Notes under the pieces: generated by a model
Told to the model about the DNA's origin: nothing
The model's input: only the letters and a program-made list of their open reading frames with translations
The model's database searches: none
DNA from: Alphaproteobacteria bacterium
GTDB taxonomy: Bacteria > Pseudomonadota > Alphaproteobacteria > Micropepsales > Micropepsaceae
Direction: 5' to 3'
DNA: 64,000 bases
NCBI GenBank assembly: GCA_947473475.1
Contig: CANJBZ010000020.1
Span: forward strand, 1-64,000
Program-made: the position numbers and the translations under genes
Part shown: in pieces, positions 1 to 64,000 of the stretch
How the letters are laid out: each line of letters starts with the position of its first letter
Numbering within the stretch: position 1 is the first letter of the stretch

Positions 1-163
1 TAAAGTTCCACTGTGAACATCCTTCCAGCCCCTCCATGCCCTTCAAGACATAAAGACGGCCTAGCAGGACCGGTACACTTTGCCGCCGCCTTCCAGCAGC
101 CAAATCAAAGCCGGTTCAGTGGTACACTTTGCTCCCGCGATTTATAGGAGCCGAGGGCGGTGC
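1..163. other. Non-coding edge with short direct repeats
   Basis: No convincing gene starts here. The decamer GGTACACTTT occurs twice, near 71 and 121, each followed by GC. A related TAAAGTTCCACTG stretch opens the window. Spaced repeats like this could be the end of an insertion sequence lying outside the window, but no transposase is visible, so the origin is a guess. Confidence 0.3.
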
Positions 164-472
164 TTATTTCTGCTTCGGGGGGAAGGCTTTGGCGAGGTAG
201 TCGGTGATCACCGGAACCTGCTCGGGCTTGATGGTGGCGCCCATGGAGATCATCGACTCGACGACGGTGTTCCAGTCTTCCCGGCTGAAGCCGATGCTGT
301 TGGTGATGTAGTCAAGCTCATGGCAGCTACCGCAGATGTTTACCACGACCTCACGGCCCTGACCGGCCGGCAGGTCCTGAGCCAGGACCGGAACGACATA
401 GGACGCCACGACGGCGGCTCCGGCCACTGCGACCACGGAAGCAGGCAACCAAGGGAAACTGCTCTTCGTCAT
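164..472 (-). CDS. Small secreted c-type cytochrome
   Basis: A 102-residue protein. Residues 1–31 form a signal peptide ending in VLAQ, followed by a single heme c site CGSCH at about 47–51 and a short helical C-terminal part with methionines (MISMG) that could be the distal ligand. It should act in the periplasm as a small electron carrier. I placed the start at the ATG at 472 because GGAG lies 7 nt upstream and the signal peptide follows at once; a longer frame to 529 adds an arginine-containing leader that fits no signal peptide. Its redox partner is not in the window. It is convergent with nothing and stands alone downstream of the pentapeptide gene on the same strand. Confidence 0.8.
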   Translation of the reverse strand: MTKSSFPWLPASVVAVAGAAVVASYVVPVLAQDLPAGQGREVVVNICGSCHELDYITNSIGFSREDWNTVVESMISMGATIKPEQVPVITDYLAKAFPPKQK

Positions 473-550
473 GAAAACTCCAACGCCTCGACAGAAATCG
501 CCGCGGGTTTCTAGAGCACCGAGCGGCAATCTTCAACCCGACGATTGCAG

Positions 551-2872
551 CTAGCTTGCAATGCGAAATCGTCGCCGCAGCGCTATCAAGAACAGGCCTG
601 CACATGACAAAAAGAAAGCTGTCTGAGCAATTCCGATTGCAAAGAACAAAACGGGATGACTTGCTGCAGCGCATCGAAGCCAGTCGGGGGCGGTGATGGC
701 CCCTGAAATGGGACTGAATAGGGATGGAAGGAACTGACGTCCCACTGCTACGAACACCTCGCCGAACAAATTCAAATATGACAAAGTGTGCATCGAAATA
801 TTCGTGCAATTCAGTCCTGGGAAGTCTCGACTGTAAGGAGGCATCAAGAAACTAAGATAAAGGGCTGCAGCAACTACCCAACCAAAAAGGAGCGCTGTAA
901 TAGGCCTTTGTACGGACTGCCCGTAATTTGAAATTTTGTCATACGCAAAACTCAGAAATCGCTCTATCGGTGGTTGATCGCTTCGGGCACGCTTAGCCCT
1001 AAGTTCGAGAGCATTGAATTTAGCCTCGTATTCGTGGTTCCCGATATTGGCGCATAATCGCTTCAATGTGCGATATGCGGTCTCGAATTGCTCAGTTGCC
1101 CGATCTTGACTAAGCCGCGCTTGTCGCATGCCAGGCCAACGCAAAGAAAGTAGCGGTGGAATTCGGCGGAACGAAAAAGCTGCACTTTTGTATTGAGTTA
1201 ACCAACCGTCTGAAAATGCCGATGTCCGAATTGGTGTTGATAGCCACGATGCTCTGAGCGGCGCTGGACCTTCGTTGAACTTAGATCCGCTGAATGTCGT
1301 GTCTTCGTGCAAGAATGCCCCTTCGAACTTAGGGGTGCCTTCAAAAATAGCGCCAGAAAAATCCGTAGTATCCGTGAATTTACGATTAGAAAAATTCACT
1401 CTCTTTTGGAAATGTGCACCGCTAAAGGATGCGGTGCTGGCAAATGGAGTTTTTCCTGAAAAATCTGCATCTGAGTGAAAAATGGCATTTGAAAATGCCG
1501 AAGCGTTCCCAAAATCAGCATCGCTAAACGTGCAGGCCTCGAAGAACTCCGCACCGGTGAATCGGATGCGACTCAATTTGCAACTATTGAAAGACGCTAA
1601 GCCATTAAATTTAGTCTTGATTGCCTGAAGCTCTCCAGTGGTCTGTGAGCCACGAAATGTAATTGTGCCCGCAAAGCGAGAATCGCTAAAGTTCAAGGTG
1701 CCAGACCAGATCGAATCTGAAAAGTCAGCTTCACGAAAGTCGCTCTTGCTAAAGTCGGACGCAGCAAACTCTGAGTGTTTGAACGCGGCCAACCCTTGTG
1801 ACGTCACTTCTGTGAACGTCAACTCGCCCTTTAGTTTGATCGCCCTGAACAGGGAGTTGCTTTTGAATGTGGCACCTTTGAGCGAGAGCCCCATGAAGGC
1901 ACTTTCTTCAAAAGATGCGTCACCATTAAATGTTGCTCCTGATAAGTCAAAGTCGTCCGATGTTTGGCATGATATGAATTTCACTCGGCCAAATTCAGCG
2001 CGGCTCAGATTTGCTTCGGCAAACTTGCATTGGCGGAAGACGGAGAAAATAATATGAGAATTAGAGAGGTCCGCATGACTGCTAAAGGTTTGATTTGAAA
2101 ATCTGAGATTTGTAATGTTTGCTTTTGTGAAAGAGACATCTCCGTGAAAGGATCCGCCATCAAAGGCAGCATTTTCGAGATGTGCCTCGTCAAAGGTTGT
2201 TGCCCCATAGAAGTTTGTTCCCGAGAATTTTTGTAATCCTTTCGAAACTGCCCCCGAAAAATCGCTGCCGAATCTAAAGGTGGATGACGAAAAATCTGAA
2301 TCGGCGAAAAACGCTGCACCCCTCATGTCGCCAGGGATGTGGACGGTTACTTCCCGAAAGAGAGCTTCTTTACAAAATATCGCATTGCTGAATAAGGTGA
2401 CAATGTTCGCAGGGAATGAGGCGTTATCTAAGAAAATGGTACTGCCAAAATCGCCAGCGAGGGCATGCTGACGCCCCCACAACAGCATCTTTTCATTGAA
2501 AACCAAGCCTCTTAGGTCGCTGAAATTAGTAAGCTCAACGCCTCGTTGCAGTTCGGTAAGATTATAGGTTGAGTTTGTTGGCAGGTTCCGCAATAGCTCG
2601 TCAAATGCGTTCGCAACTTTTGCCCTGTTCCAAACGCCGGCCTCGCAGGCTTGGCCTTCGGGCGTGAAGGGGGGCAGGTGGAAGCGTGTCCATTTTCTGC
2701 CACCTAATTCAAAGAGGGCGTTGCGTTGAGAAGCCCAAAGCGCCTGCAGCGTTGTCTCGCCAAGCTCACTTGGGGAGCTAAGGGCACGCTTTTTAAACTT
2801 AGTGGCTAAGCCTTCCCACGACCAATCTTCATCCCACCAGCGCTTGAATTCCGTCGTTTGCCAGAGTTCCAT
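551..2872 (-). CDS. Large pentapeptide-repeat membrane protein
   Basis: A 773-residue protein. After an N-terminal region of about 110 residues without repeats comes a long run, about residues 115–560, of degenerate pentapeptide repeats (alternating F/A-x-x-A/S-x-F/D patterns such as ANLSRAEF and ADFSGK) that should fold into a right-handed quadrilateral beta-helix. The C-terminal third is charged, then has hydrophobic segments near 650–675 and 740–763, so the helix is probably tethered to the inner membrane. The gene is visibly AT-richer than its neighbours and lacks a clear ribosome binding site, both suggesting recent acquisition. Pentapeptide proteins include DNA-mimic gyrase protectors and membrane-linked effectors or scaffolds; I cannot tell which applies. 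Confidence 0.8.
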   Translation of the reverse strand: MELWQTTEFKRWWDEDWSWEGLATKFKKRALSSPSELGETTLQALWASQRNALFELGGRKWTRFHLPPFTPEGQACEAGVWNRAKVANAFDELLRNLPTNSTYNLTELQRGVELTNFSDLRGLVFNEKMLLWGRQHALAGDFGSTIFLDNASFPANIVTLFSNAIFCKEALFREVTVHIPGDMRGAAFFADSDFSSSTFRFGSDFSGAVSKGLQKFSGTNFYGATTFDEAHLENAAFDGGSFHGDVSFTKANITNLRFSNQTFSSHADLSNSHIIFSVFRQCKFAEANLSRAEFGRVKFISCQTSDDFDLSGATFNGDASFEESAFMGLSLKGATFKSNSLFRAIKLKGELTFTEVTSQGLAAFKHSEFAASDFSKSDFREADFSDSIWSGTLNFSDSRFAGTITFRGSQTTGELQAIKTKFNGLASFNSCKLSRIRFTGAEFFEACTFSDADFGNASAFSNAIFHSDADFSGKTPFASTASFSGAHFQKRVNFSNRKFTDTTDFSGAIFEGTPKFEGAFLHEDTTFSGSKFNEGPAPLRASWLSTPIRTSAFSDGWLTQYKSAAFSFRRIPPLLSLRWPGMRQARLSQDRATEQFETAYRTLKRLCANIGNHEYEAKFNALELRAKRARSDQPPIERFLSFAYDKISNYGQSVQRPITALLFGWVVAAALYLSFLMPPYSRDFPGLNCTNISMHTLSYLNLFGEVFVAVGRQFLPSLFSPISGAITAPDWLRCAAASHPVLFFAIGIAQTAFFLSCAGLFLIALRRRFRIAS

Positions 2873-2973
2873 ATTTGTTCGCCAAAACGCCCGGGGCGAA
2901 TCGTGAGCCGAGTCGGCCTAATGGACCATCATGAAATGTTACCATTCGCGTAAATTCAGAGAATGAATTCAGC

Positions 2974-4359
2974 TTAAATCGGCAACCTAATCACCGCCCT
3001 CAACCCACCCATCGGGCTCGTCTCAAGCCGCACGTCGCCGCCGTGGCCGCGGGCTATGTCGCGGGCGATCGCTAACCCCAAACCCACGCCACCCACCTGA
3101 AGATTGCGGCCCTGGTCGAGGCGGTGGAAGGGGCGGAAGGCTTCTTCGCGGCGGGGTTCGGGGATGCCGGGGCCGTCGTCGTCCACCGTCAATTCCACGC
3201 TGCGGCCGGACTGCACCAATTCCACGTGTACGCGCTTGCCGTATTTCAGTGCGTTGTCGATCAGGTTCACCAGACAGCGCTTGATGGCGTTGCGCTTGAC
3301 CGGCACCTCCATGTGCTCGGGTGCCGTCAACGTGATGCGCATAGCCGCATCGTGGGCGCGGCTGGCATCGGCCACGGCTTCGGCAACAATCACGCTCAAA
3401 TCGGCGGGTTCCGCGCCCTCGGTGCCTTCGCCGCGCGCGAACTCCAGATATTCGTTCAGCATCCGCTCCATTTCGGCGATGTCGCCTTGCATGGCGGCGC
3501 TGTCTTCATCGCGCGGCATCATCGCGAGTTGAAGCTTCATGCGCGTCAGCGGGGTCTTCAGATCGTGGCTGATGCCGGCCAGCATATCGGTGCGCTGCTG
3601 CACGAATCGCTCGATACGGTCGCGCATCAGAATGAACGCGGATGCCGCCCGGCGCACTTCGGTCGCGCCATGCACCCGAAGGTCCGTGACCGTGCGGCCC
3701 TTACCGAGCGCCTCAGCCGCAATCGCCAACCGCGCCAGCGGCTTCACCTGATTGCGCAGGAACAGCACGGCAATCAGGATCAGCACCAGCGAAGAGCCGA
3801 TCATCCACAGCACAAAAATATCGGCCTGGGAGGCGGTGACGCGGGCGCGCGGTATCAGCAGCCGCAGCACGCCGTCTTTCAACTGCACGCGCAAATCCAC
3901 GTAGTCGGTGGAGCTTTGCGAATCAAACCGCACCGCTTCGGAAAGCTGATTGGAAAAAATATACGCGAGCTGCCGGTCCAGCACGGTGCCCGGTTCTGAC
4001 ACGGTGCGCGTCAGCCGCTCGCCCGGATGGAATTGCGCGGTGTAATCGAACAGTTTTGCTGCCGTCTCGCGCTCGCGGTCGCGTTCGGGACCGGGCGGCA
4101 GCTTGTTCTCCAGCATCACCATGTAGCCGATGTCGTTGGCGACGCCGCGCGTCATGGTGGCGGTGACGATGCGGTAATGCCGGTCGAAGAACACCGCCGT
4201 TACCACCGCCTGCAAAATCAGCATCGGCGCCAGGATGATAATAAGCGAGCGCCCGAACAGCCCGCGCGGCATCAGCCGTTTGAGCGCGCGGAAGGGGTGC
4301 AGCGGCGCGCGCCGGAAGGTGCGGCGGGTGTTATCCAACGCGGTCTGGGACCAGGACAT
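2974..4359 (-). CDS. EnvZ-like sensor histidine kinase
   Basis: A 461-residue inner-membrane kinase. Transmembrane helices lie at about 38–58 and 181–201, enclosing a periplasmic sensor region. A HAMP linker follows at about 202–255, then the dimerisation/phosphoacceptor box GISHDLKTPLTR with His265. The ATPase domain shows NLIDNALKYG (N box), DDDGPGIP (G1) and GVGLGLAIA (G2). It should autophosphorylate and pass phosphate to the response regulator encoded immediately upstream, whose reading frame it overlaps by 29 nt. The H box and HAMP resemble EnvZ, so an osmotic or envelope stimulus is plausible, but the ligand is unknown. Confidence 0.92.
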   Translation of the reverse strand: MSWSQTALDNTRRTFRRAPLHPFRALKRLMPRGLFGRSLIIILAPMLILQAVVTAVFFDRHYRIVTATMTRGVANDIGYMVMLENKLPPGPERDRERETAAKLFDYTAQFHPGERLTRTVSEPGTVLDRQLAYIFSNQLSEAVRFDSQSSTDYVDLRVQLKDGVLRLLIPRARVTASQADIFVLWMIGSSLVLILIAVLFLRNQVKPLARLAIAAEALGKGRTVTDLRVHGATEVRRAASAFILMRDRIERFVQQRTDMLAGISHDLKTPLTRMKLQLAMMPRDEDSAAMQGDIAEMERMLNEYLEFARGEGTEGAEPADLSVIVAEAVADASRAHDAAMRITLTAPEHMEVPVKRNAIKRCLVNLIDNALKYGKRVHVELVQSGRSVELTVDDDGPGIPEPRREEAFRPFHRLDQGRNLQVGGVGLGLAIARDIARGHGGDVRLETSPMGGLRAVIRLPI

Positions 4360-5029
4360 AGCCGATGCCTCGGACGGTCTGGATGTAAAGCGGCAGCTTG
4401 GGGTCTTCCTCGATCTTGCGGCGCAGGCGCGTCACCTGCACATCGACGGAGCGTTCGAGCTGGATTTTCAACTGCGTACATAGCGCCGCGCGCGAAAACG
4501 GCCGTCCCGCATTGGCGGCGAACAGCTTGAGCATCTGCGCTTCGGAGCTGGTCAGCTTCACATGCTTGCCGCCGCGGATCAGCTCGCCCCGTTCGGGGTC
4601 GAACACACAGGCGCCCATCCGCACTTCACGGTGCGGGGGCGGGCGGGCGCTGCGGGCGCGGCGGATCAGCGAGGTCACCCGCAAGGCCAGCTCGCGCGGC
4701 TCGAACGGCTTGGGCAAGTAATCGTCCGCCCCGCGTTCCAGGCCGGTAATGCGGTCCTGCGACTCGCCGAGCGCGGTCAGCATCAGGATGGGAATGTCGG
4801 ATTGCTGTGTCCGCAGGTCTGCGGCCAGATCCAGACCGCTTTCACCGGGCATCATCACGTCCAGCACCATCCCGTCGAAGGAAAAGCTCTTGATCAGCGT
4901 GCGCGCTTCCGACGCATCCGCCGCCGCCGTCACGCGGAAGCCATTGCCGGACAGGTAACGCTGCAACAGCTCGCGCAGGCGGCGGTCGTCATCGACGACA
5001 AGGATATGCGGATTGTCGGCAGCGTTCAT
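4331..5029 (-). CDS. OmpR-family response regulator
   Basis: A 232-residue two-domain regulator. The receiver has the acidic pair in VVDDD (12–15) and the phosphoacceptor Asp57 in MVLDVMMPG. The C-terminal winged helix (about 130–228) has the recognition helix segment RSVDVQVTRLRRKI and the terminal GIGYVL hairpin typical of OmpR/PhoB proteins. It is the first gene of a two-gene operon with the overlapping EnvZ-like kinase. The gene is divergent from ilvE across about 130 bp that probably hold both promoters. Target genes are not evident. Confidence 0.93.
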   Translation of the reverse strand: MNAADNPHILVVDDDRRLRELLQRYLSGNGFRVTAAADASEARTLIKSFSFDGMVLDVMMPGESGLDLAADLRTQQSDIPILMLTALGESQDRITGLERGADDYLPKPFEPRELALRVTSLIRRARSARPPPHREVRMGACVFDPERGELIRGGKHVKLTSSEAQMLKLFAANAGRPFSRAALCTQLKIQLERSVDVQVTRLRRKIEEDPKLPLYIQTVRGIGYVLVPDRVG

Positions 5030-5156
5030 ATAAATAGGGCGTTAACCGCTTGAGGTTGACACATTTAGGCTGCCCCCCTAGCAGGAGCAAGCTCGATACC
5101 TTACCCTTAAAGGTCCACAGGGCGGGCACGGAAAACAGGGTTTTTGGAAGGTCATC

Positions 5157-6065
5157 ATGGCAGGCATTATTCCCTTCGACGATCGCGACGGACAACTTTG
5201 GTTCGACGGCAAGCTGGTGCCCTGGCGCAGTGCGCAGACCCACGTACTGACGCACGGCCTGCACTATGCCTCCTGCGTGTTCGAAGGCGTGCGCATTTAT
5301 GACGGCCATATCTTCCATCTGGACGAACATACCAAGCGTCTGTTCGAATCCGCCCGTATTCTGGGCATGAAGATTCCGTACACGGAAGACGAGATTAACG
5401 CCGCCTGCTATCAGGCGTGCCAGGTCCAGGGCATCGCCAACGGCTATATCCGCCCGGTCGCGTATCGCGGCAGCGAGATGATGGCGGTCGCGGCGCAGCA
5501 GACCAAAATCCATGTCGCCATCGCGGCATGGCAGTGGCCGTCCTATTTCGACGCCAAGGAAAAGCTGAAGGGCATCCGGCTGGATTTTGCGCAATGGCGC
5601 CGGCCGGCGCCGGATACCGCGCCGACCCAGGCGAAAGCGGCGGGCCTGTACATGATCTGCACCATGTCCAAGCACGCGGCCGAGGCGAAAGGCTATGCCG
5701 ACGCCATGATGCTGGATTATCGCGGGCTGGTGGCGGAAGCGACGGGCGCGAACATCTTCTTCGTCAAGGAAGGGCGCTTGCACACGCCGACGCCCGATTG
5801 CTTCCTGAATGGCATTACGCGCCAAGCCGTGATCGCGCTGGCGAAGGCCCGGCAGATCCCGGTGGTGGAGCGGGCGATCAACCCCGACGAACTAACCGGC
5901 TTCGAGGAGTGCTTCCTCACGGGTACCGCCGCCGAAGTGACGCCCGTGTCGGAGATTGGCGAATACCGCTTCAAGCCCGGCCAGATCACCGAAACCCTGA
6001 TGAACGATTTCACCGCGGAAACCGTGCGGCATGTGGCGCCGAAAAAGGCCGCCGTAACGGCGTAG
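5157..6065 (+). CDS. ilvE: Branched-chain amino acid aminotransferase
   Basis: A 302-residue fold-type IV PLP enzyme that transfers the amino group between glutamate and the keto acids of Leu, Ile and Val. Visible marks are the N-terminal HYASCVFEGVR block, the Schiff-base lysine in TQAKAAGLYM (about Lys160) and the phosphate-binding loop around LTGTAAEVTPV. The ATG at 5157 has GGAAGG 6 nt upstream. A TTGACA hexamer at about 5055 in the leader could be its -35 box. The gene stands alone; two palindromic repeat elements follow it. Confidence 0.93.
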   Translation: MAGIIPFDDRDGQLWFDGKLVPWRSAQTHVLTHGLHYASCVFEGVRIYDGHIFHLDEHTKRLFESARILGMKIPYTEDEINAACYQACQVQGIANGYIRPVAYRGSEMMAVAAQQTKIHVAIAAWQWPSYFDAKEKLKGIRLDFAQWRRPAPDTAPTQAKAAGLYMICTMSKHAAEAKGYADAMMLDYRGLVAEATGANIFFVKEGRLHTPTPDCFLNGITRQAVIALAKARQIPVVERAINPDELTGFEECFLTGTAAEVTPVSEIGEYRFKPGQITETLMNDFTAETVRHVAPKKAAVTA

Positions 6066-6094
6066 GACGCAGGCCGTTAGATGTTGGCGTGGGG

Positions 6095-6236
6095 GATAGA
6101 CCGCCCCCTCACCCTAGCCCTCTCCCCGAAATGGGGAGAGGGAACATGGCGGCGTTTCTTCATCTGAAATGTATTGAGCCTGCCACCCCCTCGCCCCCCG
6201 CAGGGGGAGAGGGTCGGGGTGAGGGGGCGGTCTATC
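6095..6236. repeat. Paired-hairpin repeat (CCCTCTCCCC family)
   Basis: The outer ends GATAGACCGCCCCCTCACC and its complement GGTGAGGGGGCGGTCTATC form an inverted pair. Each arm also carries its own hairpin (CCTCTCCCCgaaatGGGGAGAGG on the left, CCCCCcgcaGGGGG on the right). The roughly 45 bp in the middle are not repeated. A related element, with arms in the opposite order, lies at 63464–63586. Confidence 0.85.
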
Positions 6237-6260
6237 CACCTGTTCAATGCAGCCAATAGT

Positions 6261-6352
6261 GTCATCCCGGAAGCTGCGAAGCGGCTATTCGGGACCCACC
6301 GAGCCGTTTGCGCCGTGGGTCCCGGCTCTCGCTCCGCTCGGCCGGGATGACA
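6261..6352. repeat. GTCATCCCGG palindromic element, empty copy
   Basis: A 92-bp element. The left arm (GTCATCCCGGAAGC..., ending GGGACCCACC) and right arm (GTGGGTCCCGGCTC..., ending GGCCGGGATGACA) are inverted, and each can fold internally. The centre is only about 12 nt. The same two arms bound the GIY-YIG gene at 10931–11322, and an inverted copy lies at 42545–42636. It sits immediately beyond the stop codon of moaE. Confidence 0.88.
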
Positions 6353-6353
6353 G

Positions 6354-6803
6354 TTAAGGTGATTGCCACCGCTTGACGCTGGCGTCGTCCTCGGCGCGGG
6401 CTTCGACCCAGTTTGAGCCGGCCTCGCGTTCTTCCAGTTTCCAGAAGGGCGCGCTGGTCTTCAGATAATCCATCAGGAATTCGCAGGCCGCGAAGGCCGC
6501 CTGCCGGTGCGCCGAGGCGACGCCGACAAAGACGATGCGCTCGCCCGGTGTCAGCCGTCCCACACGGTGGACGATGCGTACCGCCAGCAACGGCCAGCGC
6601 GTATAGGCGGCGGCGACATGGGCGGAGATTTCGCTCTCGCACATGCCGGGATAATGATCGAGCGTCATGGCGATCAGGCCGCCATCGCCGCGCACCAGGC
6701 CGGTGAAGGTGGCAATCGCGCCGGTCGTGCCTTCGGCGCCGCCGAGTTTGGCGATTTCCTCGCCCGGATCGAAGTCCGCCGTCTGGACGCGAATGGCGCT
6801 CAT
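6354..6803 (-). CDS. moaE: Molybdopterin synthase catalytic subunit
   Basis: A 149-residue protein. With thiocarboxylated MoaD it converts cyclic pyranopterin monophosphate to molybdopterin in molybdenum cofactor synthesis. Family marks are GAIATFTGLVRG, HRVGRLTPGE, ASAHR and the active-site lysine segment TSAPFWKLE. Length is normal for the family. The start overlaps the moaD stop by 4 nt, so the two subunits are translationally coupled. The 3' end runs up to a palindromic repeat. Confidence 0.95.
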   Translation of the reverse strand: MSAIRVQTADFDPGEEIAKLGGAEGTTGAIATFTGLVRGDGGLIAMTLDHYPGMCESEISAHVAAAYTRWPLLAVRIVHRVGRLTPGERIVFVGVASAHRQAAFAACEFLMDYLKTSAPFWKLEEREAGSNWVEARAEDDASVKRWQSP

Positions 6804-7051
6804 CCGCCGGTAACCGGCGGGAAAAACGCGACTTCGTCATCGGGCCCAACGGCGGCGTCCAGGCCGGAATGGCGCTGATTGACGGCGACACGGACCGTTT
6901 TCAGATTGGCGAAGGCGGCCTCAAAACCCGGTCCACGCTGGCGCAAGAAATCGACCAAGGCGGAAACCGTGGTCACAGACGCGGGCGGCGTCACCACCTC
7001 TTCGGAGGTGCCGACTTTCTGCCGGACCCAGGCGAAATAAAGCAGCTTCAC
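6800..7051 (-). CDS. moaD: Molybdopterin synthase sulfur carrier subunit
   Basis: An 83-residue ubiquitin-fold protein ending in the required double glycine (PPVTGG), which is adenylated and thiocarboxylated to deliver sulfur to MoaE. The GTG at 7051 is the likely start: the fold begins immediately with KLLYFAWVRQ, and it lies 4 nt after the pgsA stop. Longer upstream in-frame starts overlap pgsA and encode an arginine-rich unrelated stretch. Confidence 0.9.
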   Translation of the reverse strand: MKLLYFAWVRQKVGTSEEVVTPPASVTTVSALVDFLRQRGPGFEAAFANLKTVRVAVNQRHSGLDAAVGPDDEVAFFPPVTGG

Positions 7052-7055
7052 GTGT

Positions 7056-7649
7056 CTATGCCGTCCTGTGCGTAGGGCGCTTGACCGGCCGAGCGGGTCC
7101 GCGCGCATGGTGCAGCCCGGCCTGCAGATAGGCATAGCCGGTGTACATCGTAAGGGCCGTTGCCACCCACAGGCACCCCAGCGCCAGGATGGTCACGCCG
7201 GGCAGCATGTTCTCGGTCGCGGAACTGGCGATCAGCGCGCCGATGGCGACCATCTGCAGCACCGTTTTCAACTTTGCCACCCGCGTCACCGGCAGGCTGA
7301 CTTGGGCGCCCGCCAGGAATTCGCGCAATCCCGACACCAGGATTTCGCGGCACAGAATGACCAGCCCCGCCATCAAGTGAATGCCCTTCAACGTCCCGTC
7401 GGCGGCCAGCATCAGCAGCGCCGCTGACACCATCAGCTTGTCGGCGATGGGATCGAGCATCCGGCCCAGCGTGGATTCGGCGTTCAGCTTGCGCGCGATC
7501 ATACCGTCGAACAGATCGGTGATGCCGGCGAGGCAAAACAGAATGAACACGATCCAGCGGCCCGGCTCCGGCGGCAGGAAAAAGGCCGCGACGAAAAACG
7601 GGACCAGCACAATGCGTCCGACGGTCAGGGCATTGGGGATCGACGACAT
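7056..7649 (-). CDS. pgsA: Phosphatidylglycerophosphate synthase
   Basis: A 197-residue inner-membrane CDP-alcohol phosphotransferase that joins CDP-diacylglycerol and glycerol-3-phosphate, the committed step to phosphatidylglycerol. The signature D-x2-D-G-x2-A-R-x8-G-x3-D-x3-D is present as DLFDGMIARK followed by GRMLDPIADKL, around residues 46–70. Several hydrophobic helices follow. It heads a short operon with moaD and moaE and is probably cotranscribed with uvrC upstream, as in other alphaproteobacteria, although a repeat element lies in the 221-bp gap. Confidence 0.93.
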   Translation of the reverse strand: MSSIPNALTVGRIVLVPFFVAAFFLPPEPGRWIVFILFCLAGITDLFDGMIARKLNAESTLGRMLDPIADKLMVSAALLMLAADGTLKGIHLMAGLVILCREILVSGLREFLAGAQVSLPVTRVAKLKTVLQMVAIGALIASSATENMLPGVTILALGCLWVATALTMYTGYAYLQAGLHHARGPARPVKRPTHRTA

Positions 7650-7732
7650 GAGTTCAGTCTACAGGAGACGCGCTGTGGAAGTCACACATTTGAAACTGTC
7701 TACTGCCGTTTGGGATTTCCTGGCATCAATCT

Positions 7733-7855
7733 TCACCGTGACCGGCCTCCGAGCCGGTCATCCAGCAGGCGAGCGTCTGCGAGCCAATGATTCTTTTGCG
7801 CCCGCAGACGCGGGCGCGCTAGGTGGCCGGGTCAAGCCCGGCCATGGTGAGGGTT
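7733..7855. repeat. Paired-hairpin repeat between uvrC and pgsA
   Basis: The left end TCACCGTGACCGG...CCGGTCATCCAGC and right end GCTAGGTGGCCGGG...CCCGGCCATGGTGA are inverted, and each contains a hairpin. A third stem (GCGTCTGCG with CGCAGACGC) occupies the centre. It has the same design as the other elements in this window but an unrelated sequence. I saw no second copy here. Confidence 0.75.
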
Positions 7856-7870
7856 AGGTTTGAGCCCGCC

Positions 7871-9796
7871 CTAATCCGGGTGGAAAAAATCGTAAATCCG
7901 CTTGGCGAGGGCCGTGTTGACCCCATCCACCGCCTCAAGGTCGCCCAAACTGGCGTTGGCCACGCCCTTGGCCGAGCCGAAATGGGCGAGCAGGGCCTTT
8001 TTGCGGTTGGCTCCGACGCCGGCGATTTCCTCCAGGGGACTGGCCCCGATGGCCTTGGACCGCTTCTTGCGGTGGGTGCCGATGGCAAAGCGGTGGGCCT
8101 CGTCCCGCAGCCGTTGCAGGTAGTACAGGAGCGGACTTTTGGCATCGAGCCGGAAGGCCGGCCGCCCCGGCACCAGGAAATGCTCGCGGCCGGCCTCGCG
8201 TTCGATGCTCTTGGCCACGCCCACGAGAAACACATCGTCCGCGCCGACGTCGGCCAGGGCCGCTTGCGCTACCTGAAGCTGCGCCGGGCCGCCGTCGATC
8301 AGCACCAGATCGGGCCATTTGGTCCATTTGTCGTCGCCCGCACCTTCGGCGGTGCTTTCGCGCACCAGCCGTCCAAAGCGGCGGGTCAGCACCTCGCGCA
8401 TCATGCCGATGTCGTCGCCGGGGGCGACCTCTTCGGATTTGATGTTGAACTTGCGGTATTCGGATTTCTGAAAGCCTTCAGGTCCCGCGACGATCATGGC
8501 GCCGACCGCATGGGTGCCCTGGATGTGCGAGTTGTCGTAAACCTCGATGCGCTTGGGCGGCGCATCCAGGCCGAAGGTTTCGGCAATGCCTTCCAGTAGC
8601 GCGCGCTGGCTCGCGCTTTCCGCCTGGTTGCGGGCAAGCTGGGCGCGGGCGTTTTGCAGCGCCGCCTCGACGATCTCGCGTTTTTCACCACGCGCCGGAA
8701 TGGCGATTTCCACCTTGCGCCCGGCGCGCACGCAAAGCGCCTCCGCGATCAGTTCGCGTTCGGGAACCTCTTCGCTCAACAGCAGCAGCGATGGACTGTT
8801 CCGCGTGTCGTAAAACTGGCCGATGAACGAGGCGAGCACTTCGCCGTTGGACATATCCGCGCCATGGCGCGGGAAGAACGGCTTGTTGCCCCAATTCTGA
8901 CCGGCGCGGAAAAAGAACACCTGCACGCAGGATTGGCTACCTTCACGGAAGAGCGCGAAGACATCGGCTTCGCTGAAGGTGGCGGGGTTGATGCCCTGGC
9001 GCAATTGTACGTGGCTCATCGAGCGGATGCGATCGCGCACTTGCGCGGCGCGCTCGAAATCCATCGCTTCGGAAGCGCGGTGCATTTCCGTCGCCAGCTC
9101 TTCCTGCACGCCTCGGCTTTTGCCGGTGAGGAAATCTTCGGCCTGATCCACCAGCGCGGCGTAGCCCTCTTCGTCAATGCGGCCGACGCATGGCGCGCTG
9201 CAGCGTTTGATTTGATACAGCAGGCAGGGCCGGGTGCGACCCTGGAAAACGGAGTCCGAGCAGGAGCGAAGCAAGAACGCGCGCTGTAGGGTGTTCAGCG
9301 TGAGGTTTACCGCGCCCGCCGAGGCGAAGGGCCCGAAGTAAATGCCGTCGCGCCCCTTCGCGCCGCGGTGCTTCAGCACCTGCGGAAACGCGTGATCGGT
9401 GCGCAGCAGAATGTTGGGAAAGCTTTTGTCGTCGCGATAGCTGACATTGTAGCGGGGCTTCAGCCGCTTGATCAGATTGGATTCCAGCAGCAGGGCTTCG
9501 ATTTCGGACGCCGTCGTGACAAAGAGCATTTCCGCCGTCTCGGAAATCATGTGCGCGATGCGGTTGGAATGGCCCCCCGTCTTGGCGTAGGACGAGACAC
9601 GCTTCTTCAGGCTGCTCGCCTTACCGACGTACAGCACCTCGCCCTTTTCGTTGAGCATCCGGTAGACGCCAGGCCCATCGGGCAGCGTCTTCAAATACGC
9701 CTCGATACGGGCTGCGCCCTTCAGCCGCGGCTCGGCGGCACCCTCTTCGGGCGGGGGAAGGTCCGGTGTGGTTGGCTTTTCATCCATGGGACGCAA
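7871..9796 (-). CDS. uvrC: Excinuclease ABC subunit C
   Basis: A 641-residue nucleotide-excision-repair endonuclease that makes the two incisions around a lesion after UvrAB loading. It has an N-terminal GIY-YIG nuclease (GPGVYRML ... VLYVGKASSLKKR, about 39–70), a UVR helical motif near 230–265, an RNase H-like second nuclease domain (EVYDNSHIQG near 420) and C-terminal helix-hairpin-helix repeats (IAGVGANRKKALL). Length is normal. uvrB lies 20 kb away. Confidence 0.95.
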   Translation of the reverse strand: MRPMDEKPTTPDLPPPEEGAAEPRLKGAARIEAYLKTLPDGPGVYRMLNEKGEVLYVGKASSLKKRVSSYAKTGGHSNRIAHMISETAEMLFVTTASEIEALLLESNLIKRLKPRYNVSYRDDKSFPNILLRTDHAFPQVLKHRGAKGRDGIYFGPFASAGAVNLTLNTLQRAFLLRSCSDSVFQGRTRPCLLYQIKRCSAPCVGRIDEEGYAALVDQAEDFLTGKSRGVQEELATEMHRASEAMDFERAAQVRDRIRSMSHVQLRQGINPATFSEADVFALFREGSQSCVQVFFFRAGQNWGNKPFFPRHGADMSNGEVLASFIGQFYDTRNSPSLLLLSEEVPERELIAEALCVRAGRKVEIAIPARGEKREIVEAALQNARAQLARNQAESASQRALLEGIAETFGLDAPPKRIEVYDNSHIQGTHAVGAMIVAGPEGFQKSEYRKFNIKSEEVAPGDDIGMMREVLTRRFGRLVRESTAEGAGDDKWTKWPDLVLIDGGPAQLQVAQAALADVGADDVFLVGVAKSIEREAGREHFLVPGRPAFRLDAKSPLLYYLQRLRDEAHRFAIGTHRKKRSKAIGASPLEEIAGVGANRKKALLAHFGSAKGVANASLGDLEAVDGVNTALAKRIYDFFHPD

Positions 9797-9844
9797 TATA
9801 GTACATGGTAGACGGTGTTTTTACGGGCGCGCGAGGGGCGAAGA

Positions 9845-10918
9845 ATGGCTTTGATTTTCCGGCAATTGTTCGATCCCGTATCGTCCACCTACACCTATCT
9901 TCTGGCCTCGCGCAAAAGCAAAGAGGCCATCCTGATCGATCCGGTTTTCGAGCAGGTCCGCCGCGACGCCGCGCTGATCGAAGAGCTTGGGCTGAAGCTG
10001 ACGCACACGGTGGAAACCCATGTCCATGCCGACCACATCACGGGTGCTTGGCTGCTGAAGCAGCGCTTTGGCAGCCAAATCGCGCTCAGCGCCGATGCGG
10101 GGGCGGAGTGCGCGGACGTGCTGCTGAAGCAGGGCGACAAGCTGCGGTTTGGTGAGCATTACGTGGAGGCGCGGGCGACGCCGGGCCACACGGCGGGCTG
10201 CATGAGTTTCGTGCTCGACGACGAGAGCATGGCGTTCAGCGGCGATGCGCTGTTGATCCGTGGCAGCGGCCGCACCGATTTCCAGCAAGGGAGCGCGCCG
10301 GGGTTGTACCGTTCGGTGCATTTGCAGTTGTTCACGCTGCCGGACGATTGCCTGCTCTATCCCGGCCACGATTATCGCGGGCTGACGGTGACCAGCGTCG
10401 GCGAGGAGAAGCGCTTCAACCCGCGGCTCGGCGGCGCGCTGTCCGAAAACGATTTCGTCGGCTACATGAAAAATTTGAAGCTCGCCCATCCCAAGAAACT
10501 CGACATCGCCGTGCCCGCAAATCTGAAATGCGGCCGGCCCGAAGGAGACCAACCGATGACCGATCCGACCTGGGCCCCGTTGCACATGAGCTTCGCCGGC
10601 ATATGGGAAATCCCGCCGCACTGGGTGGAAGAAAACACCGACGCCGTGCAGGTGCTGGACGTGCGCGAACCCGACGAATTCACCGGCCCCTTGGGTCACA
10701 TCCGCGGCGCCAAGCTGATTCCGCTGGGCGAATTGTCGGGGCGTTTAGCCGAGCTTTCGAAGGACAAGCCGATCGTCGCCGTATGCCGCGCCGGCGGCCG
10801 TTCGGCGCAAGCAACCGTGATCCTGACGCAAGGCGGCTTCGACAAAGTCGCAAACCTCCCCGGCGGAATGCTCCGCTGGCGCGCCGAAGGCCACACGGCG
10901 GAAGGCGGTAAGTCGTAA
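9845..10918 (+). CDS. Persulfide dioxygenase–rhodanese fusion
   Basis: A 357-residue two-domain cytoplasmic protein. Residues 1–240 are a metallo-beta-lactamase fold of the ETHE1 type with H59-x-H61-x-D63-H64 (HVHADH), [22 protein letters not shown] and YPGHDYRG. Residues 260–357 are a rhodanese domain with the active-site loop CRAGGRS (Cys314). The first domain should oxidise glutathione persulfide to sulfite using non-heme iron, and the second should handle thiosulfate or persulfide sulfur. The ATG at 9845 follows GAGGGGCGAAGA and gives the conserved start [10 protein letters not shown]; a start 30 nt upstream is possible. The gene is divergent from uvrC. No sulfide:quinone oxidoreductase is nearby. 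Confidence 0.88.
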
Positions 10919-10930
10919 ATAAAATGCCTT

Positions 10931-11322
10931 GTCATCCCGGAAGCCGCGCAGCGGCTATCCGGGACCCACCGCGAAACCTGGCGCGATTTGACCAATCAAA
11001 TCGGCCCAGTGCGGGTTGTTCTCTTCAATGAGCGCGCGCTTCCAATCGCGTCGCCACCGCTTCAGAGTTTTCTCCCGGACGATGGCCGCCTCGTAATCGT
11101 CGTACGCTTCCCAATAAACGAGCTTGTTCACGCCATAGCGTTTTGTGAAGCCGGGGGTGACACCCTCCTTATGCTCAGCGACCCGCCGAACAAGATCGTT
11201 GGTCACGCCCACATAGAGCGTACCTTGCGGCTTACTTGCGAGTAAAGCGTCATGAGCGAGTTTGATCCCGCCGTGGGTCCCGGCTCGGCGCGATGCTACC
11301 GCATCGCTTGGCCGGGATGACA
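10931..11322. mobile_element. GTCATCCCGG palindromic element carrying a GIY-YIG gene
   Basis: The left arm at 10931–10970 matches the left arm of the 92-bp element at 6261 with four differences. The right arm at 11273–11322 matches its right end (GTGGGTCCCGGCTC...GGCCGGGATGACAG). Between the arms lies a GIY-YIG nuclease reading frame on the minus strand instead of the roughly 12-nt centre. The stop codon and last residues of that frame (VGPG-stop) are read from the left arm itself. The arrangement resembles a nuclease-bearing element and its shorter derivatives; mobility is inferred, not shown. Confidence 0.7.
10955..11212 (-). CDS. GIY-YIG endonuclease, likely 5'-damaged
   Basis: An 85-residue frame of the small, single-domain GIY-YIG family (UPF0213/YhbQ-like). 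It keeps the second core motif (LYVGVTNDLVRR when read from just upstream), the catalytic glutamate region (AAIVREKTLKRWRR) and the family tail NPHWADL. The usual first strand (a Y-V-Y-x-L type sequence) is missing. The frame runs open upstream as ALLASKPQGTLYVG into the repeat arm without an ATG, so the only in-frame start I find is the internal GTG at 11212. The copy is probably inactive or starts unusually. The C-terminus ends inside the flanking repeat. It probably served the repeat element rather than the cell. Confidence 0.7.
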   Translation of the reverse strand: MGVTNDLVRRVAEHKEGVTPGFTKRYGVNKLVYWEAYDDYEAAIVREKTLKRWRRDWKRALIEENNPHWADLIGQIAPGFAVGPG

Positions 11323-11331
11323 GTTGTTACG

Positions 11332-11691
11332 CTAGGGCGCGTCTCTTGTGATTTCCACACCGGCGGCTTCGGCGCCGGGGAGGGCGTGGAGTTTTTCGAC
11401 GCGCACCTTCGCGCGCTTGACGCGGGAATCTTCGAAACAGGTGTCGGCGATGCGTTCGGCCAATGTCTCGGCCAGATTGATGTGTCCCGCCGCGATGATG
11501 CCGCGGATTTTGTTGGAGATGTCTTCGTAATCGATGGCGTTTTCCAGTCGGTCCACGCCAACTTCCATATCGCCATCGAGCCAGACATTGATCCGCACAG
11601 GCTGCGGCTTGCCCTGCTCATGTCCATGAATGCCGATGCGCGCGAGCACTTCGAGATTTCGGATCAGCACCTGCACGCTTTTTCTGGTCAT
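11332..11691 (-). CDS. folB: Dihydroneopterin aldolase
   Basis: A 119-residue protein of the FolB family. It cleaves dihydroneopterin to 6-hydroxymethyl-dihydropterin and glycolaldehyde in folate synthesis. Recognisable parts are the N-terminal RNLEVLARIGIHGHEQGK strand-loop, the VNVWLDGD-like strand (INVWLDGD) and the helix containing NLAETLAERIAD, which supports the active site. Its start overlaps the stop of the upstream SDR gene by 4 nt, so both are one transcription unit. It ends just outside the GIY-YIG-bearing repeat. Confidence 0.85.
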   Translation of the reverse strand: MTRKSVQVLIRNLEVLARIGIHGHEQGKPQPVRINVWLDGDMEVGVDRLENAIDYEDISNKIRGIIAAGHINLAETLAERIADTCFEDSRVKRAKVRVEKLHALPGAEAAGVEITRDAP

Positions 11692-12449
11692 TCCACACCC
11701 ATGACATCGGCGGTGCGCCAGATCAGATGCTGGCCGCCATCGACGGCGATCATCTGCCCGGTTACCGCGCGCGCGTTCAACAAATATTCCGTCGCCACCG
11801 CCACATCTTCCGGCGTGGCGCCCCGGCCCAAAATCGTCGAGGCCTGCTGCTTCTTAAAATAGGCTTCGCTCTGGCGCGCATTGCGCAGCGTCGGCCCCGG
11901 CGCGACAGCGTTGACGCGGATACGCGGCGCCATCGCCTGCGCCAATGTCACGGTCATCCAATGCAGCCCGGCTTTGCTGACGCCGTAGGAAAGAAACTGC
12001 GGCGTCGGTTTCAGCATGCGCTGGTCGAGCAGATTGACGATGGCGCCTTCATGCCCGTCCGGCAATTGCTCGGAGAAATTCTGCGCCAGCACCACGGGCG
12101 CGCGCAGGTTCGTTTCCATGTGCCGGTCCCAGGATTCCCGCGTCATGGTGTGCAGCATATCGCTCTCGAACAGCGAGGCGTTGTTGACGAGGGCGGTCAG
12201 TGGCCCGACCGCTTTGTTGGCGTCACCGATCAGGCGTTGCGTGTGCTCTTCCAGCGAAAGGTCGGCTTGCAGCGCGGCGGCATGAACGCCTTTGGCGTGC
12301 AGCGCGGCCACGGTTTCTTCGGCATCGGCTTGGGAGGCGTTGTAGTGCACCGCCACCGACCAGCCCGCCGTCCCCAAATGAAGCGCAATCGCGCGGCCCA
12401 AACGCTTGGCCCCGCCGGTGATCAGAACGGTCTTGATGCCCGGTGTCAT
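11688..12449 (-). CDS. SDR oxidoreductase, pteridine-reductase-like
   Basis: A 253-residue short-chain dehydrogenase. The cofactor loop is TGGAKRLGRAI (10–21), the NNAS strand motif is near residue 90, and the catalytic Y-x3-K is YGVSKAGL near 154. The arginine in AKRLGR favours NADP(H). Close coupling to folB and the A-K-R-L-G pattern suggest a FolM/pteridine-reductase-like enzyme that reduces dihydrobiopterin or dihydrofolate. This substrate is inferred from the context; SDR sequences alone do not fix it. Confidence 0.82.
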   Translation of the reverse strand: MTPGIKTVLITGGAKRLGRAIALHLGTAGWSVAVHYNASQADAEETVAALHAKGVHAAALQADLSLEEHTQRLIGDANKAVGPLTALVNNASLFESDMLHTMTRESWDRHMETNLRAPVVLAQNFSEQLPDGHEGAIVNLLDQRMLKPTPQFLSYGVSKAGLHWMTVTLAQAMAPRIRVNAVAPGPTLRNARQSEAYFKKQQASTILGRGATPEDVAVATEYLLNARAVTGQMIAVDGGQHLIWRTADVMGVE

Positions 12450-12620
12450 GGCTCCTTCCTACATCCAAGCTGCACTCTTGTCGAAAGTTACGGCACAGCC
12501 GGCAGGCGTCAGCCGGGTTCCTGGCCGCAAAACTGCGGGGCCTGAAGCAAATTTAGAGGCTGTTTGCCTTGCATTTGGGCGTTACCACCTTCTTATGATA
12601 GGCGAAGGCTTGGATAGATC

Positions 12621-15383
12621 ATGTCGTTAGAAACATCCTTCATACCCTCCGCGTCCGTTCTCGACGGGGCGCAGCCTTTGGACGGGCTGGCGCTGCGGCG
12701 GGATTTGACGGCGCTGGCTCGCTCGTCGGGCGGCGACAATGCGGCTTTGCGCAAAGCGGCGCTCGCGACCATTAAGAGCGCATTCGTGGCGGCGCGCGAA
12801 AAGGTAAAGGCTGGCATGGAGTCGGGCGTGAGCCCAGGCTTCTCGGTTGCGCGCGCTCTGTCGGCGCTCCAGGACACGATGATCCAGGTGCTCTACGACT
12901 TTGCCGTCCGGCACTTCTACCACGCGCCCAATCCGACCACGTCGGAGCGGCTGGCGATCGTCGCGACGGGCGGCTACGGCCGCGGCCTGCTGGCGCCGGC
13001 ATCCGACATCGATCTTCTGTTTTTGCGTCCGTTCAAGGGAACGGCCTGGGGCGAAAGCGTGATCGAATTCATCCTGCACATGCTGTGGGATATGGGACTG
13101 AAAGTCGGCCACGCCACGCGGTCCATCCCCGAATGCGTGCGGCTTGCCAAACAGGACATCACCATCCGCACCTCCATGCTGGAGGCGCGCTTTCTCTGGG
13201 GCGACCGTGAGCTGTATGACGAGCTGAAGCGGAAATTCTGGACCGATATCGCCACCGGCAACGGCCAGGATTTCGTCGAAGCCAAGCTCGCCGAGCGCGA
13301 CTCGCGCCATCAGCGCCAGGGCGAAAGCCGCTATCTGGTGGAGCCGAACGTCAAGGACGGCAAAGGCGGCCTGCGCGATCTGCAGACGCTCTACTGGATC
13401 GGGAAATATATTTATCGCGTTGAAGATGCCGACGATCTGGTCCTGCATGGCGTTTTCACCAAGGACGAGTTCAAGACCTTCCAGAAGGCGGAAGCGTTTC
13501 TCTGGACCGTTCGCTGCCACCTGCATTATCTGACAGGACGCGCCGAAGAGCGGTTGTCGTTCGACGTGCAGCCGGAATTGGCCAAGCGGCTGGGTTACGC
13601 CGATCCCAATCTGCACAAGGCCGTCGAGCGTTTCATGCGCAGCTACTTCCTGGTGGCCAAGGATGTCGGCGATCTGACGCGGATTTTCTGCGCCGCGCTG
13701 GAAGAGCAGAACCGCAAGAGCCATCCCTCGCTCACCCGGCTGATGCCGGGGTTCCTGAAGCTTCGGACGTCCACGGACGATTTCTTTGTCGAGAACGGAC
13801 GGCTCGCCGCCCGCACCGGTCTGTTCCGCGAGAATGCGCGCAATATCATACGGCTGTTTCACGTCGCCGATTCCAAGGGGCTGGAAATTCATCCCGCCAC
13901 GCTCCGCCGGGTGACGCGGCAGCTCGATCTGATCACGGAAGACCTGCGCAACGACATCGAAGCCAACCGTCTGTTTCTGGATATTCTCTGCTCGAACCGC
14001 GATCCGGAACGCGCCCTTCGCCTGATGAACGAAGCGGGCGTAATGGGCCGCTTCCTGCCGGAATTCGGCCGCGTGGTGGCGCTGATGCAGTTCAATATGT
14101 ATCACCACTACACCGTCGATGAGCATCTGCTGGTCACCATCGGCAATATCGCCCACATGGAACGCGGCGATCTGAAACATGAGCTTCCGCTGGTCAGCGA
14201 CCTCATCAAACGGGTGAAGTCGCGGCAGGTGCTCTACGTCGCCGCTCTGATGCACGATATGGCCAAGGGCTTGCCCGGCGACCACTCCGAAGTGGGCGCG
14301 GCGATGTCGGAATCGGTCTGTGCGCGTTTCGGCATGTCGGCGGCAGACACGGCCACCGTGTCGTGGCTAGTCCGCCACCATTTGACGATGAGCGATTCCG
14401 CGCAAAAGCGCGATGTCACCGATCCGAAGACGGTCGCGGATTTCGTCCAAACGGTGCAAACGCCGGGCCGCTTGCGTTTGCTGCTCATTCTTACGGTGGC
14501 GGACATTCGCGCCGTCGGGCCCGGTGTTTGGAACGGCTGGAAAGCGCAGCTCCTGCGCGAGCTGTACATGGAATCCGAAACGCTGATGTCGGGCGGCGAT
14601 TCCACGCCAACCCGCAGCGCCCGTATCGACGATGCGAAGAAGACGCTGGAGCAGCGGCTGAAGGATTTGCCCGCCGCGGCGCGCCAGCGCACGCTGGCCC
14701 GGCACTACGACAATTACTGGCTTGCCTTCGACGCGGACGAACTGGAATTCCACGCTCGCCTGATGCACACGACCGACGAGAACGATTCCAAGCTGGCGGT
14801 CGGCTCGCGCGGGGAAAGCGCCAATGGGGTGACGGAAATTGTCATCTACACGCCCGATCATCCCGGCCTGTTCTCGCGGCTGGCCGGTGCGATTTCCATC
14901 TCCAACGGCTCCATCGTGGGCGCGAAGATTTTCACCACCAGTGACGGCTACGCTCTCGATGTCTTCCAGGTTCAGGACGCGTCGGGTGGACCATTCGGCG
15001 ATGGCGGGCGGATCGAGCGTTTGCGCCAGACCATCATCAAGACGCTCGGGGGCGAAATCCGGCCGCGCGATGTGCTTGCCAAGCGTCCGCCCGGCAAGCG
15101 CGCGGCGGCTTTCAAAACGCGGCCCAGAATCAATTTTGATAACGAGGCCTCCAAGGTTTCAACCGTTGTGGAAATGGAAAGCCTGGACCGCGTGGGCTTG
15201 CTGTATGAAATCACGCGGGGCCTGTTCGAAACCGGCATGAGCATTTCATCCGCCATGGTCGCCACCTATGGCGAGCTTGCCGTCGACACCTTCTACGTCC
15301 GCGACGTGTTCGGTCATAAGATCACGCATCCCGGCCGCCTGGCGGCTATTGAAGCCCGGCTCACGCGCGCGCTGGAAGGGTAA
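12621..15383 (+). CDS. glnD: PII uridylyltransferase/uridylyl-removing enzyme
   Basis: A 920-residue bifunctional nitrogen sensor that uridylylates PII proteins when glutamine is low and deuridylylates them when it is high. It has a nucleotidyltransferase domain with GGYGRGLLAPASDIDLL at about 114–131, a GlnD linker with VKDGKGGLRDLQ, an HD domain beginning near 493 (HHYTVDEH, then HDMAKG) and two C-terminal ACT domains from about 736 and 846 (DHPGLFSRLAGA and DRVGLLYEITRG) that sense glutamine. Length is typical. The start has only a weak ribosome site (GGATAG). In many alphaproteobacteria murJ and then trpS follow; here a minus-strand gene intervenes. Confidence 0.96.
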   Translation: MSLETSFIPSASVLDGAQPLDGLALRRDLTALARSSGGDNAALRKAALATIKSAFVAAREKVKAGMESGVSPGFSVARALSALQDTMIQVLYDFAVRHFYHAPNPTTSERLAIVATGGYGRGLLAPASDIDLLFLRPFKGTAWGESVIEFILHMLWDMGLKVGHATRSIPECVRLAKQDITIRTSMLEARFLWGDRELYDELKRKFWTDIATGNGQDFVEAKLAERDSRHQRQGESRYLVEPNVKDGKGGLRDLQTLYWIGKYIYRVEDADDLVLHGVFTKDEFKTFQKAEAFLWTVRCHLHYLTGRAEERLSFDVQPELAKRLGYADPNLHKAVERFMRSYFLVAKDVGDLTRIFCAALEEQNRKSHPSLTRLMPGFLKLRTSTDDFFVENGRLAARTGLFRENARNIIRLFHVADSKGLEIHPATLRRVTRQLDLITEDLRNDIEANRLFLDILCSNRDPERALRLMNEAGVMGRFLPEFGRVVALMQFNMYHHYTVDEHLLVTIGNIAHMERGDLKHELPLVSDLIKRVKSRQVLYVAALMHDMAKGLPGDHSEVGAAMSESVCARFGMSAADTATVSWLVRHHLTMSDSAQKRDVTDPKTVADFVQTVQTPGRLRLLLILTVADIRAVGPGVWNGWKAQLLRELYMESETLMSGGDSTPTRSARIDDAKKTLEQRLKDLPAAARQRTLARHYDNYWLAFDADELEFHARLMHTTDENDSKLAVGSRGESANGVTEIVIYTPDHPGLFSRLAGAISISNGSIVGAKIFTTSDGYALDVFQVQDASGGPFGDGGRIERLRQTIIKTLGGEIRPRDVLAKRPPGKRAAAFKTRPRINFDNEASKVSTVVEMESLDRVGLLYEITRGLFETGMSISSAMVATYGELAVDTFYVRDVFGHKITHPGRLAAIEARLTRALEG

Positions 15384-15402
15384 TTCCGTCCGGAGAGACC
15401 GC

Positions 15403-15453
15403 GCCCCCTCCACCATGCTTCGCATGGTCCCCCTCCCCCGCACGCGGGGGAGG
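15403..15453. repeat. GGGGGAGG palindromic repeat, intergenic copy
   Basis: CCCCCTCCACCATGCTTCGC followed by ATGGTCCCCCTCCCCC and a CCCCCGCacGCGGGGG hairpin. Its reverse complement matches the segment inserted in frame in midA at 24833–24888. It lies between the convergent glnD and the TPR-methyltransferase gene, only 19 nt after the glnD stop. Confidence 0.75.
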
Positions 15454-15457
15454 ATCA

Positions 15458-16777
15458 TCATTCAATCAAATCGATGCCGATTTGGTTGCGGTCGTGGCGG
15501 AAGAGGACCGGGACGATGTCGCCAGGGCGCACGGTCACCAATTTCGGAAAGCGATGAATCACTTGCGTCCAGTGGCCGTTGAATTCCGTCTGCGTTCCGG
15601 GACGGTTTTCGTATCGCGTCTCCGCGTCCAGTTCGAGCCGGATCCATTGCGCGACGCCCGCGCAAACCCCGTGCTGCGTCGCCTTTAGAGCCAGCCGCAC
15701 GCCGCCCATCGGAAATGATTTCTCGCGCAAGTCGAAACGCATCAGTTCGATGTCGTCGGACAGTGCGCGATGCGGCAGAACGTCGAGAACGGCGGCCAGC
15801 ATAGGCGGCGCGAAATCGTTGAACGATGACAGATCGAACCCGGCGATCTTGTCGACGAACAGCATGCCTTCCAGCATGGAGCCGCCGGCCAGATAACCCA
15901 TGACGCTCGTCGCGTATGGAATGATCGTCGCGTCCGGCGTAAGCAGGTGTTCATGTGCGTGCTCGACGGTCGGCAGGACGCCCTCGGTGATAAGGCCGCT
16001 GGCGAAGGTTTCCGTCACCAGCACCTCGGCTCGTTCCGCCATCATCTCCGGCACGGTGATGTCGTTGGATTTCAGCGGGATAACCTGGATGCGATCGGCC
16101 ATCCCGTTCTGGGCGATAATCAGCTTTGCTCGTTCGGCGATCAGCGGCACCGCTTCGCAGGTGGTCACCTTTGCAGCGCCCGCCCGCGCGGCCATCATCG
16201 ACAGCAGCCCAGAGCCCGTGCCGATGTCCAACACGCGCTTGCCTGGAACGGCGCGGCGAATGGCGGCCTCATAGGCTTCGTTGCGCTTTTTGTCGGCGAG
16301 CATCGCGAAGTGCCAGCCCGGCACCATATCGTGATAGGCCGAGCGAAGATTGGCCTTGGCGCGCAGCAGATCGGGATTGAGCGCGACGGCCTCCTGGAAT
16401 TTTTCGATCGCCTTGTCGGTTTGCTGCGTCTCGCGATAGAGCACCGCCAGATTGTTAAGCGCGTCGGCATAACCCGGCCGCATGGCAAGCGCGCGCTCGA
16501 AGGCGGTAATCGCGCCCGGTATGTCGCCAAGCTTGTACAAAATGGCGCCCAGATTGTTGTGCATCTCCGCATTCGCCCGGGGCGAGGCGACAGCCCGTCT
16601 CAGGAAGACCAGGGCCTCGTCCACGCGACCCTGCTGAAAGCGGATGGCCCCCATGAAGTGATTGGCTTCGACGTGATCGGGATCGGGGCCGAGCACAAGT
16701 TGGCAACAGGCGCCCGCTTGATCGAGCTGTCCCGCTTGAAAATGCTCATAGGCTTGTTGAAGCGGATCGGTTTGCAT
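15458..16777 (-). CDS. TPR protein with PRMT-like methyltransferase domain
   Basis: A 439-residue protein. The first 160 residues are tandem tetratricopeptide repeats (for example AEMHNNLGAILYKLGD and ADALNNLAVLYRETQQ). The rest is a class I methyltransferase with motif I VLDIGTGSGLLSMMAA at about 175–190, followed by a beta-barrel-like C-terminus. The order and the ETFASGLI segment resemble protein arginine methyltransferases, whose acidic double-E loop appears here only in part (TETFASGLITEGV). I chose the ATG at 16777 over an arginine-rich extension to 16864. The target is unknown. It is inserted where murJ is normally found. Confidence 0.8.
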   Translation of the reverse strand: MQTDPLQQAYEHFQAGQLDQAGACCQLVLGPDPDHVEANHFMGAIRFQQGRVDEALVFLRRAVASPRANAEMHNNLGAILYKLGDIPGAITAFERALAMRPGYADALNNLAVLYRETQQTDKAIEKFQEAVALNPDLLRAKANLRSAYHDMVPGWHFAMLADKKRNEAYEAAIRRAVPGKRVLDIGTGSGLLSMMAARAGAAKVTTCEAVPLIAERAKLIIAQNGMADRIQVIPLKSNDITVPEMMAERAEVLVTETFASGLITEGVLPTVEHAHEHLLTPDATIIPYATSVMGYLAGGSMLEGMLFVDKIAGFDLSSFNDFAPPMLAAVLDVLPHRALSDDIELMRFDLREKSFPMGGVRLALKATQHGVCAGVAQWIRLELDAETRYENRPGTQTEFNGHWTQVIHRFPKLVTVRPGDIVPVLFRHDRNQIGIDLIE

Positions 16778-17404
16778 CGGCGAGAGCGGTCCCTGTCGTT
16801 GGCGGGACGCTGTGTCTAACGCTCCGCGGGCGCGAAGATAGAGCTTTGCGAATCCCGCGCGCAACCGCTGCCAGTCTTGGAAAAGAAAGCGCGGCCCGAT
16901 CCGGCGATCGCGGCCTCGCTCCCTTAAGCCGGCTCTACCACGTCTTCAGAATACGGACCTGGATCTGCCGTCCAAAGATGCTCTTTAGAATGTCGAATGC
17001 GGCCGGACTGCCGCCGCCGTTGAGCGACAGTCCCGCCGGTTGTGACTTGCAGCCGAAGTCTGCGCTGAACAGTTTTTCGTCCGCCGACCTCCGTCGGAGG
17101 TCGGCCGGTTGCGTCGCACGAGGCCTTGGAAATCGGTGAGAATTTGCCGAAGCTGGGTGCATGGAACGACGTACTCCCCGAGGCGCCGTCGAACGTCAGA
17201 CCGGCATATGTCCTCCTCGATGGGACGAAGCCTCGAAATGGCGGATTGGGGGGAAAGCGGACGCAACTTATTCGCGGGTCCGTGGCTTGCCATGCTTGGC
17301 AGGCGCCGGTCGCGGGAATTTCAACGGCGGCGGCCGGGCATGGCTTCCCTTGATGTCCGGTGGCGGCTCGGCGATAAGGCGCGGCTTTCGCGGACTTGAA
17401 CCTT
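16778..17404. other. Gene-free 627-bp gap with one hairpin
   Basis: Several short overlapping frames exist on both strands, but none shows a domain, a ribosome binding site or a consistent codon pattern. A perfect stem CCGACCTCCgtcGGAGGTCGG sits near 17077–17097 without a following T-run. In the canonical order glnD–murJ–trpS this is where a lipid II flippase would end; I see no murJ remnant. Confidence 0.5.
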
Positions 17405-18424
17405 ATGAATGACGCACCCAAACACCGTCCCCTGGTTTTCTCCGGCATGCAGCCCACCAACACGCTGCACCTGGGTAACTATCTGGGCGCGCTGAAGAAC
17501 TGGATAAAGCTGCAGGACCAGATGCCCTGCCTTTATTGCGTCGTGGACATGCATGCCATCACGGTCTGGCAGGATCCTGCCCAGCTTGCGCGGGCGACAC
17601 GCGAGGTCACCGCTGCCTATATCGCGGCGGGCGTCGATCCGGCGCGTTCGATCCTGTTCAACCAGTCACAGGTCGCCGCCCATGCCGAGCTGGCCTGGGT
17701 GTTCAACTGCGTCGCGCGCATCGGCTGGTTGAACCGCATGACGCAGTTCAAGGACAAGGCCGGGAAGAACCGCGAGAACGCATCCGTTGGGCTGTTCGTC
17801 TATCCCGACCTGATGGCGGCCGACATTCTCGCCTATCGGGCGACCCATGTTCCCGTGGGTGAGGATCAGAAGCAGCATCTGGAGCTGTCGCGCGACATCG
17901 CCCAGAAATTCAACCTGGATTACTCCGCGCCGGATTTCTTTCCGCTGCCGGAACCGGTCATCACTGGGCCGGGAACACGCGTGATGTCGTTGCGCGACGG
18001 CACCAAGAAGATGTCGAAGTCGGACGAATCCGACAATTCGCGCATCAATCTGACGGATGATGCCGACACCATTGCCCAGAAAATCCGCCGCGCGAAAACC
18101 GATACTCATCCGATGCCGAGTGAACCCAAGGAGTTGGAAGGCCGTCCCGAAGCGGAAAACCTCATCAACATCTATGCGGGATTGGCGGGGCACACGCCCG
18201 AAACCGTCATTGCCGAATATGCGGGGGCGCAGTTCTCAACCTTCAAGAATGCGCTGGCCGATGTTGCCGTGGCGAAACTCACGCCGATCGCCGATGAAAT
18301 GCGCAAGCTCCTGAACGACCCCGCGGAAATCGACCTCATCCTGAAAAACGGCGCCGCCCGCGCCGCCGCGATTGCCGCACCTGTGATGGAAGAGGTCCGG
18401 CGTTTGGTCGGATTTGTGGGATAG
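17405..18424 (+). CDS. trpS: Tryptophanyl-tRNA synthetase
   Basis: A 339-residue class I synthetase that charges tRNA-Trp. The HIGH-equivalent is in [13 protein letters not shown] (18–30) and the KMSKS loop is KKMSKSDES near 201. The start is the ATG at 17405; a TTG three codons upstream is also in frame. It is the only aminoacyl-tRNA synthetase in the window. A paired-hairpin repeat directly follows its stop and may help end transcription. Confidence 0.95.
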
Positions 18425-18427
18425 CTA

Positions 18428-18565
18428 AACCACCCTCCCCTTGAGGGAGGGTCGAAATTGCGTGAGCGAAGCGGAAGCAATTTCGGGGAGTGGAGCTGTC
18501 TCTCCGAATGTCCCCTCCCCGAAGCGGCTGCGCCGCTTCGACCCTCCCTCAAGGGGATGGTGGTT
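18428..18565. repeat. CACCCTCCCCTTGAGGGAGGG paired-arm repeat
   Basis: The left arm AACCACCCTCCCCTTGAGGG and the right arm CCCTCAAGGGGATGGTGGTT are inverted, with inner stems (GAAGCGG...CCGCTTC-type). The element fills the whole space between the trpS and cutA stop codons. A longer copy of the same family is at 52814–53033. Confidence 0.85.
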
Positions 18566-18910
18566 TCACACCATTACCGGCTGTTCCGTCTGCGCCCGCA
18601 CCCAGGCGAGGTAGTCGCTGGTGCCGCCGTCGATCGGAAGAATGACGAAGCACGGCACTTCGTAGGAATGCACGTTCCAGGCGGCGGCAATGGCTTGGTC
18701 GGCAAGGGACCGCCTCGTCTTGATGAACATGGCGACCTCCGCGGTCTCTTCGCGCTTGTCTTCCCAGGCATAGACGCTGGTCATTGGCGGATAGATGTTC
18801 ACGCAGGCGGCCAGCTTCGCGTCGACCAGCATGCGCGCCGTCTGCAGCGCCAGCTCCTTGCTGGGATAGGTCGAGTACACGAAGCAAAATTCATTGGTCA
18901 GTTCGGCCAT
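18566..18910 (-). CDS. cutA: Divalent-ion tolerance protein CutA
   Basis: A 114-residue trimeric ferredoxin-like protein of the CutA1 family, linked to tolerance of copper and other divalent cations, though its biochemical role is unsettled. The family pattern is clear: YSTYPSKELALQTARML, KLAACVNIYP, SVYAWEDK, EVAMFIKT and HSYEVPCFVILPI. The ATG at 18910 gives the normal family length; the frame runs open upstream into the GST gene without meaning. It lies just downstream of the GST gene on the same strand, with 5 nt between them. Confidence 0.92.
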   Translation of the reverse strand: MAELTNEFCFVYSTYPSKELALQTARMLVDAKLAACVNIYPPMTSVYAWEDKREETAEVAMFIKTRRSLADQAIAAAWNVHSYEVPCFVILPIDGGTSDYLAWVRAQTEQPVMV

Positions 18911-18915
18911 GATGC

Positions 18916-19530
18916 TCACCAGGTTTCGCTTAGAGTGATGTAACCGGGTTGCGAGGCAACGCGTTCCAGCCAGCGGCTTACGGCGGGATAGCGCCCGAGA
19001 TCGAACCCGCCATCCCCCGCGACATGCGTATAGGCGTAGAGCGCGATGTCGGCGATGGAATAGCTGCCGCCCGCGAGCCAATCATCCTTCGCCAGATGCC
19101 GCTCCATGACGGAAAGGGCCGCGTTGCCCTTGGCGTGCCATTCGGGAACAAGGTGCTTCATTGTCTCCAACGCTTCCTTGGGCTCAAACGCCAGCCACCG
19201 GCGCGCCACGGCGATATAGGGCTCATGCTCATACTGCTCGAAGAACATCCATTCGAGCATCTTGGCGCGTCCCCAACCATCTGCGGGTACAAGCTTGGTT
19301 CCCTCGGCCAAGTGAAACAGAATGGCGCCGGATTCAGCGAGATAGCGGCCGTCGTCCGTCTCCAACAGCGGCACGCGCCCGATAGGATTCTTCGCGAGGA
19401 ACTCGGGCGTTCGCGTGCGCCGGGCTTCCAGGGGATATTCGATCAGTTTGAGGGGAATTCCCAATTGCCGCGCGGCCAGCCGCACTTTGTAGCAATTTCC
19501 GGAAATGTGCATCTCGTGAAGGATGGGCAT
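18916..19530 (-). CDS. Glutathione S-transferase family protein
   Basis: A 204-residue protein with an N-terminal thioredoxin-like GST domain (MHISGNCYKVRLAARQL) and a helical C-terminal domain. The segments NPIGRVPLLETDDGRYLAES, including the cis-proline and E-S pair that bind glutathione, are conserved. The catalytic Ser/Cys position is probably within SGNCYK. The ATG at 19530 has GGAGG 6 nt upstream. Substrate unknown. A cold-shock gene lies upstream with a strong terminator between. Confidence 0.88.
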   Translation of the reverse strand: MPILHEMHISGNCYKVRLAARQLGIPLKLIEYPLEARRTRTPEFLAKNPIGRVPLLETDDGRYLAESGAILFHLAEGTKLVPADGWGRAKMLEWMFFEQYEHEPYIAVARRWLAFEPKEALETMKHLVPEWHAKGNAALSVMERHLAKDDWLAGGSYSIADIALYAYTHVAGDGGFDLGRYPAVSRWLERVASQPGYITLSETW

Positions 19531-19540
19531 CGAGCGCCTC

Positions 19541-19585
19541 CAAAGAAAGAAAAAGGGCGGCGAGGGTTTCATCCCGCGCCGCCCT
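19541..19585 (-). terminator. Rho-independent terminator of the cold-shock gene
   Basis: Read on the minus strand, the stem AGGGCGGCG / CGCCGCCCT is followed directly by TTTTTCTTTCTTT. It lies just after the cold-shock gene stop and upstream of the GST start, so it should separate the two transcripts. Confidence 0.85.
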
Positions 19586-19606
19586 AAGGTCTGAAAATTT
19601 TTCCGC

Positions 19607-19810
19607 TTAGGCCGCGCGCAAATTCACTGCCTTGGCGCCGCGTGCGTCCGGCTGAACATCGAAGGCCACCTTCTGCCCCTCGTTCAGCGTACGCATGCCG
19701 GCGGCTTCAACAGCCGTCGCATGGACAAACACGTCCTTGCCGCCGCCTTCAGGCGAAATGAAACCGTAGCCCTTGGCCGTGTTGAAAAATTTGACCGTTC
19801 CGACTGCCAT
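19607..19810 (-). CDS. Cold-shock family protein
   Basis: A 67-residue single cold-shock domain, a small RNA/ssDNA chaperone. RNP1 is KGYGFI and RNP2 is VFVHA, in a normal GTVKFFN start. The ATG at 19810 has GGAGAGG 5 nt upstream; longer starts are in the untranslated leader. A long leader and a strong terminator suggest a highly expressed monocistronic mRNA, as for other csp genes. Confidence 0.93.
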   Translation of the reverse strand: MAVGTVKFFNTAKGYGFISPEGGGKDVFVHATAVEAAGMRTLNEGQKVAFDVQPDARGAKAVNLRAA

Positions 19811-20020
19811 AACCTCTCCTGCTTCGCTCCCCGCCAAGGCAACATGCCCCAGCGCCGCGCCGGGTCCTTCGGTTAGTGAAGAAGGTAGGCTGTCTCGTCC
19901 AAGCGCGCTAAGGCGGTTCGGGGCAAAACAAGCGCGCTTCATCGAATGAACGCCGTCGCGCAAATCAGAATATTGTTTAGAGGCGCGAAACTCAAGCGCA
20001 AGGAACTCTGGTCAAACGTC

Positions 20021-20047
20021 GGAACCCGGACATAGCAGGACGAGTTT
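20021..20047 (+). promoter_or_regulatory. Possible EcfG-type general stress promoter
   Basis: GGAAC at 20021 and GTTT at 20044 are separated by 18 nt, close to the alphaproteobacterial EcfG/SigT pattern GGAAC-N17-CGTT (A replaces C before GTT here). It lies about 60 nt upstream of a secreted-protein gene. This is a weak, single-site match. Confidence 0.25.
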
Positions 20048-20104
20048 CCTCATCGATTTGAGCGCCGTACCAACCCTGGTGCGGCATCCGAGGAGACAGA
20101 CCCC

Positions 20105-20545
20105 ATGAAGACCGCCTGCCTATCCGTTATCCTTGCTGCATCCGCGCTAGCTGCCGGAACCGCTCTGGCGCAAAGCGGCGCCATGCAGGACGAGCAGCCC
20201 ATGACCGTCAGTGGCGTGGAAACCGCCTGCACGGGAACCTCGCTGGAAGTAAGAAGCGATCCGCGCTGGGCGGCCTATCCGTTCCACCTCGAAGTTGCGG
20301 GCAAGGACGGCCAGTATCTGGGCGACCCCAAGGTGACGGTTAACGGAAATGGACACTCGGTGTCCGTGCAGTGCGCCGGACCGTGGGTGCTGATGAAGCT
20401 GCCCGCCGGCTCCTATCATGTTTCCCTGGACGTGCCGGAGGGCGGGCATCGAGATTTGACCATGCGCGTGCCGGGCAAGACCGTGGTGCATTTCCCCAAT
20501 GCCGGGGGTGAGGTTACGCCCATCGGGCCCGTCACAACCCGTTAA
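20105..20545 (+). CDS. Secreted protein of unknown function
   Basis: A 146-residue protein with a clear signal peptide (AASALAAGTALAQ, cleavage near 23). The rest is predicted beta-rich, with a single Cys pair (one near 40, one near 97) and a segment KLPAGSYHVSLDVPEGG that resembles the beta-sandwich of carboxypeptidase-regulatory or PEGA-like modules. The ATG at 20105 follows GAGGAGACAGACCCC. No specific function can be given. It is probably periplasmic or surface-associated. Confidence 0.75.
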   Translation: MKTACLSVILAASALAAGTALAQSGAMQDEQPMTVSGVETACTGTSLEVRSDPRWAAYPFHLEVAGKDGQYLGDPKVTVNGNGHSVSVQCAGPWVLMKLPAGSYHVSLDVPEGGHRDLTMRVPGKTVVHFPNAGGEVTPIGPVTTR

Positions 20546-20565
20546 CGGAAGCACGAGCACCAAAC

Positions 20566-20596
20566 GACGCGCGGGTTTTCACGGCCCGCGCGCGTC
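20566..20596 (+). terminator. Possible terminator hairpin
   Basis: GACGCGCGGG pairs with CCCGCGCGCGTC across a 9-nt loop containing TTTT, with one bulge. It follows the secreted-protein gene by about 20 nt. There is no proper T-tract, so termination is uncertain. Confidence 0.4.
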
Positions 20597-20672
20597 TTCC
20601 ATCCGGCATTTGAATTAAAGGCCTGGGGTTTTCATCATCGGGTGGCAAGACGCGGTGCGCTACCCAAGCCTC

Positions 20673-20885
20673 ATGAGCAACATCCTTTCCATTGCCGCTG
20701 GTGGAATTTCGGCGGCCTCGAACCGGTTCGAAGCAAGCGCCAAGCGCGTCGCACAGGACCCAAAAGCCAATATCGTCAGCGAAGTCGTCGAACAGAAGAT
20801 GGCTGGCGCGGCGTTTGAAGCCAACATCGCGGTGGTGAAGGCCGCGAACAAGATGGCGAAGTCGGTTCTCGACATTCTCGTCTGA
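20673..20885 (+). CDS. Small flagellar rod/hook-like protein
   Basis: A 70-residue protein that looks like a flagellar axial protein reduced to its N- and C-terminal helices. It opens with LSIAAGGISAASNRFEASA, similar to the N-terminal heptad helix of FlgB/FlgC/FlgE, and closes with FEANIAVVKAANKMAKSVLDI, matching the conserved C-terminal helix of those proteins. No other flagellar gene is in the window. It may be an orphan axial component. The ATG at 20673 is preferred over an in-frame GTG 18 nt upstream. Confidence 0.6.
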   Translation: MSNILSIAAGGISAASNRFEASAKRVAQDPKANIVSEVVEQKMAGAAFEANIAVVKAANKMAKSVLDILV

Positions 20886-20980
20886 TCGCCGTGCGCTTTT
20901 CATCGGGCGCCTGCGTGCTGTTCTTGCCCGCAAAGGAATCCTGGTTAGAGTCGTGGCGACAAATATCCAGGGCGGCTACC

Positions 20981-21328
20981 ATGACTTTCACGATCTACCA
21001 CAATCCCAAATGCGAAACGTCTCGCAATGTGCTCGCGTTTCTGCGTGAGGCCGGCCATGAGCCGGTAATTATCGAATATCTGAAAACGCCGCCGTCAAAG
21101 ACGGAGCTGAAGCGCCTGATCAAACGCACGGGCGGCAAAGTCTCCGATGTGGTGCGCTGGAAAGAGAAGATTGCGGCCGAACTCGGCTTGGACAAAGACA
21201 CAAGCAGCGACGAAGAGCTGCTGGACGCGATGATGGCGCACCCGATCCTGATCAACCGCCCCATCGTCGTGAGCGACGACGGGGTAAAACTCTGCCGCCC
21301 GTCCGAAACGGTGAAAGAGCTGCTTTAG
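20981..21328 (+). CDS. ArsC-like arsenate reductase family protein
   Basis: A 115-residue thioredoxin-fold protein. The N-terminus IYHNPKCETSRNVL carries the single active-site cysteine (Cys10) of glutaredoxin-dependent ArsC, and the C-terminus has NRPIVV and the arginine-bearing LCRPSE segment that fits the anion pocket. It may reduce arsenate to arsenite, but no ars operon (arsR, arsB or acr3) is near, and Spx/YffB-like relatives share the fold. The ATG at 20981 is the family start; upstream frame is leader. Confidence 0.82.
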   Translation: MTFTIYHNPKCETSRNVLAFLREAGHEPVIIEYLKTPPSKTELKRLIKRTGGKVSDVVRWKEKIAAELGLDKDTSSDEELLDAMMAHPILINRPIVVSDDGVKLCRPSETVKELL

Positions 21329-21335
21329 TGCCTGC

Positions 21336-21438
21336 GTGTCATGGCCCGCAAAAGCGGGCCATCCAGGCGGACTTGACGGATTCATCCGCACGCGGACGCG
21401 TGCGTGCTGGATGGCCCAGTCTTGCAGGGCCATGACAC
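21336..21438. repeat. GTCATGGCCCGC paired-hairpin repeat
   Basis: GTGTCATGGCCC at the left and GGGCCATGACAC at the right are inverted. The left arm holds the stem GGCCCGCaaaaGCGGGCC and the middle holds a stem CGCACGCG/CGCGTGCG. It fills the space between the convergent arsC-like and proC genes. It has the same layout as the GTCATCCCGG element but a different sequence. Confidence 0.85.
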
Positions 21439-21444
21439 CCAAAA

Positions 21445-22269
21445 CTACTTCCCGAGTTCTTTCCCGCGTTCGGTGGCAGCGGCAATCGCGCGCCGCATCA
21501 AATCCGTCTGGCCGTCGGACGCCATGAGCACGCGCAGGGCGGCTTCCGTCGTGCCGCCGGGGCTGGTGACTTCCTTGCGCAACTCCGCCGCGGGTCGCGT
21601 GTCCGCTGCCAGCAAAGCGCCCGCGCCGGAAACCGTGGCCCGCGCCAGCCGCGCGGCGGTTACATCGTCAAGTCCCTGCGCACGCCCGGCTTCCGCCAAT
21701 GCCTCCGCCATCAGGAACACGTAAGCAGGTCCCGAACCGGACACAGCCGTGACCGCATCCATCAGCGACTCGTCATCCAGCCAAATCGTCTCGCCGAGCG
21801 CCGACATCAGCTTTTCCGCCAAATCGCGGTCAGCCGGGGGCAGGCTGGGACCGCCGGACAGAACCGTAATGCCCTGACCGATCGCGCCCGGCGTGTTAGG
21901 CATCGCCCGCACCAACCGATTGCCCGCGCCCAAACCGGCGCCAAGGAATTTCGTCGTTATGCCGGCGGCTATCGAAACCACGAGCGCCCCGGTTGCGCCG
22001 AGACTGGCCAGCAATTCGGCTTGCCCCCTCAGGACCTGCGGCTTGGTCGCCAGCACAACGGCATCCAATGCGGGAAAGCCGTTCCCCTCAAATTCACGGT
22101 GCAGCGTAATCGCGCCGGTCGCGGCGAGCGCAAGTAGGGAGTCGGAGCCCTGAGGCTCCACGACGTGAATGGCCGAGAAGGATTTCGCCGCCAGCCATCC
22201 TTTAATGAGCGCACCGCCCATGCGGCCGGCGCCGATCAGGAGAACGGCGCCGGAACCGGGCGCGGTCAT
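21445..22269 (-). CDS. proC: Pyrroline-5-carboxylate reductase
   Basis: A 274-residue NAD(P)H enzyme for the last step of proline synthesis. The N-terminal Rossmann loop is LIGAGRMGGALIKGW (13–27). The C-terminal dimer/active-site domain has SGSGPAYVFLMAEAL and the closing SPGGTTEAAL signature. The ATG at 22269 is chosen because the Rossmann strand follows at once; a longer frame extends into the YbjN-like gene. It forms an operon with that gene, 7 nt apart. Confidence 0.95.
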   Translation of the reverse strand: MTAPGSGAVLLIGAGRMGGALIKGWLAAKSFSAIHVVEPQGSDSLLALAATGAITLHREFEGNGFPALDAVVLATKPQVLRGQAELLASLGATGALVVSIAAGITTKFLGAGLGAGNRLVRAMPNTPGAIGQGITVLSGGPSLPPADRDLAEKLMSALGETIWLDDESLMDAVTAVSGSGPAYVFLMAEALAEAGRAQGLDDVTAARLARATVSGAGALLAADTRPAAELRKEVTSPGGTTEAALRVLMASDGQTDLMRRAIAAATERGKELGK

Positions 22270-22276
22270 GGCGGCG

Positions 22277-22777
22277 TCACGCCTGTCCGGCGCATTCCAG
22301 GACGGCGGCTGCCATCGCTTCCTGCGCCGTCTTCCCGCCCCACAGCACAAACTGGAAGGCGGGGTAGTAGTGTTCGCAAGCCTCTATGGAGAGGTGAAGC
22401 AGCGCCTCGCACTGTGCGGCGCTGACGCGCGAATCCGGGAAGATCAGCACATGCCGGAACAGCACGGTGCCGTCCTCCGACCAGAGGTCGAAATGGCCGA
22501 GCCACAATTGCGCATTGACGCTCATCAGCAGTTCGGCAATTTGGGCGCGATGCTCACGCGACACCCGCATATCGAAGCTGACCGACACATGCAGCGCCTG
22601 TAGATCGTCACGCCAGGTGAAGCAGAAATGATAATCGCACCAGCGGCCTACGACCGAGAGATTGATCTCATCGCGCGCCGACCGCTCGAAAGGCCAGCCG
22701 TTATCCTCAATGGCCTGCTCCAGCAGGTCGAGCGGGTTTTCCGTGTGCGGCAGGTCTTCAGGCGTAGCCAGCTTCAT
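22277..22777 (-). CDS. YbjN-domain protein
   Basis: A 166-residue cytoplasmic protein of the YbjN/DUF1790 family, with a fold related to type III secretion chaperones. Typical parts are the N-terminal NPLDLLEQAIEDNGWPFERS, a beta sheet ending in FDMRVS, and the helix AQIAELLMSVNAQLWLGHFDL. YbjN proteins affect envelope and stress traits in enterobacteria, mechanism unknown. In alphaproteobacteria it commonly precedes proC, as here. Confidence 0.85.
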   Translation of the reverse strand: MKLATPEDLPHTENPLDLLEQAIEDNGWPFERSARDEINLSVVGRWCDYHFCFTWRDDLQALHVSVSFDMRVSREHRAQIAELLMSVNAQLWLGHFDLWSEDGTVLFRHVLIFPDSRVSAAQCEALLHLSIEACEHYYPAFQFVLWGGKTAQEAMAAAVLECAGQA

Positions 22778-22893
22778 CAGGTCCTCATATGCCGCAAACG
22801 CGAAGCAGTGTCATCAGGAGACACAAGATTTTGAGTCGTGACAAGGCGCGGCCACGCCGGGTTGAGAAGCAAACGGTTTATAGATCAGGCAAT

Positions 22894-23217
22894 TCACAGC
22901 TTTCGCCGAACCCGCTTTGACGTAGCTCTGCCTTTGCGGGGCGAGCCGCGCTCCACGGCGGGTTTCCTGGTTCGGCCAAGCTTTGTTTCCAGCTCGGCGA
23001 GCCGCGCGGTCAGTTTCTCATTTTCCGCGCGGGCCTTGGCCGCCATAGCCTTAACGGCGTCGAATTCCTCGCGCTGGACCAGATCGAGCTCCCCGATCAG
23101 CCGCTCGAAGCGCGCCTTCATCATGGTTTCCATCTCGGCCTTGAAGGACTGAGCGGCCCCCGCCGCGTTGGTGAAAAAGCGGGCCATGCCGTCGAGAACG
23201 CGATTGTCAGTTTGCAT
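22894..23217 (-). CDS. ubiK: UbiK-type accessory factor (BMFP domain)
   Basis: A 107-residue, mostly helical protein. An amphipathic N-terminal helix (RVLDGMARFFTNAAGAAQ) is followed by a predicted trimeric coiled coil (EKLTARLAELETKLG). This is the BMFP/YqiC-UbiK family, which binds membrane lipid and the UbiJ scaffold of the ubiquinone synthesis complex. The C-terminus is a lysine/arginine-rich tail. In alphaproteobacteria the gene is often next to lgt, as here where it is divergent from it. Confidence 0.82.
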   Translation of the reverse strand: MQTDNRVLDGMARFFTNAAGAAQSFKAEMETMMKARFERLIGELDLVQREEFDAVKAMAAKARAENEKLTARLAELETKLGRTRKPAVERGSPRKGRATSKRVRRKL

Positions 23218-23369
23218 GTGTCTTAATTCCCTAACTTCGTATGCGCCGGGATAGCACCCCGACCAAACTGCATTCTGTCGTAAACGTAAACAGGAAACGC
23301 CCCGGCAAGCTTGACAGGACCGAACTGGTTGCGCGAGCTAGCCGCCGCCGGTCCGCAAAGTTTATCCCC

Positions 23370-24263
23370 ATGATCGAAGCCGTCCTGCCGTTCCCCAATA
23401 TCGACCCTGTGTTGATCCATATCTATGGGCCAATCAGCATACGCTGGTATGCGCTTGCCTATATTGCCGGGCTTTTGCTGGGCTGGGGTTATGTTCTCCG
23501 CCTGCTGCGCACGCCCAAACTCTGGGCCGGTGTGCCCTTTATCGGCAAGCCCCCCGCCACGGCGGACGACATCGGCGACCTGTTTGTTTGGGTGACGCTG
23601 GGCGTCATCATCGGCGGCCGGCTGGGGTTCGTGCTGCTGTACGGCATGCTCTATTGCGGCATTTGGGGGCAAGGCGCGTCGGCCTGTTTCGGGCTACCCC
23701 AGGCCTATTTCAGCGATCCGGTTAAGATCATCGCGGCCTGGGAAGGCGGTATGTCCTTTCACGGCGGGCTGCTCGGCGTCGTCATCGCGATGGTGCTGTT
23801 TTGCCGGAACCGGAAACTGAACCTGTTTGCGGTCTCCGATCTGATCGCCGCCGCGACGCCCATCGGGCTGTTCTTCGGACGCATCGCCAATTTCATCAAT
23901 GGCGAATTGTGGGGCAACGTCAGCGACGTGCCCTGGGCCATGGTGTTTCCCAACGCGCTGCCGCCCGGCGTTGCGCGCCATCCCAGCCAGCTCTACGAAT
24001 CGCTGATGGAAGGCGTGCTGCTGTTCATTTTTCTGCGCGTCCTGGTTCTGCACTTCCAGGTGCATCGGCGGCCCGGTTTGGTGGTGGCGTGGTTCCTGGC
24101 TGGCTATGGCTTCTTCCGTTTTGCCGGTGAGTTCTTCCGCGATTCCGAATCCAAGCTCTACGCCTGGTTCAGCATGGGTCAGCTTTTGAGCCTGCCTATG
24201 TGGGCGGCTGCGGCCTTCTTCTTCTGGTACGCGCTGCGGAAGCCTGCCCGCGCCATTCCGTGA
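23370..24263 (+). CDS. lgt: Prolipoprotein diacylglyceryl transferase
   Basis: A 297-residue polytopic inner-membrane enzyme. It moves diacylglyceryl from phosphatidylglycerol to the lipobox cysteine of prolipoproteins. Visible features are IYGPISIRWYALAYIAG at the N-terminus, the essential-histidine region SFHGGLLG, the signature GRIANFINGELWG and RHPSQLYESLMEG. About seven transmembrane helices. I used the ATG at 23370 (IEAVLPFPNIDP follows). Its stop overlaps the GTG of midA by 4 nt, placing it first in the lgt–midA–pgeF string. Confidence 0.95.
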   Translation: MIEAVLPFPNIDPVLIHIYGPISIRWYALAYIAGLLLGWGYVLRLLRTPKLWAGVPFIGKPPATADDIGDLFVWVTLGVIIGGRLGFVLLYGMLYCGIWGQGASACFGLPQAYFSDPVKIIAAWEGGMSFHGGLLGVVIAMVLFCRNRKLNLFAVSDLIAAATPIGLFFGRIANFINGELWGNVSDVPWAMVFPNALPPGVARHPSQLYESLMEGVLLFIFLRVLVLHFQVHRRPGLVVAWFLAGYGFFRFAGEFFRDSESKLYAWFSMGQLLSLPMWAAAAFFFWYALRKPARAIP

Positions 24264-25357
24264 CGGCGCTGAAAGATAAGATTCTCCGCCTCATCCGCGC
24301 GCAGGGACCGATCTCCGTCGCGCATTACATGCAGATTGCGCTTGGCGATCCGGAGTGTGGCTATTACATGCGCGCCGATCCCATCGGCCGCGATTTCATC
24401 ACCGCTCCCGAAATCAGCCAGATCTTCGGCGAACTGATCGGCCTGATGTTTGTGCAGGCATGGGAGGACCGGGGGCGTCCAAAGCGATTCCATCTCGTGG
24501 AATTGGGACCCGGCCGCGGCACGCTAATGGCCGACCTGCTGCGGGCGGCAAAGATCCGGCCCGGTTTTATCGACGCTGCGGCGGTGAGCTTGGTGGAAAC
24601 CAGCCCGGCTTTGCGCGCGATACAAGCACGGACACTCGCCGGCGTGGAGGTGAATTGGTGTGCATCGGTGGGTGAGGTCCCGCAAGACGCGCCCCTGTTT
24701 CTGGTCGCCAACGAATTCTTCGATGCTCTGCCGGCACGGCAGTTTGTGAGAGGTGAACGCGGCTGGCACGAACGCATGGTCACCGCGAAAGACGAAACCC
24801 TGATATTCGCGCTGTCGCCCGAGGCCGCATTTCCTCCCCCGCGCAGCGGGGGAGGGGGACCGCCGCAGGCGGTGGAGGGGGCGGGGGCGCCACCGGCAGG
24901 CGCCGTCTTCGAATCTTCACCGGCCTCGCAAGCCATAATCCAGGACATCGCCCACCGGATCACCGTGCAAGGCGGCATCGCACTCATCGTCGACTACGGA
25001 CACGCCGAAACTGGTTTCGGCGATACTTTTCAGGCGATGAAAACCAACGCCTATGCCGATCTCCTCGCCGAACCTGGCGAAGCGGATCTGACCTTTCACG
25101 TCGATTTCGCCGCGCTCGCTCGCGCCGCTCGGGAAGCGGGCGCCCATATGTGCGCCATCCAAACACAAAGCGCGTTGTTGGAGAGCCTGGGTATTCACGC
25201 CCGCGCCAGCCGTCTTAAGCAGATGCAACCCGATCAGGCAGACAATATCGATTCCGCGGTCAGCCGATTGACCGGTCCGGCCCAAATGGGAGCCTTGTTC
25301 AAAGCGATGGCCATTTGCGAACGCCAACCGCCGGGAGTACCGGGGTTCTCATGCTGA
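24260..25357 (+). CDS. MidA/NDUFAF7-family methyltransferase
   Basis: A 365-residue SAM-dependent methyltransferase of the DUF185/COG1565 family; the mitochondrial homologue NDUFAF7 methylates an arginine of complex I subunit NDUFS2. Marks are GYYMRADPIGRDFITAPEIS, motif I VELGPGRGTLMADLLR and VANEFFDALPARQFV. The GTG at 24260 overlaps the lgt stop as GTGA. Residues 192–210 (PPPRSGGGGPP...) are encoded by a palindromic repeat inserted in frame between two ordinary parts of the protein. The 3' end overlaps pgeF by 7 nt. Confidence 0.88.
   Translation: MTALKDKILRLIRAQGPISVAHYMQIALGDPECGYYMRADPIGRDFITAPEISQIFGELIGLMFVQAWEDRGRPKRFHLVELGPGRGTLMADLLRAAKIRPGFIDAAAVSLVETSPALRAIQARTLAGVEVNWCASVGEVPQDAPLFLVANEFFDALPARQFVRGERGWHERMVTAKDETLIFALSPEAAFPPPRSGGGGPPQAVEGAGAPPAGAVFESSPASQAIIQDIAHRITVQGGIALIVDYGHAETGFGDTFQAMKTNAYADLLAEPGEADLTFHVDFAALARAAREAGAHMCAIQTQSALLESLGIHARASRLKQMQPDQADNIDSAVSRLTGPAQMGALFKAMAICERQPPGVPGFSC
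24833..24888. repeat. Palindromic repeat inside the midA coding region
   Basis: CCTCCCCCGCgcaGCGGGGGAGG followed by GGGACCGCCGCAGGCGGTGG and a G-rich end. It matches the reverse complement of the intergenic element at 15403–15453. Its length keeps the reading frame, adding a proline/glycine-rich insert near residues 192–210. Confidence 0.8.
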
Positions 25358-26118
25358 TCCTGAAAGCTGGCAGCCTTGCGGCGCCCAACATCGCGCACGG
25401 TTTTTTCGGGCGCCAAGGCGGCGTGTCGGAAGGCATCTACGGGAGCCTCAATTGCGGGCCGGGGTCGAAAGATGCGCCAGATGCCGTGCTCGAAAATCGC
25501 CGCCGCGCGGCCTCTGCCCTGGCGGCGGACGCGAAGCTGGTCACGCTCTATCAAATCCACAGCGCCGAAGCGGTGACGGTCACCGAAGCCTGGGATATCC
25601 CGCAAAATCCGAAGGCCGATGCCATGGTGACAAACCACCCCGGCATTGTGCTGGGAATCCTGACCGCGGATTGCGGGCCTATCCTTCTTGCCGACGCGGA
25701 AGCGGGCGTCATCGGCGCTGCTCATGCCGGTTGGAACGGCGCTTTCTCCGGGGTTACCGATTCAGTGGTTGCCGCCATGCTCCGGCTTGGCGCGCGCGTC
25801 GAAACCATTCACGCCGCGATCGGTCCCTGCATTCGTCAGCCCGCCTATGAAGTCGGTCCTGAATTCGAGGCGCGCTTCCGCAGTGCCAATCCGGCGAATG
25901 CGCGCTTCTTCGTTCCCTCCCCACGAGCGGATCACTGGCAATTCGATCTACCTGCCTATGTGGCCCATCGCCTGCGGCAGAGCGGTATCAACCACGTGGA
26001 AGACCTTGGCGTCTGCACCTACGAACGGGACGAAGAATTCTTCTCCTACCGCCGCACGACGCACCGGAAAGAGCCGGATTACGGCCGTCAAATCGCAGCC
26101 ATCGTGCTCCAACGCTGA
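25351..26118 (+). CDS. pgeF: Peptidoglycan editing factor, laccase-fold
   Basis: A 255-residue protein of the YfiH/DUF152 family, a Cys-His-His metal-site fold. In E. coli it removes L-Ser-containing wrong precursors from peptidoglycan synthesis; purine nucleoside phosphorolysis is also reported for homologues. The metal-site parts are present: LTADCGPILL, AAHAGWNGAFSG and AIGPCI, plus GVCTYE near the end. The ATG at 25351 overlaps midA by 7 nt. The lgt–midA–pgeF order is common in alphaproteobacteria. Confidence 0.9.
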   Translation: MLILKAGSLAAPNIAHGFFGRQGGVSEGIYGSLNCGPGSKDAPDAVLENRRRAASALAADAKLVTLYQIHSAEAVTVTEAWDIPQNPKADAMVTNHPGIVLGILTADCGPILLADAEAGVIGAAHAGWNGAFSGVTDSVVAAMLRLGARVETIHAAIGPCIRQPAYEVGPEFEARFRSANPANARFFVPSPRADHWQFDLPAYVAHRLRQSGINHVEDLGVCTYERDEEFFSYRRTTHRKEPDYGRQIAAIVLQR

Positions 26119-26221
26119 GCCTGTGATTCGTTTTGCGCCAGAGGTTTACGCACCCAAAGCGCCTTGCTAGAAGAACCGCAAGCACGGGATCACACAATCG
26201 TCACGGAAGAGGGATGGTGGC

Positions 26222-27154
26222 ATGAAGCTGCTGGCCGGCAACAGCAATCGTCCACTAGCCGAGGCGATTGGCCAATACCTCAACGTCCCATTCACCAAAG
26301 CGGTGGTGCGGCGCTTTGCGGACATGGAAGTGTTCGTGGAGATTCAGGAGAACGTCCGCGGCGAGGACATTTTCGTCATTCAGTCGACGAGCTTTCCCGC
26401 CAACGACAATCTCATGGAGCTGCTGATCATCATCGATGCGCTGCGCCGCTCGTCGGCCAAGCGCATCACGGCGGTGCTCCCCTATTTCGGCTACGCGCGG
26501 CAGGACCGCAAACCCGGCCCTCGCACGCCGATTTCCGCCAAACTGGTGGCCAATCTGATCACGGAAGCGGGCGCATCGCGCGTGCTGACGGTGGATCTGC
26601 ACGCCGGTCAGATACAGGGCTTCTTCGATATTCCCACCGACAATCTGTTCGCGCAGCCCGTGATGGTAAAGGACATCCAGGATTATCTGGATGGCGAACA
26701 CCTGATGGTCGTCTCCCCGGACGTGGGCGGCGTGGTCCGGGCGCGCGCCTTGGCCAAGCGCCTGGGCGCCGATCTGTCGATTGTCGACAAGCGCCGCGAA
26801 CGGGCGGGCGAATCGGAAGTGATGAACATCATCGGCAATGTCGAAGGGCGGACCTGCCTGCTGATCGACGACATCATCGATTCGGGCGGCACCATCTGCA
26901 ACGCGGCCGAAGCTCTGCTGAACAAAGGCGCCAAAGCGGTTTACGCTTACGCGACCCATGGCGTTTTGTCCGGCGGCGCCGTGGCCCGCATTCGCGATTC
27001 AAAGCTCAAATCTCTGGTGGTGACCGACACGATCGGGGCAACCGAAGAAATGCGGAATTGCCCGAACATCCGGCGCATTTCGATTGCGCCGCTGCTGGGT
27101 GAAGCCATCGACCGCATCAGCCACGAAAAATCGGTGTCGAGCCTGTTCGATTAA
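26222..27154 (+). CDS. prs: Ribose-phosphate pyrophosphokinase
   Basis: A 310-residue class I enzyme making PRPP from ribose-5-phosphate and ATP, feeding nucleotide, His, Trp and NAD synthesis. Signatures are [12 protein letters not shown], the ATP-binding [27 protein letters not shown] and the PRPP loop [10 protein letters not shown] (about 220). Length is normal. GGATGGTGGC precedes the ATG. It follows pgeF by about 100 nt on the same strand. Confidence 0.97.
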
Positions 27155-27158
27155 GCGG

Positions 27159-28022
27159 TCAAGGTCTGCCTGTCTGGGACGGCCAAATCTGCCGATCCAA
27201 AGCGTCCGCGATTGCGGTCATTGCCGCCAATCTCGGGTGATAGAATGCTTCTTCGGCTGGAACGCCGGGGCTTGGGTAACCATTGAGCCATGGATCTTTC
27301 GTGCAGACGTCGTGGCCTTCGGTGATCGCAGAAGCCCGGATTAGCTCTGTGCGAGTCTCCTTGGCGACGCGCACGGTGATTTCATTCAAGCGGCGGGCAA
27401 TGCCGCGGCTGGAATCAGCTTGAGCCATCGAGAGCGGTACGACAGGGCAAACGCCCGCCGACGGCAAAATGGTCGCATAGTCTATGATAATCAGCCGTGC
27501 CTTTGGCGCGCGGCGGTGAACCTCTGAAACGACCATTCGGAGGCGCATTTCCACTGCAGCATAGGTCTTGTCGCCGGGAAGCGGCGGGGGCGTGCCGCAA
27601 GGCGTTTGTGGTGCTTTCCCGGTTTGCGCCGCCACATTCACGCATGACATTCTGGCAAGGCCGCCGAGATAACCCAGATCGTTTCCGCCTGTCGTCACCG
27701 TTACCAACAGCGTGTCCGCGTCCACAGCGTCCAGTTCCGGCGCCAGCTCATTCCAGGGTCCTAGCAAGCGTTCGGTGGTTGACCCGCCGCAACTGACATC
27801 GACCAGCGAAAGATTGCGACGGCGGGCCAGTTGATGGGCATAATTTTGGGCCGACCGGCGGCAGCGATTACCTGGATTGTCGGCGGCAGGCGCAATGCCA
27901 GGCCCCGCCGCGAAGGAACTGCCCATCGCGACATACTTCCCTCCGGCGGGCGGCGGCGTGGGCTGTGCATATGCGGCCGTTGTCGTCGCGACGGCGAAAA
28001 GAAAAATGGCGAACTTAAGCAT
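27159..28022 (-). CDS. Secreted SGNH/GDSL-type hydrolase
   Basis: A 287-residue secreted protein with a signal peptide of about 20 residues (TTAAYAQ). Block I is a GDSL variant, YVAMGSSFAAGPG, with the nucleophile serine near 36. The oxyanion glycine (DVSCGGSTTERL) and asparagine (TTGGNDLGYLGG) blocks follow, and the C-terminal catalytic DxxH-like region is near PGVPAEEAFYHPR. The arrangement resembles actinobacterial SGNH lipases. Substrate unknown; lipid or ester cleavage in the periplasm is the likely role. Ends 4 nt from the prs stop, convergent. Confidence 0.85.
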   Translation of the reverse strand: MLKFAIFLFAVATTTAAYAQPTPPPAGGKYVAMGSSFAAGPGIAPAADNPGNRCRRSAQNYAHQLARRRNLSLVDVSCGGSTTERLLGPWNELAPELDAVDADTLLVTVTTGGNDLGYLGGLARMSCVNVAAQTGKAPQTPCGTPPPLPGDKTYAAVEMRLRMVVSEVHRRAPKARLIIIDYATILPSAGVCPVVPLSMAQADSSRGIARRLNEITVRVAKETRTELIRASAITEGHDVCTKDPWLNGYPSPGVPAEEAFYHPRLAAMTAIADALDRQIWPSQTGRP

Positions 28023-28126
28023 GCGTGCCTCGCAGAAATTCAGTCAGTAGCGAACTCTTACTGTCTGAAGACAATCGTTAATCTTACGGCATTTCTTTAT
28101 AAACTTCTGACCCAATTATTGGCAAT

Positions 28127-28498
28127 TTACTTTCCGGCCGCGTGCAAGGCCGCCTCGATGCAGACGGCCTGTATCCGGGCCAAATGCGTGCGGTCGAAGG
28201 GGCAGACGACATAGTCGCCTTCGATTCCACCCGTTGAATTGGGCCCAAACAGCGCGCGAATCTCCGCAGGAATTGTTTCGTCGCCACGGCCTGACTGCCG
28301 GTCCAGAACCGCGAGCGTGCGCCCTGTTTGGTCCCAGGAGAGGCGCATCCCCGACGGACTGTTGTACAGCCGACCATGCACGCTGAAACAGGCGCCCACC
28401 AGATTGTGGCTGGTCCGGCAGGTCTGTCCGGCTTCGGCAGCAATTGCGGCCGTGCCGGACAAACAGAGCAAAGCGGCCAATGCGCCGGTCAGGCGCAC
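28127..28498 (-). CDS. Small secreted Cys-containing protein
   Basis: A 123-residue protein with a signal peptide (LCLSGTAAIAA). The mature part contains four cysteines (TCRTSHN, ACFSVHGRLY, VVCPFD, AVCIEA), suggesting two disulfides. The GTG at 28498 begins 2 nt after the stop of the upstream cytochrome-like gene, so translation is coupled. I do not recognise the family. The context suggests a periplasmic partner of the CxxCH protein. Confidence 0.65.
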   Translation of the reverse strand: MRLTGALAALLCLSGTAAIAAEAGQTCRTSHNLVGACFSVHGRLYNSPSGMRLSWDQTGRTLAVLDRQSGRGDETIPAEIRALFGPNSTGGIEGDYVVCPFDRTHLARIQAVCIEAALHAAGK

Positions 28499-28500
28499 CG

Positions 28501-29046
28501 TTACTTCGCCGGGGCCGCCGCGATCGGCCGGAAGTCCTGATCGGGATAGGCATTCGCCGCCGACGCATCCGGCACCTTGATGACCAGGAACGGATGTTCC
28601 ATCGCCTCGTGGCAGAGATTGCAGGCGTTGGTCAGCTCGCCATAGGCCGCGTTGAACTGCTGCTGGTTCTTCGCCGCGATGGCGCCCGCAACGGCTTGAA
28701 TCTTCGGCGTGAAGATCGAGCTGACGGTCGCCTCAACACTGATGTTGCGATATTTCGGGATCGTCTGGCCGACGCGGCGCAGCGCCGAACCCATCTCGTT
28801 CAGCTGAAAGCCGGCCAATTGCCAATTCTGCTGCTGGGCGGCAATCCACAGCTTGGTGTGACGCGGCTGCACCAGCATGGTCATGAGATCGTCGAACGCC
28901 GGCTTGAAGTCGAGAATCTGCAAGCCGCCGCCCGCGGGCGCCGCAGGTGCGGCCGGGGCAGGCGCCGCGGTCGCAATAGCAATGGCTGACGCCGCAATGG
29001 CGACGGATCCGGCCAACAAGGCCGCAACGGCATGACGCGTCTTCAT
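28501..29046 (-). CDS. Periplasmic CNLCH heme c protein
   Basis: A 181-residue exported protein. A signal peptide and an Ala/Pro-rich linker fill the first 45 residues, followed by a helical domain with a single heme c motif CNLCH near residue 142–146. The late heme site and helices (ALRRVGQTIPKYRN, VAGAIAAKNQQQFNAAY) recall cytochrome c' type four-helix bundles. Such proteins bind NO or act in electron transfer; the present role is open. The ATG has GGGAGG 6 nt upstream. Confidence 0.75.
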   Translation of the reverse strand: MKTRHAVAALLAGSVAIAASAIAIATAAPAPAAPAAPAGGGLQILDFKPAFDDLMTMLVQPRHTKLWIAAQQQNWQLAGFQLNEMGSALRRVGQTIPKYRNISVEATVSSIFTPKIQAVAGAIAAKNQQQFNAAYGELTNACNLCHEAMEHPFLVIKVPDASAANAYPDQDFRPIAAAPAK

Positions 29047-29137
29047 GATGTCCCTCCCGGAATTTGGCGGAATCTTACACCGAGATTTGCCGCCTGCGAA
29101 CAGCGGTGCAGCGGTCTCTCAAGCCCGTGAAAGCGTG

Positions 29138-29752
29138 TCAAAACGCCATAGCGATCAAATAGGCGCTGGCGCCGGTAAAGGCGAGCGCGATCAGCGCCCA
29201 TAAGCCGTCATGTGCCATGATCGCCAAGGCGAATGCGACAATCGCAGCATTCGGCACGATGCCCGCCAACGGCACGAGCTCAATGACCGGCTGTACGAGC
29301 GCCACAAGCAGGCAAGCGGCCGCGTTCACGTAGAAAAAGACGCCGCGGGTCAGCAGCGTCATTCGGGGCATGAGGAGGCGGTCGACACGGCGCGAGTAGG
29401 GCCGGATCACGGCAATCCCATGTTTCACGCTGTCCACCTTCATAGCACGGCGTGTGAGGAACCCCGGCAGCCAGGCATGATCGCGTCCGAAGAGGATTTG
29501 GACGGACACGAAAATCACGATCACGGCCATGATACCCGGAAGTCCCGGAATGGCGCCGATGGGAGAAAGTCCGATCAGACCTGGCACTAACAGCAGCGGG
29601 CCGAAGGAGCGATTGCCGATGGTTTCCATGACGTCCTTGACGGAAACCCATTCGCTTGAATCGCGATCGCAGGCGAGGAGGATCTGGTCGAGCACGCCCT
29701 CCAGATTGTGGTGATTGGTTCGCGAAGCGAAGGCGGTCGAACTATCGGCCAC
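29138..29752 (-). CDS. ExoD-family membrane protein
   Basis: A 204-residue inner-membrane protein of the exopolysaccharide synthesis ExoD family (PF06055). N-terminal soluble part with [34 protein letters not shown], then about four to five hydrophobic helices including [17 protein letters not shown]. ExoD affects exopolysaccharide and alkali sensitivity in rhizobia; its biochemical role is unknown. The start is probably the GTG at 29752, which overlaps the uvrB 3' end by 11 nt; longer frames run through uvrB antisense-like sequence and are not credible. Confidence 0.8.
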
Positions 29753-32033
29753 GCTGGGCCTTTGCTTTAGCGGCGCCGCGCGTGGCGCGGGTCCCGGGAC
29801 GGCCTTTTGTGGAGCGGGGCTTTTTGCCCTCGGCGAATGCGGCATCGACGGCGTGGTCCACCGCCGATTGGCGGGCGAAAGGATCGTCGGCGATGGCAAG
29901 CTCGGTAGCCTGCAGGCGCTTGATCTCGTCGCGCAGCCGCCCGGCCTCTTCGAACTCCAGATCGCCCGCGGCTTTCCGCATCCGCTTTTCCAGCTCCACG
30001 ATATGGGTGCGCAGATTGTGCCCAATGGGGACCGGGTCGTTGGCAAGTCCGGACTCGACCAGTACATGGTCGCGCTCATAGGCCGACCCCATGATGTCGG
30101 TGATGCTTTTCTTGATGCTCAACGGCGTAATGCCGTGGGCAATGTTGTAGGCCTGCTGCCTGCTGCGGCGGCGATCCGTCTCGGCCATAGCCCGCTGCAT
30201 GGAGCCGGTAATACGGTCCGCATACAGAATGACTTTGCCGTCCACATTGCGCGCGGCGCGCCCGATGGTCTGCACCAGCGATGTTTCCGAACGCAGGAAG
30301 CCTTCCTTGTCCGCGTCCAGGATCGCAACCAGCGCGCATTCGGGAATGTCGAGCCCTTCGCGCAGCAGATTGATGCCGATCAGCACGTCGAAGGCGCCCA
30401 GGCGCAAATCGCGGATAATTTCGATGCGTTCAAGCGTCTCCACGTCGGAGTGCAGGTAACGGACGCGCACGCCGTTCTCGTGCAGATATTCGGTCAGGTC
30501 TTCCGCCATGCGTTTGGTCAGCGTCGTGACGAGCGTGCGGTAGCCAACTTTGGCGATGGCCTTGCACTCCGCGAGAAGGTCGTCGACCTGGTGCTCGACG
30601 GGGCGTATCTCGACGGGCGGATCGATCAGGCCGGTGGGGCGGATAATCTGTTCGGTGAAGACGCCGCCGGTGCGCGCCATCTCCCACGGCCCAGGCGTTG
30701 CCGACACATAGACCGTCTGCGGCCGCATCGCGTCCCATTCCTCGAATTTGAGCGGCCGGTTGTCGATGCAGGACGGCAGACGGAAGCCATATTCCGCAAG
30801 GGTTGTTTTGCGCCGGAAGTCGCCGCGATACATGGCGCCTATTTGCGGAACCGTGACGTGAGATTCGTCCACGAAGACGAGCGCTTCATCCGGCAGATAT
30901 TCGAACAGTGTCGGCGGCGGCTCGCCGGGCCGGCGCCCCGTAAGCCAGCGGGAATAGTTTTCGATGCCGGCGCAGGAGCCCGTCGCTTCGATCATTTCCA
31001 GATCGAACACGGTCCGCTGCTCCAGCCGCTGCGCTTCCAGCAGCTTGCCCTCGCGGTGGAATTGTTCGAGGCGCAAGCGCAATTCCTCGCGCATGCCTTT
31101 GGCTGCCTGCGCCAGTGTCGGGCGCGGTGTGACATAGTGCGAATTGGCATAGACTTTCACGCTGTCAAGCTCGGCGGTTTTCTCGCCCGTCAGCGGATCG
31201 AATTCGTAGATCGCGTCCACTTCATCGCCGAACAGAGCCACGCGCCAGGCGCGGTCTTCAAAGTGCGCCGGAAAAATGTCCACGGTGTCGCCGCGGGCGC
31301 GGAAACAGCCGCGCGAAAACGCCTCGTCATTGCGCCGGAATTGCAGCGCCACCAGGCGCTCCAGCACGTCGGACCGCTCGATGCGCTGACCGCGCGCGAT
31401 CGAAAACGCCGTGCCGGAATAGGTCTCGACCGCGCCGATGCCATAAATGCAGGAGACCGAGGCGACGATGATTACATCATCGCGCTCCAGAATCGCCCGT
31501 GTGGCGGCGTGGCGCATCCGGTCGATTTGTTCGTTTACGGATGAATCTTTCTCGATATAGGTGTCGGTGCGCGGGATATAGGCTTCGGGCTGGTAGTAGT
31601 CGTAATAGGAGACGAAATACTCCACCGCATTTTCGGGAAAGAAGCCTTTCATCTCCGAGTAAAGCTGCGCCGCCAGCGTCTTGTTGGGTGCCAGCACCAA
31701 AGCAGGTCGCTGCAGGCGCTCGACGATCTTCGCCATGGTGAAGGTTTTGCCCGAGCCGGTAACGCCGAGCAGCACCTGGTCGCGTTCCGGTGCGCCGCTG
31801 GGGCCTACCCCATCAAGGCCCTCGGACAGTTCGCGGATGGCTTCGGGCTGGTCGCCCGCGGGTTGGTAGGCGGAAACCAGCTTAAAGCGCTTGCCGCCCT
31901 CTGACTTTTCCGGCCGCTGCGGCCGGTGCGGTACGAACGCGCTCATCTCCGCGCCCGGCATATGCCGGAACGCCGCCGGAGCTTCAGCCAGACCGTCTAC
32001 GGGTTGGAACCCAGAACCGTTGTTGTGGGACAT
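29742..32033 (-). CDS. uvrB: Excinuclease ABC subunit B
   Basis: A 763-residue helicase-like damage-verification subunit. It has Walker [15 protein letters not shown], the beta-hairpin region with [12 protein letters not shown], the DEAD-type box VFVDESHVT, helicase motifs V/VI ([17 protein letters not shown]) and a C-terminal UVR motif that binds UvrC ([23 protein letters not shown] lies near the end, quoted in part). The tail is Lys/Arg-rich. I prefer the ATG at 32033 over a GTG 36 nt earlier; neither has a good ribosome site. Confidence 0.95.
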
Positions 32034-32090
32034 AGAGCGAATATAGGCATGGCCTTCGTCGCGATCCACTCGCGGACGAATTGTGCGTTC

Positions 32091-32128
32091 TCAAAAACAA
32101 AGGCGCCCACCCCTGCGGGCGAGCGCCT
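32091..32128 (-). terminator. Rho-independent terminator
   Basis: On the minus strand the stem AGGCGCTCGCCC / GGGTGGGCGCCT is followed by TTGTTTTTGA. It lies about 22 nt after the stop of the secreted His-rich protein gene and upstream of uvrB. Confidence 0.8.
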
Positions 32129-32150
32129 CAATTCTTCTCGACGAAATCGC

Positions 32151-32534
32151 TTACTTCAGCGCGGTTTGCGCGTCCGTGGCGACTTTCTGGGCCGCCGCGA
32201 GATCGTTGTTGGCGATGCCGCCGCGCACTGCGGTTGCAACGCCTTCCAGCTTCGTCTTCATGCCTGCGTCGGCCGTTTGCGGGATAGCGCCGCCGGCCAT
32301 GCCGCACGGGTTGCCCGGTGCTGCGTCGAAGCCTTGGCCACCGGGGCCAACGAGGCAGTTCAGAACGTGGTGAAGGTGCGTGTGCACCATTTCAACGGCG
32401 CCGGCCTTGGCAGCCAATCCGGCGTGGTTGCCGGCGATACCGACGGCCTGCGGTCCATCCGCAAAGGCTACCGGTGCAAGAGCGGTCATGCCCACAAAGG
32501 CAGTCGCGCAGAAAAGCGTACGGGTCAAATTCAT
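32151..32534 (-). CDS. Small secreted His/Cys-containing protein
   Basis: A 127-residue exported protein. The signal peptide ends near VAFADG. The mature N-terminus has an unusual histidine cluster and cysteine (VHTHLHHVLNCLVGPGG) then a second cysteine in GNPCGMAGG, and the rest is an Ala-rich helix. The pattern suggests metal or heme binding in the periplasm, but this is inference. AGGAGG lies 6 nt before the ATG at 32534. It has its own terminator, so it is probably monocistronic. Confidence 0.7.
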   Translation of the reverse strand: MNLTRTLFCATAFVGMTALAPVAFADGPQAVGIAGNHAGLAAKAGAVEMVHTHLHHVLNCLVGPGGQGFDAAPGNPCGMAGGAIPQTADAGMKTKLEGVATAVRGGIANNDLAAAQKVATDAQTALK

Positions 32535-32635
32535 GTGGTCCTCCTGAATGCCCCCAGCTGAAAACAGCCTATTCTGACATAAATCAAGCGTCCGTGAAAT
32601 GTTCTGGACAGCAAGGGGCTGAAACACGTTTCGAG

Positions 32636-33388
32636 CTAGGGTTTTACACCAATAACCGAAGCGTCGTCGACCCGGACCCAAAACAGCGGGATTCTGTGCT
32701 CGGCGGTGTATTCGTCGGCTGCTTTGCGCGCGCCCTGCCAGCGGAAATAATCGTCCACGATCACAAGCCCGCCGCGCACCAGCTTCGGATAGAGATGGTC
32801 GAACTCCGCTTTGGTCGAGGCGTACCAGTCCGTGTCCAACCTCAGAATGGCGATGGCGCCGGGCGGAGCGGCCTGCGGCAACGTCTCTTCCACTTTGCCC
32901 TTTACGAAGTGCAGCCGTGACGCGGGATAGCCCGTCAGCGCCAGATTGGCGCGCACTTCGTCGATGCCGTGATTGATCCAGGTCGACTGTCCCTGCTCGT
33001 CGCGCCTCTTGCGCCAGCTTTTCGCCGCGGGCTCACCGAAGCGGCCCCGGTCCACATCCTCGGGTTCCGGCATGCCTTCGAACGTGTCGTAGAGGTAGAG
33101 GTCGCGGTCGGAGACGCCCAGTTCTATCAGCGTGTAGGCCATGGCCATGGTCGAGCCGCCTTTGGCGACGCCGCATTCGACGAACGCACCGGGATAGTTT
33201 TGCGTGATGACATGCCGGACGGCTGCTTCGAGCACGGCGACGCGCTCGTTCGACGTCATCGTGTAAGGCCGCACCTTCTTAAGCAGCGTCTTCTGAAACC
33301 GTGAGAAGTCGAGCGGAATGGAAGGCGGCGCATTGCGGCGAAAGGGGCGGGTCACTTCCCGCTTCAGCTTCGCCACCCAATCGACCAT
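32636..33388 (-). CDS. TylF/MycF-type O-methyltransferase
   Basis: A roughly 250-residue SAM-dependent methyltransferase of the TylF/MycF (macrocin O-methyltransferase) family. Motif I is FVECGVAKGGSTMAMAY; then LYDTFEGMPEPE, the RLHFVKGKVEETLP loop and the metal-binding-type LRLDTDWYASTKAEF and IVDDYFRWQGARKA follow. In other bacteria such proteins methylate sugars on antibiotics or surface glycans. No glycosyltransferase is adjacent. The start is uncertain: ATGs at 33388 and 33412 and a longer frame to 33502 are possible. Confidence 0.85.
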   Translation of the reverse strand: MVDWVAKLKREVTRPFRRNAPPSIPLDFSRFQKTLLKKVRPYTMTSNERVAVLEAAVRHVITQNYPGAFVECGVAKGGSTMAMAYTLIELGVSDRDLYLYDTFEGMPEPEDVDRGRFGEPAAKSWRKRRDEQGQSTWINHGIDEVRANLALTGYPASRLHFVKGKVEETLPQAAPPGAIAILRLDTDWYASTKAEFDHLYPKLVRGGLVIVDDYFRWQGARKAADEYTAEHRIPLFWVRVDDASVIGVKP

Positions 33389-33508
33389 CGCACGCCCCGA
33401 TTTGTTCCACATGCTTCGATACGGGCTTGGCAAGGCTCGATCAATGGCTGCGGTTGTAGCGGAGGGCCCGGGCGCCCATATTCCCGGCAACCACAGAGGC
33501 ATTGATCA

Positions 33509-33934
33509 TTGACCGAACCGGCGCCTGCCCCCACTCCTCCTGCGCCCCGCGAAGACATGGCCGGCGCCTTCGACTTCCGGTCATACGCTATCGCCGCTTA
33601 TGTCCTGTTCCTGTTCGGCTGGATGAACGGGATTTCCGCGATTGTCGCGGTCATTCTCGCCTATGTGAAACGGCGCGAGGCCGCCGGCACGATTTGGGCC
33701 AGCCACTTCGACAATGTCGTGCTGACCTTCTGGGTGGTGATTGCCGGATTTTTCCTCGGCATGCTCAGTTGGCCGCTGACCCTTGGCCTTTGGGTTGCCG
33801 AATGGCCGGTGTTCTGGCCGGGGACCTTTACGCTGCCGCTTCTTGGTCTGCTGATCTTTCCGTTGCTGGCATTTTGGTCCCTCTACCGACTGATTCGCGG
33901 GCTGATCCGGGCGGCCGAGCAGCGGGCGTACTGA
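33509..33934 (+). CDS. DUF4870-like membrane protein
   Basis: A 141-residue membrane protein. A proline-rich N-terminus (TEPAPAPTPP) is followed by three to four hydrophobic helices, with AIVAVILAYVKRREA and TIWASHFDNVVLTFWVVI matching the DUF4870 pattern (a short cytosolic loop with W-x-S-H-F before a long helix). Function unknown. The frame begins with TTG at 33509; an ATG at 33557 would give a 125-residue form without the proline-rich end. Convergent with the porin gene across a bidirectional terminator. Confidence 0.75.
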   Translation: MTEPAPAPTPPAPREDMAGAFDFRSYAIAAYVLFLFGWMNGISAIVAVILAYVKRREAAGTIWASHFDNVVLTFWVVIAGFFLGMLSWPLTLGLWVAEWPVFWPGTFTLPLLGLLIFPLLAFWSLYRLIRGLIRAAEQRAY

Positions 33935-33937
33935 AAA

Positions 33938-33976
33938 GAAAAGGACCCGCTCCCTTTCGAGAGCAGGTCCCTTTTG
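33938..33976. terminator. Bidirectional terminator
   Basis: GGACCCGCTCCC and GAGAGCAGGTCCC form a stem with a TTTC loop. On the plus strand it is followed by TTTTG, on the minus strand by TTTTCTTTTC. It separates the convergent DUF4870-like and porin genes. Confidence 0.85.
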
Positions 33977-33994
33977 AAGGCGCGGTAAAACGGC

Positions 33995-34732
33995 TTACGG
34001 CAGCTTGAAGCCGACCGAGAACCAGAACTGATCGTCTGTCTCGGACGGGCCCGAAGAGACCTTGTAGGCGCCGTCCAGATCCGTGCTGGCATAGCCGACC
34101 GTGAGGGTATAGGCGTCGAACGTTGCGGCAAGGCTGACATTCCAGTCCGTGTAGCCCTTGATGATGGGGCTGACGGGATGTTCGATCTCGGTGCGGCCGA
34201 CATTGGCGCTGGCGGAAAGCCAGCTCGCGATCGGAATGGTCACGCCGCCGGTGTAGTACCATTGGGAATCGCTGAGGTTGACGTAATCCGGCGAATAGAA
34301 AACCTTACCGGCGACGGCGAACGGGCCGAAATTGTATGTGAGGCCGCCCCAAACTTCCTGCCAGTTGTAGTTCACGCCGTGAGGCGCGTTGGGATAGTTG
34401 TAGGTGATAAGGCCGACCGAATACTGGAACACGTCGGTGATGTTGCCGGTGTAGCTGCCGTAAAGGTCCAACTCCATCGGAGTGTCTTCGCCATTGACGT
34501 GGCCGAAGTCGATCGACGATGCCCAGGCGCCCACGGCGAAGCCAGGAGCAATCGCGCCCAAATCATAGTCGAGTCCGGCGGAAACCGCCGCCTGCCCGCC
34601 GCTCTGCGAAATGCCGCGGAAGAGATAGTTTGTCGTTACAGCGGCATTGGCGGACAATGGTGCGGAAACCGCAGGCGTGGCTAAGGCCACAGCCAGTCCG
34701 GCGGCGCCCAAAAGGATCGACAGTTTTTTCAT
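33995..34732 (-). CDS. TorF-family outer-membrane porin-like protein
   Basis: A 245-residue beta-barrel protein of the TIGR02001 (TorF) family. Signal peptide of about 23 residues (ALATPAVSA). The first strand LSANAAVTTNYLFRGISQSGG is the family hallmark. The rest alternates aromatic strands and turns and ends in the hydrophobic FSVGFKLP tail, a typical outer-membrane insertion signal with L-P. The ATG at 34732 follows GAGGGAAAGTAACT. Transport substrate unknown. It has a 447-bp upstream region with no gene. Confidence 0.85.
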   Translation of the reverse strand: MKKLSILLGAAGLAVALATPAVSAPLSANAAVTTNYLFRGISQSGGQAAVSAGLDYDLGAIAPGFAVGAWASSIDFGHVNGEDTPMELDLYGSYTGNITDVFQYSVGLITYNYPNAPHGVNYNWQEVWGGLTYNFGPFAVAGKVFYSPDYVNLSDSQWYYTGGVTIPIASWLSASANVGRTEIEHPVSPIIKGYTDWNVSLAATFDAYTLTVGYASTDLDGAYKVSSGPSETDDQFWFSVGFKLP

Positions 34733-35179
34733 AGTTACTTTCCCTCTTATCGCTTTCCCGCAGCGCATGGCGTCGCGAGTCTCGGTTTCAGCGGGCTGAC
34801 GAAGCACCCGCCGAAACGTCAGTGTCAGTTAGAAAAGTTTCCAGACAAAAAACAATCGTGCTGCAGTGCCGAAATGTGTCTTATATGCCACTAAGTCGTC
34901 TAAAATTTCGGCAACGCCCTCTTCCAGACACCGATAAGCCTATTCTTTGAGCACAGCATTGGCGCTTTTCTGAACAATGGCGCACCCATTGAGCGGGAGC
35001 AGCCGCCAAGCGCACCGGGGTTGGCGCAGCGCGACAAATTTCCGGGGAATAGCGGCGGCTTTCTCTCTCGAATTCATTTTCACGAAGCTATCGCCGTTCT
35101 ATATGGTCGCCATGATGATGAGGGCAGGGCGCGCCGCCATAGTTTTGCATGATCGCATTTGCCTGCGGGCTGCCGGTTT
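34733..35179. other. Intergenic region with no visible gene
   Basis: 447 bp between the divergent porin and phosphatase genes. It is AT-richer near 34830–34950, which is where the porin promoter should be. A 68-codon frame (34977–35183) exists but lacks a ribosome site and a recognisable protein. I see no riboswitch, tRNA or terminator here. Confidence 0.5.
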
Positions 35180-35797
35180 ATGACGCTGGTGCTCGATAGC
35201 CCGCGGCGCGAATCGACCGTCCGCGCACTCCGGCCCGCACGCATTATCCTGGTGCGGCACGGCAAACCCGCGATTCCCACAAACACGCGGACAAGTCATC
35301 TCGGTTTTCGGCGCTACATCGATGCCTATCAGGAATCGGGACTCGATCCGCAAAGCGCCCCGCCGGACGAGCTGCTCGATTTGGTTAAAGGCCTGGATGC
35401 CGTGTTCACGAGCGGATTTCCGCGTTCCAACGACAGCGCGCGCACGCTGCTTCCGGAGGCCGAAATCATTGCCGACCCGCTGTTCGCCGAAGCTCCGCTG
35501 GCGGCGCCGCGCATCCCACTGGTCAAAATGAAGGTGCCGGTTTGGGCCGTCATGGCCCGCATTCTCTGGCATGCGGGGTATCACCCCGAGATCGAAAATT
35601 ACCGGCGCGCGAAAATCCGCGCGGCACAGGCAGCGGACATCTTGCTGAGCCGGGCCGAAGCCAATGACGGCGTCGCCGTTCTGGTCGCGCACGGCTATTT
35701 CAACGCCATGATCGGGCGCGTGCTCACGAAGCGCGGCTTTTCCCGCACCGGCGCCCACCGCGTCCGCTTCTGGAACGCGGTGATCTACGACCGTTAG
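35180..35797 (+). CDS. Histidine phosphatase family protein
   Basis: A 205-residue protein of the phosphoglycerate-mutase-like superfamily. The catalytic RHG motif is ILVRHGKP near 27–34, and the second histidine is in VLVAHGYFNAMIG near 169. The middle is helical (RRAKIRAAQAADILL). Substrate unknown; a phosphatase rather than a mutase is likely because of the short insert. The stop TAG is the first base triplet of the repeat that follows. Confidence 0.82.
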   Translation: MTLVLDSPRRESTVRALRPARIILVRHGKPAIPTNTRTSHLGFRRYIDAYQESGLDPQSAPPDELLDLVKGLDAVFTSGFPRSNDSARTLLPEAEIIADPLFAEAPLAAPRIPLVKMKVPVWAVMARILWHAGYHPEIENYRRAKIRAAQAADILLSRAEANDGVAVLVAHGYFNAMIGRVLTKRGFSRTGAHRVRFWNAVIYDR

Positions 35798-35899
35798 AGC
35801 GCAATCCGACGAAGTGGACGCCGGTTCGCCGTTAGATTGCGCGGCAAACCAAGGAATCTAGAGCATGATCCGATTCATTTCGATCGGATCATGCTCTAG
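35795..35899. repeat. CTAG-ended two-hairpin repeat, copy 1
   Basis: The element begins TAGAGCGCAATCCG and ends GGATCATGCTCTAG. Its first half folds between GCGCAATC and GATTGCGC; its second half is a near-perfect stem CTAGAGCATGATCCGAT / ATCGGATCATGCTCTAG. Its first three bases are the stop codon of the phosphatase, and the nitroreductase stop lies one base beyond its end. Confidence 0.92.
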
Positions 35900-35900
35900 C

Positions 35901-36494
35901 CTAAAACCGCGTGGTAATCGCCTCGACCTTGGGGCGCGGACGGTCTTCCAGCGCATCGACGGGATGGCCGAGATAGATGAATCCGGCAACCCTCTCCGTC
36001 ACTTTCAGGCCCATCTTGTCCATTACCCGGGGATGGTAGGCGCACCATTCCGTAAGCCAATTGGCAACAAAGCCCATGGCGTGTGCGGCCGTGAGCATGT
36101 TCATGCAGACAGCGCCGGCCGAGAGCTCCTGTTCCCAGAGCGGAATGGGCATCTGCTCCCTCGTGCGGCTTACCACGGCAACAACCACGGGAGCGCGCAG
36201 AAACCGGTTGCGCTCCTGCGTAATGCGTTCGGCCGAAACATCCGGCGTGCCGGCAACCACTTCGGCCAGGATTGCACCCATTCGCGTGCGCCCCTCGCCT
36301 TCAAACACGATGAAGCGCCAGGGGGCCAGTTTCCCGTGATCGGGTACACGTATGCCCGCCGCGAGAATGCTGCGGAGCTGGTCAGGATCGGGACCGGGGC
36401 CCTTCATGGCCTTGGCAGAGCCGGAGCGGCGGCTCATGATCAAATCGAGTGCGTTTGGAACCGGAATATTCAGAGTAGCGGGATAATCAGACAT
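35901..36494 (-). CDS. Nitroreductase family protein
   Basis: A 197-residue FMN-dependent oxidoreductase. Features are the N-terminal MSRRSGSAKAM FMN loop, LAPWRFIVFEGEGR, the helix around LSAGAVCMNMLTAAHAMGF and the late GFIYLGHP loop. It may reduce nitroaromatics, quinones or flavin-type substrates. The ATG at 36494 begins MSDYPAT; a longer frame runs antisense to cysE and is discarded. It is divergent from cysE with a 186-bp shared upstream region. Confidence 0.87.
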   Translation of the reverse strand: MSDYPATLNIPVPNALDLIMSRRSGSAKAMKGPGPDPDQLRSILAAGIRVPDHGKLAPWRFIVFEGEGRTRMGAILAEVVAGTPDVSAERITQERNRFLRAPVVVAVVSRTREQMPIPLWEQELSAGAVCMNMLTAAHAMGFVANWLTEWCAYHPRVMDKMGLKVTERVAGFIYLGHPVDALEDRPRPKVEAITTRF

Positions 36495-36680
36495 AGGCGT
36501 TCCATGACAAGGGCGGCGTAGACGGGACCATACGGGACCCGCCGATGCTATGAAAGGCAAGATCGAGGCGCCGTGAACGCCTCCCCCATTGTTGGGCTTC
36601 GCCGTCCGCTCCTTTATGGTGGTGACATGGAACAGGCGCATACCCACATCGTTTTTGATGCTTCCTGACAGGACGTTCGC

Positions 36681-37514
36681 ATGAGCCGGGATACGAACAC
36701 CCGAATCGCCGAAAAGGTCGCAAGCTGCGACCCCATCTGGACCGCGCTGCGCGCGCAGGCCCAGCAGCTTGCCGAATCCGAGCCGGAGCTTTCGAGCTTC
36801 GCGCACGCGACCATTTTGAAGCACGACCGCCTCGAAGAAGCGATTTCCTACCATCTGGCCAAGAAGATCGGCGGCGAAGACCTGTCGCCGATGCAGGTCC
36901 ATGAAATCTTCGAGGAGGCGTTCGCGGCGGACCCGGCGATCGCCGGCGCGGTCAGGGCCGACCTTTCGGCGATCTATGAGCGCGACCCGGCCTGCCATTC
37001 CTATCTGCAGGCCTTTCTGTTCTTCAAAGGGTTTCACTCGCTCGAAAGCCACAGGATAGCGCACTGGCTCTGGAAAGGCGGCCGTCATTGGCTGGCGTAT
37101 TTTTTCCAGAATCGCGTTTCGGACCTCTTCGCGGTCGACATCCATCCGGCGGCGCCTTTCGGGCGCGGCATCTTCATCGACCATGGCACGGGAATCGTTA
37201 TCGGTGAGACCGCCGTCATCGATGACGACGTCTCGATGCTGCACGGTGTGAACCTCGGAGGTACGGGTAAGGAAAGCGGCGACCGCCATCCCAAGGTGCG
37301 GCGCGGCGTTCTGCTCGGAGCGGGCGCAAAGGTTCTGGGCAATATCGAGATCGGCGAATACAGCCGTGTCGGTTCGGGCAGCGTGGTGCTGAAGCCTGTG
37401 CCGCCGCGCACGACGGTTGCGGGCGTTCCGGCGCGCGTCATCGGCAAAGCGGGCTCGGAACGGCCATCCCAAGACATGGATCAATCCCTGCGGGAGTGCG
37501 ACCTTTCCGGTTAG
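36681..37514 (+). CDS. cysE: Serine O-acetyltransferase
   Basis: A 277-residue enzyme that acetylates L-serine with acetyl-CoA, the first step of cysteine synthesis. An N-terminal helical domain (residues 1–140) precedes left-handed beta-helix hexapeptide repeats with DIHPAAPFGRGIFIDHGTGIVIGET and GGTGKESGDRHPKV (His active site). The C-terminal tail ends in PSQDMDQSLRECDLSG rather than the usual ...I, which normally docks into cysteine synthase CysK. The stop TAG is the start of the next repeat copy, which may have trimmed or changed the tail. Confidence 0.93.
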   Translation: MSRDTNTRIAEKVASCDPIWTALRAQAQQLAESEPELSSFAHATILKHDRLEEAISYHLAKKIGGEDLSPMQVHEIFEEAFAADPAIAGAVRADLSAIYERDPACHSYLQAFLFFKGFHSLESHRIAHWLWKGGRHWLAYFFQNRVSDLFAVDIHPAAPFGRGIFIDHGTGIVIGETAVIDDDVSMLHGVNLGGTGKESGDRHPKVRRGVLLGAGAKVLGNIEIGEYSRVGSGSVVLKPVPPRTTVAGVPARVIGKAGSERPSQDMDQSLRECDLSG

Positions 37515-37616
37515 AGCGCAATCCGGCGAAGTGGACGCCGGTTCGCCGTTAGATTGCGCGACAAACCTGGAAATCTAGAGCATGATCTGATTCAATCTGA
37601 TCAGATCATGCTCTAG
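37512..37616. repeat. CTAG-ended two-hairpin repeat, copy 2
   Basis: Starts TAGAGCGCAATCCGGCGAAG and ends ATCAGATCATGCTCTAG, same orientation as copy 1. As in copy 1, its first three bases form the stop codon of the preceding gene, here cysE. It differs from copy 1 at about ten positions, including paired changes in the second stem. Confidence 0.92.
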
Positions 37617-37747
37617 TCTCAAACGCTTGACCGATCCGCGTTCGCATGCGACGTGACCATCGGATCCTAAACCGGCGCCCCTAAGACGGTTCCAGTTTTG
37701 GTTCGAAACGAACGGCAATGAATTCCGGACAGTAGGGAGCGAAGCTT

Positions 37748-37975
37748 TTGACCCGCGGTGAAATCTGGCGCATCGAAAAATATCTGCGGAACCTGTTCCG
37801 GCTCGACACGATCACGCTTTTGGAACGGCCTCAGTCGGATTCCGTTGAGGTGCATGTCGCCGGTGAATTTATCGGCCTCATATTCAAAGATGACGAAGAC
37901 GGCGACATTTCCTACGCTTTCAATATGTCCATTCTGGAAATGGATTTGCCGCCTCCCCCTGCCTCGCGCGGGTAA
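37748..37975 (+). CDS. DUF3126 family protein
   Basis: A 75-residue protein of the alphaproteobacterial DUF3126 family. The whole chain fits: LRNLFRLDTITLLERPQ, VEVHVAGEFIGLIFKDDEDGD and YAFNMSILEMDLP. Function unknown. It is often next to cysE in alphaproteobacteria, and here lies 130 nt beyond a repeat from it. TTG at 37748 is the likely start, with AGGGAG 8 nt upstream. Confidence 0.85.
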   Translation: MTRGEIWRIEKYLRNLFRLDTITLLERPQSDSVEVHVAGEFIGLIFKDDEDGDISYAFNMSILEMDLPPPPASRG

Positions 37976-38118
37976 GCACAGGCGTATCGTTCGCGCGGGC
38001 GCGGGTTAAGCCGGGGCATGAGAACTGTCCACGCGGCGTCATCCGCCATACGATGCTTGCTTGATACGCGAATGCATCTGCCCATATATTGACCGTAAAA
38101 TAGGTCAGTGGAGCGGGC

Positions 38119-38550
38119 GTGACCCAGTCAGCAAAGACAACAACACTCGGCACTCGACGTGTCCGCAAGCTCGACCGTCCTAGCGCCACCAGTCGTTTTT
38201 CGATGGCAAGTCTGATGGACGAGAACGGCGCCGTCAAAGTGGATGACGTCGCCGAAGTCTTCCACATGTCCAAGGCTCAGTTGGCGGATACAGCCGGATT
38301 AGCGCGCGAGGTCTTCCAGAAGGCCAGCCGTCGTGGAAGCGCGAAGGTGGTGAGACGTGTGCTCGAGATGGTGGAGATCATCAATCTCGTCCAGGGCTGG
38401 GCGGGTGGAGCGGCGCAGGCGATGGCGTGGTATCGCGCTGAGCCAATCCCTGCCTTTGGCGGGCGCACGGCCGAAGCACTGGTCAAGTCCGGCAACGCCA
38501 CGGCGGTTCGCGATTATGTCGATCACCTCGCGACCGGCGGATATGCTTGA
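38119..38550 (+). CDS. Xre/MbcA/ParS-type antitoxin
   Basis: A 143-residue antitoxin. The N-terminal half is an HTH-like region (VDDVAEVFHMSKAQLADTAGL), and the C-terminal half is the MbcA/ParS/Xre toxin-binding domain (AWYRAEPIPAFGGRTAEALVKSGNATAVRDYV). It should neutralise the adjacent RES toxin and repress the operon. GTG at 38119 is the likely start, with GGAG upstream. The stop overlaps the toxin's TTG start by 4 nt. Confidence 0.9.
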   Translation: MTQSAKTTTLGTRRVRKLDRPSATSRFSMASLMDENGAVKVDDVAEVFHMSKAQLADTAGLAREVFQKASRRGSAKVVRRVLEMVEIINLVQGWAGGAAQAMAWYRAEPIPAFGGRTAEALVKSGNATAVRDYVDHLATGGYA

Positions 38551-39065
38551 GGTTCAAGGGCGAGTGCTTCCGGGCGCATGATCCCAACTGGGCCTGGAGC
38601 CCGCTTTCGGGCGCAGGCGCCGCGCTCAGGGGCCGGCGGTTCAACTGGCCAGGGCTGGACGCGCTCTATCTTTCACTCAGCTACCACACCGTGTTCCGCG
38701 AAGTATCGGGCGGATTTGCGCATCGCCTGACGCCATACGTGCTGTGCAGCTATGATGTGGATTGCGAAGACGTCGCCGATCTGCGGACCGGCTCGGGCCG
38801 GGCTGCCCTGGGTGTCGATCACAGCGCTCTCGCCTGTGCATGGGGTGATGCGCTGATCGCGGGGCGGAAACCGGAATCCTGGACCGTCGTCAGGCGTTTG
38901 ATCGCCGATGGCCATGCGGGAGTGCTGGTTCCGAGCTTCGCGAACGGTGCGACAGCCGATGATCAAAACCTCGTACTGTGGCGCTGGGGGCCGGATCTTC
39001 CGCACAAGGTCACGGTGTATGATCCGACCGGTAAGCTTCCCAAGAACCAGCTATCCTGGATGTAA
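38547..39065 (+). CDS. RES-domain toxin
   Basis: A 172-residue RES-family toxin, in characterised relatives an NAD+-degrading enzyme. Typical parts are the N-terminal CFRAHDPNWAWSPLSGAGAALRGRRFNWPG, with the conserved R-F-N, and the LYLSLSYHTVFREV block with the conserved Arg/Glu. The C-terminal segment GVLVPSFANG...NLVLWRWG also matches. The TTG start overlaps the antitoxin stop. Together they form a type II RES–Xre toxin–antitoxin module. Confidence 0.88.
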   Translation: MRFKGECFRAHDPNWAWSPLSGAGAALRGRRFNWPGLDALYLSLSYHTVFREVSGGFAHRLTPYVLCSYDVDCEDVADLRTGSGRAALGVDHSALACAWGDALIAGRKPESWTVVRRLIADGHAGVLVPSFANGATADDQNLVLWRWGPDLPHKVTVYDPTGKLPKNQLSWM

Positions 39066-39105
39066 TGCGACCACTGAATACCAAGCAAGATAACACTGCG
39101 CCGCG

Positions 39106-39211
39106 CTAGAGCGTGATCCGATCAAACGGAATCGGATCATGCTCTAGATTCCTTAGTTTGGCGCGCAATCTAACGACGAACCGGCGTCCACTTCGTCGGA
39201 TTGCGCTCTAG
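39106..39211. repeat. CTAG-ended two-hairpin repeat, copy 3 (inverted)
   Basis: Reads CTAGAGCGTGATCCGATC...GCAATCTAACG...TTGCGCTCTAG, the reverse orientation of copies 1 and 2. It lies between the RES toxin stop and the next minus-strand gene, 40 nt after the toxin stop, not at a stop codon. Confidence 0.9.
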
Positions 39212-39229
39212 CGTCACATTGTCCATCCA

Positions 39230-39946
39230 TCATTCTTGGGAGGAAAATGCGGCCAGCCGCGTGCGAATGCCGGCGTCGATCTTGCGCCAATCGCTCAAAT
39301 GCGCCCGCTTGAACCGGTAACTGAGTGAAAGCCCGTCACCGGCCGGCAGGTCGCGCATGCAGCTGGGCGATACGATCTCCGCCGCGATCTTGGCGCATAG
39401 AAACATCACCGGGCCGGTGTCCGTCGTTCCGGCGAACAGATCCTGGTCGTGATATCCGGAATCGGCGCGGAAGCCATATTGCTTCAGCCCATATGGGCCC
39501 GGCTTGCCTTTCGGATCGTCCAACTGGGTACTGTAGACGCGCTCGAACCGCTCCTGCTCCGGCAACAATTGTGTGCCGCTTTTGAGCACAATATGAACCA
39601 CGCGCGAGTCCGGCGCGTTGGAGGTGAGATCGGGCGCCGCGCCCAGCGTGTAGCCTTGCAGTTCGGGCAGGATGGCGATCAAGCCGATTTCGTTCATCGC
39701 TCCGCCGCGCCGCGCGCTTGCCAACAGAATGTAATTGGCGGGAATGCGCAGCCGCTTGGCGCCGACAGAAAGATCAATCGTCCGCGTGGCGTCCGTGGGG
39801 GCCGGCTCTTCCTGCCCGCGGCCTGGGCCGGCAGGGGAAAAGTAATAGGCGAGCACCAGAGCCGATAGACAGGCCGTCCCGAAAAAGACGACAAGAGGGA
39901 TCAGCCAACCTGAGCGCCGCTTCGTAAGCCCGGTGAATGGATTCAT
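39230..39946 (-). CDS. Membrane-anchored protein of unknown function
   Basis: A 238-residue protein. A short N-terminal basic segment and one transmembrane helix (LIPLVVFFGTACLSALVLAYYF, about 14–36) are followed by a Pro/Gly linker and a periplasmic domain of about 190 residues. That domain contains the paired cysteines FLCAKIAAEIVSPSCMRDLPAG and an R-I-P-A-N-Y strand. I do not recognise the family. The start at 39946 is chosen by the TM-proximal ATG; one four codons upstream is possible. Confidence 0.65.
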   Translation of the reverse strand: MNPFTGLTKRRSGWLIPLVVFFGTACLSALVLAYYFSPAGPGRGQEEPAPTDATRTIDLSVGAKRLRIPANYILLASARRGGAMNEIGLIAILPELQGYTLGAAPDLTSNAPDSRVVHIVLKSGTQLLPEQERFERVYSTQLDDPKGKPGPYGLKQYGFRADSGYHDQDLFAGTTDTGPVMFLCAKIAAEIVSPSCMRDLPAGDGLSLSYRFKRAHLSDWRKIDAGIRTRLAAFSSQE

Positions 39947-40094
39947 TGCACGGCTCATTCTGCTCCATAGCCTTGGCCCCGGAAGAGACGCAACCCTCGC
40001 CGGTCCAGCGTTACTGATCCAATACGGTACAGAATTGAGGCAAATAGCGGGCACGGTCCCTGCAGCACTCCTCCCATCCTCGGAGGGGCCGTTC

Positions 40095-40400
40095 ATGCAT
40101 TCGTTGTGGTTGCTGTCTTTTTCGATCGCTTCCGGTTTCACCGGCTCGGCCATCGTCGCGAATATTTACCGTATTGTCCAAGCTGCCCAGGCGCGCGCCA
40201 GCACCGAAAGTTTTCGCGAGCGCACGATCCGCTCTGTGGTTCTCGTCTTTGCCGGACCGAGTTTACTGTTCGACAATGCGATGCGCGGCTTTCGCGCCAA
40301 GACCTGGCACCCCGTAACCTTCTGGCTGGCCACCGCCGCGGTTCTGTATTGGAGCCTGGCTTTGGGGCTGCTTGTCCTGCAAGTTGCGGTGCACCTTTAA
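40095..40400 (+). CDS. Small three-helix membrane protein
   Basis: A 101-residue protein. Hydrophobic stretches at about 3–23, 45–60 and 75–98 suggest three membrane helices, with an arginine-rich loop (ARASTESFRERTIRS) between the first two. GGAGGGG lies 7 nt before the ATG. I do not recognise it. Divergent from the membrane-anchored protein at 39230 and upstream of a methyltransferase on the same strand. Confidence 0.65.
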   Translation: MHSLWLLSFSIASGFTGSAIVANIYRIVQAAQARASTESFRERTIRSVVLVFAGPSLLFDNAMRGFRAKTWHPVTFWLATAAVLYWSLALGLLVLQVAVHL

Positions 40401-40457
40401 GCTGGCATTATTAGGTCGCAGCCCTGATAAAGTGCTGAGGGCGGAGGAACGGGGACG

Positions 40458-41072
40458 ATGGAAAAGCAGCGCGTTTTGTATGTCGGCTGCGGGTGGGACC
40501 AGCAAGCGCATCCGATTTTCAAGGACTGGGATCTCGTACGGCTTGACGTCGACCCGAGCGTAAAGCCCGACGTCGTCGCCTCCATGACGCAGATGCGCCC
40601 CGTCGCGACGGCCAGCATGGACGCCGTCTACAGCCGCCACAATCTCGAACATCTGGAATACCACGAGGTCGCGCTCGCATTGGCCGAATTCCGCCGCGTG
40701 CTAAAGCCCGGCGGCTTTGCGCTGATTATCGTGCCGGACATGCTGACGGTGGCCGAACTCGTTGTTCAGGGAAAGCTCGAGGAAGTCATTGGCATCAGTC
40801 CCGCCGGTCCGATTGCGCCGATCGATATGATGTACGGTTTCCGGCCCGCGCTCAAACAGGGCAAATATTATATGGCCCATCGCATGGGTTTCACGCAGCG
40901 GACCTTGACGCAGCATATCGTGTCGGCCGGGTTCTATGCGGGCGTCGTCCGCACGACCGGCACACGCGAATTGTGGGCCGAGGCGCGCACCGAAAAGGGC
41001 AAGCCCGACTATCTGGCGAAGCTGTTCCCGAAAGCCGGGCCGCCTATTCCGGTTTCCAGTTTAACCGTCTAG
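40458..41072 (+). CDS. Class I SAM-dependent methyltransferase
   Basis: A 204-residue protein with motif I VLYVGCGWDQQAH and the Methyltransf_11-like block YSRHNLEHLEYHEVALALAEFRRVLKPGG. Target unknown; the plain layout allows small molecules or proteins. Its TAG stop and the stop of the convergent phoH-like gene overlap within CTAG at 41069–41072. Confidence 0.82.
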   Translation: MEKQRVLYVGCGWDQQAHPIFKDWDLVRLDVDPSVKPDVVASMTQMRPVATASMDAVYSRHNLEHLEYHEVALALAEFRRVLKPGGFALIIVPDMLTVAELVVQGKLEEVIGISPAGPIAPIDMMYGFRPALKQGKYYMAHRMGFTQRTLTQHIVSAGFYAGVVRTTGTRELWAEARTEKGKPDYLAKLFPKAGPPIPVSSLTV

Positions 41073-41821
41073 AGGACTCCGAGCATTTCGGCGACCAGCG
41101 GGTGACGGACAATATCGGCCTCGCCGAGCCGGACGACGGCGATGGTGGGCACCCGCTCAAGCCGCTCCGCAATGTCGCGTAAGCCCGAAAAGCCCGGCAG
41201 TAAATCCGTTTGATCGGGATCGCCGGTCAGCACCATGGTCGAACGCCAACCGAGCCGCGTGAGCAGCATCTTGATCTGCGTGTAGGTGCAATTTTGCGCC
41301 TCATCGATCACGACGAAACAATCGTTGAGCGTGCGCCCGCGCATGTATGCGACCGGCGCGATTTCGATGATGCCTTCGGCCAGCAGCGTCTTCAGCCTCT
41401 TCGTCCCAAGCCGCTCGGTCAGTGCGTCGTAGAGCGGGCGCAGATAAGGCGCGAGCTTCTCGTTGATGTCGCCGGGAAGAAAGCCCAGGCTTTCACCCGC
41501 CTCGACCGCGGGGCGCGACAGCACAATGCGCGATACGCGTCCGGCATCCAGTGCATCGACGGCCTTAGCGATAGCGAGATAGGTCTTGCCGGTGCCGGCA
41601 GGGCCGAGCGCCAAGACAACGGATCGCTCATCAATCGCATCGAGAAGGGCTTGTTGCAGCGGGCTCATGGCCCGCACGTTTTTCACGTATTTGCGGTCGC
41701 GGACTTCGCTCTCAAGCGGCGTCCAACCCGTAGCGGGCGGGTATAGGGTGTGTACTTTCGCTATGTCCTCATGGCTCCGATCCCGCATTTTATCCCGCGC
41801 GACACGTCTGGCCATGAGCAC
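41069..41821 (-). CDS. PhoH family P-loop ATPase
   Basis: A 250-residue PhoH-like ATPase. Walker A is LGPAGTGKTYLA near 82–93, and the Walker B region is FVVIDEAQNCTYTQIKML. Other blocks include AVEAGESLGFLPGDINEKLAPYLRPL and LTGDPDQTDL. PhoH proteins are linked to RNA metabolism and phosphate response, with mechanism unclear. It lacks the N-terminal KH-like region of the longer type. In alphaproteobacteria phoH often has ybeY next to it; not here. Confidence 0.87.
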   Translation of the reverse strand: MLMARRVARDKMRDRSHEDIAKVHTLYPPATGWTPLESEVRDRKYVKNVRAMSPLQQALLDAIDERSVVLALGPAGTGKTYLAIAKAVDALDAGRVSRIVLSRPAVEAGESLGFLPGDINEKLAPYLRPLYDALTERLGTKRLKTLLAEGIIEIAPVAYMRGRTLNDCFVVIDEAQNCTYTQIKMLLTRLGWRSTMVLTGDPDQTDLLPGFSGLRDIAERLERVPTIAVVRLGEADIVRHPLVAEMLGVL

Positions 41822-41976
41822 CTCCGTTTGCGACTCAACGTAAGCGAATCAAAGCGTAGCGCGTTTGCCGGGGCTCGTCCCCCCGTTCGCAAAATATTCG
41901 CAATCACGAAATCACCGCTCTTGTTTCAAACGGCGCGTGCGATGTCTTATGCGAACAGCATCGTATGGAGAAAACT

Positions 41977-42504
41977 ATGCCGCTTTATGCGCTCGACGAT
42001 TGGCGTCCCGAATTGCCGCCCGAAGGCCAATATTGGATTGCGCCGAATGCTTCCCTGATCGGCCGCGTGCGTCTCGCCCCCGGCGCCAGCGTGTGGTTCG
42101 GCAGCGTCATTCGCGGCGACAACGATTGGATATCGATCGGCGAGCGCACGAATATTCAGGACCTGTGTACGCTGCATACCGACCCCGGTATTCCCCTGAC
42201 ATTGGGCGCCAATGTCTCCGTCGGTCACGGAGCGATCATTCACGGTGCGACGGTGGGCGACAACACCATTGTCGGCATGGGCGCGACGCTGCTCAACCGC
42301 TGCAAGATCGGAAAGAATTCCATTGTCGGCGCGAACGCGCTGGTCCCCGAAGGAAAAGAATTCCCCGACAACTCCCTCATCGTCGGCATGCCCGGAAAAG
42401 CAATCCGCACAATGGGCGAGGCAGACGTCGCCATGCTCCTGATGAACGCCGAAATTTATTTCCAACGCTGGCAGCGCTACGTCGTCGAGATGAAGGAAGT
42501 TTGA
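41977..42504 (+). CDS. Gamma-carbonic-anhydrase-like hexapeptide protein
   Basis: A 175-residue left-handed beta-helix protein of the gamma-carbonic anhydrase family. Zinc-ligand histidines appear as TLHTDP, SVGHGAIIHG, with the repeats IVGMGATLLNRCKIGKN and IVGANALVPEG. Bacterial members may bind zinc without strong carbonic anhydrase activity. I prefer the ATG at 41977 (GGAG 7 nt upstream) over 41965. A repeat element follows about 40 nt downstream. Confidence 0.87.
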   Translation: MPLYALDDWRPELPPEGQYWIAPNASLIGRVRLAPGASVWFGSVIRGDNDWISIGERTNIQDLCTLHTDPGIPLTLGANVSVGHGAIIHGATVGDNTIVGMGATLLNRCKIGKNSIVGANALVPEGKEFPDNSLIVGMPGKAIRTMGEADVAMLLMNAEIYFQRWQRYVVEMKEV

Positions 42505-42544
42505 TCGCGCTCTGTGCACCGGCATTTGCCCGCACGAACAATTT

Positions 42545-42636
42545 GTCATCCCGGCCAAGCGAAGCGCGCGCCGGGACCCACTCTGCAGCTTTCGTGGTGG
42601 TTCCCGGATAGCCGCTGCGCGGTTTCCTGGATGACA
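42545..42636. repeat. GTCATCCCGG palindromic element, inverted empty copy
   Basis: The left end GTCATCCCGGCCAAGCGAAG corresponds to the reverse complement of the right arm of the GIY-YIG element. The right end GTTCCCGGATAGCCGCTGCG...TGGATGAC corresponds to the reverse complement of its left arm, with a few changes. The centre is only about 12 nt (TCTGCAGCTTTC). It is therefore an empty copy in opposite orientation. Confidence 0.85.
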
Positions 42637-42646
42637 CTCGGTTTTG

Positions 42647-43165
42647 TCAGGACGCCTTTTGCCAAACGTTGCGGATGCGGACGTCGGCTTCGGGGCCGAA
42701 ATTGAACCAGGATGCTTTGCCGCGCGATGCGTCGATGACGAAGAGCGAGTCGGCGTTGCCGAGTTCTTGAATCAGCCGGTTGCGCACCGTCGTGACGCTT
42801 TGATCGGTTGAGACGATCCAGATGTTCGGCAGCAATTGATAGCAGGGGCCGAAGGCAGCGATGGCGCCCTCCAAACCGGCGGCGCTACGCGATTTCATAT
42901 CCACCACAACGGCGAAATGTCCGCGCTGCGTGTCTCCCGTGGCTGCAGTCGTCTCCGGTTCAACCGCGTCCGTCGCACGATGCGGGCTGCAGAAAAGATC
43001 GGCAAATGCGCTTTCGGTGACAGCTTCCTGCCACTCGCTCGACCCTTCGCGCGCGACCAGGGAATTTGCCGCGAGCCTGCCCTCGGCCACGAACCCGCGC
43101 ATGCGTTCCGTTGAGAATGGGCCGTACACACGCCCAGCAGCCATAATCGTCCATAGATCGGACAT
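42647..43165 (-). CDS. GYF_2 protein with SinR/Cas2-like C-domain
   Basis: A 172-residue protein. Residues 1–60 are a GYF_2/DUF4339 domain (LWTIMAAGRVYGPFSTERMRGFVAEGRLAANSLVAREG), a binding module for peptides. Residues 90–172 look like a ferredoxin-fold of the SinR-like/Cas2-related family: VVVDMKS, a helix (AGLEGAIAAFGPCYQLLPNIWIVST), SVTTVRNRLIQEL and SLFVIDA. The pairing is unusual. Function unknown; the Cas2-like part suggests nucleic-acid or protein binding. No CRISPR or Cas genes are near. The start is the ATG at 43165. Confidence 0.65.
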   Translation of the reverse strand: MSDLWTIMAAGRVYGPFSTERMRGFVAEGRLAANSLVAREGSSEWQEAVTESAFADLFCSPHRATDAVEPETTAATGDTQRGHFAVVVDMKSRSAAGLEGAIAAFGPCYQLLPNIWIVSTDQSVTTVRNRLIQELGNADSLFVIDASRGKASWFNFGPEADVRIRNVWQKAS

Positions 43166-43231
43166 GGTCTTTCGCACGCTCTTCTGACACAGCGGCTACG
43201 GTGTAAAGGGAAAATCCTTACCGCCGGTTCA

Positions 43232-43275
43232 AATGCAAACGCTCCCGGGGATGAACCGGGGAGCGCCTTTGCATT
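43232..43275. terminator. Long bidirectional hairpin terminator
   Basis: AATGCAAACGCTCCCGGGG pairs with CCGGGGAGCGCCTTTGCATT. On the minus strand it follows the glycine-zipper gene; on that strand the stem is followed by TTGAA after the A-rich pair. The GC core is flanked by A/T-rich arms as in paired U-tract terminators. Confidence 0.7.
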
Positions 43276-43290
43276 ACGGTTAAGCGAAGG

Positions 43291-44016
43291 TTAGCTCATC
43301 ATCTGCCACGTGCCGTCCGGCTGGCGGCAGGCGCGGCCGCTCGCCGTTTCCGGGCGGCCATGGACGTAGATTTGCTGGGTATAGGTCGCACAGCGGCGCT
43401 CGCGTTCCTGATAGTACTCGCCCACTTGGACGTAGCCATAGGCATCGCCACGCGGATCGCGCCAATCATAGCGTTGATTGGGACGTCCCGCTTCGAAGCC
43501 GCGATAGCTGGCGTCATAGGCGTAGCTGCGCTGTTCGCAATCCATGTTGCGGCCGATGCTCGCGCCTACGATGCCACCGAAGATGGCGCCGACGGCCGTG
43601 CCGGCCCCACGCTGCGGGCCACGTGAGATGGCGTTACCAAGCAAGCCACCGGCAAGGGCGCCGATGATCGCGCCGCCCGCCGTGTTGCCTTGCTGCTGGC
43701 GTTCGCATTCCCGGTAATACGACATGCGGTCGAAGCGTCCTGCGGAGTTCTGTTCCGCCTCATAGCGGTTGCGGTCCTGCTCGTAACGGTCACGGTCTTG
43801 TTGATATCGGCTGTAGTCGCTGCCGTAAGCGCCATTACGATCTGCATCCCGGCGCTCGTTGTCACGACGCTCATTGTCATAGCGGTCGTTATCGCTGTTG
43901 CTATAGGAGCCATTGTCGCGCTCGCGGTCGTAATTGCCCTGCGCCAACGCAGGCTGAAGGGCGCTTCCGGCCATCGCCACGGCCGTAAGGAGCGCAAGAG
44001 ACTTTTTCTTCCACAT
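43291..44016 (-). CDS. Glycine-zipper (17-kDa antigen-like) envelope protein
   Basis: A 241-residue exported protein. Signal peptide about 25 residues (ALQPALAQG). Then a low-complexity Asp/Arg/Tyr/Asn-rich stretch (DRYDNERRDNERRD and similar, about 30–95), a glycine-zipper 2TM domain (GGAIIGALAGGLLG ... GAGTAVGAIFGGIVGASIG, about 110–155), and a C-terminal Cys/Tyr-rich domain (YQERERRCATYTQQIYVHGRPE, quoted in part). No lipobox is obvious. Probably an outer-membrane or envelope protein of the SmpA/SlyB-like type. Confidence 0.82.
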   Translation of the reverse strand: MWKKKSLALLTAVAMAGSALQPALAQGNYDRERDNGSYSNSDNDRYDNERRDNERRDADRNGAYGSDYSRYQQDRDRYEQDRNRYEAEQNSAGRFDRMSYYRECERQQQGNTAGGAIIGALAGGLLGNAISRGPQRGAGTAVGAIFGGIVGASIGRNMDCEQRSYAYDASYRGFEAGRPNQRYDWRDPRGDAYGYVQVGEYYQERERRCATYTQQIYVHGRPETASGRACRQPDGTWQMMS

Positions 44017-44251
44017 GGTCTTCTCCGTTTTCGACCGGGGTGAAGGCGCGTCGTGAAACGCCCTTCAAGACCCGTGCATAGGTCACAATCTGGTCCAGCC
44101 GCGCCGAACCGGAACTGAACAGGAAACGGAGTTTTGATGGCAAAGTTCCGTGTCAGCCGCGCCGGCGTGCGTGATGGGCGTCACGAAAACCAAGGTTTGT
44201 TAGCGCGTTCCGAGGGAACCAATCAGGCGGCGACACCGTGCGTGAACGCCT

Positions 44252-44656
44252 TTAGCGGAACAGCACATCGAACATGAGACGGCCAGGGGTAAGCGCAAAT
44301 CCTCCCGCGATGAGAAGTCCGCCTACATAGACGCCGATCATGTTTCTTTTGTGCGTGCGAATGTCATGCCTGTGCGCGGCATACAGCGCAACAGCAATGC
44401 CGGCGAGCGTTACCGGCACGAAGATATGAATCCAGGAAAGCCCAAATGGGCCATCGGGATTCAGCTGATGGACAAATAGCGCCGCGACCGCCGTCACGAT
44501 CATCAGCGCCATGTACAGATAGCCAATCCGGCGATGCGCCGAACGTCCCTTCTTGCTGGCGAAGATCAGCCACGTGCCGAGAAAGAACGATGGGATCACG
44601 GTCGCGGCGTGCACCTGAACGGAAAGCGGCGCCGTCAGCAGCGGATCGAGATTCAA
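44252..44656 (-). CDS. DUF2306-type membrane protein
   Basis: A 134-residue protein with four hydrophobic helices and the family pattern [24 protein letters not shown] and [11 protein letters not shown] plus [21 protein letters not shown]2306 proteins bear conserved histidines on the membrane that could bind heme or metal. The TTG at 44656 overlaps the sdhA stop by 4 nt (TTGA), so it is translated with the succinate dehydrogenase operon. Confidence 0.82.
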
Positions 44657-46440
44657 TACGTCCGTGCCTTCGGCGGAATGTATTCGATGTCGTTCGACAG
44701 CGTGTAATTGTGCACGGGGCGATAATCGATCTGCGTGTCCGCCGTCTTGAAATCAAACCAGATAAGTGTGTGCTTCATCCAATTCGCATCGTCGCGGTTG
44801 GGATAATCCTCGCGGGCATGCGCGCCCCGCGATTCCGTGCGGATGATGGCGCTGTCGATCGTGACAATCGCTTGGCTGATCAGATTGTCGAATTCCAGCG
44901 TTTCGACCAGATCGGTGTTCCAGACCATGCCGCGATCCGACACGCCAATATCGGGAATGCCGCGATAGACGTCGCGAACGCGCTTCTGCCCGCTCTGCAG
45001 GGTTTCGCCGGTGCGGAACACGGCGGCATCTTCCTGCATGGCGCGCTGCATGGCGCCGCGCAGTTGTGCCGTCGGCGTGCCGCCCTTGGCGTTGCGGAAG
45101 CGGTCCAAACGCGCCAGCGCATTGTCGCCTGCGTCCTTCGGAAGATCGGTGTGGTTTTCGCCGGGGCGGATGCCCTCGACGGCCCGCGCGCCGGCAGCCT
45201 TGCCGAACACCACCAGATCACACAGCGAATTGGAGCCCAGCCGGTTTGCTCCGTGTACGGATACGCAGGCCGCTTCGCCGATGGCGAACAGGCCCGGCAC
45301 GATGGTGTCGGGATCGCCGTTCTTCAGCGTCAGCACTTCGCCAAGATAATTCGTGGGAATGCCGCCCATATTGTAATGCACCGTCGGCAGCACGGGGATT
45401 GCCTGCTTGGTCACGTCGACGCCGGCAAAGACGCGGGCCGATTCGGTAATGCCGGGCAGGCGCTCATGGATCACCTTGGGATCCAGGTGCGACAGGTTCA
45501 GATAGATGTGGTCCTTCATCGGACCCACGCCACGGCCTTCGCGAATCTCGATGGTCATGGAGCGCGAAACGACATCGCGCGAGGCGAGGTCCTTCGCGTT
45601 GGGCGCATAACGCTCCATGAAGCGCTCGCCCGCCCCATTGGTGAGATAGCCGCCTTCGCCGCGTGAGCCTTCGGTAATCAGCACGCCCGCGCCGTAAATG
45701 CCGGTGGGGTGGAACTGCACGAATTCCATGTCCTGCAGCGGCAGGCCGGCGCGCAGCACCATGGCATTGCCGTCGCCGGTGCAGGTGTGCGCCGACGTGC
45801 AGGAGAAATAGGCGCGGCCATAACCGCCGGTCGCCAGGATAACGCGATGGGCGCGGAAACGGTGAATGGTGCCGTCGTCCAGCTTCCAGGCCATGACGCC
45901 GCGGCAGACGCCGTCTTCCATGATGAGATCGAGCGCAAAATACTCGATGAAGAAATTGGAATCGTATTTCAGCGACTGGCCATACAGCGTGTGCAGCATG
46001 GCGTGGCCGGTGCGGTCGGCCGCCGCGCAGGTGCGCATCGCCTGCTCTTTGCCGTAATGCAGCGACATGCCGCCGAAGGCGCGCTGGAACAGACGTCCGT
46101 CTTCCATGCGCGAGAACGGCACGCCGAAATGTTCGAGTTCGTAAACGGCTTCCGGCGCCTTGCGGCACAGAAATTCGATGGCATCCTGATCGCCGAGCCA
46201 GTCCGATCCCTTGACGGTGTCGTACATGTGCCAGCGCCAGTCGTCCTCGCTCATATTGCCGAGCGCGGCCGAAATGCCGCCCTGCGCCGCGACGGTGTGG
46301 CTGCGCGTCGGGAAGACTTTGGTGATGCAGGCGACTTTGTAGCCGAGCTTCGCTGCTTCCAGCGTTGCGCGCAGGCCTGCTCCGCCCGCGCCCACCACGA
46401 CGACATCGAAGGTGTGGTCGATAATCGGATACGCGGTCAT
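44653..46440 (-). CDS. sdhA: Succinate dehydrogenase flavoprotein subunit
   Basis: A 595-residue FAD-containing catalytic subunit of complex II that oxidises succinate to fumarate. The N-terminal FAD loop is [15 protein letters not shown] and the FAD-attachment histidine region is [13 protein letters not shown]. Substrate-site parts are [12 protein letters not shown] and [14 protein letters not shown]. It overlaps sdhD by an ATGA. sdhB is not next to it, but 4.9 kb away on the other strand. Confidence 0.97.
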
Positions 46441-46820
46441 GGGTGCAGCGCCATTCTGATAAGAGCAAAAGCGGAAGCCGATCCAATCGCCCAGGCGGCA
46501 AACCGGTTCAGCAGGAGCAGGGCGATCTTCTGCCCCTCATTGTGGATGTAGTCTTCGATGATGACCTGCAGGCCGAGCGACATGTGATAGGTGCTGGCCA
46601 CGATGAACAGGAACATTGGCACGGCGTTGATGGGTTCGGCGAAATAGGCCGCGACCGCACCCTGATCCGCGCCGACATAAGCCAGCGCCGAAGCGGCGAA
46701 CCAGATCGACAGCGGGATCAGCGCAACCGCCGTCATCCGCTGATGCCAGAAATGGTGCGTGCCAGACTTGGACGAACCCAGGCCCTCGATTTTGGAGAGT
46801 GGTGAATTGAGGCGGGTCAT
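46437..46820 (-). CDS. sdhD: Succinate dehydrogenase membrane anchor subunit
   Basis: A 127-residue membrane anchor with three helices. Marks are the N-terminal [15 protein letters not shown] and the heme-ligand histidine region [18 protein letters not shown]. It overlaps both sdhC (4 nt) and sdhA (4 nt), so the three are translated together. Confidence 0.92.
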
Positions 46821-47251
46821 GTGCCGAGCCCTCCGCGCACCATCAGCCCGATGACAAAGGCGCCGCCTGCCAGGATCAGCGATCCGGCATAGACCAGGGC
46901 CGCGGTCATTTTCGCGGTGGGCACCTTGAAGCCGTAGCCGACATCCCAAGCAAGATGACGGATGCCGTTCAGCAGATGGAAGCAGATGGACCACAGAAAG
47001 CCGAACAGCACGAACTGCCCCAGCGGATGAGCGGCGGCGGCGGCAAAGACGGCGTAGGCATCCGGGCCGGACGCCGCGGCCATCAGCCACCAGGAAAGGA
47101 ACAGCGTTCCCCCTGCCAGCGCGACGCCCGTGGCGCGGTGGGTGATGGAGGCGGCCATGGTAATCGGCCAGCGGTAGATCTGCAGATGCGGCGACAAGGG
47201 CCGCCCAAGGGGCCGTCCACTTGGCCCTGGGCTGTTGGGGGCGTCAGCCAT
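46817..47251 (-). CDS. sdhC: Succinate dehydrogenase cytochrome b556 subunit
   Basis: A 144-residue three-helix membrane subunit. The family N-terminus RPLSPHLQIYRW and SITHRATGVALAGG, and the heme b histidine in FHLLNGIRHLAWD are present. With SdhD it anchors SdhAB and passes electrons to ubiquinone. First gene of the sdhC-sdhD-sdhA-DUF2306 operon. Confidence 0.94.
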   Translation of the reverse strand: MADAPNSPGPSGRPLGRPLSPHLQIYRWPITMAASITHRATGVALAGGTLFLSWWLMAAASGPDAYAVFAAAAAHPLGQFVLFGFLWSICFHLLNGIRHLAWDVGYGFKVPTAKMTAALVYAGSLILAGGAFVIGLMVRGGLGT

Positions 47252-47353
47252 TGATGTTCCTTAAATCGGCAAGGTCAATTTCGAGTGGGCCGGAGTGTAG
47301 GAAGGGAGGGGGGTATGTCAACCGCGCAGTTGCCGCGTTTTCCGGGTTTATCA

Positions 47354-47656
47354 TTAGATTTCCCGCTTCTCCTGTGCCGTGTGGAAGACACCCAGCACGA
47401 TCAGCGCAGGATCATCAGAAACTGCGTACACGATGATATACGGAAGCCCGGTGACGACCCATTCACGCGTATCGGGCGATCTGCCCGGACGACCTGCGAG
47501 TGGAAAATAACGCAGCATTTCCGTAGCTTTCCGAATCCGGTGGAGCACGGTGCGCGCCGCACTTGGGTTGCGCTCGCGAATGTATTCGTGGATGCCTTCG
47601 AGATGTGCCCGCGCCCTAATCGTGAAGCGCAGTTCTACTGGCCGGAGCGGCGCCAA
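47354..47656 (-). CDS. ParE/RelE-family toxin
   Basis: A 100-residue toxin of the ParE/RelE superfamily. The N-terminal strand-helix [41 protein letters not shown] and PYIIVYAV are typical of ParE-type gyrase poisons; the arginine in the last strands supports it. A TTG at 47656 is the start, overlapping the antitoxin 3' end by 22 nt. Confidence 0.87.
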   Translation of the reverse strand: MAPLRPVELRFTIRARAHLEGIHEYIRERNPSAARTVLHRIRKATEMLRYFPLAGRPGRSPDTREWVVTGLPYIIVYAVSDDPALIVLGVFHTAQEKREI

Positions 47657-47862
47657 AGACTGTCCATATCCGCTTGGCTGGCAAACTTACCGTGCCGGGC
47701 CTCGTCTTTTGCGATTTCGACTTCCCGCAACTGCTTGTCAGAAATCCGGTAACGCATCCTGTCGGAATCGGCAAAGCCGAGTAAGAACTCCGCGGCAACG
47801 TCTTGGTCGGGCTCCGGCAGAGCCTTCACGCGCTCAATGGCTTCTTCGAGCAGCTTGGTCAT
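47635..47862 (-). CDS. Antitoxin of the ParE-type module
   Basis: A 75-residue protein upstream of and overlapping the ParE-like toxin. The N-terminal helices ([29 protein letters not shown]) and the C-terminal toxin-wrapping segment ([20 protein letters not shown]) fit small antitoxins of ParD/RHH-lacking types. The ATG at 47862 gives the antitoxin; an upstream frame to 47904 is less likely. Confidence 0.8.
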
Positions 47863-47988
47863 AAGCGAGACATAGCAGATGCGCAGCTTCGGGTCAGCTT
47901 TCACGATCCCAGATCATGCAACAACGTAAGTGGACAATGCGGTTTTTGCCTTGTAGCACCACCCCGAATCGGGGTCTTAAATTTTGCC

Positions 47989-48678
47989 ATGGGAAGCTCT
48001 GTCCGCATTGCGCCGTCTATCCTTTCCGCGGATTTCGCGCGGCTGGGGGAAGAAGTCAGAGCCATCGACGCGGCCGGCGCCGACTTCATCCATATCGATG
48101 TGATGGACGGCCATTTCGTGCCCAACATCACCATTGGGCCGGATGTGGTCAAAGCGCTGAGGCCGCACACCCAAAAGACGTTCGACTGCCATCTGATGAT
48201 CGCGCCCGCTGACCCGTATATCGCGGAGTTCGCCAAAGCGGGGGCGGACATCATCAGTATTCATCCCGAGGCCGGGCCGCATCCGCACCGTACCCTTCAG
48301 CTCATCCGCTCTATGGGCAAGAAGGCCGGTTATGTGCTCAACCCAGGCACCCCGGTCGAAGTCCTCGATCCGGTGATGGATATGGTCGACCTCATACTCA
48401 TTATGACGGTTAATCCCGGGTTTGGCGGCCAGAAATTCCTCGACAGCCAGCTCCCGAAGATCAAAGCCGCCCGCGCGCGCATCGCCGCCACGGGGCGCGA
48501 TATCATGCTGGAAGTGGACGGCGGCGTGAATCCGGAAACGGCAAAGCTTGCGATTAAAAACGGCGCGGACGTTCTGGTCGCCGGAAATGCGGTCTTCAAC
48601 GCCAGAGATCCGGCCAAGGATCCAGAAGGCAAAGGGCCTGTCGACTATGCCGGCAACATCGCTCGCCTCCGCGGCTAG
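47989..48678 (+). CDS. rpe: Ribulose-phosphate 3-epimerase
   Basis: A 229-residue TIM barrel that interconverts ribulose-5-phosphate and xylulose-5-phosphate in the pentose phosphate pathway. Family marks are [42 protein letters not shown] and the late [10 protein letters not shown] and GNAVF. The ATG at 47989 gives the ordinary length. Its 3' end overlaps the heparinase gene by 32 nt. Confidence 0.96.
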
Positions 48679-50416
48679 GCCGGCGGAGCTAGAAGACGTC
48701 TTCGAACCGCAAAGCGCCCCCCGCTTGCAGCCCGAACGCGTGCCTTCAGCGCGTGGATTATGGCCCGACGCGCTTCGTGTCATTTTATCAAACACTGTTC
48801 GTCCTGCCGTACTGTGGTATCGTGGGACGTGGATGTTCCGGCGGCGGTTGCTTGGTCCTATTCCCGACCGGATTTTGTTTCACCCGACCGATACCCGGCT
48901 CCGCAAGCTGGATGAGGCGGATTCGTGCATTCGTGGGCGCTTCCGGCTTGGCGGGCAAAGGCTGGATGTGAGGGAGGGCTCGGTCTTCGATGCGCCTATG
49001 CCGGGGCCGTCCTTTGCGGTTGCGTTGCATGGCTTCGACTGGCTGCGCCATGTCGAGGCGGCCGGCGGCGACTTGGCCAGGACGTTCGCACTGAAGCTGA
49101 CGCAGCAATGGCTGAAGCGCTATGCGCGCTTCACGCCGTTTGTCTGGCGGACAGATATTGTCGCCGAACGCCTGTTGAATCTGTTCTGCCACGGGCGGTT
49201 CTTTCTGCCCAATTCCGATCTGGTCTGGCGGTCGCGCCTGTTCGTGTCCTTGCGCGATCAAACCCAATTTCTCGCCCGGACCATCGATGAGGCGCCGCCG
49301 GGTCTTCCGCGTCTGAAGTGCGCGGTAGCCTTGACGCTCGCTGGCGTGTGTCTGGGTGACAGCCGCAATTCGGTGCTGGGCTTGAAAAAGCTTTCGGCGG
49401 AAATCGAGCGCGAAATTCTACCCGATGGCGGGCACATCAGCCGCTCCCCGGCAGCATTGCTGGAAGTCTACCGGCTGCTGGTGATGGTCCAGGAGGCCGG
49501 GGCCGGCGTGCATCCCGCCATTCGCAATGCGCTCGACCGGATTGCGCCCATGCTCCGGTTCTTTCGCATGGGTGATGGAGCGCTTGCGGTTTTCCATGGC
49601 GGAAATGAAAGCGATGCGCGCACGGTCGATGCGACCCTCGACAGCGATGACGTCATGGGCCAACCGCTGGGTCTGGCGCCCTATTCGGGTTATCAGCGGC
49701 TGGCGTGCGGACGCACGCTGGTGCTTGTCGATACCGGACCGCCCCCCTCGGGCGCCCATTCGCTGGATGCACACGCCGGATGTCTCGCTTTGGAGATGAG
49801 TTCAGGGGCGCATCGCCTGATCGTCAATTGCGGCATGGCGGTCGGCGAATCGGACGAATGGATGACGGCGTTACGCTCGACACCGGCGCATTCCACGTTG
49901 ACCTTGGGTGAGGTGTCCTCGGGGCTATTTCTGTCCGGCAGGATGGGGGGGCTGCTAGGTCCGCGCCTTGTCGATGGACCGGATCTGGTGGAAACGCGGC
50001 GCGGCGAGGACGCCAATGGGATCACAATAGATGCGCATCACGATGGGTACCTCGCGCCGTTCGGCGCCATCCACCAGCGGGGGGTGACGCTCTCGCCACG
50101 GGGCACGGCCCTCATGGGCGTGGACCGGCTGATCCCGGAAGGCGTGGGGCGCGGCAGGCGCAAAATTCCGTTCACGATACGCTTTCATGTGCACCCCGAT
50201 GTCCGGGTTTCGCTGGCCCAAGGCGGTGGATCGATCATCCTGAAGCTTTCGACGGGCGAAGGCTGGCGTTTCCGCGCGGGCAGCGGAGAAGTCTCTATCG
50301 AAGGGAGCGTCTATTTCGGCGGCGGTTCGCCCCGGCATTGCGAGCAATTGGTTATCGGCGGCGAATGGTCGGGTGAGCCGATGGAATGCTCCTGGCAGTT
50401 TGAGCAACTGACGTGA
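48647..50416 (+). CDS. Heparinase II/III-family protein
   Basis: A 589-residue protein. An N-terminal all-helical (alpha/alpha toroid) lyase domain ([15 protein letters not shown] ... [16 protein letters not shown]) is followed by a beta-sandwich heparinase II/III domain ([34 protein letters not shown] quoted in part). In alphaproteobacteria this gene commonly follows rpe and precedes purH. It may degrade an acidic polysaccharide; the substrate is unknown. The ATG at 48647 lies inside rpe; later starts are possible. purH is not seen. Confidence 0.85.
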
Positions 50417-50580
50417 CGGTTTTGCTCTCGTGAACCTTACGGACATTGGCGGCGCCCTGACGCTCGGCCAAGGCCAAGCGAACGGAATCCGTGCGTCGTC
50501 GATCCCCCCCGATCTGCGGACTCTTTCCTTGCCGGAACAGGCTTCCCAGCCACCGGCCAGATGATGCTATCAAGAAAGCG

Positions 50581-51273
50581 ATGATGAACTGGCTGGCGCG
50601 CGTATTTGGATCGAGGTCGAAAGGGGCCTCGTTTCCACGCACCTGTAATATCTGCGGCTATCAGGGGCGCTTCCAGGCAGGCGGCAGGCCCAAGCGTATC
50701 GACGCGCGCTGTCCGAAGTGTGGGGCGGCTGAGCGGTACAGGCTGTTGGCGCTGTGGTTGGACGGGCATGGCGCGTTTCTGCGTACCGCGAGTCTGCTTC
50801 ATTTCGCGCCCGAAGCCGGCCTGACCTCGCTGTTAAAGCAGCGCGTGGCGCAATACGAATCGGCTGATATCGCGCCGGGCCGCGCCGACCGCGTGCTTAA
50901 CATCGAAGCGATTGCGATGCCGGATGCCAGCTATGACTGCGTTCTGTGCTCGCATGTGCTGGAGCATGTCGACGACGCCAAGGCGCTGGCCGAAATGTAC
51001 CGCGTGCTGAAGCCGGGCGGGATTGTGTTGATTATGCTGCCCGTCATCGAAGGCTGGGCCACGACCTACGAAAACCCGCGCGTGTACACGCCCGAAGAGC
51101 GCAAGCGTCATTACGGCCAGGCCGATCACATCCGTTATTACGGCGCCGATGTCCGCGACCGCATCAGGGCCGCCGGCTTTGCACTCGAAGAGTTCACCGC
51201 CGAAGGCGAGGACGTTCTGACCTACGCATTACAGCGCGGCGAGAAGGTCTTCATCGCCCGCAAGCCTGCCTGA
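50581..51273 (+). CDS. Zinc-ribbon SAM-dependent methyltransferase
   Basis: A 230-residue protein. An N-terminal zinc ribbon with two CxxC pairs (CNICG and CPKCG, about 20–50) precedes a methyltransferase domain with LLHFAPEAGL, then LCSHVLEHVDDAKALAEMYRVLKPGG. Zinc-ribbon methyltransferases of this type are common next to glycan genes and may act on sugar or protein substrates; target unknown. The ATG at 50581 or 50584 is the start. Confidence 0.82.
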   Translation: MMNWLARVFGSRSKGASFPRTCNICGYQGRFQAGGRPKRIDARCPKCGAAERYRLLALWLDGHGAFLRTASLLHFAPEAGLTSLLKQRVAQYESADIAPGRADRVLNIEAIAMPDASYDCVLCSHVLEHVDDAKALAEMYRVLKPGGIVLIMLPVIEGWATTYENPRVYTPEERKRHYGQADHIRYYGADVRDRIRAAGFALEEFTAEGEDVLTYALQRGEKVFIARKPA

Positions 51274-51372
51274 GCGCCAATGCGGCGCATTGTTGAGGCC
51301 TAACGCGGCGTTGTCAGGGGCGGGTGCGCTTGCTATTGCTCGGGTACCGTAAGCATCCAAGGCTCGTCCGAC

Positions 51373-52167
51373 ATGGTTCAGCTCCGACTGCCCAAAGAGT
51401 CCCGGGTACAGCCCGGCAAAACCTGGCCCGCGGCCAAACGCGCCGATGGCAAGCCGACTAAGCGGGCCAAGCGCCTGCGCATCTACCGCTATGACCCCGA
51501 GACCAAGGGAAACCCGCGGCTCGACACCTACACCATCGACACCGAGGATACCGGTCCGATGGTGCTGGATGCGTTGATGAAGTTGAAAAACGAGGTCGAC
51601 CCGACGCTCACCTTCCGGCGCTCCTGCCGCGAAGGCGTGTGCGGCTCCTGCGCCATGAATATCGGCGGCTCCAATACGCTGGCCTGCACCAAGGCAATGT
51701 CGGACATATCCGGGACGATCAGTGTCTATCCGCTGCCGCATATGCCGGTGGTGAAGGATCTGGTGCCGGACCTGACCAGCTTCTATGCGCAATACGCCTC
51801 CATCGGTCCGCACCTGAAGACCAAGTCGGCAACACCGGCCAAAGAGCATCTTCAGTCGCCGGAAGAGCGCGCCAAGCTCGACGGGCTGTATGAGTGCATT
51901 CTGTGCGCCTGCTGCTCGACGGCCTGTCCGTCCTATTGGTGGAATCCGGAACGGTTCCTGGGCCCGGCGGCGCTGCTGCAGGCCTATCGCTGGCTGGCCG
52001 ATTCGCGCGATGAAATGACCGGCGAGCGGCTGGATCATCTGGAAGATCCCTTCCGCCTCTATCGCTGCCACACCATCATGAACTGCGCCAATGTCTGCCC
52101 GAAGGGCCTGAACCCCTCGCAAGCCATCGCCGAGATCAAACAGATGATGGTGAAGCGGACGGTGTAG
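51373..52167 (+). CDS. sdhB: Succinate dehydrogenase iron-sulfur subunit
   Basis: A 264-residue iron-sulfur protein of complex II. The [2Fe-2S] cysteines are in [13 protein letters not shown], the [4Fe-4S] site is [17 protein letters not shown] and the [3Fe-4S] site lies in [13 protein letters not shown]. An N-terminal basic extension precedes the ferredoxin domain. It is separate from the sdhCDA operon and on the opposite strand; the usual operon is split. A HigBA-type module lies just after it. Confidence 0.97.
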
Positions 52168-52168
52168 G

Positions 52169-52441
52169 TCAGTTCATCCCAATCGTGAGCCTTCTGCCTA
52201 CAGCTTCTGCATACTTCATTAGAGAAGATGTAGATGGCAGAGCGCGTCCGCTTTCCATGCGCGCTACAGCGGATTGAGAGGTCCCCATCCGTTTCGCCAC
52301 CTCTCCTTGGGTCATTTTTGCTGCCATGCGTGCGGCAATGAGCGTCCTGGCAACTGCGAATTCCGGCGCAAGCTTCTCATACTCGGCTCGTATGGCTGGC
52401 TTGCGCAGAGCCTTTTTTTTGTACGCCTCAAAACTTTTCAT
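52169..52441 (-). CDS. HTH antitoxin (HigA-like)
   Basis: A 90-residue protein with a Cro/C1-type helix-turn-helix (AARMAAKMTQGEVAKRMGTSQSAVARMESGRALPSTSSL, quoted in part). It is the downstream partner of a RelE-type toxin (toxin first, antitoxin second), the HigBA order. The two overlap by 4 nt. Convergent with sdhB, with 1 nt between. Confidence 0.88.
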   Translation of the reverse strand: MKSFEAYKKKALRKPAIRAEYEKLAPEFAVARTLIAARMAAKMTQGEVAKRMGTSQSAVARMESGRALPSTSSLMKYAEAVGRRLTIGMN

Positions 52442-52764
52442 TCCTCGATTTCCTTGAGCCGTAGCATTGCAAGTTCGATTTCCCGGGCCGGCGGTTTTTG
52501 TGTCTTCTTTATAAATGCCCGCAACAGAACAATCCTCTGGCCCACTGCGGTGGCATAGATCACGCGTCCTATCCCGCTGCGTCCGCTAAGCCGGATTTCC
52601 CAAAGCTTTCCGGTAAGATGCTTGACGTGGGGTTCTCGCAAGCCCTGCAAGCCGAAGCTTTCCACCAACTCGACAATGCGGATAAGCCTCGCCTGCATAT
52701 CGTCCGGAAGTGCGGCGACCTCGCGCTCCACAGCCAAACTCAGGAATGTGACCGCCCAAGCCAT
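52438..52764 (-). CDS. RelE/HigB-family toxin
   Basis: A 108-residue toxin. AALPDDMQARLIRIVELVESFG, LREPHVKHLTGKLWEIRLSGRSGIGRVIYAT and IVLLRAFIKKTQKPPARE match the phage-derived Gp49-like/HigB group of RelE toxins, which are ribosome-dependent mRNA interferases in studied relatives. It precedes its antitoxin. AT-rich TATCAATATTGATAT upstream (about 52770–52786) is a good candidate for the promoter/operator palindrome. Confidence 0.87.
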   Translation of the reverse strand: MAWAVTFLSLAVEREVAALPDDMQARLIRIVELVESFGLQGLREPHVKHLTGKLWEIRLSGRSGIGRVIYATAVGQRIVLLRAFIKKTQKPPAREIELAMLRLKEIEE

Positions 52765-52769
52765 TTTTC

Positions 52770-52790
52770 AGATATATCAATATTGATATT
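52770..52790. promoter_or_regulatory. Palindromic candidate operator of the HigBA-like module
   Basis: ATATCAATATTGATAT is a near-perfect palindrome about 10–25 nt upstream of the toxin start, in an otherwise GC-rich region. HigA-type antitoxins bind such sites to repress their own operon. Binding is inferred from the position and symmetry only. Confidence 0.55.
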
Positions 52791-52813
52791 GACGTCAACG
52801 CCGTACCGATTAA

Positions 52814-53033
52814 TCACCCACCCTCCCCTTGAGGGAGGGTCGAACGCGACGTAGCCCAAAGGGCGAAGCCGGGTTCGGGGAGGGGATGTTGCGGTGTTCC
52901 AGCGCGCTGTAAAAAGTCCGCGCACGAATTTCGTTTAACTGACAAAGTCTCGGTTCGGTTTTGCGTGGAGGAAAACGTCCCCTCCCCGAACCGGCTTTGC
53001 CGGTTCGACTCTCCCTCAAGGGGAGGGTGGGAT
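52814..53033. repeat. CACCCTCCCC paired-arm repeat, long copy
   Basis: The left arm CCCACCCTCCCCTTGAGGGA and right arm TCCCTCAAGGGGAGGGTGGG are inverted, with inner stems around AACGCGACGTAGCCC and GAACCGGCTTTGCCGGTTCG. About 100 bp of unrelated sequence lie between the arms. Same family as 18428–18565. The TPR-methyltransferase stop at 53033 abuts its right end. Confidence 0.85.
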
Positions 53034-54223
53034 TATTTTCGCAACGCCAATGCCATGCCCGCGACCGGCGTGTTGGATTCGTAGCGTAGGACGCAGGGCA
53101 TGATGTCGACGACGTCCAGGCCTGCTTCGGCGGCAACGCCGCGCACATAGGATTCGCCGTGGCGGAAGCGGTTGGCGGGCGTCTGTTCCCAGCCCTCGCC
53201 GTCTTTGCTTTCGACCGCGAAGATGTAGAGCCCGCCCGAGTCCAGACGTTTGGCGACGCCCGTCACGGCAGGCTTCAGATCGCCGAGATAGATCATCGTG
53301 TCGGCCGCGAGCACCAGTTCATACGTCCGTCCGGGCGTGTGGAGGATTGTTTCCAGATCGCCGAGGATCAATTCGTCGTACAGCCCGCGCTCGCGCGCCG
53401 TCTCGATCATGTTCGGCGCAATGTCGATGCCGTCGAGCCGTCCGCCGCGCACCAAATCCCTGAACGCATCGCCCACCAGGCCCGTGCCGCAACCCAAATC
53501 GAGAACGCGCAATTGCGCGGCGCCTGGCGGCAGCACGCGGTCGGCCAGCGCTCGCACATGCATGTGCGCCCGGTACCCAAGTCCCTGCAGCATCGTCTGG
53601 TCGTAGGCCGGCGCGAAATTATCGAACAGATTGCGCATGTAGCCCGCTGGGCAGCGCGCCATCCGTTTGAGTTCGAACAGCGCGTTCTCGCGATTCTCGA
53701 TAGCCTGCGGCAGATACGGCACCAGTTGCAGCGCGCGGTCATAACTCGCGAGCGATTCCTCCAACCGTCGCATCTGCGCGAGCGCGTTGCCGCGATTGTT
53801 CCAGGTGATGGCATGGTCTGGCAGCAGCGCAATAACGCGGTCGAAGTCGGCCAGCGCATCGTCTGGGCGGCCCAACTCCAGAAGCGCCGATCCCCGGCTG
53901 GAAAGTGCGTCCGGGAAATCGGCCTGTTGCGATAGAGCGCGGTCAAAATGCGCCAGCGCCTCTTCCGGGCGCTTCAGCATGAGCAGGATCAAACCCAGCG
54001 CGCACCAGCCGCCCGTGAAATCCGGATTGATGTGCAGGGCGTTGCGGATGAGCTTTTCGGCGTCATCCCGCTGACCGCTCTGCAGGCAGATCATGCCCAG
54101 CGAGTAAAACGGCTCGAACTGGTAGGGATCGGCCAGCAGCATCTGCTGGTAAAGCTCAGCGGCTTCCGCGAGGTGACCGGTCTGGTGGAGGGCTCTGGCC
54201 CTTTGAAGTGTCGGCTCGTCCAT
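53033..54223 (-). CDS. TPR protein with class I methyltransferase domain, paralogue A
   Basis: A 396-residue protein. Residues 1–165 are tetratricopeptide repeats (ALHQTGHLAEAAELYQQML ... FYSLGMICLQSGQ). Residues 190–396 form a methyltransferase introduced by MRNLFDNFAPAYDQTMLQGLGYRAH and motif I RVLDLGCGTGLVGDAF near 237. The pattern is that of alphaproteobacterial TPR-methyltransferases of unknown target. It is 7 nt downstream of a paralogue and probably cotranscribed with it. Confidence 0.85.
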   Translation of the reverse strand: MDEPTLQRARALHQTGHLAEAAELYQQMLLADPYQFEPFYSLGMICLQSGQRDDAEKLIRNALHINPDFTGGWCALGLILLMLKRPEEALAHFDRALSQQADFPDALSSRGSALLELGRPDDALADFDRVIALLPDHAITWNNRGNALAQMRRLEESLASYDRALQLVPYLPQAIENRENALFELKRMARCPAGYMRNLFDNFAPAYDQTMLQGLGYRAHMHVRALADRVLPPGAAQLRVLDLGCGTGLVGDAFRDLVRGGRLDGIDIAPNMIETARERGLYDELILGDLETILHTPGRTYELVLAADTMIYLGDLKPAVTGVAKRLDSGGLYIFAVESKDGEGWEQTPANRFRHGESYVRGVAAEAGLDVVDIMPCVLRYESNTPVAGMALALRK

Positions 54224-54229
54224 GGCGCC

Positions 54230-55555
54230 TTATTTCTGAACCACTACGGTGAACCCGGCCACCGGCATGCCGGCTTCAAAGCGCAGCGTGGACGGACTGA
54301 GATAGATGAATTTCAATCCCGCGCGCTCCGTTTCCTGCCTCAGATAAACCTCGCTGTGGCGGAAGCGGCGTTTGGGTGTCTCTTCCCAGCCTTCGCCGTG
54401 CTTGGCCTCCAGCGAGAAAATGAATTGGCCGCCCGGTTTGAGGCACTTGGCGATGCCGGCAAAAATTCCGGAAAGGTCGCTGAAATAGATCATCGCGTCG
54501 GCGGTGATAATGAGGTCGTACGGCTCGCCGGTATCCCTCAGAAATGGTTCCAGATCGCTGAGGATCAAATTGTCGAAGATGCCGCGGACACGCGCTTCGT
54601 CCAGCATGCGCTGGGCAAAATCGACGCCATCCAAGCGTCCGCCGGTCGCCCAATCCATGAACTGGGCGCCGACCAACCCGGTGCCGCAGCCTAGGTCGGC
54701 GATGGCGAGGCCGAAACGTGGGCCCATCCACGTCAGTTCGGCCGTCTCGCGCACCTGCATATGACCGCGATAATTCAAATTGTTGAGCATCGTCGCTTCG
54801 AAATCGGGCGCGCATTCGTCGAACAGCTGCCGCACGCCGGCCTGAATTGTCTCCAGACGCTTTTCGATAACATCCGGATTATTGGGCGTGATGGCGAGCA
54901 CCTCCTCGAAGCAGCGAATGGCTTCGACGAAATTCTGGCGGCTTAAGAACTCCGTTCCTTGGGCGTACAGAATGTCCGGAAATTCGGGCGTCGCGCGCTT
55001 CAGATCGCCGAGCGCAAACAGGCGGTTCAGCTTGGCGTCCGGAAAGTCCGGGAAAATAGAAAGCGCGCGGTCGTAGCTTTCCACCGCTTCGGTGTAACGC
55101 TTCAGCGCGAAAAGCGCGTTGCCGCGATTGTTCCAGCTGAGCGAATGCTGCGGATTGAGCGCGACCACGCGATCGAGTTCCTGAAGCCCCTCGGTGTAGC
55201 GGCCGAGCTGCACCAGCGTCGTGGCGTGGTTGCTGAGGGCCTCGACAAAATCCGGCTTGATCGCGATGGCTTGTTTGAAGCAATTGAGCGCCTCTTCCAC
55301 CCGATTCATTTTCACCAGCGTGACGCCGCGCATGCACAGGCCTTCGGCGAAATAGGGGGCGGCCTGCACCACTTGGCGAAACAGGTTTTCCGCCTGTTCG
55401 AGCTGGTTAGATTGAAAACAGACCATGCCCAGCGAATAGAGCGCTTCCAAATGGCCGGGGTTGGCGCGCAGCACCTCCTGGTAGAGGCGAGCGGCTTCGG
55501 GGAGCTGGCCCATCTGGTGGGCGCGCTGGGCGTCTTGGAGTTGGAGTTCCGACAT
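54230..55555 (-). CDS. TPR protein with class I methyltransferase domain, paralogue B
   Basis: A 441-residue protein organised like the neighbouring gene: TPR units over about 1–230 (ALYSLGMVCFQSNQLEQAENLFRQV and similar), then QLFDECAPDFEATMLNNLNYRGH and motif I IADLGCGTGLVGAQF near 285. The two share closely matched domains, so they arose by duplication. Start at ATG 55555 (SELQLQDAQRAHQ); a longer frame to 55597 is possible. Target unknown. Confidence 0.85.
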   Translation of the reverse strand: MSELQLQDAQRAHQMGQLPEAARLYQEVLRANPGHLEALYSLGMVCFQSNQLEQAENLFRQVVQAAPYFAEGLCMRGVTLVKMNRVEEALNCFKQAIAIKPDFVEALSNHATTLVQLGRYTEGLQELDRVVALNPQHSLSWNNRGNALFALKRYTEAVESYDRALSIFPDFPDAKLNRLFALGDLKRATPEFPDILYAQGTEFLSRQNFVEAIRCFEEVLAITPNNPDVIEKRLETIQAGVRQLFDECAPDFEATMLNNLNYRGHMQVRETAELTWMGPRFGLAIADLGCGTGLVGAQFMDWATGGRLDGVDFAQRMLDEARVRGIFDNLILSDLEPFLRDTGEPYDLIITADAMIYFSDLSGIFAGIAKCLKPGGQFIFSLEAKHGEGWEETPKRRFRHSEVYLRQETERAGLKFIYLSPSTLRFEAGMPVAGFTVVVQK

Positions 55556-55621
55556 GGCGCGGGAATGTGTCTCAGAATGCGCGCCGCCGCTAGTCACTTG
55601 TTGTGCGAACGCTTGGACGAA

Positions 55622-56485
55622 TTAAGCCGGGCGCAGGTCTGCACGGGTGCCGTACCCTCTCAGCATCATAAGGCGCCACAAGAACGCGCTCGTCATGCGG
55701 CAGATCCGGCCCGATGGGTTCAGCCCGGCCGGTTTCACCACCATCTTCACCAGGCGGTCGATGTGGTGGCGGCGGTAAAAGGCCATTACCTTGCTTTGGT
55801 AAAGACGCGCATACCGGCGGCGGCGATAAGGTTGGGCGGGCATCTCCGCGGGAAGCACATTCGCGCAATAATAAGCACAGGCCAGCTCGTCATCGTCCGA
55901 TTCGTTGACGCGAGTTGCGGCAACCCAGATCTTGCGCCATGCGGGCAGCTCGGGTTCGGACTCGCTTGTGAGGATGTCGTAGAACAGCCGGTAATGGCGG
56001 AATTCATCCGCCGCGATGCGCCCAGCCACTTCCTTCAGAACGGGCTCGTCGGCTGCATCGCGTATGGCGCTATACAGGGACGAGGTGCCGCTTTCGACGA
56101 CGCAGCGGGCAATCATTTCGCCGCGCCGCGAGCCGCGAACCGAGCCTTCGCCGCTGACGAAATGCGCTGGCCGGTACAGCGCGCGAAAGCGCGTAAACGC
56201 CGCTTTGAAATTGAATCCGGGATCGGCCAGTTCGGCCCAGCGCGCCAGCGCCCGCCCGTGCTGAACTTCTTCTTCGCCCCAATGTTCGATCGTGCTGATG
56301 ACCGATTCGGGCGCGTCTTTGAAAACGCGCTTCAGATAAGAGACATAGTCGGGCGCGTTGTATTCGACGAGCGAGGCAGCCTTCACCGACGCCAGCAGCT
56401 CCGGCGTAACCTTCGACGCCTCGAAGAGCGACCAATTGATGTCGTCGAGCGTCCACCCTGCTTCGTAAATAATTCCGTCGGGCAT
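55622..56485 (-). CDS. Ferritin-like diiron protein
   Basis: A 287-residue helical protein. EHWGEEEVQHGRALARW (about 67–83) and a second helix pair with VESGTSSLYSAIRD and AADEFRHYRLFYD (near 158–170) give the E...ExxH / E...ExxH diiron pattern of the ferritin-like superfamily, close to acyl-ACP desaturases and rubrerythrin relatives. It may oxidise a substrate or store iron; function unknown. A basic C-terminal tail follows. Not obviously cotranscribed with the ATP synthase operon, which ends 140 nt upstream. Confidence 0.75.
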   Translation of the reverse strand: MPDGIIYEAGWTLDDINWSLFEASKVTPELLASVKAASLVEYNAPDYVSYLKRVFKDAPESVISTIEHWGEEEVQHGRALARWAELADPGFNFKAAFTRFRALYRPAHFVSGEGSVRGSRRGEMIARCVVESGTSSLYSAIRDAADEPVLKEVAGRIAADEFRHYRLFYDILTSESEPELPAWRKIWVAATRVNESDDDELACAYYCANVLPAEMPAQPYRRRRYARLYQSKVMAFYRRHHIDRLVKMVVKPAGLNPSGRICRMTSAFLWRLMMLRGYGTRADLRPA

Positions 56486-56628
56486 CTTAATGTCCCGCCC
56501 AATGCTCTCTTGTCTGTGGCGTGGGACGAATCAGATTACATCGAAATCGGCGGCGGCTGAAACCACCTCGTAGTGATGAAACCTGCCATAAAGTCTGCCT
56601 AAGTTTTGGGCAGCGAGGATTTGCCAAC

Positions 56629-57027
56629 CTAGAACGCCGCGCGAAGCTGGCGCAGATGGTCCAGTTCCTCGGCGACGCGGCCGCGTTCGGCATCGGTTTT
56701 GGCCGCGGCCAGGTCTTCTTCCGTGTCCTGGATGCGCTGGTCCAGGGCAGCAATGTCGAAATCGCCCATCGGAATGGCTTCCTCAGCCAGGACCACAACT
56801 TTGCCCGGATCGATTTCCGCAAAACCACCACGGACAAACAGCTTCAGGTCGGGCGTGCTGCCACCTTTGACTTCGATAACCCCGGGGCGAAGGCCGGTGA
56901 TGGTAGGCGCATGCCCAGCCAAAACGCCGAGATAACCCTCGGTGCCGGGCAGCGTGACCATGTCCACATCCTCCGAGAGGAGCATCCGCTCGGGAGAAAC
57001 CAGGTCGAAGTGAATCTTGTCAGCCAT
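56629..57027 (-). CDS. atpC: ATP synthase epsilon subunit
   Basis: A 132-residue F1 epsilon subunit, beta-sandwich (HFDLVSPERMLLSEDVDMVTLPG, GVLAGHAPTITGLRPG) plus a C-terminal helical hairpin (AALDQRIQDTEEDLAAAK). It is the last gene of the atpHAGDC operon. Confidence 0.95.
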   Translation of the reverse strand: MADKIHFDLVSPERMLLSEDVDMVTLPGTEGYLGVLAGHAPTITGLRPGVIEVKGGSTPDLKLFVRGGFAEIDPGKVVVLAEEAIPMGDFDIAALDQRIQDTEEDLAAAKTDAERGRVAEELDHLRQLRAAF

Positions 57028-57116
57028 CTTTGTTCCGTTCGCCCCCTTAAGCCCCGCGCCGCTCGATTGGCCCTAGTAAACGGGGCAAGCGGCGACATGG
57101 ACCCGTGGAGGAAGGA

Positions 57117-59475
<2,359 letters not shown>

Positions 59476-59520
59476 GGCCGCTTCTTCTCTTCCTAAACCA
59501 GCAGGTCTTTCAGGATCGCT

Positions 59521-61053
59521 TTAGGCGAAGGTCTTGGTGACTTCGGCCAGCGCATCCTTGAGCATCTGTTCGAGAGCGGGCGACAGCGCCTTCTCCTTGC
59601 GGATGCCTTCGAGGAATTGCGGATAGGCCGACTTCAGCTTGCCGAGCAGCGCATCCTGGAACGCCTGGACCCGGTTCGTCGGGAACCGGTCCAGATAGCC
59701 GCGCGTGCCGGCGTAAATCACGGCCACCTGATCTTCCACCGCGAAAGGCTTGTATTGCGGCTGCTTCAGCAGCTCGGTCAGGCGTTCGCCGCGCGCCAGC
59801 ATCTTCTGCGTGGAGGTGTCGAGGTCGGAACCGAACTTTGCGAAGGCGGCCATTTCGCGATACTGCGCGAGTTCGCCCTTAATCGGGCCGGCCACGGTCT
59901 TCATCGCCTTGATCTGCGCCGATGAGCCCACGCGCGAAACCGAGATGCCCACGTTCACGGCCGGGCGGATGCCCTGGTAGAACAGGTCGGTTTCCAAGAA
60001 TATCTGGCCGTCGGTGATCGAAATGACGTTCGTCGGAATATAGGCCGACACGTCGTTGGCCTGTGTCTCAATGATGGGAAGCGCCGTCAGCGACCCGCCG
60101 CCATTGTCATCGTTCAATTTCGCGGCGCGCTCGAGCAAGCGGGAATGCAGATAGAACACGTCGCCCGGATAGGCTTCACGGCCCGGCGGACGGCGAAGCA
60201 ACAGCGACATCTGGCGATACGCGACCGCCTGCTTGGAAAGATCATCGTAAATGATCAGTGCGTGCATGCCGTTGTCGCGGAACCATTCGCCCATCGTGCA
60301 ACCGCCAAACGGCGCGAGAAATTGCAGCGGTGCGGGTTCGGACGCCGTCGCCGCGACGATGGTGGTGTATTCCATGGCGCCCGCGTCCTCGAGCGTCTTG
60401 ACGATCTGCGCGACGGTGGAGCGTTTTTGGCCGATGGCGACGTAGATGCAGTAGAGCTTGGCCTTTTCGTCGGTGCCGGCGTTTACAGTTTTCTGGTTGA
60501 TGATGGCGTCGATGGCCACCGCGGTCTTGCCGGTCTGGCGGTCGCCGATGATCAGTTCGCGCTGGCCGCGGCCGATCGGGATCAACGTGTCGATGGCCTT
60601 GAGGCCCGTCTGCACCGGCTCATGCACCGATTTGCGCGGAATGATGCCGGGCGCTTTCACGTCGACGCGGCGGCGTTCGGCGACGTTTTTCAGTTCACCC
60701 TTGCCGTCGATGGGATTGCCGAGCGGATCGACGACGCGGCCCAGAAGGCCCTTGCCGACCGGCACGTCCACGATGGAGCCGGTGCGCTTGACCGTGTCGC
60801 CCTCTTTAATCGTGCTGTCATTGCCGAAAATCACGATACCGACATTGTCGGTTTCAAGGTTCAGGGCCATGCCCTTAATGCCGCCGGGAAACTCCACCAT
60901 TTCGCCGGCCTGGACGTTATCGAGGCCGTAGACGCGCGCAATGCCGTCGCCGACCGACAGCACCTGGCCTACTTCCGTCACTTCCGCTTCGGCGTCGAAA
61001 TTGCGGATCTCGCGCTTGAGGATCGCGGAGATTTCCGAGGGTTGGATATCCAT
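59521..61053 (-). CDS. atpA: ATP synthase alpha subunit
   Basis: A 510-residue non-catalytic F1 subunit. The Walker A loop is [13 protein letters not shown], and the [22 protein letters not shown] segment is the family signature. The start SAIL-type N-terminus ([15 protein letters not shown]) is normal. 2 nt separate it from atpH. Confidence 0.98.
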
Positions 61054-61055
61054 CG

Positions 61056-61613
61056 TTATTGTCCCTTCATGGCGGCACGCAAGGAATTAAGCTTGGTGCG
61101 CAAGGATGAATCGATCATACTCGATCCGACCCGCAGCACGAGGCCGCCGAGCAGTTTCGGATCGACATGGGCGGAAATGCGCGGCTCGCGGCCGAGCTTA
61201 TTTTTCAGTACGGCGCGCAGCTCGCTCATTTCCTCAGCCGACAATTCGCGGGCAGAGGTGACGTCGGCGGCCACTTCGCCGCGATGCTTGGCGAGCAATT
61301 GTTCGAACCCGCGGATCACGTCGGAAAGTGCGAACAGGCGGCGCTTTTGCGCCAGCAGCAGCACAAACTTGCGGGTCATATCGTTGGCGCCGGCCTGTGC
61401 CAGCACCGCTGCCATGCCCTTGGACTGGTCTTCGCGCGAGAACATGGGCGAAAGCACCAGCCGCCGCAGCTCTGGGCTGTCCCGGAGCATAGTTTTCAGC
61501 GACTGAAAATCCGCCGCCACCTGGTCGAGGGCGTGCTCTTCCGCGGCCAATTCAAAGACCGCGTTCGCGTAGCGCAGCGCCAGACCTGCGATATGGCTGT
61601 CGTCAGAGGCCAC
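61056..61613 (-). CDS. atpH: ATP synthase delta subunit
   Basis: A 185-residue stator subunit. N-terminal six-helix domain ([21 protein letters not shown]) and C-terminal part ([38 protein letters not shown], in part). First gene of the operon; the roughly 265-bp upstream gap to the GST gene should hold the operon promoter, but I cannot place it. Confidence 0.95.
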
Positions 61614-61879
61614 TTGGCTAGCCTTACTGGATTCGGTCTGCCCAGGTGCTTAGGGCTAAACCTTTGTTATAAAGACAGAAATTCGGACAGAGGGGCCCCC
61701 TCTGCCGCGGCGCGCGGGACTTAGCACGCCTGATTACAGTCGTGCAACATGAAGCAGGTGCGGCGCTTCCGCCCTGCCGGGCCGAAATCCGGCAGGGGAA
61801 GGGCCGGTTAAACCATTCTGTCACTTGACAAAGTGGCGTTCGGACTCTTGCTTGGCGCGGATAAACTGGGGAGGAAGTC

Positions 61880-62473
61880 ATGACCGTTAAAATTTATGGT
61901 AGTCCGATGTCGCGTGTCTCGCGCGTGATGTGGTGCGCGCGTGAGCTGAACGTGCCGTTCGAGCATGTGGATGTCGCTTGGGAAGACTCAAAGAAGCCGG
62001 ATTTCCTGGCCGTCAACCCGAATGGCAAATTTCCGGGTTTCTCGGATGGCGATTTGAAGCTGTTCGAATCGCTGGCGATTAATATGTATCTGGCGAAGAA
62101 ATACGGTACCGGCGGGTTGTATCCGGCCAAACTTGAGGATGAAGCCGCCGTTTTCCAATGGACGCTGTGGGCGGCCACCGAGGTCGAACCGCTGGTTATG
62201 CCTGCGCTGCTGGTCCAGCTGGGCTACAGCAAGGATGAGGCCGGCGCCAAAGCCGCCGCCGATAAGCTGCCTCCCGTGCTGAAGGTCCTCGACGGCTATC
62301 TGAGCGACCGCCAATGGCTGGTGGGCAACAGCTTTACCGTTGCCGATCTCAACGTGGCGACGGTGGTCTCGCTGACGCACTACGGCAAGGTCGATATTTC
62401 CTACGTCCCGAACGTCGTGGCGTGGCTCGGCCGCTGCCTCGCGCGTCCGGCACGCAGTCCAAAGGCAGCGTAA
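61880..62473 (+). CDS. Glutathione S-transferase family protein
   Basis: A 197-residue GST with N-terminal thioredoxin domain (IYGSPMSRVSRVMWCARELNVPFEHVDV), the cis-Pro segment NGKFPGFSDGD and S-L-A-I-N-M-Y glutathione contact, and a helical C-terminal domain. The serine in SPMSR probably takes the catalytic position. The ATG at 61880 follows GAGGAAG. A long inverted repeat follows. Confidence 0.9.
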   Translation: MTVKIYGSPMSRVSRVMWCARELNVPFEHVDVAWEDSKKPDFLAVNPNGKFPGFSDGDLKLFESLAINMYLAKKYGTGGLYPAKLEDEAAVFQWTLWAATEVEPLVMPALLVQLGYSKDEAGAKAAADKLPPVLKVLDGYLSDRQWLVGNSFTVADLNVATVVSLTHYGKVDISYVPNVVAWLGRCLARPARSPKAA

Positions 62474-62481
62474 GAAGAATT

Positions 62482-62695
62482 GGTTCACGCGGAGGCGCGG
62501 AGGAAGAAGAAGGGGAACCACAAAGGGCACAAAGAAGACACAAAGGTCACAAAGGAAATTTAGGCGCGCTTTGCGCGCCAGCATTCTTCGCGCAGCAGTG
62601 ATCGGTGCAAGCAAACTAACTTCGTGTTCGTTGTGTCTCCTTCGTGTCCTTTGTGGTTTCCCTTCTTCTTCTCCGCGCTCTTCGCGGCTCCGCGA
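62482..62695. repeat. Long imperfect inverted repeat, 65-bp arms
   Basis: The left arm GGTTCACGCGGAGGCGCGGA...GGAACCACAAAGGGCAC and the right arm TGTCCTTTGTGGTTTCCC...CCGCGAG are imperfect inverted copies of each other over about 65 bp. A GC-rich hairpin (GGCGCGCTTTGCGCGCC) lies at the centre. No gene is inside. The CACAAAG/CTTTGTG blocks repeat within each arm. Confidence 0.85.
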
Positions 62696-62724
62696 GAGAT
62701 AATTTTTCACACGGGAGGAATGAC

Positions 62725-63459
62725 GTGATCGAGAAGCAGGTAGACATTAAAACAGCCGACGGTGTGGTCGATTGCGACCTGATCTATCCCGCCGAAATCG
62801 GCAAGTGGCCGGCCGTCATTATGTATACGGACATCGGCGGACGCCGCGATACGTTCGTGGAAATGGGCAAAAGCCTCGCGTCCGAGGGTTACATCGTCCT
62901 CATCCCGAACCCGTTCTACCGGTTGCAGCGCGCGCCCGTGTATCAGAACTTCAAATTCGGCACCGACGAGACGACCGCCCGCATGGGTGAGGTGCGCAAA
63001 TATGTGACGGCCACCGGCGCGATTACCGATGCGCATGCGTTTGTCGGCTTCCTGAACGGCCTGCCGCAATTCAGCGGCAAGATCGGAACTGTCGGCTATT
63101 GCATGGGCGGCGGTTTGGCGATGCGCACGGCAGCGGCGGAACCGGACAAGATTCAGGCGGCGGCGTCTTTCCATGGCAGCCAGCTTGCATCGGACGCGCC
63201 GGATTCACCGCATACGCTGGCGCCGAAGATCAAGGCGCAGCTCTATTTCGGCTTCGCGGTCGAAGACAAGAACATGCCGCAGGAAGCCATCGATAGACTG
63301 AACGCGGCGCTTGATGCAGCGGGCGTGAAATATGAAGGCGAAACCTACTGGGGCGCCCGTCACGGCTGGTGCGTGAAAGATCACTCCGTCTACCACGAAC
63401 ACCAAGCCGAACACGCCTGGCACCACATGCTCGAATTCTTCAAATCCACGCTGAATTAA
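62725..63459 (+). CDS. Dienelactone hydrolase family protein
   Basis: A 244-residue alpha/beta hydrolase. The nucleophile elbow is GYCMGGG (Cys near 126–132), with the late aspartate FAVEDKNMP and histidine ARHGWCVKDHSVYHEH. A conserved early Glu-like EKQVDIKTADGVVDCDLIYP is typical. Substrate unknown; these enzymes cleave lactones or esters. The GTG at 62725 has GGGAGGAA 6 nt upstream. A longer frame from 62644 runs through the repeat. Confidence 0.87.
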   Translation: MIEKQVDIKTADGVVDCDLIYPAEIGKWPAVIMYTDIGGRRDTFVEMGKSLASEGYIVLIPNPFYRLQRAPVYQNFKFGTDETTARMGEVRKYVTATGAITDAHAFVGFLNGLPQFSGKIGTVGYCMGGGLAMRTAAAEPDKIQAAASFHGSQLASDAPDSPHTLAPKIKAQLYFGFAVEDKNMPQEAIDRLNAALDAAGVKYEGETYWGARHGWCVKDHSVYHEHQAEHAWHHMLEFFKSTLN

Positions 63460-63463
63460 AATT

Positions 63464-63586
63464 TCCCTCTCCCCTTTTCGGGGAGAGGGTCAGGGTGAGG
63501 GGGCGGTCTAACCGCAACAACGATTCGTACGGCGGATAGAACTCCCCCTCACCCCGGCCCTCTCCCCCGCTGGGGGAGAGGGGGCG
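63464..63586. repeat. CCCTCTCCCC paired-hairpin repeat, inverted copy
   Basis: The left half CCCTCTCCCCttttCGGGGAGAGGG runs into GGTGAGGGGGCGGTCTA, and the right half (CCCCCTCACCCC...CTCTCCCCC...GGGGGAGAGG) mirrors it. Its outer and inner ends are swapped relative to 6095–6236. The right half forms the 3' end of the monooxygenase reading frame. Confidence 0.85.
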
Positions 63587-64000
63587 CTGCCCCATCCACA
63601 TGCGCCTTTAAATGCGTGCTCAAATCGGCCGCGTCATCGGCCGCGCCGTCGATGAAGGCCGATTTGCGCCGCCGCAGGAATTGCAGGCCCATCACGTAAA
63701 GCCCCGGAGCGGGCGTTACGCCGCCGTCGTGGCGGAGGCGCCCCTTTCGATCCAGCACCGGCACGTTCAGCCAGGAATAATCGGGGCGGTATCCCGTCGC
63801 CCATAAAATCGTGCGGATTTCGCCGCGCGTCAGATCGAGTTCGAGCGCCGGCGTGGCACCCACTTCCGTGGGAGGCAGTCGCTCGGGCGGCGGAAGTTGA
63901 TCGTCGATCCCTTGTTCGCGCGCCCAGGTGTCGAAGCCGTCGAGCAGCCGGCCCATCTTCAAATCTGCCAGCGCGCATTGATTGGCGAGCGAGCCGGAAA
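63549..64000 (-). CDS. Flavin-containing monooxygenase (partial)
   Basis: The C-terminal part of an FAD/NADPH monooxygenase on the minus strand; the frame continues open beyond the window at 64000. LWATGYRPDYSWL is the C-terminal ATG-type motif, with LRHDGGVTPAPGLYVMGLQFLRRRKSAFIDG matching the end of YUC/FMO-like proteins. The last residues (PPLPQRGRGPG) and stop come from a palindromic repeat, replacing the natural end. An internal TTG start at 63962 is not needed because upstream sequence is open. Confidence 0.8.
   Translation of the reverse strand, partial: SGSLANQCALADLKMGRLLDGFDTWAREQGIDDQLPPPERLPPTEVGATPALELDLTRGEIRTILWATGYRPDYSWLNVPVLDRKGRLRHDGGVTPAPGLYVMGLQFLRRRKSAFIDGAADDAADLSTHLKAHVDGAAPPLPQRGRGPG

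Follow-up and report, generated by a model that had tools for sequence, protein, structure and literature searches.

GIY-YIG nucleases as candidate partners of CGTC-tagged REP dimers in a Micropepsaceae genome

REP families in the window and across the genome

The window, the whole 64,000-nt stretch analysed (contig CANJBZ010000020.1 of an alphaproteobacterium of the Micropepsaceae), carries two gene-less dimers with the TCCCGG stem of a CGTC-type REP, one at positions 6260–6352 on the forward strand and the other at 42544–42636 on the reverse strand. Both are built as TGTCATCCCGG, a variable hairpin, CCGGGACCCACC, a centre of about 14 bp, GGTGGGTCCCGG, a second variable hairpin and CCGGGATGACA, and an arm of the second copy differs by one base (CCAGG). 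Two short copies at these sites had been described in a sequence-only reading, and their existence was confirmed with slightly revised ends: the terminal repeat TGTCAT...ATGACA gains one base pair over the earlier count, and each dimer measures 93 bp. The first dimer, whose best match is 93% identical, was predicted to fold as one long hairpin (z −4.26). The few changes between arms reported earlier did not hold, as the window pair is only 79% identical when compared as inverted repeats; the two orientations mean little in a near-palindromic element.

The same outer REPs surround a GIY-YIG gene at positions 10930–11322 on the reverse strand, so that, as had been proposed, the short and gene-bearing forms have their ends in common. 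On the 3′ side of the gene, the arm (GTCATCCCGG, hairpin, CCGGGACCCACC) occupies 10930–10971 on the forward strand; the arm on the 5′ side occupies 11273–11322 on the reverse strand. The gene itself (10964–11275, reverse strand) was recognized by PF01541 with an E value of 2.5e-13 and 50.5 bits, against a gathering cut-off of 22.6. When aligned with a homologue (L089) whose REP–gene junction matches the window copy directly, and which served as reference for this call, it was found to lack both an ATG and 9 nt of the GIY half-motif, those that encode a conserved F-V-Y. The window copy thus no longer has the complete catalytic set, and the gene is a pseudogene. A 4-nt frameshift was considered as the cause and rejected, given that the alignment with L089 displays a 9-nt in-frame loss and no start codon. 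With its nuclease copy inactivated, the TCCCGG family may no longer be mobile in the present genome.

Copy numbers were determined by pattern and BLAST searches. The GTCATCCCGG signature occurs 79 times in the 3.87-Mb genome (40 forward, 39 reverse), while the reversed control gave no occurrence. From these sites, 32 complete gene-less dimers of 88–117 bp were extracted, which raises the count from the two copies first noted to dozens. The proposal that the short form is copied as a whole unit was supported. Twenty-five of the 32 lie outside long ORFs, where only 17% of random positions fall (83% being inside). The hairpin tips are highly diverse (47 distinct tips among 57 parsed halves) and retain their pairing, with a mean of −9.2 kcal/mol compared with −3.7 for shuffled tips, and pairs such as AGCCGC/GCGGCT and CGGCGC/GCGCCG represent compensatory changes. 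Folded as a whole, the elements form one long hairpin from which side hairpins branch (z −3.0 to −9.1). Among the 32 copies, flanks showed no excess identity at 2–9 bp that would indicate a target-site duplication, and by inspection the centre of about 14 bp bears no visible resemblance to the GIY-YIG gene. Of the idea that the short form is a MITE-like derivative, mobility was supported, while a MITE in the strict sense was not, there being neither a target-site duplication nor a visible gene remnant in the centre.

Two further REP families are present. A dimer of the second (GTCATGGCCCGC stem, 32 genome sites) lies at 21337–21437 on the forward strand, and one of the third (CATGGCCGGGCTTG stem, 17 genome sites) at 7734–7849 on the reverse strand, all three families thus having dimers inside the window. 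The gene-bearing copy of the second family was located at the end of contig C1 (C1:256719), where a GTCATGGCCCGC REP adjoins a GIY-YIG gene with an internal stop, and that of the third at C3:82262, where CATGGCCGGGCTTG REPs bracket an intact GIY-YIG gene. This gives the genome one nuclease gene for each of its three REP families; a fourth stem, GTCATGGTCCGC, has zero sites and zero nuclease genes in this genome. A search for the Y1 transposase (PF01797) gave no match in this genome or in the REP-rich relatives G016 (125 REP sites) and G031 (296), and a RAYT therefore cannot be the local mobiliser.

By their sequence organisation, the window repeats belong, with a stem of variant form, to the CGTC-tagged REPs of Di Nocera, De Gregorio and Rocco (2013; PMC3733652). 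This group includes the Neisseria dRS3 and the Rickettsia RPE-4 and RPE-6 repeats and is centred on Alphaproteobacteria, as is the case here. Its members carry a CGTC/TGTC tag at one end, a stem starting with AT and a CCA tail, and occur mostly as inverted dimers. The window copies have TGTCAT at both outer ends (the described tags being CGTC, TGTC or CCTC), the unpaired CCA tail is found as CCGGGACCCACC in nearly all copies, and the 32 complete dimers have the inverted organisation. In contrast to the published group, the stem of the window family, CCCGG, is short and carries a nested, highly variable hairpin tip: AT is present, the stem has about 6–7 bp, and the variable hairpin stands where a loop of 4–5 bp is typical. 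The other two families fit the AT-start stem of 8–9 bp with a loop of 4–5 bp (TGGCCCGC with 4 nt and TGGCCGGG with 5 nt). The TCCCGG dimers are also inverted, hairpin-forming and extragenic REP doublets, as are the REPINs associated with RAYTs (Bertels and Rainey 2011; PMC3116915), and judged by sequence the architecture of the short elements is that of a REP dimer, REPIN-like.

Nuclease genes, their arms and their stems

The analysis covered 142 homologous nuclease genes, 62 from 61 related genomes (35 of which gave a match) and 80 from named genomes. REPs with GTC pointing outward were found on both sides of 78 of the 142 genes and on one side only of another 38, whereas 7 of 383 control ORFs had REPs on both sides (Fisher p about 1e-44), and REP density beside nuclease genes was about 50 times the background. 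Scoring of inverted repeats without any motif placed 39 of 62 and 54 of 79 loci above the 99th percentile of random placements. The same stem was present in both arms at 65 of the 78 loci, compared with a mean of 14 and a maximum of 23 after shuffling. Named loci with REPs came from 16 named phyla, represented outside Pseudomonadota mostly by single metagenome contigs. The explicit CGTC-REP motif found no REP at 26 of the 142 genes, partly because it misses head variants such as CCATGG.

Among the species listed in PMC3733652, gene-bearing copies with stem-matched arms were found in Azospirillum lipoferum 4B and Sinorhizobium meliloti, and in Novosphingobium aromaticivorans the arms are arranged in the same way but have another tail. 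In Neisseria gonorrhoeae, an unannotated GIY-YIG homologue (NZ_CP119142.1, 1881719–1881976) lies between pairs of dRS3 (CGTC-1) repeats, in the same dimer–gene–dimer layout as in A. lipoferum 4B; this 2.17-Mb record is labelled a plasmid and is chromosome-sized. On plasmid p1 of the cyanobacterium Planktothrix agardhii, another homologue lies between TGTCATTCTGAG...CAGGATGACA inverted repeats and adjoins MmeI-type and DISARM defence genes.

The REP stem co-varies with the nuclease. Mapped on the nuclease tree, many forks of which are unresolved, the stem required 39 changes, compared with 58 when labels were shuffled (0 of 200 shufflings as low), and a Mantel test gave r 0.152, higher than all 999 permutations. 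Nuclease pairs within one genome had different stems in 19 of 20 cases. Copy numbers were then compared using exact arms and subtracting the gene's own arms, as allowing one mismatch would mix the GTCATGGTCCGC and GTCATGGCCCGC families. Genomes whose nuclease has the exact arm held more REP copies for GTCATGGCCCGC (p 1.1e-4) and GTCATCCCGG (p 0.0011); for GTCATGGTCCGC the value of p 0.041 rests on two carriers, and for CATGGCCGGGCTTG the difference was not significant (p 0.13). A cognate nuclease was not detected for REP families in G016 (38 and 40 sites), G001 (22) and G006 (21), for which losses or trans-acting relatives must therefore be assumed.

The homologues are proteins of about 95–115 aa with invariant Y9, Y20, G22, R30, H34, E67 and N86. 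The predicted structure (mean pLDDT 85.6) has as its nearest fold the UPF0213 protein 1zg2, followed by Slx1, for which one of the matched structure entries names action on branched DNA in its title; a similar activity on branched DNA may be conjectured from this model for the REP-linked nuclease. UPF0213 proteins (structures 1zg2 and 1ywl), which are likewise small single-domain GIY-YIG proteins, are the best match in both sequence and fold. Neither PHROGs, which gave no match, nor NCBIfam named the nuclease; all that the latter yielded was a weak score against a group I intron endonuclease model, in 17 of 25 members.

Occupied and empty sites and the candidate mobiliser

Recent movement had been suggested earlier, to be refuted by finding every copy at the same location in distant relatives. 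This refutation failed and mobility was supported: the congener G001 is empty at each of the three window positions. At the sites of both short elements G001 has 10–19 bp, with 10 bp in place of about 149 bp at 42544–42636, and at the gene-bearing site it has 31 bp; the flanking genes are the same as in the window and the flanks are 72–77% identical. The element at 6260 and the gene-bearing element are both absent from G005, and the latter is also absent from G006, leaving 18–31 bp between the same two convergent genes in G001, G005 and G006. In G010, a nuclease element with a different stem, TCGCCGGG, occupies the same intergenic spot and adjoins the same gene as the window gene-bearing copy (contig C11, near 149832), an apparent independent insertion.

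Similar pairs of sites were found in other genera. The gene-bearing element is present in seven Sphingobium plasmids and missing from four, two of which still have a double-headed palindrome of 28 bp there, and Sinorhizobium sp. K101 has such a palindrome where S. meliloti Ak57 has a gene remnant between REPs. A. lipoferum 4B carries the element between sufB and sufC, whereas A. ramasamyi and A. oryzae lack it (flanks 96–98% identical); this site yields no base-exact footprint because the flanking intergenic DNA has diverged. These pairs show gain or loss between lineages, the direction of which is not fixed at every site. Double-headed palindromes of 28 bp (GTCATGGCCCGCNNNNGCGGGCCATGAC) also occur in the genome under study (C15:54282–54309), with similar ones in G001, G003, G004, G010, G033 and G035; they number 1–4 per genome, are found only in 7 of 61 genomes, and may be collapsed dimers or target sites.

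The CGTC-tagged REPs were described as having no dedicated transposase, their links to transposase genes being only fortuitous, and the question of their mover was raised in the same paper (PMC3733652). In contrast to that description, a GIY-YIG gene is flanked here by stem-matched CGTC REPs. The arrangement resembles that of REPINs and RAYTs, in which the partner gene is flanked by the same REPs and co-resident families have different partners; it differs in the tag (TGTC/CGTC here, GTAG there) and in the partner, a GIY-YIG nuclease here and a Y1 HUH transposase there (PMC3116915), no Y1 gene being present in the genome. What appears to be new is the type of enzyme with which these REP elements are partnered. 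A search of freely available journal full texts found no published link between a GIY-YIG gene and REPs, which is weak evidence of novelty.

We consider the GIY-YIG nuclease a strong candidate for the enzyme that spreads CGTC-tagged REPs. The short elements are probably non-autonomous REP dimers spread in trans by a nuclease whose gene lies between the same REPs in a rare copy, an organisation like that of RAYTs and REPINs with an unrelated enzyme. On balance, we also favour the broader proposal that GIY-YIG nucleases are the missing mobilisers of CGTC-tagged REPs, forming a second REP-mobilising system of an origin independent of RAYTs that extends over many phyla, with one nuclease per family and a co-evolving stem specificity. 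In the mechanism that we infer, a dimer that becomes single-stranded or extruded would form a hairpin or cruciform through its inverted arms; the nuclease, with its fold resembling the structure-selective Slx1, would recognise the cognate stem and cut near the GTCAT tags; and the unit, once released, would enter new, chiefly intergenic sites by copying or joining, with no target-site duplication. Recognition of the DNA, its cleavage, and the copying and integration of the unit are the conjectural part of this scheme, which builds on the observed anatomy, copy number, association, arm matching, co-variation of nuclease and stem, and empty sites. In this way the nuclease could mobilise, in trans, numerous gene-less dimers besides the element that encodes it, as RAYTs do with REPINs.

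The main alternative, which we regard as unlikely and still the most serious, sees the nuclease as a homing endonuclease of the free-standing type, a parasite of REP palindromes, which cuts palindromes or dimers already in place and copies its own gene into them, the REPs spreading by other means. GIY-YIG is a classical homing nuclease domain, the gene may lie inside the very sequence that its product recognises, the weak intron endonuclease matches of 17 of 25 members point the same way, and stem specificity and arm matching would be expected here too. Moreover, a 28-bp palindrome facing REP–gene–REP at two orthologous sites, in Sphingobium and Sinorhizobium, is what an empty and an occupied homing site should look like; however, such palindromes could equally have arisen by deletion between the stem repeats that the two arms have in direct orientation. 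A homing gene should also fill many sites, whereas there is one gene per up to 148 site pairs in G031, two genes with a common stem were found in only 1 of 20 within-genome pairs, and at the site of the window gene neither the gene nor its arms are present in congeners. The nuclease further departs from GIY-YIG homing endonucleases in having one gene and many gene-less units per family, in not being intron-borne, and in consisting of a single domain with no separate DNA-binding part.

It is still less probable that the nuclease is a structure-specific housekeeping enzyme kept near REPs, where it trims cruciforms or REP transcripts, and that REPs multiply by replication errors alone. The resemblance to Slx1, which acts on branched DNA, and the persistence of gene-less dimers here though their cognate gene is dead would fit this explanation, but a host enzyme would need no gene between stem-matched REPs, nor one for each REP family, and close relatives, among them Azospirillum with flanks about 97% identical, lack the gene-bearing element at the corresponding site. 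Finally, the short elements, which are non-coding, bounded by terminal inverted repeats, numerous and biased towards intergenic DNA (25 of 32), could be MITEs of the ordinary kind, belonging to a DDE or Y1 transposon, with the GIY-YIG gene as a chance passenger; we hold this to be very improbable, given that there is neither a target-site duplication nor a Y1 transposase in the genome, and that the association with the nuclease recurs across 142 genes (p about 1e-44).

CGTC-tagged REPs are among the commonest repeats of Alphaproteobacteria, and a stem-matched nuclease partner makes the question of their mover directly testable. If the proposed role is correct, the REP/REPIN lifestyle would have arisen with two unrelated enzymes, and many proteins with no annotation beyond 'GIY-YIG nuclease family protein' would gain a proposed function.

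Other repeats in the window

Several further repeats were observed in the window. The 6089–6240 stretch and 63463–63576 form a separate repeat family with inverted ends (GGGGGATAGACCGCCCCCTCACCC...GGGTGAGGGGGCGGTCTATCC); the first copy adjoins the REP dimer at 6260 and, like it, is absent from the matching short intergenic stretch in G001 and G005. Three copies of a 105–115 bp repeat, 88–93% alike and in both orientations, lie at 35793–35907, 37510–37624 and 39105–39213 and end in the long palindrome CTAGAGCATGATCCGATTCATTTCGATCGGATCATGCTCTAG. Units bounded by inverted CCACCCTCCCCTTGAGGGAGGGTCGAA repeats were found at 18427–18566 and 52817–53031, with 27 bp identical between them, and an inverted repeat at 62503–62671 has 59-nt arms, 81% complementary and 51 nt apart.
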